This document shows, piece by piece, positions 1-43,450 of a DNA stretch of 43,450 nt. The DNA is from Enterococcus sp. (GTDB lineage Bacteria; Bacillota; Bacilli; Lactobacillales; Enterococcaceae): the NCBI RefSeq assembly GCF_022711995.1, contig NZ_JALAHI010000139.1, forward strand, positions 1 through 43,450, given 5' to 3'. The translations under genes and the position numbers were made by a program. Numbering within the stretch: position 1 is the first letter of the stretch; every line of letters begins with the position of its first letter. The notes under the pieces are model-generated. The model made no database searches. It was not told the origin of the DNA and worked only from the letters and a program-made list of their open reading frames with translations.

Positions 1-54
1 GAAATAATCACATCTCAATTTGTATGGAAAATTTTAAAAAACATTCATATTAAA

Positions 55-83
55 TTGAAAAAGCTTACAATATAAGTTATAAT
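55..83 (+). promoter_or_regulatory. Sigma-A promoter of the trehalose operon
   Basis: A -35 box TTGAAA (55-60) and a perfect -10 box TATAAT (78-83) are separated by 17 bp. Transcription should start near base 90 and read into the GH65 gene, whose start is at 123. Confidence 0.85.
56..69 (+). promoter_or_regulatory. Candidate cre (CcpA) site
   Basis: TGAAAAAGCTTACA fits the catabolite-responsive element pattern TGWNANCGNTNWCA with one mismatch, at the first base of the central CG. It overlaps the -35 box and spacer, where CcpA binding would block RNA polymerase. Glucose repression of a disaccharide operon is expected, but the mismatch lies in the most conserved part of the motif. Confidence 0.45.
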
Positions 84-86
84 CTC

Positions 87-104
87 CTTGCATGTATAGA
101 CAAG
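87..104 (+). promoter_or_regulatory. Candidate TreR operator
   Basis: CTTGCATGTATAGACAAG is an imperfect dyad just downstream of the -10 box, over the expected transcription start. It contains TGTATAGACA, which matches a TGTnTAnACA pattern like the operators of GntR/UTRA repressors such as TreR. The gene for such a repressor is third in this block. Binding is inferred. Confidence 0.5.
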
Positions 105-122
105 TAAAAAGGAGAGAATACT

Positions 123-2750
123 GTGAATAAAATTGAGATTTCTAAAGATCAATGGATTTTGACTACCCCCACAGGTACTGCATTTACGTTTACAGGAACG
201 ATTAGTGAACGAATAACAGCCTTAATCAAACAGCTTGAGAAGAATCAATACGGAGGAGTACTATCTTCTTCACTCGTATTTACAAACGAAGAAGGAACCT
301 TCTCATTAGATCAATGGTTAACCGAAAAATTAAATCGGGCTTTTGTATGCGGAACAGAAGAAACCTTTGAAGAAAAAAGTCTGGAGATCCCTTGGAAATT
401 AGAATATTATGGTTACACCCCAGGTAAAGATGAATACTCTGTCGAATCTTTGTTAACAGTAGGAAATGGTTTTATTGGATTACGAGGTACCACGCCTGAA
501 ATGGAAATTTCTGATGCCAACTATCCAGGTCTTTATTTGGCAAGTCTCTACAATACAACTCAATCAAATGTCTCTAATCGAACAATTGAAAATGAAGATT
601 TTGTCAATGCACCAAATCTACAGAAAATTTATTTAGTCATTGACAATGAAAAGATTGATATCGAACAAAATACCCTTGTGTCTTTCAAGCGCCAATTAGA
701 TCTAAAAACTGGCCTATTTACCGCCTTTGCGGAAATCGAGACAAAAACAAAAAAGAAATTACGAATTGAGACAGAAAAAATTGCTAATATGCAAAACAGT
801 CACTACTATTCCATTCGTTATCGATTTACGCCACTTAATTTTTCTGGAGAAATTGAAGTAGTAAGTGAAGCCGATGGTACAGTCACTAATTATAATGTCG
901 AACGTTATCGAAGCTTGACGAATAAACACTTAACCATTCAAAAAACTAAATTTCACAAAAATATCGCTCTGCTAATTGCTCGAACCAATCAATCAAACAT
1001 CACAGTTTGGCAAGCTTCGTCCCTATTTTCTGATGATCTTCCTCTTGAAACACTAATATCAGAGAAAACTGCGGAAAAAGTCATTCAAAAATTAATAATT
1101 TTTGCTGAGAAGGACAAAACTTATTCTTTAGAAAAATCAGTTACTGTCGATAAATATCAACATGAAGAGCAAGTAGCTGCGAGCGATTTGGCTCTACTAT
1201 CACTGCCTCGCTTTGAAGATATGTATACCGAATCAAAAGCTGCTTGGGATGTATTATGGGAAAAAGCTGCTATTACCATTGAAGGCGATCTAATGTCCCA
1301 AAAAATGCTGAATCTTCACACCTATCATTTGTTAGTATCAGCAGCTCCCAATGCTTATGAGCAATCGATTGACGCTAGTATTACAGCACGTGGACTACAT
1401 GGAGAAGCTTATCGAGGCCACATTTTTTGGGATGAATTGTTCATCTTGCCTTTTTATATTCTTCGTTTTCCTGAGACTGCCAGAGAGATACTGCTTTACC
1501 GTTATCAACGCTTGGCTGCAGCGAAGAAGGCAGCTAAAGAGGTAGGTTATCAAGGAGCCATGTTCCCATGGCAGTCAGGGCTAGACGGAACGGAGCAATC
1601 TCAAGAACTTCATTTAAATCCAATTAGTGGTGAATGGAAGGAAGACCATAGCCGATTGCAACGTCATGTGTCCTTAGCAATCGCCTATAATGTATGGCAA
1701 TATTGGCACAATGTTCGCGACCGCTCATTTATGGAGCAATATGGCTTAGAATTGATTTTAGAGATTGCCCATTTCTGGCAAAGTGCAGCTATTTTAGATT
1801 TTGATACTGGGCGTTACTCGATCGAAGGAGTAATGGGACCTGATGAATTTCATGAAAGTTATCCTGATAGTACAAAAGGCGGCTTGAAAAATAATGCATA
1901 TACCAATATGATGGTAGTATGGTTATTTGAGGAAGTGGAAAAATTACGCACCCAAATTTCTCCAGAAATCTTCCAAAATGTAGCTGTTAAGGTTGGTCTT
2001 TCAGAAGAAAATTTTGCTCAAATGTCCGAAATTCGCAAAAATCTATGTTTGGAAATCAATCCCGAAGGAATTATTGCTCAGTTTGAAGGGTATTTCGATT
2101 TAAAAGACTTAGATTGGGATCACTACAAAGAAAAATATGGAAACATTTATCGTATGGACCGTATCTTAAATGCTGAAGGAAAAAGCGCAGATGCTTATAA
2201 AGTAGCCAAACAAGCGGATAGTCTAATGATTTTCTACAATTTCTCAGCCACGCAAGTACAGCAAATTTTAGATGATCTTGCCTATCGCTTACCTGACGAC
2301 TATGTAGAAAAAAATTTACATTACTATCTAGACAGAACTTCCCATGGATCCACCCTCTCTCGAGTTGTACATGCCCAATTAGCTGCAATGGTGGATCAGC
2401 AAGACCTTGCTTGGTCTTTATATCAAGAGGCGCTCTATTCAGATTACCGAGATATACAAGGTGGCACCACTGCCGAAGGAATCCATGCTGGTGTAATGGC
2501 GGCAACTCTTTACATTCCATTAACAACATTTGCTGGAATTGATTTTCGTGAAGATGTCATGCGTATTAATCCAAATCTGCCTAAACAATGGCAAGCTATT
2601 CAATTTGCTATTCAAGTCAGAGGCGTTAATTATCATTTTAATGTTACACATGAAACATTGACAGTTTCAGCTGACCAAAATACAAGGATTATTCTTTCCG
2701 GCGCTACTCATGAATTAGAAGCCAATAAAGAACAATCTATCAACTATTAA
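123..2750 (+). CDS. trePP: GH65 disaccharide phosphorylase, probably trehalose-6-phosphate phosphorylase
   Basis: This is a glycoside hydrolase family 65 phosphorylase of 875 residues. GH65 enzymes split an alpha-glucoside with inorganic phosphate and release beta-glucose 1-phosphate. The family motif GVMGPDEFHE places the likely general-acid glutamate at residue 575. The C-terminal GGTTAEGIHAG stretch matches the phosphate-binding region. The start is GTG with an AAAAAGGAG ribosome site 8 nt upstream. The protein is longer than the roughly 750-780 residues usual for maltose or trehalose-6-phosphate phosphorylases, because about 85 extra residues precede the first conserved GH65 sequence. The pgmB gene follows 14 bp later, then a TreR-like repressor. 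This context favours trehalose 6-phosphate as substrate, as in Lactococcus lactis. Maltose, maltose phosphate or kojibiose phosphorylase cannot be excluded from sequence alone. Confidence 0.75.
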   Translation: MNKIEISKDQWILTTPTGTAFTFTGTISERITALIKQLEKNQYGGVLSSSLVFTNEEGTFSLDQWLTEKLNRAFVCGTEETFEEKSLEIPWKLEYYGYTPGKDEYSVESLLTVGNGFIGLRGTTPEMEISDANYPGLYLASLYNTTQSNVSNRTIENEDFVNAPNLQKIYLVIDNEKIDIEQNTLVSFKRQLDLKTGLFTAFAEIETKTKKKLRIETEKIANMQNSHYYSIRYRFTPLNFSGEIEVVSEADGTVTNYNVERYRSLTNKHLTIQKTKFHKNIALLIARTNQSNITVWQASSLFSDDLPLETLISEKTAEKVIQKLIIFAEKDKTYSLEKSVTVDKYQHEEQVAASDLALLSLPRFEDMYTESKAAWDVLWEKAAITIEGDLMSQKMLNLHTYHLLVSAAPNAYEQSIDASITARGLHGEAYRGHIFWDELFILPFYILRFPETAREILLYRYQRLAAAKKAAKEVGYQGAMFPWQSGLDGTEQSQELHLNPISGEWKEDHSRLQRHVSLAIAYNVWQYWHNVRDRSFMEQYGLELILEIAHFWQSAAILDFDTGRYSIEGVMGPDEFHESYPDSTKGGLKNNAYTNMMVVWLFEEVEKLRTQISPEIFQNVAVKVGLSEENFAQMSEIRKNLCLEINPEGIIAQFEGYFDLKDLDWDHYKEKYGNIYRMDRILNAEGKSADAYKVAKQADSLMIFYNFSATQVQQILDDLAYRLPDDYVEKNLHYYLDRTSHGSTLSRVVHAQLAAMVDQQDLAWSLYQEALYSDYRDIQGGTTAEGIHAGVMAATLYIPLTTFAGIDFREDVMRINPNLPKQWQAIQFAIQVRGVNYHFNVTHETLTVSADQNTRIILSGATHELEANKEQSINY

Positions 2751-2764
2751 AGGAGCGTACCATT

Positions 2765-3415
2765 ATGAAAAAAGGATTTGTTTTTGATTTAGATGGTGTA
2801 ATTACAGACACAGCCAAATATCACTACATCGCTTGGAAAGAACTTGCTGCTGAAATTGGTATTGAAATCGACTTGAAATTCAATGAACAATTGAAAGGGA
2901 TTAGTCGGATGGATTCCTTAGAGCGTATCTTAACTTTGGGAAACAAAAATGATGCGTATAGCTTAGAAGAAAAAGAAGCGTTAGCAAGCAAAAAAAATAC
3001 TCACTATGTTCAATTACTTCAAAGTCTAACTCCGGATGATCTTCTTCCTGGTGTCAAAACCTTTCTAGATGAAGCAAAACAAAAAGGAATTCCTTGTGCC
3101 ATCGCATCGGCTTCTAAGAATGCCCCTTTTATTTTAGATAAATTAGGGGTTATGCAAGATTTTGACATAATCATCGACCCAGCTACTCTTTCTAAAGGCA
3201 AACCCGATCCAGAAATCTTTGTTCAAGCAGCAAAGGGGTTAGCGATTAAACCTAGTGATGCGGTTGGTTTTGAAGATGCTCAAGCAGGAATTGATGGTAT
3301 TAAAGCTGCTGGTATGTATGCCGTTGGTGTTTATTCGGGTGAAGAATTGCACGGTGCAGATACAATCGTCGAAAAACTAACGGATATTTCGATTGATGAA
3401 TTATTAGCTAAATAG
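2765..3415 (+). CDS. pgmB: Beta-phosphoglucomutase
   Basis: This HAD-superfamily enzyme (216 residues; the L. lactis enzyme has 221) converts beta-glucose 1-phosphate to glucose 6-phosphate in the cytoplasm. Motif I FDLDGVITD gives nucleophile Asp8 and acid/base Asp10, with the same numbering as the lactococcal enzyme. A helical cap with KGISRMDSLERIL follows, then SASKNA (motif II), KGKPDPE (motif III lysine) and GFEDAQAGI (motif IV metal ligands). An AAAGGAG ribosome site overlaps the end of the phosphorylase gene. The product of the upstream phosphorylase is the substrate of this enzyme, so the two form one short route into glycolysis. Confidence 0.93.
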   Translation: MKKGFVFDLDGVITDTAKYHYIAWKELAAEIGIEIDLKFNEQLKGISRMDSLERILTLGNKNDAYSLEEKEALASKKNTHYVQLLQSLTPDDLLPGVKTFLDEAKQKGIPCAIASASKNAPFILDKLGVMQDFDIIIDPATLSKGKPDPEIFVQAAKGLAIKPSDAVGFEDAQAGIDGIKAAGMYAVGVYSGEELHGADTIVEKLTDISIDELLAK

Positions 3416-3419
3416 CCGA

Positions 3420-3448
3420 TTGCTTTTCAAAAATGCCCTCGCTATAAT
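3420..3448 (+). promoter_or_regulatory. Candidate promoter of treR
   Basis: TTGCTT (3420-3425) and TATAAT (3443-3448) have a 17-bp spacer in the short pgmB-treR gap. The repressor gene may therefore have its own promoter as well as read-through from the operon. Confidence 0.6.
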
Positions 3449-3468
3449 AGGCAAGAGGAGGCAATCCC

Positions 3469-4185
3469 ATGAATAAATTCAAAGAGATATTTTTGGATCT
3501 TGAACAAAAGATCCTATCAAACGAATATCCACCGCACTCGCTTTTACCGAGTGAAAACCAATTGATAAAAATGTACAATGTGTCTCGCGAAACTGTTCGA
3601 AAAGCGTTGAACCTTTTGAAGGATGCCGGTTACATTCAAAAAAAACAAGGAAAAGGATCGATTGTATTAGATTTAAATCGCTTTGATTTTCCTATCTCTG
3701 GTCTAACCAGTTTTAAAGAATTACAAGATACTCAACGCATTCCTAGTGAAACAACAGTGGTCGAAATTCGGAAGATTGCAGTTTCACCGAAACTGCATGG
3801 TATTACTGATTGGCCGGTTGCTTCGGAAGCTTGGAAATTGATACGCCAAAGAAAGATCGATGGTGAAGTCGTCATTCTGGATAAAGACTATTTAGACGCC
3901 TCGATTATTGAAGAATTGCCTAAGCATCGCGCACAAGTTTCAATCTATGATTATTTTGAGAATGATCTTGGTTTGGAAATTGCTTACGCACAAAAAGAAA
4001 TCACCGTAGATCCAGTCAATAAAGAATTAAGAGATTTAATGGATCTTCATCCTGAAGATCAACATGTCGTCACAGTACGTAGTTTGGTTTATCTTGAAGA
4101 TACTCGTTGTTTTGAGTACACTGAATCCATTCACCGCTTAGACAAGTTTCGATTTGTAGATTTTGCTCGTAGAAGAAAAATCTAG
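3469..4185 (+). CDS. treR: GntR-family (HutC/UTRA) repressor, probable TreR
   Basis: This is a 238-residue transcriptional regulator. An N-terminal winged helix-turn-helix (about residues 5-65, with SENQLIKMYNVSRETVRKAL at 28-47) is followed by a UTRA ligand-binding domain (about 85-232). Length and architecture match TreR, which releases its operator on binding trehalose 6-phosphate. An AGAGGAGG ribosome site lies 7-8 nt before the ATG. It follows the phosphorylase and mutase genes on the same strand, and a dyad resembling its expected operator overlaps the operon's transcription start. The effector is inferred from family and neighbours. Confidence 0.82.
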   Translation: MNKFKEIFLDLEQKILSNEYPPHSLLPSENQLIKMYNVSRETVRKALNLLKDAGYIQKKQGKGSIVLDLNRFDFPISGLTSFKELQDTQRIPSETTVVEIRKIAVSPKLHGITDWPVASEAWKLIRQRKIDGEVVILDKDYLDASIIEELPKHRAQVSIYDYFENDLGLEIAYAQKEITVDPVNKELRDLMDLHPEDQHVVTVRSLVYLEDTRCFEYTESIHRLDKFRFVDFARRRKI

Positions 4186-4237
4186 TGTTCTATCTAGGAT
4201 TATCCAGTATCTCGGTATCCTGCGCTAATTTATTTGA

Positions 4238-4277
4238 AAAAGAAGCCCCCCGATTTTTGAATTGGGGGGCTTCTTTG
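4238..4277. terminator. Bidirectional terminator between treR and rny
   Basis: A perfect 12-bp stem (AAGAAGCCCCCC at 4240-4251, GGGGGGCTTCTT at 4264-4275) is extended by two or three weaker inner pairs. It has A-rich sequence on the left and T-rich sequence on the right, and so can serve both converging genes. Confidence 0.9.
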
Positions 4278-4278
4278 G

Positions 4279-5838
4279 CTATTTCGCGTAATCAGTTGCT
4301 CGCGTTTCACGAATAACTGTCACTTTAATATGTCCTGGATAATCAAGATCATCTTCAATTTTCTTACGAATATCACGTACTAAACGCACCGCATCTAAAT
4401 CGGAGATTTCTTCAGGTTTAACCATAACGCGGACTTCTCTTCCTGCTTGAACCGCAAAACTAGAATCCACACCTTTAAATCCATTTGCAATGTTTTCTAA
4501 GTTTTGTAATCGACGAATATAATTTTCTAGAGACTCACTACGTGCACCTGGTCTAGCGGCGGATAAAGCATCTGCTGCAGCTACCAAAACAGAGATAACA
4601 GAAGTGGCTTCTACATCTCCATGGTGGGAGGCAATTGCATTAATGACTACAGAATTTTCTTTATATTTGGCAGCAAGTTCGGCACCAATCTCGACGTGGG
4701 ATCCTTCAATTTCATGATCAAGTGCTTTCCCAATATCATGAAGAAGTCCGGCCCGTTTTGCTAACTGAATATCTTCACCTAGTTCAGCAGCCAGAATACC
4801 AGAAAGTTTTGCCACCTCGATTGAATGATTCAATACATTTTGACCATAGCTGGTTCTAAAGCGTAAACGTCCTAATATCTTGATCAAATCAGGATGTAGG
4901 GTATGTGCACCAACTTCAAAGGCTGCTTGTTCTCCATATTCACGGATATGTTCATCCATTTCTTTACGAGACTTCTCAACCATCTCTTCAATACGCGCAG
5001 GATGGATTCGTCCATCTTGAATCAGTTTTTCTAATGTCATTCGCGCAATTTCTCGACGAATTGGGTCAAATCCCGATAGAACAACTGCTTCTGGAGTATC
5101 ATCAATAATCAAATCAATACCAGTCAATGTTTCTAATGTCCGAATATTACGTCCTTCTCGCCCAATAATTCGACCTTTCATCTCATCATTTGGCAATGAC
5201 ACAACAGATACCGTTGTTTCTGATACTTGGTCTGCAGCACAACGTTGAATCGCTAACGACAATAAGTTTTTCGCTTTACGATCTGCTTCTTCTTTTGCTC
5301 GTTGTTCTGATTCTTTTACCATAATCGTTAATTCATGATTCAACTCTTCTTCTGTTGATTTCATGATTAACTCTTTGGCATCCTCTCTAGACAAAGCTGC
5401 AATGCGCTCTAATTCTTGTTGTTGTCCATCGATTAGTTTTTCTACTTCTTTTTCTCGCTCGTCAATTAATTGTTGTTTCTCACTAAGTCTGTTTTCTTTT
5501 TCTTCCAGTGAGCGCTCTCGTTTTTCCAAAGAATCATCTTTGCGATCAAGTACTTGTTCTCTTTGGAGCAAGCGATTTTCTTGTGATTTTAAATCAAGTT
5601 TGCTTTCTTTCAACTCACTTTCAATCTCTGACCGATAACGCTGATTTTCTTCCTTAGCTTCTAACAATGCTTCTTTTTTTAGAGTTTCTGCTTCTTTCTT
5701 AGCGCTTTCGATAATTCCAGTTGCAGAATTTTTTGCACCATTGATCTCTTTTTCATGGCGAGATTTGGTGACAAAAACTCCTAATCCAAGACCGACAATT
5801 AAACCGATGATAGCGAGGAGAATGTAAAGTTGTTCCAA
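4279..5838 (-). CDS. rny: Ribonuclease Y
   Basis: RNase Y is the membrane-anchored endoribonuclease that starts bulk mRNA decay in Firmicutes. The order is an N-terminal membrane helix (about residues 4-23), a long charged coiled coil (about 30-190), a KH RNA-binding domain ([15 protein letters not shown]) and a metal-dependent HD domain (HSIEVAKL and [12 protein letters not shown]). I place the start at TTG 5838 (519 residues, the usual size). A strong GGAGGTGG ribosome site lies 8 nt before this TTG, inside the longer reading frame that begins with ATG at 5853, and no ribosome site precedes that ATG. It follows recA on the same strand, as in other Bacilli, but the recA terminator separates them. 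I could not pick a clear promoter in 5854-6050. Confidence 0.95.
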
Positions 5839-6052
5839 TGAATCCACCTCCATACTATCTTTTTACAATATTTTGTAGTTTTGATAAACAAATTAAAATA
5901 AATTATCAAGTTGCCTACTGCTATGTGGAAACCCACATAAGTTTATTCTAATGTTTGTGTACAAGAGTGTCAACTTTAAATCCTGTGCATACCAACCCCT
6001 ATATGTTTCGTTTTAACGTGCAATTTTTATAAGAAACCATGTTTTTTCGCAC

Positions 6053-6080
6053 AAAAAAGCCAAACAACAAAATGTTTGGC
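6053..6080 (-). terminator. Terminator of recA
   Basis: Read on the minus strand, GCCAAACA and TGTTTGGC (6059-6066 and 6073-6080) form a hairpin followed by a run of T, 22 bases after the recA stop codon. Confidence 0.85.
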
Positions 6081-6102
6081 CTTGTGAAATCGATAAAAGT
6101 TC

Positions 6103-7149
6103 TTATTCGTCTAATGGTAGTTCTTCTTGCGCCTCTTCTGTTTCTACAACGGTTTCTCCTGTTCCAATACCGTATGCATCACGAACGCGAGCTGAAACTT
6201 CCATCATCATTTCTTGATGCTCACGCATATAGTTCTTTGCGTTTTCACGCCCTTGACCAATGCGATCACCTTTATAGGCATACCAAGCACCGCTTTTATC
6301 AACGATATCTTGTTCTACTGCCATATCAAGTAGTTCTCCCTCTTGAGAGATTCCTAGTCCATACATCATATCAACTTCGGCAACTTTGAAAGGTGGCGCT
6401 ACTTTATTTTTTACAACTTTTATTTTGGTACGATTTCCGATAATATCAGTTCCGGATTTTAACTGTTCTGCACGACGAACTTCTAAACGGATCGTTGAAT
6501 AGAACTTAAGTGCACGTCCCCCAGGAGTTGTTTCAGGATTTCCGAACATAATCCCAACTTTTTCACGAATTTGATTGATGAAGATCGCAATCGTCTTGGT
6601 CTTATTGATTGATCCAGATAATTTACGCAATGCTTGGGACATTAACCGTGCTTGTAACCCAACGTGGGTATCCCCCATTTCACCATCGATCTCTGCTCGT
6701 GGTACTAAAGCCGCCACTGAGTCGATAACAACGATATCAACAGCTCCACTTGATACTAAGGCATCAGCGATTTCGAGGCCTTGTTCACCTGTATCCGGCT
6801 GAGATAACAACAAATCATCAATATTCACGCCTAATTTTTGCGCGTATTGAGGATCTAGAGCATGTTCAGCATCAATAAAGGCTGCTGTTCCGCCACCTTT
6901 TTGAACTTCAGCGATTGCGTGTAAAGCAACTGTCGTTTTACCAGAACTTTCTGGTCCATATACTTCAACAATACGTCCACGTGGGTAACCACCTACACCT
7001 AAAGCAACATCCAAAGCCAATGAACCACTTGGAATCGTCGAAATTTGTTGATCGACTTTCTCACCAAGTTTCATAATGGCCCCTTTACCATAGTTCTTTT
7101 CAATTTTTTTCAGTGCAGCATCTAAAGCTGCTTTACGATCATCTGCCAA
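6103..7149 (-). CDS. recA: Recombinase RecA
   Basis: RecA polymerises on single-stranded DNA, drives strand exchange and activates LexA self-cleavage. The protein is 348 residues, with Walker [10 protein letters not shown] at 65-73, the [14 protein letters not shown] Walker B region, the L2 loop around [10 protein letters not shown] and the acidic enterococcal-type tail ending EELPLDE. I set the start at TTG 7149: an AAGGAGG ribosome site lies 8 nt upstream, and the next residues (ADDRK) are the conserved RecA N-terminus. The longer frame from 7176 adds nine residues not found in the family. A promoter and a LexA-box-like dyad lie upstream, as expected for an SOS gene. Confidence 0.97.
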
Positions 7150-7200
7150 ACGGATAATCCTCCTTATTCTCATCACTTTCGTGTGTCAATTACTAAATTA

Positions 7201-7229
7201 ATAATAGTCCTTCTTTTATAAAAATGCAA
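7201..7229 (-). promoter_or_regulatory. recA promoter
   Basis: On the minus strand TTGCAT (7224-7229) and TATTAT (7201-7206) are separated by exactly 17 bp. Transcription would start about 45 bp before the recA TTG. Confidence 0.75.
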
Positions 7230-7236
7230 GAAAAAA

Positions 7237-7250
7237 CGAACAAACATTCG
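7237..7250. promoter_or_regulatory. LexA (SOS) box of recA
   Basis: CGAACAAACATTCG matches the Gram-positive SOS box CGAACNNNNGTTCG with one mismatch. It lies 7 bp upstream of the recA -35 box and 2 bp after the cinA stop codon. Its place before a recA promoter makes LexA control very likely. Confidence 0.75.
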
Positions 7251-7252
7251 CA

Positions 7253-8491
7253 TTACCTTAATAATTCCTTACGTAATAGGTCTAATCCTGCCATCACGGT
7301 ACTATGACGAATGTATGCTCGGTCTCTGGTGAAATGATAGCATTTGCTTTTTACACCTTCATCAGTTGCTAATGCAATCCAGACCGTCCCTGGCCGTTGG
7401 TTTTCAAGCTTTTCAGGGCCGGCAACTCCTGTAAAAGAAAGTGCATAATCGGTTTTTTCTTTGTCTCTTGCAGCGAGCGCCATCGCTTCTGCGCATTCCT
7501 TGCTGACAGTTCCATAAGTCGTCAACAAATCTTCGTTGATGCCTAACATCTTGCTTTTTGTTTCTTTGGAATACGTAACATATCCGCCAGAAAATATACG
7601 AGATACGCCTGCGATATCTCCTAAAGTTGCTTGAAAGAGCCCCGCTGTCAAGCTCTCTGCTGCTGTCACAGTCTTTCTCTTTTCTTTCAGCAAATCAACA
7701 ACTACTTGGGCCAATGATGTATGTTCCCCATAGCCATAAAAGTATTCACCCACTCTTGCTTGGATTTTTTGTTCTAATTCATCTAATTGGGCTTGTCCCT
7801 CCAATTCATCAGCCGTTTTCACCGTTAAGCGTAAGGTAACTTCATTCGGTTTAGCATAGGGAGCTACCGTAGGATTGGTTTGAGAGTCAATGAGATCTGC
7901 AAGCTCAGTCACTAACGCAGATTCTCCGATCCCATAGTATCGCAAAACTCGAGAAATCAACTGCTCTTCTGAAGGAAACTCTTTTTGTAAAATAGGACGC
8001 GCCTGATGAACAAACATTGGTTTCAGTTCGCTTGGCGGTCCAGGTAAAAGGAGATATGCTGCTGTTGCTGTCCGGTAGAAGATACCGATGGCTAAACCCG
8101 TTGCATTGGGTAACGCTGTACCTTCTTTAAATACCAACGTCTGTCTCAAATTGTTCTCTGTCATAAAACGCTGACCATTTTTGAAAAAGGTCAACATTTG
8201 CTCATAACCTGCTTCATCACGAACTAGTTCTTGTCCCACATGCTCTGCGACAATTTGCTTGGTTAAATCGTCTTCTGTAGGTCCGAGTCCGCCACAAAAG
8301 ACAATCAAGTCACTGCGGTTCTCCGCAAGTGTTACTAATTCCTCTAAACGTTGTGGGTTATCTCCTACAACACTATGGTAGTATACTTCGATTCCAAGAC
8401 TAGCTAATTCTTCCGATAAGAAAGTTGCATTGGTATTCACCACCTGTCCCAAAAGTAATTCGGTTCCTACTGCAATAATCTCTGCCTTCAT
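7253..8491 (-). CDS. cinA: CinA family protein
   Basis: CinA is a 412-residue two-domain protein. The N-terminal half is a molybdopterin-binding-like (MoCF) domain (starts [16 protein letters not shown], with the loop [14 protein letters not shown]). The C-terminal half is the NMN deamidase-type domain (TAAESLTAG, then FSGGYVTYS and SFTGVAGP). The family recycles pyridine nucleotides, and in streptococci the gene is co-induced with recA during competence. A GAAGGAG ribosome site lies 7 nt before the ATG. It sits between pgsA and recA in the usual Bacilli order. A terminator follows pgsA, so cinA probably has its own weak promoter in 8492-8540, which I could not define. Confidence 0.93.
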
Positions 8492-8540
8492 GTCATTACT
8501 CCTTCATTTATCAACTACGCTATAATTGATTTTTTTTACA

Positions 8541-8570
8541 AAAAAAGTTCAGAATTTCTCTGAACTTTTT
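8541..8570 (-). terminator. Terminator after pgsA
   Basis: GTTCAGA (8547-8553) and TCTGAAC (8559-8565) form a stem flanked by A and T runs, directly after the pgsA stop codon. On the minus strand it ends in a run of T. Confidence 0.85.
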
Positions 8571-8575
8571 AGAAA

Positions 8576-9157
8576 TTACATTGAGCCTTTAAAAACACTC
8601 GCATTTTTTATGAAATAATCGATTCCGGAATAAATTGTAAAGATCAAACATAAGTACAACATGATTTGATCAAATGGAATCCCTATGAGTGAGAAAGGAA
8701 GGTTGTTAATAAACAAGAAAATGATGGCAACCATTTGAGTCGCTGTCTTGATTTTCCCGGGCCAAGCAGCTGCAAGGACTTCTCCATTATGCTCAACCAG
8801 CAACAGTCGCAAACCAGTGACTGCTAATTCGCGACAAATAATGATAGATACTACCCAAGCTGGCGCTTTATCCAATTCGACTAACATTATAAATGCAGTC
8901 ATCACTAGCATTTTATCCGCTAATGGATCTGCAAACTTCCCAAAGTTGGTCACCAATCCTCTGGAACGAGCAATTTTTCCATCTAGCCAATCCGTAATAC
9001 TTGCAACAGCAAATAATATGGCTGCTATCAGATGCGTTGTGAGTAAGTCGGCGCCTCCAACGTTTAATGTTCCTAAATCGATTGGTAACGCCAAAACTAA
9101 AATAAATATAGGAATCATTATGATACGTAGTACTGTTAATTGATTAGGTAAATTCAC
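8576..9157 (-). CDS. pgsA: CDP-diacylglycerol-glycerol-3-phosphate 3-phosphatidyltransferase
   Basis: PgsA is an integral membrane enzyme of 193 residues. It makes phosphatidylglycerol phosphate from CDP-diacylglycerol and glycerol 3-phosphate, the committed step to phosphatidylglycerol and cardiolipin. The CDP-alcohol phosphotransferase signature is complete (DWLDGKIARSRG, then FADPLADK, the DGxxAR-G-D-D pattern). Several hydrophobic helices surround it. It lies between rodZ and cinA as in B. subtilis, and the 110-bp gap to rodZ holds no gene. Confidence 0.95.
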   Translation of the reverse strand: MNLPNQLTVLRIIMIPIFILVLALPIDLGTLNVGGADLLTTHLIAAILFAVASITDWLDGKIARSRGLVTNFGKFADPLADKMLVMTAFIMLVELDKAPAWVVSIIICRELAVTGLRLLLVEHNGEVLAAAWPGKIKTATQMVAIIFLFINNLPFSLIGIPFDQIMLYLCLIFTIYSGIDYFIKNASVFKGSM

Positions 9158-9267
9158 AAAATATACTCCTCTCTGACAAATATTGTACGAAAAAAACGGA
9201 AATCATGCTACTACAACACTTGCCGTAGGAACAATGTTATGTTTCTAATAACTAGTGATTCGTTTAA

Positions 9268-10173
9268 TTAGTTCGTTTCTTGATACTCAATCGCCAAATG
9301 CACATTTTTTTGTAGCAATTTATACTGAGGATCATCAAAATCTATTTTTTGACCATTTGCTTTAATTTGGATATTTTGACTTGCACCAAGAACGATAGTC
9401 GCATTTGTAGCATTTTCTGGTAATGTCGTTGATTGGACCTCACCAGCTTGTAACGTATACTGATAAACATAAGCATGATTCACAAGAATACCTACCCAAC
9501 ATGAAGCATCTAGTCCTGTTAATTCTAATTTGATTGGGTCAGTTGCATCTTTAATTGAAATAGTGATGTCTGATTGAGAAGACTCCCCTTTGGTCATAGT
9601 CATTTCTTTTTCACTAGATGCAGTACTGCTTGAAGATTGCGTTTCTGACTCGCTGGTTTCTTTACTTTCTTTTGATTCACTCGTGCTTGTGCTAGACGAG
9701 TAAGCTGAATTCTCAACAACTGGAGTTGAGCTGCCTTGAATCATTGGGGTTGAATGTCGGTCTTGCCAAGCCATATATCCAACAATACAGATAATAGTAG
9801 CTGCTACTAAACCTAATAAGATCATGGGTAAATAGCGTGACAGAAAAGAGCCATCTTTTTCTTCCACATGCATGGCTTTTCGCGATCCGCTTACGGTCTC
9901 AGGCTGAGGCCTTTTAGGCAATGGTTCAGTCAATGTATCTTTTCCGTCAAATACTGCAACTAACTTATCACCGTTTTCACCTACAGCTGCTGCATATTGG
10001 CGAATAAATGCACGAACATAAAAAGTCCCAGGCAATTGTTCAAATCGATCTGCTTCAATTGCTTCCAAATATCTTTTTTGGACTTTTGTCATTTGTTGTA
10101 ACTCGTCTAATGAAATATGTTTATCTAAACGGGCTTGCCGTAATTTTGCTCCAATCGTAGTTTCGTTGGCCAC
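9268..10173 (-). CDS. rodZ: RodZ-like cell-shape protein (HTH, one membrane helix)
   Basis: This 301-residue protein has the RodZ/YmfM plan. A cytoplasmic helix-turn-helix domain covers about residues 7-75 (GAKLRQARLDKHISLDELQ). One transmembrane helix lies at about 114-136. A serine/threonine/glutamate-rich outer linker covers about 148-202, and a C-terminal beta domain (203-301) has the RodZ type. RodZ links the cell-wall elongation machinery to the membrane. The start is GTG, with a GGAG 11 nt upstream, a rather long spacing. Its neighbour pgsA supports the call. The low-complexity linker resembles cell-wall-spanning segments and is probably fast-evolving. Confidence 0.87.
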   Translation of the reverse strand: MANETTIGAKLRQARLDKHISLDELQQMTKVQKRYLEAIEADRFEQLPGTFYVRAFIRQYAAAVGENGDKLVAVFDGKDTLTEPLPKRPQPETVSGSRKAMHVEEKDGSFLSRYLPMILLGLVAATIICIVGYMAWQDRHSTPMIQGSSTPVVENSAYSSSTSTSESKESKETSESETQSSSSTASSEKEMTMTKGESSQSDITISIKDATDPIKLELTGLDASCWVGILVNHAYVYQYTLQAGEVQSTTLPENATNATIVLGASQNIQIKANGQKIDFDDPQYKLLQKNVHLAIEYQETN

Positions 10174-10506
10174 TCGATCATCTACTCCAGTCTTTACTAT
10201 TCATTTTATGGTAGGCAAACACTTGGATGGAAGAATCTATTTCTTTTCTCCTCTACATCCTAAGATTGCTTTATTAATGGGGTGTTTATTAAATATAACA
10301 TTTTTATGTTTGATTTTTCAGCAGAAATGAAAATTTTTCGATCAGTATCAGTTAAAGAATACCATAAAAAAAATTGACTGAGGATAACATTCAAGCAAGT
10401 CGCAAACAAAATTTAATACTTTTTGATCTCATCCCTCATTTTTTCGCAAAAACAAGAGCCCTCTAGCAAAAAATGCATAGACGGCATCCTAAACTACAAC
10501 AATAAA
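10174..10506. other. 333-bp gap between rodZ and yfmH with no recognised gene
   Basis: In B. subtilis several genes (a short-chain reductase and ymfJ-ymfL) lie between the yfmH counterpart and rodZ; here there are none. I see no convincing terminator for yfmH or promoter for rodZ. The sequence is AT-rich, and its only small frame has no ribosome site. Confidence 0.6.
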
Positions 10507-11805
10507 TTAACTAGTTTTAGTTGGCAACAAGTAAAAACGACTGAATGCTTTCTGATCGATGAATACTTTAGCAGCAGATCGAACATCATCTAACGTAATG
10601 GAACGGATGACATCTGGCAAATCAAAGAGTGTAGTTTCGCCAAATAAGCTTTGCGTAAATTGATTAGCAATAAATTCTAATGAATTGAGAGATTGAAAAT
10701 ATTTTCCAAGCATTTTTTTCTTAAGCAATTCAAGATTTTCTTCGTTTATTTCAGGATCATTTTGGTAATTGAGTAAAATTTCTTCAACAGCTTGAAGCAT
10801 TTTTTCAGGGGATTCAGCATCTCCAGAAAAATCTGCAAAATAAAAACTGCGATCCAGACTGACTTCGAAACCAAACGTATCATCTATTACCCCTTGATCA
10901 TACAACCGTAAGTAGTTAGCAGAAGTGTTGCCTAAAAGTAGTTGGAACAATAAATTCAACGATTGTTTGTATTGTAGCAATTCCCGACCTTCTGTCGGTC
11001 GTTTTTCCATATCTCCTTTAATACCCAAGACACCTTTTGGTCGCGTAACAGGCATCCTCATGGTACTTTCTGGAATGATCTCTTCCACTGATTCTTCTGG
11101 AAATTCACGTCGAATCTCTTTTGCAACAGAAAAATCTTTAGCTTCTTGATTTTCTTTAATCCATCTCATGGTCTCTTCCGGATCAATATTTCCAACTATA
11201 AACAAAGTCATATTACTTGGATGATAGAACGTGTGATAACACAGGTAGAGGTCTTCTGCTGTAATAGCTGCTATACTTTCAATCGTTCCTGCAATATCAA
11301 TATGCAATGGGTGTTTTGGATACAAATTTTTAATGATACCAAAAAATTGTTGCCAATTAGGATCATCATCGTACATTTGTATTTCTTGTCCGATGATTCC
11401 TTTCTCTTTCTCAACCGTTTCTTTCGTAAAATATGGCATCTGTACAAAATCTAAAAGAGTTTCTAAATTCCTTTTAATTTGATCTGTTGCCGAAAAAAGA
11501 TAACTTGTTTTTGTGAAACTGGTAAAAGCATTGGCGGATGCTCCTTGCTGCCCAAATTTTTGAAAGACATCACCATCTTCTTTTTCAAAAAGCTTATGTT
11601 CTAAAAAATGTGCAATACCATCTGGTACAGTATGCATCGTTCCATCAACATAGCCAAAATGATTATCAATGGAGCCATAGTCTGTGCTGAACAGACCATA
11701 AGTTTTATGGAATCCTTCTTTCGGTAATAAATAAACTGTCAGTCCATTAGGTAATGTCTCCTTATATAAGACCTCATTTATTTGGTTATAATGTTTTTTA
11801 TTCAT
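10507..11805 (-). CDS. yfmH: M16-family metallopeptidase YfmH (EF-P modification associated)
   Basis: This is a 432-residue M16 (insulinase-type) peptidase. The inverted zinc motif HFLEH is intact: His66, Glu69 and His70. It follows yfmF with an 8-nt overlap, so the two are translationally coupled. M16B enzymes of this kind act as heterodimers of one catalytic and one inactive subunit, and this is the catalytic one. In B. subtilis the pair is linked by genetics to the 5-aminopentanol modification of elongation factor P. Whether that holds here is inference from homology. Confidence 0.88.
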   Translation of the reverse strand: MNKKHYNQINEVLYKETLPNGLTVYLLPKEGFHKTYGLFSTDYGSIDNHFGYVDGTMHTVPDGIAHFLEHKLFEKEDGDVFQKFGQQGASANAFTSFTKTSYLFSATDQIKRNLETLLDFVQMPYFTKETVEKEKGIIGQEIQMYDDDPNWQQFFGIIKNLYPKHPLHIDIAGTIESIAAITAEDLYLCYHTFYHPSNMTLFIVGNIDPEETMRWIKENQEAKDFSVAKEIRREFPEESVEEIIPESTMRMPVTRPKGVLGIKGDMEKRPTEGRELLQYKQSLNLLFQLLLGNTSANYLRLYDQGVIDDTFGFEVSLDRSFYFADFSGDAESPEKMLQAVEEILLNYQNDPEINEENLELLKKKMLGKYFQSLNSLEFIANQFTQSLFGETTLFDLPDVIRSITLDDVRSAAKVFIDQKAFSRFYLLPTKTS

Positions 11806-13066
11806 GACCAGGCTCCTTATCTAAAAAGAATACAGCTTGAAGTTCGATCTTTTGAGCGATCTTCTGAACGTCTGTCACAGATACCTCTTCCAAGCGCTGT
11901 ATAAACTGTTCTTCGCTCATTTCAGTATTTGGTACCCATTGATTGAGATACTCTGTTTCTATCAAAGACTGCGGGCTGTCTAGCGATAATAAAAACTGGT
12001 TTTTGAGCATGGCTTTTGTCTGTGCTAATTCAGCTTCTGTAATTTCACCTTTTTGCAAACTTTGAAGTTGTTGTTCAATTAAAGCAAAGACTTGATCTCG
12101 ATTATTGCCATCAATTCCTGTTTGAACAGACAAATAACCGCGGAATGTATCCACATTACTTGAAGCATAGTATGCCAAACTCTCTTTCTCTCTCACATTC
12201 ATAAATAGTTTTGAATGAGGGAAACCTCCAAATAGTCCATTAAAAACCATGAGAGAAAAACGTTCCGGTTGGTTATAATAAATTCCCGTGTGATAACCTA
12301 AGTTTAGTTTCGCTTGAGTCACAGGTTCTCGGACAATCTTCTCACGGATAACATTTTCAGTTTTTTGTTGATAAAAAACAGTGAGATCTTTCTCAGGACG
12401 ATCTGCAAACGGCAGTCCCTCCATTACTTCAACTACTTGAGCTTCTTCAACATCTCCAATAACAAATATATCTACTGGATCTTCCTTTATCATCGAAGTA
12501 TATGTTTCTACTAATTCTTTTGCCGTCACATCTACCAGATCTTCAGGACGACCAAAACTTGGAATTTTTTGATTACTACTTTGCGAAAAATATAATTCTT
12601 GTAAACTTAATGAAGCAAAAGCTTGTTTGTCCTCTGCGATACTTCTCATATAAGCAATTAAATTATTTTTTTCTATCAAAAAGTTCTTTGTCTCAAATTC
12701 GTTCTGAATGATATTTGGAGAAAATAGGACTTCTTTTAAAAAAGAAATTGCTTGTGCAAATAGTTTCTCATCTGCTACATACTTGCCATTAACAAATGAC
12801 ATCGCTACATTGACTTGATGAAGATCACCCTTTTTATTGACATTCATGCCAAAGCTTGCCCCATAAAGTGCTGCTAGCTGCGTACTAAAGGCTGTCTGAG
12901 TGGGATAACGTAAACTAGAGGTCTCTAATAAACTCGTCAATAGTGTGCGCTTCGCAATTGTTTCAGCAGCTAATTGCGAAGTAAAACGAATAAAAACGCG
13001 GATTGTTTTATATTTTTTAGTCGGTAAAATTGTAAGTCGAACATTTTTTTTTAGTTCAATTGCCAT
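11798..13066 (-). CDS. yfmF: M16-family inactive subunit YfmF (EF-P modification associated)
   Basis: This 422-residue M16 fold protein lacks the HxxEH zinc motif: the equivalent stretch reads LLTSLLETSS. It should be the non-catalytic partner that completes the substrate chamber of YfmH, encoded immediately downstream with an 8-nt overlap. The C-terminal half has the family's conserved region around FNGLFGGFPHSKLFMNVREKESLAYYASS. An extended -10 promoter lies 37-45 bp upstream and diverges from mscL. Confidence 0.88.
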   Translation of the reverse strand: MAIELKKNVRLTILPTKKYKTIRVFIRFTSQLAAETIAKRTLLTSLLETSSLRYPTQTAFSTQLAALYGASFGMNVNKKGDLHQVNVAMSFVNGKYVADEKLFAQAISFLKEVLFSPNIIQNEFETKNFLIEKNNLIAYMRSIAEDKQAFASLSLQELYFSQSSNQKIPSFGRPEDLVDVTAKELVETYTSMIKEDPVDIFVIGDVEEAQVVEVMEGLPFADRPEKDLTVFYQQKTENVIREKIVREPVTQAKLNLGYHTGIYYNQPERFSLMVFNGLFGGFPHSKLFMNVREKESLAYYASSNVDTFRGYLSVQTGIDGNNRDQVFALIEQQLQSLQKGEITEAELAQTKAMLKNQFLLSLDSPQSLIETEYLNQWVPNTEMSEEQFIQRLEEVSVTDVQKIAQKIELQAVFFLDKEPGHE

Positions 13067-13102
13067 AATGCACCCCTTATTCTCTCAAGAATCATCCCTT
13101 TA

Positions 13103-13111
13103 ATTATAGCA
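13103..13111 (-). promoter_or_regulatory. Extended -10 promoter of yfmF
   Basis: The minus strand reads TGCTATAAT (13103-13111), a perfect -10 hexamer with the TGn extension. No good -35 box is visible, which is usual for extended -10 promoters. Confidence 0.65.
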
Positions 13112-13215
13112 TAATGCAGAATGTTTCCAGAAAAATTACTTAGTTTACGGGCGTATATTTTTATAAATCATCGTTTATTCGTTATACTAAGAATAAATTT
13201 AAAGGAGGCTTATTT

Positions 13216-13656
13216 ATGATCAAAGAATTTAAAGAATTTATTTTGCGCGGAAATGTGATTGACTTGGCTGTTGGGGTTGTCATCGGTAGTGCTTTTACGG
13301 CGATTGTCACCAGCTTGGTAGAAGGGCTCTTAACACCTTTAATTACGCTTGTATTTTCACTTTTCGGCAGCGAAGATACATTTTCAGGGCTTGTTTGGGA
13401 ACCTAAAAAAAATGTCGTCTTTAATTTTGGTCAAGTGATAACTGCAATTATTACATTCTTGATTACTGCTTTTGTTCTATTCTTAATCGTTAAAGCTGTG
13501 AATAAATTGCGCAATCTTCATCAAAAACCAGTTGAAGAAGAACCAGAAATTACCGCCGAAGATTATCTTCAAGAAATTCGCGACTTATTGAAAGTACAAA
13601 CAGAAGCCCGTACAAATATCACAACTAATGACGTGAATCGCGATCCTTTTAACTAG
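13216..13656 (+). CDS. mscL: Large-conductance mechanosensitive channel MscL
   Basis: MscL is the pentameric emergency valve that opens under membrane tension after hypo-osmotic shock. The protein is 146 residues. It starts with the amphipathic N-terminal helix and conserved FILRGNVIDLAVGVVIGSAF in TM1 (about 13-45), then a periplasmic-type loop, TM2 (about 72-97) and a cytoplasmic helical bundle. AAAGGAGG precedes the ATG by 8 nt. The gene stands alone between divergent yfmF and a convergent acetyltransferase gene. Confidence 0.97.
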   Translation: MIKEFKEFILRGNVIDLAVGVVIGSAFTAIVTSLVEGLLTPLITLVFSLFGSEDTFSGLVWEPKKNVVFNFGQVITAIITFLITAFVLFLIVKAVNKLRNLHQKPVEEEPEITAEDYLQEIRDLLKVQTEARTNITTNDVNRDPFN

Positions 13657-13703
13657 ATATTTCGCTAGAATGATTCGAACAATAATGGATAGCTCTTGAA
13701 ATC

Positions 13704-13733
13704 AAAAAAGCTCTGACAAATATATGTCAGAGC
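13704..13733 (-). terminator. Terminator after the acetyltransferase gene
   Basis: GCTCTGACA (13710-13718) and TGTCAGAGC (13725-13733) form a perfect 9-bp stem. Its T run lies on the minus strand side (13704-13709), so it mainly serves the leftward gene; the plus-strand end after mscL lacks a T run. Confidence 0.85.
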
Positions 13734-13785
13734 AAAGAGTTATTCATGATTTGTTCGTCTTTTTTTATAAGTAATATGACTGCTT

Positions 13786-14223
13786 TTATTTCTCTTTTCT
13801 CATAACCACATGTAAAATTCCATCTTCATCAAAAGGATCGGAAACAGTGACAAAGCCATATTTTCCGTAAAATTTCTGCAAATGCGCTTGAGCTTCGATT
13901 TGAATAGAAGTGCCTGGATAAAAATGATCTAAGTATTTGATAATCTCTTGTAGTAATTTATCCGCATACCCTTGACCTCGAAACAAAGGATTCACTAAAA
14001 CTCGACCAAAATGAACCATTTCTTCCTCATAAAATATTCGAGCATAGGAGACAATTTGTTGCTGGTCATCAAAAATACAAAGATGCTTAGCAATCAAATC
14101 AATTGCATCTACTTCTTGATAAGGGCAATCTTGCTCCACGACAAATACTTGGGTTCGTAAAGAGGCAATTTGGTGAAATTCTAATCCGGACATCTCATGC
14201 AATTCTTTTATCCTAGTAATCAT
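13786..14223 (-). CDS. GNAT acetyltransferase, ElaA type
   Basis: This 145-residue GNAT protein resembles ElaA: the stretch LRTQVFVVEQDCPYQEVD near residue 23 is its hallmark. The acetyl-CoA site follows in VHFGRVLVNPLFRGQGYADKLL. ElaA substrates are not established, so no specific function is given. It has its own terminator downstream, and the Veg terminator lies just upstream. It may use a weak AT-rich promoter in the 30-40 bp before the start. Confidence 0.82.
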   Translation of the reverse strand: MITRIKELHEMSGLEFHQIASLRTQVFVVEQDCPYQEVDAIDLIAKHLCIFDDQQQIVSYARIFYEEEMVHFGRVLVNPLFRGQGYADKLLQEIIKYLDHFYPGTSIQIEAQAHLQKFYGKYGFVTVSDPFDEDGILHVVMRKEK

Positions 14224-14256
14224 TCTTTTCTCTCCTAACTAATTCAATATTTAAAA

Positions 14257-14286
14257 AACAAAAAAAGAGCCAACATTTTGTCAGCC
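14257..14286 (-). terminator. Terminator after veg
   Basis: AGAGCCAACA (14264-14273) and TGTCAGCCCT (14277-14286) pair with some G-U pairs in the minus-strand RNA, followed by a run of seven T. Confidence 0.75.
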
Positions 14287-14295
14287 CTTTTCTGA

Positions 14296-14541
14296 TCAAA
14301 CAGCTTTTGTTAAAAATTCAATCTCAACCGTTCGAGTTAGAATATCCGAATAACTATAGGAAACACGTTCGAACGAATTTTCGTTTGGATCTAAGTCCAC
14401 TACAAATACAGAAGGGTATGTTTCTGTCAAAACGCCACGGCGTTCCGTTTGACGTTTACGCCCGGTTTGAGCAACTAGCATAATTTCACTGCCGATACGA
14501 CCTTCTAGATCTTTTTTGATTGTTGCTAAAGTTGTTGGCAT
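14296..14541 (-). CDS. veg: Veg protein
   Basis: Veg is a small conserved Firmicutes protein, linked in B. subtilis to biofilm gene expression; its biochemical role is unsettled. I use the ATG at 14541 (81 residues, beginning MPTTLATIKKDLEGRIG), because GAGGTG lies 6 nt upstream and this is the family N-terminus. The frame could open 18 bp earlier. A strong promoter lies about 20-48 bp upstream and a terminator follows, so it is a single-gene unit. Confidence 0.92.
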   Translation of the reverse strand: MPTTLATIKKDLEGRIGSEIMLVAQTGRKRQTERRGVLTETYPSVFVVDLDPNENSFERVSYSYSDILTRTVEIEFLTKAV

Positions 14542-14560
14542 CGCATTCACCTCAAGCAAT

Positions 14561-14589
14561 AGTATACTCTAATTTACAGAAAATTTCAA
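14561..14589 (-). promoter_or_regulatory. veg promoter
   Basis: On the minus strand TTGAAA (14584-14589) and TATACT (14561-14566) are separated by 17 bp, a near-consensus sigma-A promoter. Confidence 0.85.
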
Positions 14590-14628
14590 GTTTACCACAA
14601 AAGAATTATTCTTTCAATAAGATTTTCT

Positions 14629-15192
14629 CTAAGTGTTCATAAGAATTGCTTTCATTTTCTTTTTCCCACGATTGTAAGCGCTCTTAATTTGTTGGATTGG
14701 AAGATTCGTTTGTGCTGCGATTTGCTCAAGTTCTAATCCTTTTAAATAATTCATAATAACAATTTGTTCCAACTTTGAAAATGGAGAGTCATATTTGTTC
14801 ATAGTTTCTTGAAGCATCAAGTACTTTTCTGCTTTTTCAGTCTGTTCATTTTGATCCGAAAGAAAGTTTGGTCCTTCATGAGAAATTTTTTCTTCAAGAG
14901 AAGACGAATTTAGTTGCGCCTTTCTTTTTTGCGCTTGCTGCAACCGTAACAAGCTACAGATTCGATTTTCAAATGAGCGCTTAAACAAAACCCCTAGTGT
15001 CGTTCCTCGATTCTCATCATAAGCTTGCAAACACTTGTCAAAAATAATGCGTCCTTCTTGCATCCAGTCATCTAAATCATAATCCTTGAGATAATATTTT
15101 TTGTACATTATCTCTACCACAGGGCGATACTTAAAAAACATTGCTTCGAATTCTTCTGAACTCCTAGTGACCGATTCTTTTTCTGATTTCAT
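14629..15192 (-). CDS. sigH: Alternative sigma factor, SigH/ComX-like
   Basis: This is a 187-residue sigma-70 family protein with region 2 (about 12-85, including DLDDWMQEGRIIFDKCLQAYDENRG) and region 4 (about 135-182, LEQIVIMNYLKGLELEQIAAQTNLP). The last gene of the cysS-mrnC-rlmB-yacP cluster is sigH in many Bacilli, which supports the name. In B. subtilis SigH controls the move to stationary phase, and related ComX factors control competence in streptococci; the regulon here is unknown. A 94-bp gap separates it from yacP. Its ribosome site lies in a perfect inverted repeat (see 15196-15241), which suggests translational control. Confidence 0.82.
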   Translation of the reverse strand: MKSEKESVTRSSEEFEAMFFKYRPVVEIMYKKYYLKDYDLDDWMQEGRIIFDKCLQAYDENRGTTLGVLFKRSFENRICSLLRLQQAQKRKAQLNSSSLEEKISHEGPNFLSDQNEQTEKAEKYLMLQETMNKYDSPFSKLEQIVIMNYLKGLELEQIAAQTNLPIQQIKSAYNRGKKKMKAILMNT

Positions 15193-15195
15193 TTC

Positions 15196-15241
15196 GTTAC
15201 GCTCCTTTTATGATTAATTTTTGGTACAAAAAGAGCGTAAC
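15196..15241 (-). promoter_or_regulatory. Inverted repeat holding the sigH ribosome binding site
   Basis: On the minus strand GTTACGCTC (15233-15241) and GAGCGTAAC (15196-15204) are perfect complements with a 28-nt AT-rich loop. The Shine-Dalgarno GGAG (15202-15205) falls in the 3' arm except for its first base, and the ATG begins 3 nt after the arm. Folding would hide the ribosome site. There is no T run after it, so it is not a terminator. It could also be a DNA operator. Confidence 0.6.
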
Positions 15242-15286
15242 ATATTCTCGTTCATTAGTTTCTCATTTTCCAAGCCAACTTTGTCC

Positions 15287-15805
15287 CTAACTCAAATCAT
15301 GCAGTTTTTTTTCTAATTCTGCTAATTGTTCAGGTGTCCATGGGGAGTTTCTGCGAAAATTTTCAAATTTGATATCCGTTTGATGCTGATGGATTGCTTC
15401 TTCTGTTTTTTCAATACTTTTATAGAGCTCCCGAGCAGAAGTTCGCAACGCACCTTGAGAAAAAACAACCCATTGTTCGGCCAAGTCACTTGTTGCAACT
15501 GTTACTTGTGTCAAACGGTCATTCAATTGTCCAGCGATGCGTTCAATATAGCTATCCGCAGTTTCACCCTCTTCAGTAAAGATAACTTGTAACTGGTATT
15601 TGCTGTAGCTTTGAGTAATCCCTGGAACTAACTGTGCGTCAAATACCACTATGATCTTTATCCCTTCATACTTTGAGTAATTGGATAAACGATGCAACAA
15701 AGCTTCTCTTGCATCCTCTAAACGGTCTTGTTTTTTTAATAAGACTAATTCAGGCCAGGCTCCAATCATATTATAGCCATCGACAATCAGCAGGGGCGTT
15801 TTCAT
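15287..15805 (-). CDS. yacP: NYN-domain endoribonuclease YacP (Rae1-like)
   Basis: This 172-residue protein has a NYN/PIN-like nuclease domain. The acidic motif LIVDGYNMIGAW gives Asp9 and Asn12, and a second acidic site appears in IIVVFDAQ. B. subtilis Rae1 (YacP) cleaves mRNA inside the translating ribosome. Its ATG overlaps the rlmB stop codon by 4 nt, so it is translationally coupled in the cysS cluster. Confidence 0.9.
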   Translation of the reverse strand: MKTPLLIVDGYNMIGAWPELVLLKKQDRLEDAREALLHRLSNYSKYEGIKIIVVFDAQLVPGITQSYSKYQLQVIFTEEGETADSYIERIAGQLNDRLTQVTVATSDLAEQWVVFSQGALRTSARELYKSIEKTEEAIHQHQTDIKFENFRRNSPWTPEQLAELEKKLHDLS

Positions 15806-16629
15806 TGCGGCGCCCCATTTCGACTAGTAAATGCTTGATACATTAATAAACCAGCTGCCACACTAGCATTCAAACTTTGTACATGACCAGTCATCGGAAT
15901 CGTTAGCATCTCATCAACTTCTTTTTTCAATCCTTCACTCATTCCGCGTCCTTCATTGCCGATAATCAATCCAACGGCTCCTTGAGCATTCCACACACGG
16001 TAATCTGTTCCTTTCATATCTGTTCCAAAAATCCAAAAACCCGCTTGTTTTAGCTGTTGAATCGCTTGGTTCACATTAGTGACACGGGCAATCGGAATGT
16101 GTTCCACAGCTCCCGTAGATGTCTTCACCACAACAGGAGTAATTCCTACCGCACGGTGTTTTGGAATAATGATCCCATCTACACCGCTAGCGTCTGCTGT
16201 ACGCAGGATTGAACCGAAGTTATGCGGATCTTCTAAGTTATCTAAGATCAAATAAAACGGCTGCTCTTTTGTCTGCGTTAATAACTCATCAAGAGAGAGA
16301 TATTCATAGGGAGTGACAGCTAAAATCACCCCTTGATGGACACCTTGATTACTCATCTGATCAAGCTTTTGTTTTGGCACCCATTTGACTGGAACTGACT
16401 GAATCCTTGCTGCTTCTTTTAACCCATCGATTTTTTCTCCTCGAGCATCCTCTGCCATAAATAATTTATTTCCACGTCCTTCTTTCAACGCTTCGATCAC
16501 GGCATGATAGCCAAATACAAAATTCTCATCAGCTACTTCGATGGGGTCTTCACGAAAATTTTTCCTCGTGTTCTGTTTATTCTTTGGCGTGTTTTGACGC
16601 GACGGTTTTCTTTGTTTCTTTTCTCTCAT
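15802..16629 (-). CDS. rlmB: 23S rRNA 2'-O-methyltransferase RlmB (TrmH/SpoU family)
   Basis: This is a 275-residue SpoU-family methyltransferase. A basic N-terminal tail (about 1-30) precedes a substrate-binding domain starting [12 protein letters not shown]. The trefoil-knot catalytic domain has the three motifs: [29 protein letters not shown] and [13 protein letters not shown]. The family methylates a guanosine in 23S rRNA (G2251 in E. coli). The start overlaps the end of mrnC by about 50 nt. The basic tail may therefore be partly over-called, but the next in-frame ATG is well inside the conserved domain. Confidence 0.9.
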
Positions 16630-17017
16630 CTTCTTCCCCTACTTTCTTGATACACCACGCTACAAGCGTGTCTAAACGATCCTGTTGTTTTGTCAAATGA
16701 AGATACCCGATTAATGATTCAAAGCCTGTAGCGATGCGATAGGTGGTTATATCGGCATTTTTTGCACTAGTATGGCTTTTACTATTTCGTCCACGACGAT
16801 AAAAATCATATTCTTCTTCAGTCATTATCTCTTCATCAAGCATTTTTTGGATCAATGCTGCTTGAGCTTTTGCAGATACATAGTGAGTTGCCAGATGATG
16901 AAGCTGATTAGGCCTTGTTTGTCCTTGGGCAATCAAGTGATCCCGAATGTATACTTCATAAACAGCATCCCCAATATAGGCCAAAGCTAAGCCATTTAAT
17001 TGTTTATAATCTCTCAT
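16577..17017 (-). CDS. mrnC: Mini-ribonuclease 3
   Basis: Mini-III is the RNase III catalytic domain without a dsRNA-binding domain; it matures the 23S rRNA ends. Conserved regions are [22 protein letters not shown] at the N-terminus and [15 protein letters not shown] in the middle. I use ATG 17017 (146 residues): it overlaps the cysS stop as ATGA and has GGAG 9 nt upstream. A GTG at 17032 would add five residues (MEKRR) and lacks support. Coupled translation with cysS is evident. Confidence 0.93.
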
Positions 17018-18423
17018 GCGTCTCTTCTCCACCGAGTACCTTGTGCTGTATCTTCCAAGATAATCCCTTTTTCTTTTAACGCATCCCGAATTTCATCACT
17101 TCGAGCAAAGTCTCTTGCTTGTCTTGCTTGAATGCGTTCTTCGATTAATTGTTCGATCTCTTCATCTAAAAGTTTCTCACCCACAAAGTAAATCCCAAAG
17201 ATGGCTAGCCATTCCTTGAATTTTTCAATTGCAGCAGTCAATAATTCTACGTCGATTGATGCACTTTCACTGTAAGTGTTCAACCATTTTGCAAGTTCAT
17301 ATACTACTGTGATGCCATTTGCTGCATTGAAATCGTCATCCATCTCTTGTATAAAGCGCATTTCAAATTCTGCTAAGAGAGCATGATCCGTTCCTTCTTG
17401 GGATTCTTCTTTACTATTTTGCAAACGAAATTGTGCATTCTCCAAGGCTGTTCTCAATTTTTGCAGATTTGTTTCTGCCTCTTTCAATGTCGTCTCACTG
17501 TATTTGATTGGGCGCCGATATTGGGTAGTAGCCAAAAAGAAGCGCAGAACTTGCGGATCAATTTTTTGAACCATCTCATGGACGGTAACGAAATTACCCA
17601 ACGATTTACTCATTTTCTCTTCTTCTTCGCCAATCGTGACATACCCATTGTGCATCCAATAATTCGCAAACGTCTTACCCGTTTTCGCTTCGCTCTGTGC
17701 AATTTCATTTTCATGATGAGGGAAAGTGAGGTCCTGTCCGCCGCCATGAATATCTATCGTTTCTCCTAAATGTTTCGTCGCCATAACTGAGCACTCGATA
17801 TGCCAGCCCGGACGCCCTTGTCCCCAGGGTGAATCCCAAGCAATTTCGTTTTCCTTAGCTGCTTTCCACAAAGCAAAATCTAACGGATCTTCTTTAACTT
17901 TTTGTTCTTCACCCGTTCGTTGACTAGCACCAATCTCTAACTCATCGATCGATTGATCACTCAGCTGACCATAATGTTTGAATTTACGCGTACGATAATA
18001 AACATCATTTTTCGCTATGTATCCGTATCCTTTATCTATCAATGCTTGAATAAAGGCTATAATATCTTCAACATGATCCATCACTCGAGGATTTAGTGTA
18101 GCTGGTTGAACATTTAATGCCGCTGTATCTTCTTTGAATGCTTCGATAAAACGATTGGCTATCGCTGGAGCTGTCGTTTGCAATTCTTCTGCTGTGCGAA
18201 TAATTTTATCATCAACATCAGTAAAGTTCATAACATAATCAACATCATACCCGCGGTACTCTAAATATCTGCGAATCGTGTCAAAGGATACAACACTGCG
18301 ACCATTGCCGATATGGATATAATTATAAACAGTTGGTCCGCAGACATACATTTTCACCTTACCCTCTTCGATAGGTTGAAAAACCTCTTTTTCACGTGTC
18401 AGTGTATTATAAATTTTGATCAT
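17014..18423 (-). CDS. cysS: Cysteinyl-tRNA synthetase
   Basis: A class I aminoacyl-tRNA synthetase of 469 residues that charges tRNA-Cys. The signatures are [16 protein letters not shown] (zinc cysteine and HIGH motif), WHIECSVMA (zinc ligand region) and KMSKSLGNF (KMSKS). Its start overlaps cysE by 17 nt, and its stop overlaps mrnC by 4 nt. Expression should depend on the cysteine T-box upstream of cysE. Confidence 0.97.
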
Positions 18424-18952
18424 CTTGACTAACCTTCTTTCCTTTGATTCTTACAACTTTAGCCGGTATTCCTACAGCAGTCGCTCCATCAGGAATATCA
18501 TTAAGAACCACCGCGCTGGCTCCGATTCTAGCATTCTCTCCTATTGTGATTGGACCAAGAATTTGTGCTTGAGCTGAAATAAATGCTCCAGTTCTAATCG
18601 TCGGATGCCGTTTTCCCTTTTCTTTGCCTGTTCCGCCTAATGTGACGCCATGAAATAATACGACGTCATCTTCAATAATAGCCGTTTCTCCAATCACGAC
18701 ACCCATACCATGATCGATAAAAACCCCTTCGCCGATCTGAGCACCAGGATGGATCTCAATCCCCGTTAGGAACCGCCAAAATTGAGATGTGAGTCTAGCT
18801 AGAAGAAAAAGTCTTTTTTGAAATAGAAAATGCGACCAGCGATGCCAAAATAGCGCGTGAAAGCCCGGATAGGACAATACGATTTCCAATGTTGATCGAG
18901 CAGAAGGATCATTTTTTTTCGCTGCTGCAATTGCTTTTTGAACCCAAGCCAT
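18407..18952 (-). CDS. cysE: Serine O-acetyltransferase
   Basis: CysE transfers acetyl from acetyl-CoA to serine, giving O-acetylserine, the precursor of cysteine. The protein is 181 residues: an N-terminal helical domain (about 1-65) and then left-handed beta-helix hexapeptide repeats (about 68-170). The latter includes the catalytic stretch [10 protein letters not shown] and the conserved [11 protein letters not shown]. It is the first gene after the T-box, so its synthesis and that of cysS respond together to uncharged tRNA-Cys. Confidence 0.95.
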
Positions 18953-18989
18953 CTTCTCACCTGCTTCTCCTATTGATTACTTAACATAC

Positions 18990-19195
18990 AAAAAAGCGTC
19001 TTTCAAATAAGTTTCCTTATTCAAAAGACGCTCACCCACGTGGTCCCACTTTTGTTCACAGAATTTTCTGCCTTGATGCAGGTAACGTCTGCGACCGTTT
19101 TTGACTTGCGCCAAAACCACTCCTAGGTGCATTTCCTTACTTTTTTTGATCACTTTCACCACCCGTGATCTCTCTTCAAAAAAAAGGTAAGTACT
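18990..19195 (-). promoter_or_regulatory. Cysteine T-box riboswitch upstream of cysE-cysS
   Basis: The minus-strand leader has the T-box features in order. A Stem I part with the GGTGGTGAAAG loop lies near 19150-19170, and a candidate specifier TGC (Cys) at 19129-19131. The T-box sequence AAAGTGGGACCACG is at 19039-19052, and the terminator, an inverted GCGTCTTTTGAATAAG pair with a T run, is at 18990-19032. Uncharged tRNA-Cys should favour the antiterminator and allow cysE, cysS and downstream genes to be read. The specifier position is inferred; the T-box motif and terminator are plain. Confidence 0.92.
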
Positions 19196-19212
19196 TCGTC
19201 TATTCTTCGTGT

Positions 19213-20670
19213 TTACAATACATTATTTAAATGATCAAGTGCTTTTTCTTTACCTAGCAATTCTACTGTATCCGGTAATTCTGGCCCATGCATTTGTCCA
19301 GAGACAGCAACACGGATCGGCATAAACAAGTTTTTGCCTTTGATGCCAGTTTCTTTTTGAATTTCTTTGATCGCAGCCTTAACGGTCGGTGCGTCAACTG
19401 TAGTCATAGCAGTCAATTTTTCTTTAAAAGCATGAAGGACAGTTGGAACAGTTTCACCAGCCAAGACTTCTTTAGCCGCAGCATCCAATTCAGGATGTTC
19501 GTTAAAGAATAACTCAGAAACTTCCACAATTTGTGCAGCATAACTCATTTGTGGTTGATATAGTGAAACGATCTTTTTCAGCCAATCTCTTTTTTCTGCG
19601 GAAGGCTCTTCCTCAATACGACCTGCTTTAACTAAATACGGCAGACACATTTCTGTCAGCTGTTCTAGATCCATTTGCCGCATATAGTGGTTGTTGACCC
19701 ACTCTAGTTTTTTAGCATCAAAAGCCGCTGGGGATTTGCTTAAGCGTTCCGGATCAAACATTCGGATCAGTTCTTCTTGAGAAAACAACTCGTCTTCTCC
19801 TACAGGTGACCATCCAAGAAGTGCGATAAAATTGAACATTGCTTCTGGTAAATATCCTAATTCACGATATTGTTCAATAAATTGTAAAATCGACTCATCG
19901 CGCTTACTTAATTTTTTCCCTGTTTCACTATTGATAATTAGTGTCATATGTCCAAACTGGGGTGCTTGCCAGCCAAACGCTTCATAGATCATCAACTGTT
20001 TCGGTGTGTTGGCGATATGGTCGTCCCCACGCAACACATGAGTGATTTTCATATGATGATCATCGACTGCTACTGCAAAGTTATACGTAGGCATGCCATC
20101 ACGTTTTTGAATGACAAAATCCCCACCAACATTATCTGATTCAAAAACGATCTCGCCTTTTACGATATCTTGAAACTTGTACTCAGTATTTCTTGGAACC
20201 CGGAAACGAATAACTGGCTGGATGCCCTGCGCTTCTTTTTTTGCTTGTTCTTCTGGTGTCAGATTAGCGCACTTTCCGCCATAGTGAGGCATTTCACCAC
20301 GTTCACGTTGTTCTTCACGCTCTGCTTCCAACTCTTCTTCCGTGCAGTAACATTTATAGGCACGATTACTTGCTAGCAATTGGTCAATCAACGGCTGATA
20401 AAGTTCTCCGCGTTCTGATTGACGGTATGGGCCATATTCTCCAGGATTTGCAGGAGATTCATCCCAATCAATGCCCAACCATGCAAGATTTTCTAACTGG
20501 CTTTTTTCACCATCTTCAATGTTTCTTTTTTGATCCGTATCCTCAATACGGATAATAAATTCGCCATCATTATGACGTGCAAATAAATAGTTAAACAATG
20601 CTGTTCGGGCATTTCCGATGTGTAAATGTCCTGTTGGACTTGGAGCATAACGTACTCGCACTTTAGTCAT
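19213..20670 (-). CDS. gltX: Glutamyl-tRNA synthetase
   Basis: This is a class I synthetase of 485 residues with [17 protein letters not shown] (HIGH) at the N-terminus and [10 protein letters not shown] (KMSKS) near residue 255. As in most Firmicutes lacking glutaminyl-tRNA synthetase it is probably non-discriminating, with an amidotransferase converting Glu-tRNA-Gln; that part is inference. The order gltX - T-box - cysE - cysS is the classic Bacilli arrangement. A promoter lies about 110 bp upstream. Confidence 0.96.
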
Positions 20671-20779
20671 CTTTTTCCTCTTCCTTCATCTGATTTGCAA
20701 ACAATCCTTTGTTGTTCGGTTTTTACCTTCTAAATTTAAAGGGAAAATCCCCGTTAATAAAATAGTTCGCTCAGCTAGA

Positions 20780-20808
20780 ATTGTACAATCATTAAGCGAA
20801 ATAGTAAA
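20780..20808 (-). promoter_or_regulatory. Candidate gltX promoter
   Basis: On the minus strand TTTACT (20803-20808) and TACAAT (20780-20785) are separated by 17 bp, leaving a leader of about 105 nt before gltX. No T-box motif is seen in that leader. Confidence 0.55.
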
Positions 20809-20837
20809 GGCAACTGGCATAAAATCCGCCAATTGCC
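20809..20837 (-). terminator. Probable terminator after yacL
   Basis: GGCAACTGGC (20809-20818) and GCCAATTGCC (20828-20837) form a 10-bp stem with one wobble, 11 bases after the yacL stop. The trailing T-rich stretch is poor, so termination may be partial; it abuts the gltX -35 box. Confidence 0.55.
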
Positions 20838-20848
20838 CTTGATTATTA

Positions 20849-21976
20849 CTAATTTTTTGTGTTTTCTTGATTATCTATCCCCCGACTTGAATGAGCCGGT
20901 TTGGCAAATATCATTCGTCCTGCTGCTGTTTGCAGTGCACTTGTAACAACTACTTGAATATGTTCATTCATATAGTGCTGACCGTCTTCAACAACAACCA
21001 TCGTTCCGTCGTCCAAATAAGCTACACCTTGCTGTCTTTCTGTTCCAGCTTTTACAACTAATACATTCATCGTTTCTCCAGGAATCACTACTGGTTTAAC
21101 GGCATTCGCAAGAGCATTGATATTCAACACAGGAACATTTTGAAATTCTGAAACTTTGTTTAAATTGTAATCATTTGTAACAACAATACCATCAAGGATT
21201 TTTGCCAATTTGATCAGTTTACTGTCAACTTCAGAAATCTCATCAAAGTCCCCTTCATACATTTCAACAGCGATACCTTCTTCTTTTTGTAAAGCATTCA
21301 AGATATCTAACCCCCGTCGCCCTCGAACCCGTTTCAAGCTATCTCCCGAATCTGCGATATATTGTAATTCATACAAAACAAAATTGGGAATCAACAGCAC
21401 TCCTTCAAGAAAACCTGTCTTAGCAATGTCGTAAATCCGTCCATCGATAATGACACTTGTATCGAGAATTTTATACTTATGAAAATGATCCGCTATTTTA
21501 CGATCAAGCATCTGTTGTTCTTCAACGGGTTCTGTTTTCTTATTTTTGGAAGAAAAAATTTTTTTCCACTCTTCAATTCGAGTCGTTCCAATTTGAAAGC
21601 CAAGATATCCTAATAATGCCATTACTAGAATTGGCGCGATTCCATTGATAAAAGGAATATCCCAATTATAAAAAGGAATCGATACAATAACCCCAATCAT
21701 CAATCCAATAATTGATCCGATTGCCCCAAATAACAAATACGTGAGACTCAATTCACTTAATTTTTCTTCAATTTTGCGAATTCCAGCTGCAATATATTTC
21801 GCTAATAGCAAAGATAATAAAAAGAAAATAAGGGCTCCAAGCAAGCTATTAGTGATATTATTGTTCAGCCATTCATTTTTTGATTGACCAATGGTTTGCC
21901 ACGCAACAGGCATCAATGAGATACCCAAGCTTGCTCCAGCAAGGACCATTAGCGCAGTAATGACTCGTTTCTGCAT
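20849..21976 (-). CDS. yacL: Membrane PIN-TRAM domain protein YacL
   Basis: This 375-residue protein begins with four hydrophobic segments (about residues 4-26, 42-62, 82-103 and 111-131). A PIN nuclease-like domain follows (about 170-290, starting KILDTSVIIDGRIYD with acidic metal ligands), and then a TRAM domain (about 295-355). The family is universal in Bacilli next to radA and gltX, but its substrate is not established. The N-terminal membrane anchor suggests action at the inner membrane surface. Confidence 0.9.
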   Translation of the reverse strand: MQKRVITALMVLAGASLGISLMPVAWQTIGQSKNEWLNNNITNSLLGALIFFLLSLLLAKYIAAGIRKIEEKLSELSLTYLLFGAIGSIIGLMIGVIVSIPFYNWDIPFINGIAPILVMALLGYLGFQIGTTRIEEWKKIFSSKNKKTEPVEEQQMLDRKIADHFHKYKILDTSVIIDGRIYDIAKTGFLEGVLLIPNFVLYELQYIADSGDSLKRVRGRRGLDILNALQKEEGIAVEMYEGDFDEISEVDSKLIKLAKILDGIVVTNDYNLNKVSEFQNVPVLNINALANAVKPVVIPGETMNVLVVKAGTERQQGVAYLDDGTMVVVEDGQHYMNEHIQVVVTSALQTAAGRMIFAKPAHSSRGIDNQENTKN

Positions 21977-22175
21977 ACACGTTCCTCCACCCTAATTTAG
22001 TATGAAGCTGAGATTGAAGGAAAGCATCTCTTTTAGAAAAAGTTGATCAAAGATTGCATCTTCTGATGCAAGTATTTCTCAATATAGATTCCAATAAAGA
22101 GCCTTCATTCTCGTTCCGATAATTTCATCTCATCTTCAAATTTATTCAATTTTTGTAGTTAGCACCTTATCAGAA

Positions 22176-23546
22176 TTAGCGAAAAACTTTTCGCAGAGTT
22201 TCTGATAAAGTTGACACACCTTCTACTTCGATCCCTTTTGGCGGTTGCCACCCAGTAAGATTATTTTTAGGTAAATATACTTTAGTAAATCCTAATTTCT
22301 GCACTTCTTTTACCCGTTGTTCAATCGCATTAACACGCCGAATTTCACCCGTTAAACCAATCTCACCAATAAAACATTCTGTAGGGCTGGTTCCTTTTTC
22401 TTTATAACTTGAAGCTAAGCTGACTGCAATTGCTAAATCGATTGCAGGTTCATTTAATTTCACACCACCAGCTGCTTTCAAATAAGCATCTTGATTCTGT
22501 AAAAGTAATCCCGCACGTTTTTCTAGAACTGCCATAATCAATGAAACTCGATTGAAATCCAATCCAGTAGTTGTTCGTTTAGCGTTACCAAACATTGTTG
22601 GAGTCACCAAAGCTTGGATTTCCACTAGAATTGGCCGACTCCCTTCCATTGCCACAACAATAGCCGAACCAGTAGCTCCTTCTAATCGTTCTTCGAGAAA
22701 CACTTGCGAGGGATTGGCGACTTCTTTCAAGCCACCTGCTTCCATCTCAAAAATTCCAATTTCATTTGTCGAACCAAATCGATTTTTGACGGCACGTAAA
22801 ATACGAAAGCTATGATGTTTTTCACCCTCAAAATATAAAACGGTATCTACCATATGCTCCAGCATTCTTGGACCAGCAATCGAACCTTCTTTGGTTACAT
22901 GTCCCACAATAAAAATAGCAATTCCATTGGTTTTAGCCAATTTCAGAAGTTCAGCTGTTGTTTCTCGAACCTGACTCACGCTACCTGCAACACTAGTAAT
23001 ATCAGGCTGTGTCATTGTTTGTATCGAGTCAATGATGACATAATCCGGTGTTAGATTTTCGATGGCTTTGCTTATCTCAGCCATATCCGTTTCCGGATAT
23101 AAATAAAATTCCGTATCGATTGCCCCTAAGCGCTGGGCGCGCATTTTTATTTGCTCTGCACTTTCTTCACCCGAAACATACAATACCTTGCCCCCAATAG
23201 CTGCAAGCTGCTGCGAAACTTGTAGCAAAAGAGTTGACTTGCCGATCCCTGGGTCGCCACCAATCAAAATTAATGATCCCGGAACAACACCACCGCCCAA
23301 CACTCGGTTTAGCTCTTCTAACTTGGTTTGTACGCGTGGTTCTTTCTTAGGTATAACGTCAGCAATTTTTGTTGGCTGCATTCGTTGACCTGTTAGAGTA
23401 GTTCGTACACGGCGATCTGCTGTTTCTTGAATTACTTCTTCTACCATCGAATTCCAACTACCACAATTGGGACACTTCCCTAAATATTTTGGGGAAGAAT
23501 ACCCGCAATTTTGGCAGACAAACTGACTCTTCGCTTTCTTAGCCAT
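22176..23546 (-). CDS. radA: DNA repair protein RadA
   Basis: RadA is a RecA-like ATPase and helicase that processes recombination intermediates. The 456-residue protein has a C4 zinc finger (Cys11, Cys14, Cys25, Cys28), Walker [11 protein letters not shown], the RadA-specific KNRFG motif and a C-terminal Lon-protease-like domain. It lies 55 bp after dut with no terminator between, so they are probably co-transcribed. The 200 bp between radA and yacL hold a small hairpin (TTGCATC/GATGCAA around 22053-22070) without a T run. Confidence 0.96.
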
Positions 23547-23601
23547 TGCAAACCTCCAATTCGCTATCTAGGATAACTGACTGTGCTTATACATCGAACA
23601 G

Positions 23602-24111
23602 TCACTGATCAGAGGAACCAAATCCTCCAGAGCGTGATTGATTCGTTGTATCTTGATCCGCTTTTAAAAACGGCAAGAAAATTCCTTGACCGATTCGCTC
23701 TCCTTTTTTGATGATCAAATCGCTAGGGCCAAAATTTGTAAATTGAAACATGATGTGTCCTTCATTGTCTGGATTATTGTAATAATCACTATCAATAATA
23801 CCAACACCATTTGTCAGTAACAAAAAACGTTTGAGCGGATTACTCGAACGATTCGTTAATTGTAAATACTCTTCTTTTCCCATATATGATTTGATACCAG
23901 TCGGAATGAGCGTCGGTTTAATTAATTTTTGAACATCTTTAGTGGTCAATGCTTGAATGCCATTCATCAATCCTGCTTTCCATATACTAGGTATCACGAT
24001 TTCTTCAGCCGCTTCAAAATCATACCCTGCCGCATGATGAGTTGCGCGTTGGGGAAGAGTTATATTTTTATCTTTATACGCTGAAACAATTTCAAATCCA
24101 CGTGTTTTCAT
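23602..24111 (-). CDS. dut: dUTP pyrophosphatase (dUTPase)
   Basis: This is a trimeric dUTPase of 169 residues, which hydrolyses dUTP to dUMP and keeps uracil out of DNA. The motifs are HAAGYDFEAAEE (I), NRSSNPLKR (II), NGVGIIDSDYYNN (III), GERIGQGIF (IV) and the C-terminal RSGGFGSSDQ (V). I use ATG 24111, 5 nt after GGAGG; a TTG four codons earlier lies before that ribosome site. The insert between motifs I and II is longer than in the E. coli enzyme. It is divergent from proB. Confidence 0.93.
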   Translation of the reverse strand: MKTRGFEIVSAYKDKNITLPQRATHHAAGYDFEAAEEIVIPSIWKAGLMNGIQALTTKDVQKLIKPTLIPTGIKSYMGKEEYLQLTNRSSNPLKRFLLLTNGVGIIDSDYYNNPDNEGHIMFQFTNFGPSDLIIKKGERIGQGIFLPFLKADQDTTNQSRSGGFGSSDQ

Positions 24112-24140
24112 CTTTTCCTCCAATTGGTAAACTTATAGTT

Positions 24141-24149
24141 ATTTTAGCA
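24141..24149 (-). promoter_or_regulatory. Extended -10 promoter of dut
   Basis: The minus strand reads TGCTAAAAT at 24141-24149, an extended -10 element about 30 bp before the dut start. No clear -35 box. Confidence 0.5.
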
Positions 24150-24321
24150 TAGTAACGCCTATTTTCTTTAATGAAAACAAAATTATCAGAAACTCTTTAT
24201 ATTTTCTTCGCTTCCTTAGTCAAAAAAAGCAAGAAAATAGAAAAAGAGCATGACGAATCTCTATTTTGTTAGTACAATGGACAAAATATTAATTATGAAA
24301 TTCAGAAGAGGTGGTTATAAA

Positions 24322-25131
24322 ATGCGAGAGAAGCTAAAAAAAGCAAATCGAGTCGTTATCAAAATAGGTACAAGTTCCCTCGTTTATCCCAATGGAAATA
24401 TCAACCTCTCAAGTATTGATGAACTTGCCTTTGTTTTATCCGATCTAAGGAATCAAAGAAAAGAGATTATTCTCGTTTCTTCTGGAGCTATTGGAGTGGG
24501 AATGAATAAACTAAATATTTCACAGCGTCCTGTAGAAATCCCCCAACAACAAGCAATCGCCGCTGTAGGACAAGCAGAATTAATGAATATTTACAATCAT
24601 CGTTTTCAAGTCTACAATCAAAAAACTGCACAATTATTGTTGACACGAGATATTATTGAGTTTCCTCAAAGTCGACAAAATGTCTGTAACACATTGGAGC
24701 AACTCTTAACTATGGGGATCATTCCAATAATCAACGAGAATGATACCGTTGCTATAGATGAGTTGGACCATCTTACTAAATTTGGTGACAATGATCAATT
24801 ATCTGCCATTGTCGCTCAGTTAGTTCATGCGGATCTACTGATTATGCTATCAGACATCGATGGCTTTTACACTGATAATCCGTTGCATAATAAAACTGCG
24901 CTACTCTATGATGAGATTACTGAGATTACACCCGGCTTAATGAAACAAGCAACTGGGAAAGGTAGTCCCTATGGAACGGGTGGTATGTCTAGTAAATTAA
25001 AAGCTGCGGATCGTATCCTCAAAACAGATACCAAAATGATCTTGGCAAATGGGAAACAGCCTAAAATTATTTTTGATATTTTAGCTGGTAAAAAGATTGG
25101 TACTTATTTTTACAAGGAGGAAACATTATGA
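24322..25131 (+). CDS. proB: Glutamate 5-kinase
   Basis: ProB phosphorylates glutamate in the first step of proline synthesis. This is the short form of 269 residues: an amino-acid kinase domain only, without the C-terminal PUA domain of the E. coli enzyme. Motifs include [33 protein letters not shown] and [13 protein letters not shown] use ATG 24322, 7 nt after GAGGTGG; the frame opens 72 bp earlier but that part has no ribosome site. The stop overlaps the proA ATG by 4 nt. No T-box is visible upstream. Confidence 0.95.
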
Positions 25132-26372
25132 TCGACTTAATAAAAATAGGCAAACAGGCGAAAAAAAGTGCTGTTTCACTTAGTTTACTAACAGCTACTG
25201 AAAAAGATCAATTACTTTTAGCTATGGCCGAAACATTGGAAAAAAATCGTCCGCTAATTTTAACAGAAAATAAAAAAGATTTAGATACTGCCAAAAAAAA
25301 TGCCTTAAAACCTTCCTTAATTGATCGCCTGGAATTAACTGAGGAACGAATCAATGAGATGGCGAATGGCATTCGAGAAGTCGTTCAGCTACCTGACCCT
25401 CTGGGAGTCGTGGATAAAATGTGGCGCAATAGTGATAACCTGTTAATTGGCAAACAACGTGTACCATTAGGCGTTATAGGAATCATTTATGAAGCAAGAC
25501 CCAACGTGACAACAGATGCTGCTAGTTTATGCTTTAAGTCTGGAAATGCTGTTATTCTGCGAGGAGGAAAAGAAGCCTTCTATTCCAATCAAATTCTTGT
25601 AAAACTTTTACAAGAGACATTAAGTGCTAAAGGCTATTCGCCCTACTCTATTCAATTTGTTGATGACACCAGTCATGCCGTTGCTGAGCAAATGATGCGC
25701 TTAAACGAGTACTTGGATGTATTGATTCCACGAGGGGGTGCTAACCTCATTCGTCGTGTCAAAGAAACCGCAACCGTTCCTGTCATTGAAACAGGAACTG
25801 GCAACAATCACATCTTTATTGATAAAGATGCGCAACTTCCGATGGCTGTTGACATTGTGGTCAATGCTAAAACCCAGCGTCCTTCCGTCTGCAATGCAAT
25901 CGAAACGATCCTCGTTCATAAAAATTGTGCAGCAGAATTTCTACCTTTGTTAGAAAAAGAATTGAAAAATAGCGTAGAGCTACGAGCTGACGAAAGTGCA
26001 CGAAAGTATTTAATGAACGCACACCCCGCTACTGAAGAAGATTGGCAGACAGAATTTTTAGATTTTATTTTAGCCGTCAAAGTTATAGATTCCATCGACG
26101 AAGCAATTGCTCACATCAATCGCTATAACACGAAACATTCTGAAGCAATCATTACTGACAATTACTTCGCTTCCCAGAAATTTTTACAGGAGGTTGATGC
26201 CGCTGCAGTATATGTCAATGCATCTACAAGATTCACGGATGGGTTTGTTTTTGGTTTTGGAGCAGAAATTGGCATTTCTACTCAAAAATTGCATGCTAGA
26301 GGTCCGATGGGGCTCGAAGCATTAACTTCCATCAAATACATTATCTACGGAGAAGGCCAAATACGTAAATAA
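25128..26372 (+). CDS. proA: Glutamate-5-semialdehyde dehydrogenase (gamma-glutamyl phosphate reductase)
   Basis: ProA reduces gamma-glutamyl phosphate with NADPH to glutamate semialdehyde, which cyclises to the proline precursor. The protein is 414 residues with an aldehyde-dehydrogenase fold; the catalytic cysteine is Cys255 in [11 protein letters not shown]. Conserved regions include [17 protein letters not shown] and the C-terminal [13 protein letters not shown]. An AAGGAGG ribosome site inside the end of proB and the ATGA overlap show coupled translation. Confidence 0.97.
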
Positions 26373-26373
26373 A

Positions 26374-26448
26374 AACTGCTTGACTATAGAACCTTCAATC
26401 TTTAAGTGACTTTTACTTTTGATTGAAAGGTTTCTTTTTCAAGCAGTT
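26374..26448. terminator. Convergent terminator after proA
   Basis: The outer arms AACTGCTTGA (26374-26383) and TCAAGCAGTT (26439-26448) enclose an inner stem (ACCTTCAATC against GATTGAAAGGT) followed by a T-rich run. It lies between converging genes and can serve both. Confidence 0.75.
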
Positions 26449-26458
26449 CTTTCATTGA

Positions 26459-26854
26459 TTATGCTTGCTCAATTGCAAATTCCACTGGTTCAATAGAAAA
26501 GAGTTGTTGCAAAACATCATTTGCTTTTACAAACAGTTCCTGTTCACAAGCTTTTTTTTGACAAACAATTTTTTTATCCTCTGAAACAAACACTTGGGTA
26601 GCATGATTATCGATAAATGTCACTTCTTGGTTTCCTTTTTGATAAAGATAGCCTTCATCCTCATCCAATAATAATGTTGTCCGCCATTGTTCATTTTGAA
26701 TAAATGGCGTTACTAATGAGGCTACATCCAAGTTCTCTAAAGAAACTTCTTTTCCATTCTCTAAGTGTAACGTCAATGTTTCTAATTCGAAGGCTTGACA
26801 AGCATTACAGCCTCCTTCCGTGATAAAATGTTTACTTTTGATAATTGCTTTCAT
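26459..26854 (-). CDS. Hypothetical protein with paired cysteines
   Basis: I do not recognise this 131-residue protein. A good ribosome site (AGGTGA) precedes its ATG. It has two cysteine pairs: CNAC near residues 16-19, and one near residues 98-103 (the segment CQKKAC). They could bind a metal or form disulfides. The rest is acidic and mostly beta-strand-like, without signal peptide or membrane segment. It is a single-gene unit convergent with proA and divergent from the small membrane protein gene. No function is claimed. Confidence 0.75.
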   Translation of the reverse strand: MKAIIKSKHFITEGGCNACQAFELETLTLHLENGKEVSLENLDVASLVTPFIQNEQWRTTLLLDEDEGYLYQKGNQEVTFIDNHATQVFVSEDKKIVCQKKACEQELFVKANDVLQQLFSIEPVEFAIEQA

Positions 26855-26996
26855 ATTCTCACCTGCTTTTTTTTCTAGTTTACCTCACTAACCGCTCTTT
26901 GACTACCGACTGAGGAAAAATTCCGCCTTAAGATGGATGTGTCTCTTCTTCTTTCTTGATAAGATGAGTTTAATAAAAGGCATAGGAGGATTCATT

Positions 26997-27200
26997 ATGA
27001 ACACACAAAGTTTGTTAGGTAGAATCGTAACTGTCGTAGCAGTTTTAGTCTTAGCTTCATTGCTCTTATCTCTCATCTTAGGATTAATTGGTGGATTGAT
27101 CGGTTTGATTTTCCGTTTTGGTATTCCTTTATTACTAGCTGTCCTAATTGTTCGATGGTTGACAAACGTTCGACAACGACCCAAAAAATATTATAACTAA
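26997..27200 (+). CDS. Small hydrophobic membrane protein
   Basis: This 67-residue protein is unrecognised. AGGAGG lies 7 nt before the ATG, so I start here rather than at 26937. Two hydrophobic segments (about 8-33 and 36-54) are joined by a glycine-zipper-like LGLIGGLIGLIFRFG. A basic tail (RQRPKKYYN) suggests the C-terminus is cytoplasmic. Such proteins are often stress-related in Firmicutes, but no role can be assigned here. Confidence 0.7.
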   Translation: MNTQSLLGRIVTVVAVLVLASLLLSLILGLIGGLIGLIFRFGIPLLLAVLIVRWLTNVRQRPKKYYN

Positions 27201-27283
27201 CAAAAAGAGGTTATGCCAAAAGTGGTCAGCTTCAAGAAATTTCGGCTTATTTCCGAAGAAGTTACTTCTAACCGTTTATTCAG

Positions 27284-27324
27284 AAAAAGGAGCTATGACA
27301 AGACTTTTGTCATAGCTCCTTTTT
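27284..27324. terminator. Bidirectional terminator between the small membrane protein and zupT
   Basis: A perfect 18-bp inverted repeat (27284-27301 and 27307-27324) begins AAAAAGGAGCTATGACAA and has a 5-base loop. A and T runs are at both ends, and it lies between converging genes. Confidence 0.93.
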
Positions 27325-27326
27325 GA

Positions 27327-28145
27327 TTAGCCCAATGCAACATCTAAAACCATCATCAGAATAAAGCCTATCATGACACCAAAGACAGCGAAATGTCGTC
27401 GACTGCTGGCTGTTTGCTGTGCTTCCGGTATTAGTTCCTCTACAACAACATAAATCATCGCTCCTGCTGCAAATGCTAAAGCATATGGCAAAATTGCGTT
27501 CATGCTTGTTACTAGCAAAGCGCCGATAACACCCGCAATCGGTTCAACGATCCCAGACGCCTGTCCATAGACAAAGGCTTTATTACGACTCAATCCTTCC
27601 TGTCTTAAAGGAATGGATACAGCAGCTCCTTCGGGGAAATTTTGGATCCCAATACCAATAGCTACTGAAATAGCTGCTAAAACTGCTGCTCGAGGATCTT
27701 CCGAGCTGGCTGCTGCTCCAAAAGCCACACCCACAGCCAATCCTTCAGGAATATTGTGTAATGTAATGGAGAAGACCAGCAGAATCGTTCGCTTTAAGTG
27801 GCTAGGAAAACCTTCTGTTTCGTGGTTAGGACCAAAATGCATATGGGGCAATGTTTTATCTGCAGCATATAAAAATAGTCCACCTAATCCAAAACCAATA
27901 CTAACCACAAGCCATGGTATATCCCCATTTTCTTCTGCACGAGCGATAGCAGGATCTAGTAATGACCAAAAACTCGCAGCGATCATTACACCAGAAGCGA
28001 ATCCCAACATTGTATTCAGAACATTTTTATTGATATCTTTAAAAAAATAAACAAGTGCCGCACCTAGAGCAGTCATAGCATATGTAAATAAAGTACCAGC
28101 CAAAGCCTGCTGCCACGGGGACAGTTGCATTAACCATTCAACCAA
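27327..28145 (-). CDS. zupT: ZIP-family divalent metal transporter
   Basis: This is a ZIP-family carrier of 272 residues with about eight transmembrane helices. The metal-site helices carry HNIPEG (His130 to Gly135) and QNFPEG (Gln168 to Gly173). The family imports zinc, and some members iron or manganese; the histidine-rich loop HMHFG near residue 101 fits. The start is uncertain. This frame opens with TTG 28145, 10-11 nt after AGGAGG, while a better-placed ATG at 28150 is out of frame. No metal-repressor operator was recognised upstream. Confidence 0.87.
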   Translation of the reverse strand: MVEWLMQLSPWQQALAGTLFTYAMTALGAALVYFFKDINKNVLNTMLGFASGVMIAASFWSLLDPAIARAEENGDIPWLVVSIGFGLGGLFLYAADKTLPHMHFGPNHETEGFPSHLKRTILLVFSITLHNIPEGLAVGVAFGAAASSEDPRAAVLAAISVAIGIGIQNFPEGAAVSIPLRQEGLSRNKAFVYGQASGIVEPIAGVIGALLVTSMNAILPYALAFAAGAMIYVVVEELIPEAQQTASSRRHFAVFGVMIGFILMMVLDVALG

Positions 28146-28271
28146 AACATTTCTCTCCTCCTATCTTCTCCCTTTTACTCTAGCATAGGAAAACGCTTGA
28201 TTCTAGCCTTTTGTTTTACCCGAAATAATTTTGAACTTCTGTTTTGATTGTAGGGAAATCCTTGAGTTTAC

Positions 28272-28300
28272 TTGAAACTTTCAACATTCATCGCTATAAT
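28272..28300 (+). promoter_or_regulatory. Promoter of the ABC-F gene
   Basis: TTGAAA (28272-28277) and a perfect TATAAT (28295-28300) are separated by 17 bp. The leader to the main start is only about 37 nt. Confidence 0.85.
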
Positions 28301-28313
28301 GCTAGGAGACTCA

Positions 28314-28334
28314 ATGTCAATATATATAAAGTGA
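28314..28334 (+). CDS. Candidate six-codon leader ORF before the ABC-F gene
   Basis: ATG at 28314 opens a frame MSIYIK ending in TGA at 28332-28334. AGGAGA lies 5 nt upstream, a good ribosome site. Its stop overlaps the GTGAGG ribosome site of the main gene, whose TTG start is 9 nt further on. This could couple or regulate translation. Short frames arise by chance, so translation is unproven. Confidence 0.4.
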   Translation: MSIYIK

Positions 28335-28343
28335 GGAAAAGAA

Positions 28344-29966
28344 TTGATTACAGTAAGTGATGTAAGTTTGCATTTTTCAGATCGCAAACTGTTCGACGAT
28401 GTTAATATTAAGTTTACGCCTGGCAATTGCTATGGTTTGATTGGTGCAAATGGTGCTGGTAAATCAACTTTCTTAAAAATATTATCTGGAGAAATCCAAC
28501 CATCTACAGGAAATGTTTCATTGGGCCCAGATGAACGGATGGCTGTTTTAAAACAAAATCATTTTGACTTCGAAGAATACCCTGTTATTGAAACAGTTAT
28601 CATGGGTCATAAACGATTATATGATGTAATGAAAGAAAAAGATGCAATCTATATGAAAGAAGACTTTAGTGATGAAGATGGTATCCGTGCCGCTGAACTA
28701 GAAGGTGAATTCGCTGAACTGGATGGTTGGGAAGCGGAACCAGAAGCTGCTGTTCTTTTGCAAGGATTGAATATTCCTGATGAGTTGCATCATGTTCAAA
28801 TGAAAGAATTAACAGCTGGTCAACGTGTGAAAGTGTTATTAGCACAAGCTCTTTTTGGAAAACCAGATGTCTTGCTCCTAGATGAACCGACTAACGGATT
28901 GGATATCCAATCTATTAACTGGTTAGAAGAATTCTTAATCAACTTTGATAACACGGTTATCGTTGTTTCCCATGACCGTCACTTCTTAAATAAAGTATGT
29001 ACCCATATGGCAGATCTGGATTTTGGTAAGATCAAACTGTATGTCGGAAACTATGATTTTTGGTTGGAATCAAGTCAATTAGCAGCAAAATTACAATCAC
29101 AATCAAACGCAAAAAAAGAAGAACAAATCAAAGAATTGCAAGAATTTATCGCACGCTTTAGTGCGAACGCATCAAAGTCAAAGCAAGCCACTTCTCGAAA
29201 GAAAATGTTGGATAAAATTACTCTTGATGATATTCAACCTTCTTCACGTCGCTATCCTTTTGTAGGATTTAAACCGGAACGTGAAATCGGTAATGATTTA
29301 TTACAAGTAGATAATGTCAGTGTGACTATTGATGGTAAAAAGATTTTAGATAATATCTCTTTTACTTTGAACAAAGATGATAAAGTTGCCTTTATTGCCA
29401 ATAATGACATCACAACGACTACCCTATTCAAAGTCATTATGGGCGAGATCGTGCCGGATACTGGTAGCGTCCGTTGGGGCGTTACTACACAACACGCTTA
29501 CTTGCCAAAAGATACTACTAGTGAATTTGATACAGATACACCAATCGTTGATTGGCTGCGTCAATATGCTAGTAAAGAAGAAGATGACAATACATTCTTA
29601 CGTAGTTTCTTAGGTCGGATGCTATTTTCCGGTGATGAAGTCTTAAAACCAGTTAATGTTCTATCTGGAGGCGAAAAAGTTCGTTGTATGTTATCAAAAC
29701 TAATGCTATCAAAAGCTAATGTTCTCGTCTTAGATGACCCAACGAATCACTTAGATTTAGAATCGATCACTGCATTGAATGATGGACTTATGGCTTTTAC
29801 AGGCTCATTACTTTTTGCTTCTCATGACCATCAATTTATCCAAACACTTGCAAATCGAATCATCGCCGTTTCAAACAAAGGCGTTGTTGATCGAGCAGAA
29901 ACTACCTATGATGAGTTCTTAGATAACAAGGATGTCCAACAACGAATGAGCGAACTCTATAATTGA
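28344..29966 (+). CDS. ABC-F family ATPase, YkpA/YbiT type
   Basis: ABC-F proteins have two ATPase domains, no membrane part, and act at the ribosome E site. This one has 540 residues and a TTG start 7 nt after GAGG. NBD1 has Walker A GANGAGKST (34-42), a divergent signature LTAGQ (156-160) and Walker B DEPTNGLD (180-187). The interdomain linker spans about 240-305. NBD2 has LSGGE (440-444). Its Walker A region reads IANNDITTTT (351-360) with no lysine, and its Walker B ends in Asp464-Asp465 instead of Asp-Glu. The sequence fits the housekeeping YkpA/YbiT subgroup rather than known antibiotic-resistance types (msr, lsa, optrA). Confidence 0.88.
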   Translation: MITVSDVSLHFSDRKLFDDVNIKFTPGNCYGLIGANGAGKSTFLKILSGEIQPSTGNVSLGPDERMAVLKQNHFDFEEYPVIETVIMGHKRLYDVMKEKDAIYMKEDFSDEDGIRAAELEGEFAELDGWEAEPEAAVLLQGLNIPDELHHVQMKELTAGQRVKVLLAQALFGKPDVLLLDEPTNGLDIQSINWLEEFLINFDNTVIVVSHDRHFLNKVCTHMADLDFGKIKLYVGNYDFWLESSQLAAKLQSQSNAKKEEQIKELQEFIARFSANASKSKQATSRKKMLDKITLDDIQPSSRRYPFVGFKPEREIGNDLLQVDNVSVTIDGKKILDNISFTLNKDDKVAFIANNDITTTTLFKVIMGEIVPDTGSVRWGVTTQHAYLPKDTTSEFDTDTPIVDWLRQYASKEEDDNTFLRSFLGRMLFSGDEVLKPVNVLSGGEKVRCMLSKLMLSKANVLVLDDPTNHLDLESITALNDGLMAFTGSLLFASHDHQFIQTLANRIIAVSNKGVVDRAETTYDEFLDNKDVQQRMSELYN

Positions 29967-29997
29967 TTTCCAAATAAAAAAGACAACTACAAGTAAA

Positions 29998-30053
29998 AAT
30001 TGAAGCACCCAAAAGCTAGATTTTTTATTCTAACTTTTGAGGTGCTTCAATTA
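29998..30053. terminator. Bidirectional terminator between the ABC-F and DegV genes
   Basis: Long arms starting ATTGAAGCACC on the left (about 29999-30020) pair with GGTGCTTCAAT (30041-30051) and inner AAAAG/CTTTT. A-rich and T-rich flanks lie on both sides of a converging gene pair. Confidence 0.88.
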
Positions 30054-30076
30054 TTTTTGTAGATTAGATGAGAAAA

Positions 30077-30949
30077 TCACTTACTAATTAAGCGCATTTT
30101 TCCAAATGAGAAGAGTGCCAAACAACCATATCCTGTGTGACTGGCAATCGTCGGTCCTAAAGGATAGTGATAAATAGCTAACGTTGGAACCTGTTCTTTT
30201 AAAAGTCTTATAACTTTTTCTGCTGCTTCGTCATCACCGGAATTTGCAAGATAAACAATCTCTATTTGTGATTCTCGCAGATTAGCGACTGTTTTATCGA
30301 CAATTTTTTGAATAGATTTATTTCTTCCCCTTACCTTATCGATATTTTTTAACTTTCCTTCTGTATCAACAGTAATAATTGGTTTAACATTTAGTAATCC
30401 ACCAATTGCTGCTGTTTTAGATATTCTTCCCCCTCTTTCAAGATGGCGAAGATCATCTACTGTCACCCAAGAGTCTAAGGATAATTTGTGTTCTTCTACC
30501 CATTGACTGACTTCATAAAGAGGCCATCCCTCTTGCTGTCTTTTCGCCGCTTCCGCTACTAAAAATCCTTCGCCTAAACTGGCAGACTTTGTATCAATAA
30601 GTAAAATTTCTGCTTGTGGGTAATCTTCTTTCAGAATAGCTACCGCTTGAACGGCACTCTGAAAAGAACCGCTCATTCCAGATGAAAAACCTAGATAAAG
30701 TATTGGTGTGTGCGATTCTACATATGGACGAAAAAATTCAACATAACGTCCTACGTTGATTTGAGAAGTTGTCGGTTGTGCGTTCTCTTTTAATTTTTCT
30801 AAAAACCATGTGGCATCAAATTGTTCACCCATATCATCGATATATTCTTTTCCATCAAGTTCAATTGTCATAGATATATATTGAACACCTAGTTCAGCTA
30901 ATCTTTTTGCTGGTAGATCACAACATGAATCTGTAATGATTTGATACAT
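30077..30949 (-). CDS. DegV family fatty-acid-binding protein
   Basis: This 290-residue DegV-fold protein matches the FakB type, which binds a single fatty acid and presents it to the kinase FakA. Conserved regions are IITDSCCDLP at the N-terminus, PTTSQINVG, LGFSSGMSGSFQSA, IDTKSASLGEGFLV and HLERGGRISKT. It follows purA after a long inverted repeat and has its own ribosome site AAGGAGG. No FakA gene lies nearby, which is usual for the extra copies. Confidence 0.9.
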   Translation of the reverse strand: MYQIITDSCCDLPAKRLAELGVQYISMTIELDGKEYIDDMGEQFDATWFLEKLKENAQPTTSQINVGRYVEFFRPYVESHTPILYLGFSSGMSGSFQSAVQAVAILKEDYPQAEILLIDTKSASLGEGFLVAEAAKRQQEGWPLYEVSQWVEEHKLSLDSWVTVDDLRHLERGGRISKTAAIGGLLNVKPIITVDTEGKLKNIDKVRGRNKSIQKIVDKTVANLRESQIEIVYLANSGDDEAAEKVIRLLKEQVPTLAIYHYPLGPTIASHTGYGCLALFSFGKMRLISK

Positions 30950-30980
30950 AGGTACACCTCCTTGATAACTTTATTATAAC

Positions 30981-31065
30981 AAAAAAAGAACAAGGCAGAA
31001 GAAATCATACTTGAAGTCGAAAAAACCATCGATTTTCTTCTTAAATACTCTCTCTGCCTTGTTCT
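30981..31065 (-). terminator. Long inverted repeat, probable purA terminator
   Basis: AGAACAAGGCAGA (30987-30999) and TCTGCCTTGTTCT (31053-31065) are perfect complements separated by 53 bp. On the minus strand the second arm is followed by seven T. It fits termination after purA, with a much larger loop than usual; weak internal pairing (GAAGAAA with TTTCTTC) may shorten it. Confidence 0.65.
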
Positions 31066-31109
31066 ATCTATTCTTCATTTATACTTCTTAAACAAACTCA
31101 ATCTTCAGA

Positions 31110-32402
31110 TTAAATTTGTGCCCATACACTTTCTAAAATATTCGTTTGGTTACGATCCGGTCCTACTGAAAAGGTTGAGATGCGAACCCCAACTAATTCA
31201 GAGATACGGTGCACATAATTGCGGGCATTTTCAGGTAAGTCAGCTAACGTCTTACATCCAGTAATATCTTCTGACCAGCCAGGTAACTCTTCGTAAACTG
31301 GTTTGCAACGATTTAGTTCTTTCAAACTTGCTGGGTAGTGATAAATCAATTCCCCATCTAGTTCGTATGCGGTACAAATTTTTACAGTTTCAAGACCACT
31401 CAAAACATCTATTGAATTCAATGATAGATTTGTAATACCTGAAACGCGTTTTGAATGACGCATTACCACAGTGTCAAACCAGCCAACGCGGCGGGGACGA
31501 CCAGTTGTTGTACCATATTCACGACCAATTTCGCGAATATGATCCCCAGTTGCATCAAAAAGTTCTGTTGGAAATGGACCGTCGCCAACTCTTGAAGTGT
31601 ACGCTTTACATACGCCGACTACTTTATTGATTTTAGAAGGACCAACCCCACTCCCAATTGTTACGCCACCAGCGACTGGATTCGAGGATGTTACGAAGGG
31701 ATATGTTCCTTGGTCAATATCTAACATAACTCCTTGAGCCCCTTCAAACAATACACGTTTTCCATGATCTAACGCATCATTTAAAATGACTGATGTATCA
31801 GTCACATATTTCTTAATTTGTTGACCATACTCGTAATACTCTTCAAAAATTTCTTCAAAAGCAATCGGCTCATCATCAAACATTTTAACAAACTGACGAT
31901 TCTTTTCTTCAAGATTAATACGTAATCTTTCTTCAAAAATTTCTTTATCTAGAAGATCTGCAATCCGTATTCCTACTCGCGCTGCCTTGTCCATGTATGC
32001 AGGACCAATTCCTTTAATCGTTGTTCCAATCTTATTCTCACCTTTAGCATCTTCTTGTAGCTGATCCAATTTAATATGATAAGGTAAAATAACATGAGCA
32101 CGGTCAGATATTTTCAAATTATCTGTTATTATATTGTTTTCTTTCAGATAAGCGAGTTCCATAACAAGTGACTTTGGATTCACAACTACACCATTTCCGA
32201 TTACGCTGATTTTATCTTTATAAAAAATACCAGACGGAATTAAATGTAATTTATATGTTACTCCATCAAACTTGATAGTATGTCCTGCATTGTCTCCACC
32301 TTGATAACGTGCAATTACTTCCGCATTTTCACTCAAAAAGTCGGTAATTTTCCCTTTTCCTTCATCGCCCCATTGGGTACCTACTACTACTACAGATGAC
32401 AT
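31110..32402 (-). CDS. purA: Adenylosuccinate synthetase
   Basis: PurA joins IMP and aspartate using GTP, the first committed step to AMP. The protein is 430 residues, with the N-terminal [16 protein letters not shown] phosphate loop, [24 protein letters not shown] and the C-terminal base-binding region [10 protein letters not shown]. It is a single-gene unit with its own promoter and terminator, between dnaB and the DegV gene. I did not recognise a PurR box. Confidence 0.97.
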
Positions 32403-32440
32403 TTAATGACCTCTTTCTTTATATATTGCACTCCATGAGT

Positions 32441-32469
32441 ATTGTACCAGTATTCGACCGTGGATTCAA
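32441..32469 (-). promoter_or_regulatory. purA promoter
   Basis: On the minus strand TTGAAT (32464-32469) and TACAAT (32441-32446) are separated by 17 bp, leaving a leader of about 35 nt. Confidence 0.75.
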
Positions 32470-32565
32470 TCTAAAATCGAATAATCCAAATGAATAAAAT
32501 AAAAAAAAGCCTAAAAAAACGAACTATAATTCAAATATTTTTTTAGTAGAAAGCTAAATACGAAT

Positions 32566-32596
32566 AAAAAAAGCGATCGATAATACTACCGATCGC
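32566..32596 (-). terminator. dnaB terminator
   Basis: GCGATCG (32573-32579) and CGATCGC (32590-32596) form a perfect 7-bp stem just after the dnaB stop. It is followed on the minus strand by seven T. Confidence 0.9.
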
Positions 32597-32604
32597 AATC
32601 TATC

Positions 32605-33975
32605 TTATTCAAACTCAACACGTGGAGATAAGGAGGAAAATTTGTTGTATTCTTTGATAAACAATAATTCAACTGTTCCCCGCGCGCCACTTCTGTTTTT
32701 TTCAATAATTACTTCAATGACATTATTATTTTGTGGTTCTTCCCCACCATCTTCATCGTCACCTTCACGTTGATAATAATCATCGCGATAAAGAAATGCC
32801 ACAATGTCTGCATCTTGTTCGATTGATCCGGATTCACGAATATCACTTAATACTGGGCGTTTATCTTGACGTTGTTCCACACCACGGGACAACTGAGAGA
32901 GTGCAATAACTGGCACTTTTAATTCTTTGGCTAATTTCTTCAATTGGCGAGAGATCTCAGAAACTTCTTGTTGTCGATTTTCCCGCCCCGTACCTTCAAT
33001 CAGTTGCAAATAGTCGATTAATATCAATCCTAAATTTCCTTTTTCTTGTGCCAATTTTCGGCATCTTGCTCGAATCTCGGAAATTTTGATCCCAGGTGTA
33101 TCATCAATATAAATACTGGCATTCGATAAACTACCCATAGCCACGATTAGATTACGCCATTCCTCTTCTGACAGTTGCCCTGTACGCAAATGACTGGCTT
33201 CAATAGAACCTTCCGCACATAACATTCGGTTGACTAATGATTCTGCACCCATTTCTAAACTAAAGATGGCAACTGATCGATCTGTTTTTGTCCCTACATT
33301 TTGTGCTATATTTAATGCGAATGCTGTTTTACCAACAGCTGGTCGGGCTGCTAAGATAATCAACTCTTCTTTCTGAAGCCCCGCAGTCATTTTATCTAAA
33401 GCCGCATAACCGGTGGGTAAACCTGTAATTTCCTCATTATTTTGTGCTAGTTGATCAATATTTTCGATTGTCCGATTTAAAACATCAGCAATAGATTGAA
33501 ATCCGTTACTATTTCTTTTCTCTGAAACTTCTAAAATGCTTTTCTCTGCTTGATCAACAATTGATTGAACATCTTCATCTTGTTCAAACCCTTTTGTCAC
33601 GATACGACTGGCTGTTTGTATCAGATTACGCAAAGTTGCTTTATCATCCACGATTTTCGCATAATAAGCAATACTGGCAGCTGAAGGAGAAGCTTGGCTA
33701 AGTTCCGTTAAATAAGTAAATCCACCAATATCTTCAAGGCTATTACTTTTTTCTATTTCTGCTTTCAATGTGATTAGGTCGATGGATTCGTTACGATCAT
33801 TGAGTTGAATCATCGATTGAAAGATTATTTGATGGCTACGCCGATAAAAATCTTGTGGTTCAATAATTTCCATCGCATCAATAATTGAATCCGCATCTAA
33901 AAAGATTGCGCCTAAAACTGCCTGCTCAGCTTCAATGTCTTGAGGTGGAATTTGATTTTGCCATACTTCATTCAT
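32605..33975 (-). CDS. dnaB: Replicative DNA helicase DnaB (DnaC in B. subtilis)
   Basis: This is the hexameric replicative helicase, 456 residues. The N-terminal domain starts IPPQDIEAEQAVLGAIF, and the RecA-like motor carries Walker A ARPAVGKTAFALN, SLEMGAESL, LILIDYLQLI and the arginine-finger region EKNRSGARGTVEL. I set the start at ATG 33975, with TAGGAG 9 nt upstream; the frame could open nine codons earlier without a ribosome site. It has its own promoter and terminator. Confidence 0.97.
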   Translation of the reverse strand: MNEVWQNQIPPQDIEAEQAVLGAIFLDADSIIDAMEIIEPQDFYRRSHQIIFQSMIQLNDRNESIDLITLKAEIEKSNSLEDIGGFTYLTELSQASPSAASIAYYAKIVDDKATLRNLIQTASRIVTKGFEQDEDVQSIVDQAEKSILEVSEKRNSNGFQSIADVLNRTIENIDQLAQNNEEITGLPTGYAALDKMTAGLQKEELIILAARPAVGKTAFALNIAQNVGTKTDRSVAIFSLEMGAESLVNRMLCAEGSIEASHLRTGQLSEEEWRNLIVAMGSLSNASIYIDDTPGIKISEIRARCRKLAQEKGNLGLILIDYLQLIEGTGRENRQQEVSEISRQLKKLAKELKVPVIALSQLSRGVEQRQDKRPVLSDIRESGSIEQDADIVAFLYRDDYYQREGDDEDGGEEPQNNNVIEVIIEKNRSGARGTVELLFIKEYNKFSSLSPRVEFE

Positions 33976-34004
33976 GACTTGTTCTCCTAATCTAGTGTTC
34001 ATTT

Positions 34005-34033
34005 ATTCTACAGGATATCAAATTAAAGTACAA
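34005..34033 (-). promoter_or_regulatory. dnaB promoter
   Basis: On the minus strand TTGTAC (34028-34033) and TAGAAT (34005-34010) are separated by 17 bp. Confidence 0.7.
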
Positions 34034-34062
34034 GAGAACCCCGATAACAAAAATATCAGCTT

Positions 34063-34090
34063 AAAAAATCCCAACATTTTACTGTTGGGA
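34063..34090 (-). terminator. rplI terminator
   Basis: TCCCAACA (34069-34076) and TGTTGGGA (34083-34090) form a perfect 8-bp stem followed on the minus strand by a T run, directly after the rplI stop. Confidence 0.92.
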
Positions 34091-34096
34091 ACCTTT

Positions 34097-34549
34097 TTAT
34101 TCTTGTACTGTTTGCACTGTGATTGTAGCAGTTACTTTAGAATGTAATTTGACGGGTACCTTTGTATACCCTAATGCTCGAATTGGCTGTTCCAACTCAA
34201 TTTTTCGTTTATCTAACTTAATACTGTATTGTTTATTTAATGCATCAGCAATTTGTTTAGATGGAATAGAGCCAAATAAGCGACCATCTTCTCCTGCTTT
34301 CGCTTTAATTTTAACAACAGTTTCTTCTTTTTCAAGAATTTTTTTTAGTTCCTCAGCTTCTGCCAATATCTCTGCTTCATGTTTTTCTTGTGCTTTTTGT
34401 TTTCCTTTTAGTTCGGCCATACTTTCATTATTAGCAGGTTTAGCTAAGTTATTTTTAATTAGGAAGTTTTGAGCGTAACCATTAGGTACCTCCTTGATGT
34501 CTCCTTTTTTTCCTTTTCCTTTGACATCTTGCAAGAAAATAACTTTCAT
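34097..34549 (-). CDS. rplI: 50S ribosomal protein L9
   Basis: L9 has an N-terminal RNA-binding domain ([17 protein letters not shown]), a long connecting helix (about 40-75) and a C-terminal domain. It is 150 residues from ATG 34549; a tandem ATG at 34552 would add one Met, and AAGGAG suits both. It starts 13-14 bp after the gdpP stop and so shares its transcript, the usual gdpP-rplI pairing of Bacilli. Confidence 0.96.
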
Positions 34550-34562
34550 CATTAGTCACTCC

Positions 34563-36014
34563 TTATTCGTTTTCTAAATTGTTAAGTTCTTGAACTAACA
34601 TTTTTTTGACTTCATCCAAGCTTTTATCTTTGATTTGAGTCGCCGCATTTGTGAAATGGCCACCTCCGCCTAGCGATTCCATTAATACTTGCACGTTAAT
34701 TTTCCCTGTGCTTCTAGCACTAATACCGATCAACTTACTAGGCTGCCTTGTGATTACAAAAGCAGCATGAATCCCATTAATTGATAAAAGAGTATCCGCT
34801 GCCTTAGCGACTGTCACACTATCATAGACTCTATTGTCATCAGCTACTGCGATAACTATATCTTCTTTATAATGTTTACTTTTAGAAACTAACTCACTAA
34901 TCATTAAATAAGAATCCAGATCTGTACTAAGCATATATTGAACAAGCGAAGTATCTGCTCCTTGATTTTTAAGATATCCAGCAATATCAAAGGTTCTAGC
35001 TGTTGTTCGAACAGAAAAATTCTTTGTATCAACATAAATTCCCGCCAATAAAGAAGTAGTAATAAATTTTGGAATTTGCGTCTTGCGAGTAGAACGATAC
35101 TGTATTAATTCAGCGACTAATTCTGAAGCTGAAGATGCTGTGGATTCAATATAGGTCAATAATGGTTTATCTGGAAATTCATCCCCTCGTCGGTGATGAT
35201 CGATCACAGCAATTTTATCAAAGACGTCATAGACTTTTTGTGAAATCGACATAGATGGCTTATGATAGTCAACCATTACTAAGACGCTCTCTTCATCGGA
35301 TAACGCTACAGCTTCATCTCCGGAGATAACAATGCGTTCTAAATCAGGATATTTCTTCAATTCCGCTAATACCCGTTCAATATCTGCAGTGATTTCTTTA
35401 GGATTTAATATAATGTAACATTCTCGTTCACTCATCATTGCCATATAAGCAACTCCAAAGGCCGCACCTAAAGCATCCATATCTGGATACCTGTGTCCCA
35501 TAATAAACACCTTTTTGTTGTCAGCAAATATTTTTTTTAATGTAGTACTCATCGCACGAGAGCGAACACGCGTTCTTTTAGGAGTACCATCTGTATTACC
35601 ACCAAAAAACTGAGGCTTTGCTTCTTCATCTGCTTTTTTCAATACTACTTGATCCCCACCACGTACTAAAGCAATATCTAAATTATTCTGAGCTACTTCG
35701 CCTATTGTCTCCAAAGATTCCTTCCCATAAGAAATTCCCATACTGATAGTTAAGGCTAAATCATTCTTTTCAGCAATATTGCGAACACGTGTCAAAAACT
35801 CAAAATTTCCCTGTTTCATCTTATCAATATCTTCAATTTTGGCAACAAAAAGAAAGCGCTCAGAATTAATTCGCTTATAAAAGATATGATTTTCACTGGC
35901 CCAATCTGAAATTAGTGTCGTGATCAATGAGTTCAAGTAGGATATTTGCTTGTCATCTTTTTTGTCAATTAGATCATCATAGTTATCAATTGAAATAAGT
36001 CCGATTGCTGACAT
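34563..36014 (-). CDS. gdpP: c-di-AMP phosphodiesterase GdpP, lacking the membrane and PAS part
   Basis: GdpP hydrolyses cyclic di-AMP. The usual protein is about 655 residues: two membrane helices, a PAS domain, a degenerate GGDEF domain, then DHH and DHHA1. Here only 483 residues are present, starting inside the GGDEF region (SAIGLISIDNYDD). The catalytic part is complete: GHRYPDMDA (His174, Asp178, Asp180), Asp249 in VMVDYHK, DHH at 272-274, Asp329 in GIYVDTKNF and GGGGHFTNA (449-457). The start is real: TGAGGAG lies about 8 nt before the ATG, and an in-frame TAA stands 3 nt upstream of that ATG. Only 254 bp separate it from rpsR, too short for the missing 170 residues. The product should be soluble. 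Confidence 0.9.
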   Translation of the reverse strand: MSAIGLISIDNYDDLIDKKDDKQISYLNSLITTLISDWASENHIFYKRINSERFLFVAKIEDIDKMKQGNFEFLTRVRNIAEKNDLALTISMGISYGKESLETIGEVAQNNLDIALVRGGDQVVLKKADEEAKPQFFGGNTDGTPKRTRVRSRAMSTTLKKIFADNKKVFIMGHRYPDMDALGAAFGVAYMAMMSERECYIILNPKEITADIERVLAELKKYPDLERIVISGDEAVALSDEESVLVMVDYHKPSMSISQKVYDVFDKIAVIDHHRRGDEFPDKPLLTYIESTASSASELVAELIQYRSTRKTQIPKFITTSLLAGIYVDTKNFSVRTTARTFDIAGYLKNQGADTSLVQYMLSTDLDSYLMISELVSKSKHYKEDIVIAVADDNRVYDSVTVAKAADTLLSINGIHAAFVITRQPSKLIGISARSTGKINVQVLMESLGGGGHFTNAATQIKDKSLDEVKKMLVQELNNLENE

Positions 36015-36060
36015 AATTTAACTCCTCAATAAACTGCTATAGAAAATTAAACACTTTTAT

Positions 36061-36069
36061 ATTTTACCA
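36061..36069 (-). promoter_or_regulatory. Extended -10 promoter of the shortened gdpP
   Basis: The minus strand reads TGGTAAAAT at 36061-36069, an extended -10 element about 46 bp before the ATG. The position of a -35 box would fall at the edge of the 44-bp palindrome. Confidence 0.5.
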
Positions 36070-36087
36070 CATCTTATACGAATAAGC

Positions 36088-36131
36088 GATTTCCTGAAAA
36101 AAGTTTCACGTGAAACTTTTTTCAGGAAATC
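36088..36131. promoter_or_regulatory. Perfect 44-bp palindrome with parS-like core
   Basis: Bases 36088-36109 and 36110-36131 are exact reverse complements with no spacer. The core GTTTCACGTGAAAC (36103-36116) equals 14 of the 16 bases of the ParB site consensus TGTTTCACGTGAAACA; the outer bases here are A and T. The core is flanked by A6 and T6, so in RNA it could also act as a bidirectional terminator. It lies about 370 bp to 7 kb from other origin-proximal landmarks, where parS sites cluster. Confidence 0.75.
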
Positions 36132-36220
36132 ATAAATCAAATAAAGAAATGAATTTATTGTTATTTAAAATCGCGATTAAATAACATATAAGAGAAAATA
36201 AACAACAAACATAAATGACA

Positions 36221-36259
36221 AAAAAAGTTGACAAATGTCAAAGACGTTTGTCAACTTTT
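36221..36259 (-). terminator. Terminator of the rpsF-ssb-rpsR operon
   Basis: GTTGACAAATGTC (36227-36239) pairs with GACGTTTGTCAAC (36243-36255), with one G-U pair in RNA and a 3-base loop. It is followed on the minus strand by a run of T, 14 bases after the rpsR stop. Confidence 0.9.
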
Positions 36260-36268
36260 GAATATATC

Positions 36269-36505
36269 TTATTCTTCGCCTACAAATGGTAGTAATCCCA
36301 TGATGCGTGCGCGTTTAATTGCAACAGTTAGTTTACGTTGGTTTTTAGCTCCAGTTCCAGTTACACGACGTGGTAAAATTTTTCCACGTTCTGAAATGAA
36401 ACGTTTCAACAGTTCTGTATCTTTATAATCGATATGTTCGATATGATTTGCAGCAATATAGTCCACTTTGCGACGTTTGCGTCCGCCTCTTCTTTGTTGT
36501 GCCAT
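36269..36505 (-). CDS. rpsR: 30S ribosomal protein S18
   Basis: S18, 78 residues, pairs with S6 in the 30S platform. Basic start [15 protein letters not shown] and conserved [19 protein letters not shown]. It is the last gene of rpsF-ssb-rpsR; AGGAGGG precedes its ATG and a strong terminator follows. Confidence 0.97.
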
Positions 36506-36528
36506 TCTATTTCCCTCCTATCAATTTA

Positions 36529-37047
36529 TTAGAATGGTAAATCATCGTCTGAAATGTCAATTGATGAGTTTCCGAACGGATCAGAATTATCTCGATCAAA
36601 GTTAGGCATTCCTGATGGTTGAGAGGATTGATTTTGATTTGTGCTATTGTTTCCGAATCCAGCAGAGCCACTAGTATTGTAAGAAGTGTTTCCACTGTTA
36701 TCGCTAGTACGACGTTGTTCAGAAGCATTACGAGATTCTAACAATTGAAAATTGTCTGCTACAACTTCAGTTACATATACACGTTGCCCTTGCTGATTGT
36801 CATAAGAACGTGTTTGGATACGTCCAGTCACACCAAGTAATGTACCTTTACGAGCATAGTTAGCCAGTGTTTCTGCAGGCTTTCTCCAAATCACACAATT
36901 GATGAAATCAGCTTCACGCTCTCCACTTTGGTTCGTAAAATTACGATTTACAGCCAATGTAAAAGACGCAACGCCAGTGCCGTTAGAAGTGTATCGTAAA
37001 TCAGGATCTTTGGTTAATCTTCCTACTAGTACAACATTATTAATCAA
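36529..37047 (-). CDS. ssb: Single-stranded DNA-binding protein
   Basis: SSB protects single-stranded DNA and recruits replication and repair proteins. The protein is 172 residues. The OB fold covers about 1-105 ([18 protein letters not shown], then [17 protein letters not shown]). A flexible Asn/Gln/Ser/Gly-rich linker (about 112-160) leads to the acidic tail DISDDDLPF that contacts partners. It sits between rpsF and rpsR, as in most Firmicutes. Confidence 0.97.
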
Positions 37048-37070
37048 AGTTCATCATCTCCTCATCGCTT

Positions 37071-37086
37071 TGTTTCATGTGAAACA
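37071..37086. promoter_or_regulatory. parS-like site between rpsF and ssb
   Basis: TGTTTCATGTGAAACA differs from the ParB site consensus TGTTTCACGTGAAACA at one base. It occupies the 42-bp gap between the rpsF stop and the ssb start, about 0.95 kb from the 44-bp palindrome. ParB (Spo0J) binding here would fit origin-region chromosome segregation. Confidence 0.7.
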
Positions 37087-37089
37087 ATT

Positions 37090-37389
37090 TTATTCTTCTT
37101 CTTTAACAATCATGTGACGGATAATGTCATCATTGATTTTAGCAAGACGGTCAAATTCATTGATTGCACTTGCAGTTGATGGAGAAGAAACTTTAACGAT
37201 GTGATAGATACCCTCACGGAATCCATCCATTTCATACGCTAGACGGCGCTTTTGCCAATCTTTAGACTCGATAACTTCAGCTCCGTTATCTGTCAAGATC
37301 GTGTCAAAACGTGCGATCAATGCAGATTTTGCTTCTTCATCAATGTTTGGACGAATGATGTATAAGATCTCATATTTCGTATTTTCCAT
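37090..37389 (-). CDS. rpsF: 30S ribosomal protein S6
   Basis: S6, 99 residues, is the S18 partner in the 30S subunit. Conserved parts are [40 protein letters not shown] and the acidic tail. First gene of rpsF-ssb-rpsR; GGGAGGTG precedes the ATG. Its leader carries a hairpin and may be the S6:S18 autoregulation site known from other bacteria. Confidence 0.97.
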
Positions 37390-37417
37390 TGATTATTCAC
37401 CTCCCTGTGGTCTTAGG

Positions 37418-37437
37418 CCCCTAGTGTATTCTAGGAG
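37418..37437 (-). promoter_or_regulatory. Leader hairpin of the rpsF operon
   Basis: On the minus strand CTCCTAG (37431-37437) and CTAGGGG (37418-37424) pair around a 6-base loop. The CTCC could instead pair with the ribosome site GGGAGG at 37401-37406. S6:S18 feedback on such leaders is known in other bacteria; here it is inferred from position. Confidence 0.4.
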
Positions 37438-37475
37438 CAGAGAGAGTCGCCTGATTAGACTACTCACAAATACTA

Positions 37476-37504
37476 ATTATACATTTTTTCTATCCATAAT
37501 ACAA
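37476..37504 (-). promoter_or_regulatory. rpsF operon promoter
   Basis: On the minus strand TTGTAT (37499-37504) and a perfect TATAAT (37476-37481) are separated by 17 bp. The leader is about 80 nt. Confidence 0.7.
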
Positions 37505-37573
37505 GATTAATTTTTGACTTTTGACAGTAAATTTGCTTGCAATAATAAGTACGCAAAAAATAGGTCATTTGTA

Positions 37574-37604
37574 GAAAAAACTCCAACAACATCGTGTTGG
37601 AGTT
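37574..37604 (-). terminator. gyrA terminator
   Basis: AACTCCAACA (37579-37588) and TGTTGGAGTT (37595-37604) form a perfect 10-bp stem followed on the minus strand by a T run, 12 bases after the gyrA stop. Confidence 0.93.
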
Positions 37605-37615
37605 AACTCTATTTC

Positions 37616-40093
37616 TTATTCTTCACTTTGGCTTTCCGAGGTCAAGTCATCTTCTGCTTCAGAAACTTCTGGATCTACAGTAGCCATCGTAACTACTTTC
37701 GCTCCGTTTTCCATCTTCATTAAGCGAACACCTAAAGTTGCACGCCCAGTTTGTGACACTGTTTCAACATTAAACCGAATAATGACACCTTTATCTGTAA
37801 TAAGCATGATGTCTTCTTTCCCTGAAACTGTAGTCAATCCAGCTAACGGTCCATTTTTTGCAGTAATATTCGCTGTTTTTATTCCTTTACCACCGCGTCC
37901 TTTTATAGGATACTCGGAACCTTTAGTGCGCTTGCCATAGCCATTTTCTGTAATGACTAATACTTCACTATCTTCTTTGATTACAGAAGCACCTACAACA
38001 TAGTCATCTTCTCTTAGACGGATACCTCTTACACCAGCAGCAGTTCTTCCCATGTCCCGAACTAACTCTTCTTTAAATGTAACAGAATAACCATTATGTG
38101 TACCAATAATCATCACATCTTGACCATTAGTTTCCACTACATTCACTAACTCATCGTTCTCACGTAAGCCAATAGCAATTAATCCATTAGCACGAATATT
38201 TGAAAAAGCAGTGATGGAAGTACGTTTTACTATGCCTAGCTTTGTCGTAAAGAATAGATAACGACCTTCTTGTGATTCTACAGAAGCTGGGATAATGGCT
38301 TCAATTCGCTCATTTGAATCGATACCCAAAAGATTAATTACAGGAATTCCTTTAGCCGTTCGTCCATATTCAGGAATTTCGTATCCTTTGGCTTTATAAA
38401 CTTTTCCCATATTAGTAAAGAAAAGTAAATTATCATGGGTTGAACAAGAAATCAGCGTTTTAACAAAATCTTCATCGTGAATCCCCATTCCTTGAACCCC
38501 ACGTCCTCCGCGACGTTGAGCCCGAAATTCAGAATTTGCCACACGTTTGATATAACCATTATTTGTCAGAGTAATGACGATTTCTTCTTCTTCAATCAAG
38601 TCTTCATCTTCAAGACTCAAAACTTCTCCGACAAGTAATTCTGTTCGGCGTTTATCACCAAAACGTTGACCTAATTCTTGTAATTCCGTTTGAATAATTT
38701 CTAAGACCCGATGAGGATTAGCTAAAATATCTTTTAAGTCAGTAATCAATTCCAACAAGCTTTGATATTCATTTTCAATCTTATCTCTTTCTAATCCTGT
38801 TAAACGACGCAAACGCATATCTAGAATAGCCTGTGCTTGACGGTCTGATAATTTAAAGCGTTCCATCATCGTATTTTTTGCTTCATCATCCGAATTAGAC
38901 GCTCTAATCAATGCAATGATTTCGTCAATATGATCAAGAGCAATTCGTAGACCTTCTAAGATGTGAGCCCGTGCTTCTGCTTTATTTTTATCAAATTGAG
39001 TGCGGCGCGTTACTACCTCTTGTTGATGCTCAATATAATTTTCTAAAATTCGTTTCAAGCTTAAAATTTTTGGTACGCCTTTTTCAATCGCTAGCATATT
39101 AAAGCCAAAGGACGATTGGAGAGCCGTCATTTTATAAAGATTGTTCAAAATAACAGAAGCACTAACATCACGACGAACATCGATCACAATACGCATACCT
39201 TCTCGAGAAGATTCATCACGTAAATCAGTAATACCTTCGATTCGTTTGTCTCGATGAAGTTCTGAAATCCGCTCAATCAACTTTGCTTTATTAACCATGT
39301 ACGGCAATTCAGTGACTAGAATTCTTTCTTTACCATTAGGCATCTCAGTAACTTCAACTTTTCCTCGTACTGTAATGGATCCTTTCCCTGTCTCGTAGGC
39401 TCGTCGAATACCAGATTTACCCATAACTAATCCGCCTGTTGGGAAATCAGGTCCAGGTAAAACTTCCATCAATTCATTCGTTGTTACTTCAGGATTTTCC
39501 ATTAACAGCTCAATAGCCGCAATTACTTCGTTTAAGTTATGTGGTGGAATGTTCGTTGCCATACCAACCGCGATACCTGTTGTACCATTGACTAGCAGAT
39601 TAGGAAAACGAGCAGGCAATACTGCAGGTTCTCTTTCAGTATCATCGTAATTACTTTGAAAATCGACGGTATCTTTATTAATGTCTCTTAGCATCTCCAT
39701 GGCTAATTTGCTCATGCGGGCTTCAGTATACCGCATCGCGGCAGCACCATCACCATCGACTGAACCAAAGTTACCATGGCCATCCACTAACATATAACGA
39801 TAACTAAACGGTTGCGCCATCCGCACCATTGATTCGTAAATCGCACTATCACCATGAGGGTGATATTTACCCATTACATCACCGACGATACGGGCTGATT
39901 TTTTATGGGGTTTGTCTGGTGTAACCCCTAATTCATTCATTCCATATAAAATTCTACGATGAACTGGTTTTAGTCCATCTCGAACATCTGGCAAGGCCCT
40001 TGCAACAATAACACTCATCGCATAATCGATAAAGGACTCACGCATTTCACTTGTCAGATTGACATCATGAATATTTTGTTTTGCTTCACTCAA
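37616..40093 (-). CDS. gyrA: DNA gyrase subunit A
   Basis: GyrA cuts and rejoins DNA during negative supercoiling. The protein is 825 residues. The catalytic tyrosine is Tyr122 ([10 protein letters not shown]). The quinolone-determining region reads [12 protein letters not shown] with Ser83 and Glu87, the usual susceptible residues. The C-terminal beta-propeller carries the GyrA box [10 protein letters not shown]. It follows gyrB by 23 bp. Confidence 0.98.
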
Positions 40094-40116
40094 GCTATTT
40101 CCTCCTTTACGATTGG

Positions 40117-42066
<1,950 letters not shown>

Positions 42067-42071
42067 TCAGT

Positions 42072-43184
42072 CTATTCTCCTTTTATGTGTCCTTGGTCTA
42101 CGTAAAAAATCTCTGCTTCAACAGACATTTTATCTTTTACATGTTCAAGCGTGGTTGTCGTAATAAATGTTTGAACTTTTCCTTCGATCGTCTCTAGTAA
42201 GTGTAACTGACGAGAATCATCTAATTCACTCATCACATCATCTAACAAAAGAACCGGATATTCCCCAGTTTCTTCTTTCATCAAATCAATTTCTGCTAAT
42301 TTTACACTTAATGCAGTGGTTCGCTGTTGGCCTTGGGACCCGAATGTTTGAACATTCCTATCATTGATCAAAAAATTCAGGTCATCTCGATGTGGCCCAA
42401 CTAGAGAAATTTGTCTCATTTTTTCCCGCGTTTTTACTTGTTCCAACGCATCTTTGAATTGCTGCTGGATTTGCTCTAGAGATTCACCTACAGCACCAAT
42501 ACTAGATAGGTAATCTATTTGTAAAACTTCTTTTTCATCACTAATTTTTTGATGAAGTTGATTAGCCCAAAATGCTAATCGTTTTACAAAACGCTGTCGT
42601 GCAAAAATGATTTTGCTACCAAATTCAATTAGTTGTTCAGTCAACACTGCTAAATAAAGTTCATCTTTTTGCTTTTTTTCAAATAACTGCTTCAAATACT
42701 GATTTCGCTGTTTCAAAATGCCTTGATATTGCACAAGGTCATACAAATATACCGGATCAATCTGCCCAATTTCCATATCGATAAATTTTCTTCTTACTTG
42801 AGGACTTCCTTTAACAAGTGAGAGATCTTCGGGGGCAAAAAGTATGACATTTAATTGCCCTATGTAGCTACTAAGTTTTTTTTGCTCAATGTGATTGACT
42901 TTTGTTTTCCGACCTTTTTTGGTCAAAAATAACTCTAAAGGTATGGTAGAATGCCCGCGAGACACAGCTCCGCTAACTTGAGCTCCAGCCGTTTCCCAAC
43001 GAATCAACTCTTGCTCATTTGTGGTGCGATGACTTTTCGTCATTGCTAAAACATAAATACTTTCTAAAACGTTGGTTTTTCCTTGAGCATTCTCGCCTAG
43101 AAAAATGACAAGATTTTTATCGAAAGATAATTCCAAAGATTCATAGTTACGATAGTTCTTTAGCTGAAGATTATTCAGACGCAT
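42072..43184 (-). CDS. recF: DNA replication and repair protein RecF
   Basis: RecF is an SMC-like ATPase that helps load RecA at gaps. The protein is 370 residues, with Walker A GENAQGKTN at 30-38, a coiled-coil middle, SLVGPHRDDL, the signature FGSQGQQRTTALSVKLAE and Walker B VLLLDDVMSELD. Its start overlaps yaaA by 14 nt. Confidence 0.97.
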   Translation of the reverse strand: MRLNNLQLKNYRNYESLELSFDKNLVIFLGENAQGKTNVLESIYVLAMTKSHRTTNEQELIRWETAGAQVSGAVSRGHSTIPLELFLTKKGRKTKVNHIEQKKLSSYIGQLNVILFAPEDLSLVKGSPQVRRKFIDMEIGQIDPVYLYDLVQYQGILKQRNQYLKQLFEKKQKDELYLAVLTEQLIEFGSKIIFARQRFVKRLAFWANQLHQKISDEKEVLQIDYLSSIGAVGESLEQIQQQFKDALEQVKTREKMRQISLVGPHRDDLNFLINDRNVQTFGSQGQQRTTALSVKLAEIDLMKEETGEYPVLLLDDVMSELDDSRQLHLLETIEGKVQTFITTTTLEHVKDKMSVEAEIFYVDQGHIKGE

Positions 43185-43410
43185 CTGAGGCTTCCTTCTT
43201 TACCATAAAAAAAGTACCCTCATCAGGTATCTCAATCCTCATTCCCGCATACAATTTGCGGCCTCGTCTATTCTCTGGTTCTCCATCTACAAGTACCGTA
43301 TGTTCAGCCAGGAACCATTTTGCTTGTCCACCACTGCTGATTACGCTGACTTCTTTCAACATTTGTCCTAACGTCATATATTCGGTTTCTAAAGGTATTT
43401 GCATTTTCAT
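43171..43410 (-). CDS. yaaA: S4-domain RNA-binding protein YaaA
   Basis: This is a 79-residue S4-like protein found between dnaN and recF in nearly all Firmicutes; B. subtilis YaaA is linked to ribosome maturation. The S4 core runs from TLGQMLKEVSVISSGGQAKWFL to RRGRKLYAG. GAGGGA precedes the ATG. Its position indicates that dnaN and dnaA lie just right of the window; bases 43411-43450 hold no gene. Confidence 0.95.
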   Translation of the reverse strand: MKMQIPLETEYMTLGQMLKEVSVISSGGQAKWFLAEHTVLVDGEPENRRGRKLYAGMRIEIPDEGTFFMVKKEASDASE

Positions 43411-43450
43411 ATTATCCCTCGATTCTATAGAAGAACGTATACAATTATTA

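What the first reader, a model, noticed from the sequence alone, without database searches (positions are those of the whole stretch)
34563..36268. GdpP without membrane helices and PAS domain, but with intact catalysis and its own start signals
The c-di-AMP phosphodiesterase begins in its GGDEF-like domain; about 170 N-terminal residues are absent, and the 254 bp before it cannot hold them. The start has a strong ribosome site, an in-frame stop 3 nt upstream of the ATG and an extended -10 promoter, so this is a settled gene form rather than a random break. All DHH/DHHA1 catalytic residues remain. Family knowledge: the PAS domain binds heme and the helices anchor the enzyme, so this version should be soluble and freed from that input. 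Effects on c-di-AMP level, osmotic and beta-lactam tolerance are inference.
Basis: partly seen in the sequence, partly recalled or inferred. Interest (0 to 1): 0.72.

Follow-up and report, generated by a model that had tools for sequence, protein, structure and literature searches.

The report
Clade-wide loss of GdpP membrane-sensor half
In a branch of the enterococci, the enzyme that destroys the signal molecule c-di-AMP has lost its membrane anchor and sensor domain but kept its catalytic half, giving a natural test of what the lost parts do.

Summary
gdpP at 34563-36014 (minus strand) encodes 483 aa: GdpP-type GGDEF, DHH and DHHA1 domains, no transmembrane helices, no PAS. It is not an assembly error: of 105 family genomes, 98 have GdpP, 24 in this short form (every sampled member of five genus-level groups) and 74 in the long form. 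Named carriers include E. gallinarum, E. casseliflavus and E. italicus. The 23 readable short genes start within one codon of the same homologous position and form one clade in the GdpP-core tree, 100/100; a gyrA+dnaB tree neither confirms nor rejects one origin. A TM-PAS profile matches the 74 long-form genomes and none of the 24 short-form ones. Catalytic residues are conserved; dN/dS is 0.02-0.07 in five measurable pairs. The promoter-like extended -10 is shared with long forms, so it is inherited. The nearest long-form group already has a diverged PAS. Most likely this is an active cytosolic c-di-AMP phosphodiesterase without membrane and PAS control; solubility and activity are inferred, not shown.

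The parts
34563..36014 (-). gdpP, short form, 483 aa (GGDEF-DHH-DHHA1; no TM helices, no PAS)
35622..35996 (-). GGDEF_GdpP domain (residues 7-131); the start codon lies six residues before it
35037..35513 (-). DHH domain (residues 168-326) with MGHRYPDMDA, VMVDYHKP and IDHHRRG
34581..34826 (-). DHHA1 domain (residues 397-478) with GGGGHFTNAA
36012..36014 (-). start codon; homologous, within one codon, to the chosen start in the 23 readable short-form genes
36022..36027 (-). Shine-Dalgarno-like GAGGAG
36061..36069 (-). extended -10 TGGTAAAAT; TGTGGTAAAATA identical in the five same-genus genomes aligned; no -35 found by the consensus scan
36102..36117 (.). parS-like palindrome AGTTTCACGTGAAACT inside a terminator-like hairpin (36088-36131) between rpsR and gdpP
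36269..36505 (-). rpsR (bS18; name from family knowledge), upstream neighbour
34097..34552 (-). rplI (bL9; name from family knowledge), downstream neighbour, 10 bp after gdpP

Best explanation
This is the GdpP c-di-AMP phosphodiesterase of an enterococcal clade whose common ancestor lost, most likely by one deletion, the DNA for the two membrane helices and the PAS domain while keeping the ancestral promoter; translation now begins just before the GGDEF domain. Shown here: the architecture, the distribution, a single clade on the GdpP tree, no detached module, purifying selection, conserved catalytic residues. Inferred: the product is a cytosolic enzyme that still turns c-di-AMP into pApA, no longer held at the membrane and no longer responsive to whatever the PAS senses, so that c-di-AMP control in this clade rests on what remains (the GGDEF domain, direct active-site inhibitors, the cyclase CdaA and the second phosphodiesterase PgpH; domains of the last two are present).
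For: 24 short and 74 long among 98 GdpP-bearing genomes of 105; named short forms. Same homologous start. GdpP-core tree, 56 rows: 23 short forms one clade, 100/100, 100% of 200 bootstrap trees. TM-PAS profile in 74 of 105 genomes, none short-form. dN/dS 0.018-0.070 over the whole gene in 5 of 7 pairs with measurable dS. Catalytic residues invariant in 36 of the 53 sequences located and aligned with the solved DHH-DHHA1 5xsi. Highest 19-residue hydropathy 0.89-1.40 in 23 short against 2.24-3.23 in 29 long proteins. DAC cyclase domain in 105 of 105 and PgpH-type 7TM-HD domain in 104 of 105 genomes. A review reports the E. faecalis DHH-DHHA1 part alone as about 13-fold more active than full-length GdpP (PMC10243994, passages).
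Against: No activity, localisation or c-di-AMP level was measured. The gyrA+dnaB tree (32 of 57 genomes) does not recover the short-form genomes as one clade (2 changes; 0% of 200 bootstrap trees with 1), though one clade is not rejected (AU p 0.191). No NCBIfam model passes its cut-off; the best, a GdpP/L9 fusion model, scores 311 of 707 bits. The same review says PAS truncation of S. pneumoniae GdpP did not change activity, so the loss may alter little. In M. bovis GdpP a longer N-terminal cut (residues 1-157) lost the ssDNase activity seen with a shorter cut (PMC10720645, section 15), a warning that N-terminal cuts can change enzymatic properties.
Confidence: 0.75

Rival explanations
1. The loss is functionally near-neutral: the PAS had already lost its role in the ancestor, and the short enzyme behaves like the long one except for location.
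For: In the nearest long-form group (g5) the PAS is already diverged: Pfam PAS_GdpP at E <= 0.001 in 1 of 10 g5 genomes against 60 of 64 other long-form genomes; a PVGI-like motif, chosen after seeing the alignment, is absent in 9 of 9 g5 and present in 20 of 20 other N-termini. One near-fixed core difference between short and long forms, fewer than the control comparison (1 against 4). PAS truncation of S. pneumoniae GdpP reported without effect.
Against: The membrane helices went too, and 74 of 98 genomes keep the whole module. The E. faecalis result (13-fold) points the other way.
Confidence: 0.3
2. The short GdpP is still brought to the membrane, or still regulated, by a partner protein not recognisable as TM-PAS.
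For: No direct evidence; homology searches cannot exclude it.
Against: No TM-PAS fragment in any of the 24 short-form genomes. The rpsR-gdpP gap is 392 bp or less in 18 of the 22 short-form genomes where it could be measured, so no extra gene is constant there; genes elsewhere were not examined.
Confidence: 0.12
3. The core has taken on a different main activity (for example nanoRNase) after losing its sensor.
For: DHH-DHHA1 enzymes vary in substrate; M. bovis GdpP without PAS has nanoRNase and ssDNase activities (abstract passage; section 15).
Against: Almost no short-specific core changes; catalytic residues unchanged.
Confidence: 0.06
4. The PAS was lost because this clade gave up heme-using respiration and needed no heme sensor.
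For: The PAS of GdpP is reported to bind heme; the g5 group with a diverged PAS has no cytochrome bd subunit I match (0 of 10).
Against: That subunit is present in 24 of 24 short-form genomes and has no match in 15 of 15 g4 genomes that keep a long form.
Confidence: 0.03
5. Assembly deletion or a single-isolate mutation.
For: The window's assembly is fragmented (169 contigs).
Against: 24 genomes in five groups share it, including separately assembled E. gallinarum and E. casseliflavus records.
Confidence: 0.01

Closest known systems
GdpP / YybT c-di-AMP phosphodiesterase (TM-TM-PAS-GGDEF-DHH-DHHA1)
   Same: Orthologue by position before rplI and by the whole GGDEF-DHH-DHHA1 core; catalytic residues conserved.
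   Different: Lacks both membrane helices and the PAS domain; starts at the GGDEF domain.
Mycoplasma bovis GdpP (MbovGdpP, PMC10720645)
   Same: GdpP family without PAS (section 15).
   Different: M. bovis keeps an N-terminal transmembrane region and has atypical DHH domains; the enterococcal form has no membrane part and ordinary motifs.
DhhP / Pde2 / NrnA (stand-alone DHH-DHHA1)
   Same: DHH-DHHA1 enzyme without membrane or PAS parts.
   Different: DhhP consists of DHH-DHHA1 only; the window protein has a GGDEF_GdpP domain, and its NrnA match is far below cut-off (66.9 of 350 bits).
Laboratory constructs of GdpP lacking TM-PAS (e.g. solved DHH-DHHA1 5xsi)
   Same: A piece of GdpP of the kind biochemists make on purpose.
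   Different: Here it is the natural, conserved gene product of a clade, and it keeps the GGDEF domain that 5xsi lacks.

Membership tests
GdpP family | GGDEF_GdpP + DHH + DHHA1 in order | tested here: met
   (124.8, 79.6, 51.2 bits, all over cut-off)
GdpP family | Catalytic DHH and DHHA1 motifs | tested here: met
GdpP family | Gene position directly before rplI, as in relatives | tested here: met
GdpP family, full-length form | N-terminal transmembrane helices | tested here: not met
   highest 19-residue hydropathy 1.11; long forms 2.24-3.23
GdpP family, full-length form | PAS_GdpP domain | tested here: not met
GdpP family | c-di-AMP to pApA hydrolysis | not testable with these tools
   no assay
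DhhP/NrnA | DHH-DHHA1 without GGDEF | tested here: not met
   GGDEF_GdpP present; NrnA model below cut-off

The most novel reading that the evidence does not exclude
An entire enterococcal clade has rewired c-di-AMP control: PAS function eroded first in the ancestor shared with the g5 group, then one deletion released GdpP from the membrane as a permanently de-repressed cytosolic phosphodiesterase, with regulation moved to CdaA/PgpH or to the GGDEF domain.
Probability: 0.35. Interest if true: 0.65.

Novelty: new variant of a known kind. Interest (0 to 1): 0.5.

Why it matters
The review read here in passages calls it a significant gap how external or internal signals reach c-di-AMP through CdaA and GdpP, and suggests that GdpP may sense membrane state (PMC10243994). 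A clade that lives without the GdpP anchor and PAS, next to close relatives that keep them, is a natural experiment on that question. It also means that models of GdpP regulation taken from E. faecalis or S. aureus should not be applied to E. gallinarum or E. casseliflavus unchanged.

Tried and rejected
Assembly error or single isolate: rejected. Detached TM-PAS gene elsewhere in the genome: searched with Pfam PAS_GdpP (this model misses 13 of 74 long forms) and with a profile of 26 of the 29 enterococcal N-termini located; none found (for G002, 34 of 35 first-look candidates were scored). Heme-loss explanation: rejected by the cytochrome bd distribution. Short-specific core substitutions as signs of adaptation: one near-fixed difference (residue 424, Q in 22 of 23 short, R in 30 of 30 long) against 4 in a control comparison, so nothing beyond drift (that script stopped with an error in its last part, which was redone). 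Confirmation of one origin from gyrA+dnaB was inconclusive (32 of 57 genomes had both genes long enough, so 25 were dropped, among them all four g6 genomes). A both-hexamer promoter scan found no minus-strand promoter. A census of short forms outside the family was not possible: searched drawn samples and list only their best rows.

Full report
The gene. The window lies in a genome of 3.49 Mb in 169 contigs. Its GdpP is 97% identical to that of E. gallinarum NBRC 100675, but a relative at the same protein identity (G002) shows dS of about 0.63, so the window is probably a near relative of E. gallinarum rather than the same species. gdpP at 34563-36014(-) encodes 483 aa with GGDEF_GdpP, DHH and DHHA1 domains over their Pfam cut-offs and no PAS. 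The highest 19-residue hydropathy mean is 1.11. The start codon lies six residues before the GGDEF match, with GAGGAG upstream and an in-frame stop one codon before it. The gene lies between rpsR and rplI, as in the relatives read.

Distribution by name. Of 27 loci from genome contigs read for frame length, five have the short form (E. gallinarum, E. casseliflavus, E. sp. 8G7_MSG3316, E. sp. RIT-PI-f, E. italicus); E. innesii GAL7 starts at the same place but its frame is interrupted; 19 have frames of 650-693 aa (among them E. asini, ratti, thailandicus, canintestini, lactis, dispar, durans, villorum, diestrammenae, rivorum and a record titled E. faecalis 13-SD-W-01); E. mundtii Pe161 has a long-form beginning but an interrupted frame; and one is a distant non-enterococcal record with a 589 aa frame.

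Distribution over the family. Of 105 genomes, 98 have a GdpP match: 24 short (group codes g1 6, g6 4, g7 2, g8 3, g17 9, every sampled member of those groups; G003 of g1 has a broken frame) and 74 long. Among the long forms G038 and G072 are frame-broken and G049 is split at the ends of its record. Seven genomes have no match (G062-G065, G068, G069, G093), and the GGDEF_GdpP model is also negative in 7 of 7 of them while positive in the window genome.

One origin. In 57 genomes read in detail the 23 readable short forms all have an ATG within one codon of the same place (M-x-[AV]-IG or one residue more). The start was chosen by homology and by the Shine-Dalgarno sequence; in E. italicus and E. 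sp. 8G7_MSG3316 another in-frame start codon lies five codons upstream. The 29 long forms used have 154-171 further residues. In the maximum-likelihood tree of the GdpP core (56 rows, G003 left out) the 23 short forms are one clade, 100/100 and in 100% of 200 bootstrap trees, and the long-form group g5 is its sister. The gyrA+dnaB tree (32 of 57 genomes) puts g5 among the short-form groups with weak support (84/68), giving two changes and one clade in 0% of bootstrap trees; holding the short forms together costs 6.5 log units and is not rejected (AU p 0.191). One deletion is best supported by the gene itself; the neighbour genes neither confirm nor exclude it.

Where the missing half went. A profile of 26 enterococcal TM-PAS N-termini (26 of 29 located, from genomes that are among those searched) matched 74 of 105 genomes, exactly the long-form carriers, and none of the 24 short-form or 7 GdpP-less genomes. 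No detached TM-PAS module was found.

Start signals. An extended -10 (TGn plus TA and at least 5 of 6 of TATAAT) lies within 250 nt upstream of 22 of 23 short and 28 of 29 long forms: 50 of 52 against 7.6 expected from mononucleotide shuffles. Five genomes of the window's genus code share TGTGGTAAAATA exactly. A scan demanding a -35 as well found no minus-strand promoter, so the promoter is likely but rests on the -10. Because long forms have it too, it is inherited, and the deletion removed coding DNA behind it.

Is it functional? dN/dS over the whole gene is 0.018-0.070 in five of seven pairs tested; in the other two dS was saturated, and dS near 1 in three of the five makes those ratios rough. 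GGDEF and DHH-DHHA1 are alike (0.018-0.075) (a simple Nei-Gojobori script). In 36 of the 53 intact sequences located (17 short, 19 long) MGHxxPDMD (172-180), D249, DHHRR (272-276), VDT (328-330) and GGGHF (450-454) are invariant, and the window protein aligns over these parts with the solved chains 9n0l and 5xsi. The DAC cyclase domain is present in 105 of 105 and the PgpH-type 7TM-HD domain in 104 of 105 family genomes, so the pathway is there.

A PAS already on its way out. In g5, the long-form sister, Pfam PAS_GdpP is found in 1 of 10 genomes against 60 of 64 other long forms. N-terminal identity between g5 and groups g2, g3, g4, g13, g14 and g16 is 0.193 against 0.278 among those groups, while core identity is 0.621 against 0.655. 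A PVGI-like motif, picked after seeing the alignment, is missing in 9 of 9 g5 N-termini and present in 20 of 20 others. This suggests, but does not prove, that the PAS had lost its constraint before the deletion. The simple heme story fails: cytochrome bd subunit I occurs in 24 of 24 short-form genomes and has no match in 15 of 15 g4 genomes that keep a long form.

Beyond the family. In the order-level sample 359 of 395 genomes have GdpP; of the 82 rows listed outside the family, 81 have frames of 640-702 aa and one (G113) 542 aa, the last with a full-length-sized stretch between rpsR and its GGDEF domain (747 bp), so probably a broken long gene. In the class-level sample (398 genomes, 342 with a GGDEF_GdpP match) every row listed has a frame of 655-723 aa. 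Both lists are cut to the best rows, so short forms elsewhere are not excluded.

Literature. The review PMC10243994 (passages) says that GdpP is tethered by two N-terminal helices and has PAS and GGDEF domains, that the E. faecalis DHH-DHHA1 part is about 13-fold more active than full length, that PAS truncation in S. pneumoniae had no effect, and that how signals reach CdaA and GdpP is a gap. PMC10720645 (passages and section 15) describes a PAS-less GdpP with a transmembrane region in M. bovis. PMC11633384 (passages) reports gdpP and pgpH mutations and raised c-di-AMP in E. faecalis under beta-lactam selection. None of the titles and abstract beginnings listed by ten searches (open-licence papers, best rows only) announces a natural TM-PAS-less GdpP in enterococci; that is not proof that it is undescribed.

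Verdict. A real, clade-wide, probably single-origin domain loss in a well-known regulator: a new variant of a known kind. The anatomy is firm; the consequence (a cytosolic, de-repressed enzyme) is inference.

Noticed in passing
36102-36117, 37071-37086 and 2642-2657: Three palindromes close to the ParB-binding parS consensus (recalled: TGTTTCACGTGAAACA) with 2, 1 and 2 mismatches; mononucleotide shuffles give 0.07 per window at up to 2 mismatches. 49 of 57 gdpP stretches read have at least one such site, many perfect and many just upstream of gdpP. The one next to gdpP lies in a hairpin called terminator-like and is the only exact GTTTCACGTGAAAC in the genome.
   Followed up: partly
G062, G063, G064, G065, G068, G069, G093 (family genomes): Seven family genomes have no GdpP by protein and by GGDEF_GdpP model, five of them 99-100% complete; all but G063 have a PgpH-type domain and all have a DAC cyclase.
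   Followed up: partly
g5 long forms, e.g. L085-L090: PAS domain diverged and PVGI-like motif lost in the sister group of the short forms.
   Followed up: partly
L062, L081, L082, L067: In four short-form genomes the rpsR-gdpP gap holds about 0.9, 2.0, 3.8 and 5.2 kb instead of 155-392 bp; content not examined.
   Followed up: no
G000:C119 and G000:C69: The window genome has two cytochrome bd subunit I matches on different contigs, where the five other genomes of its genus have one.
   Followed up: no
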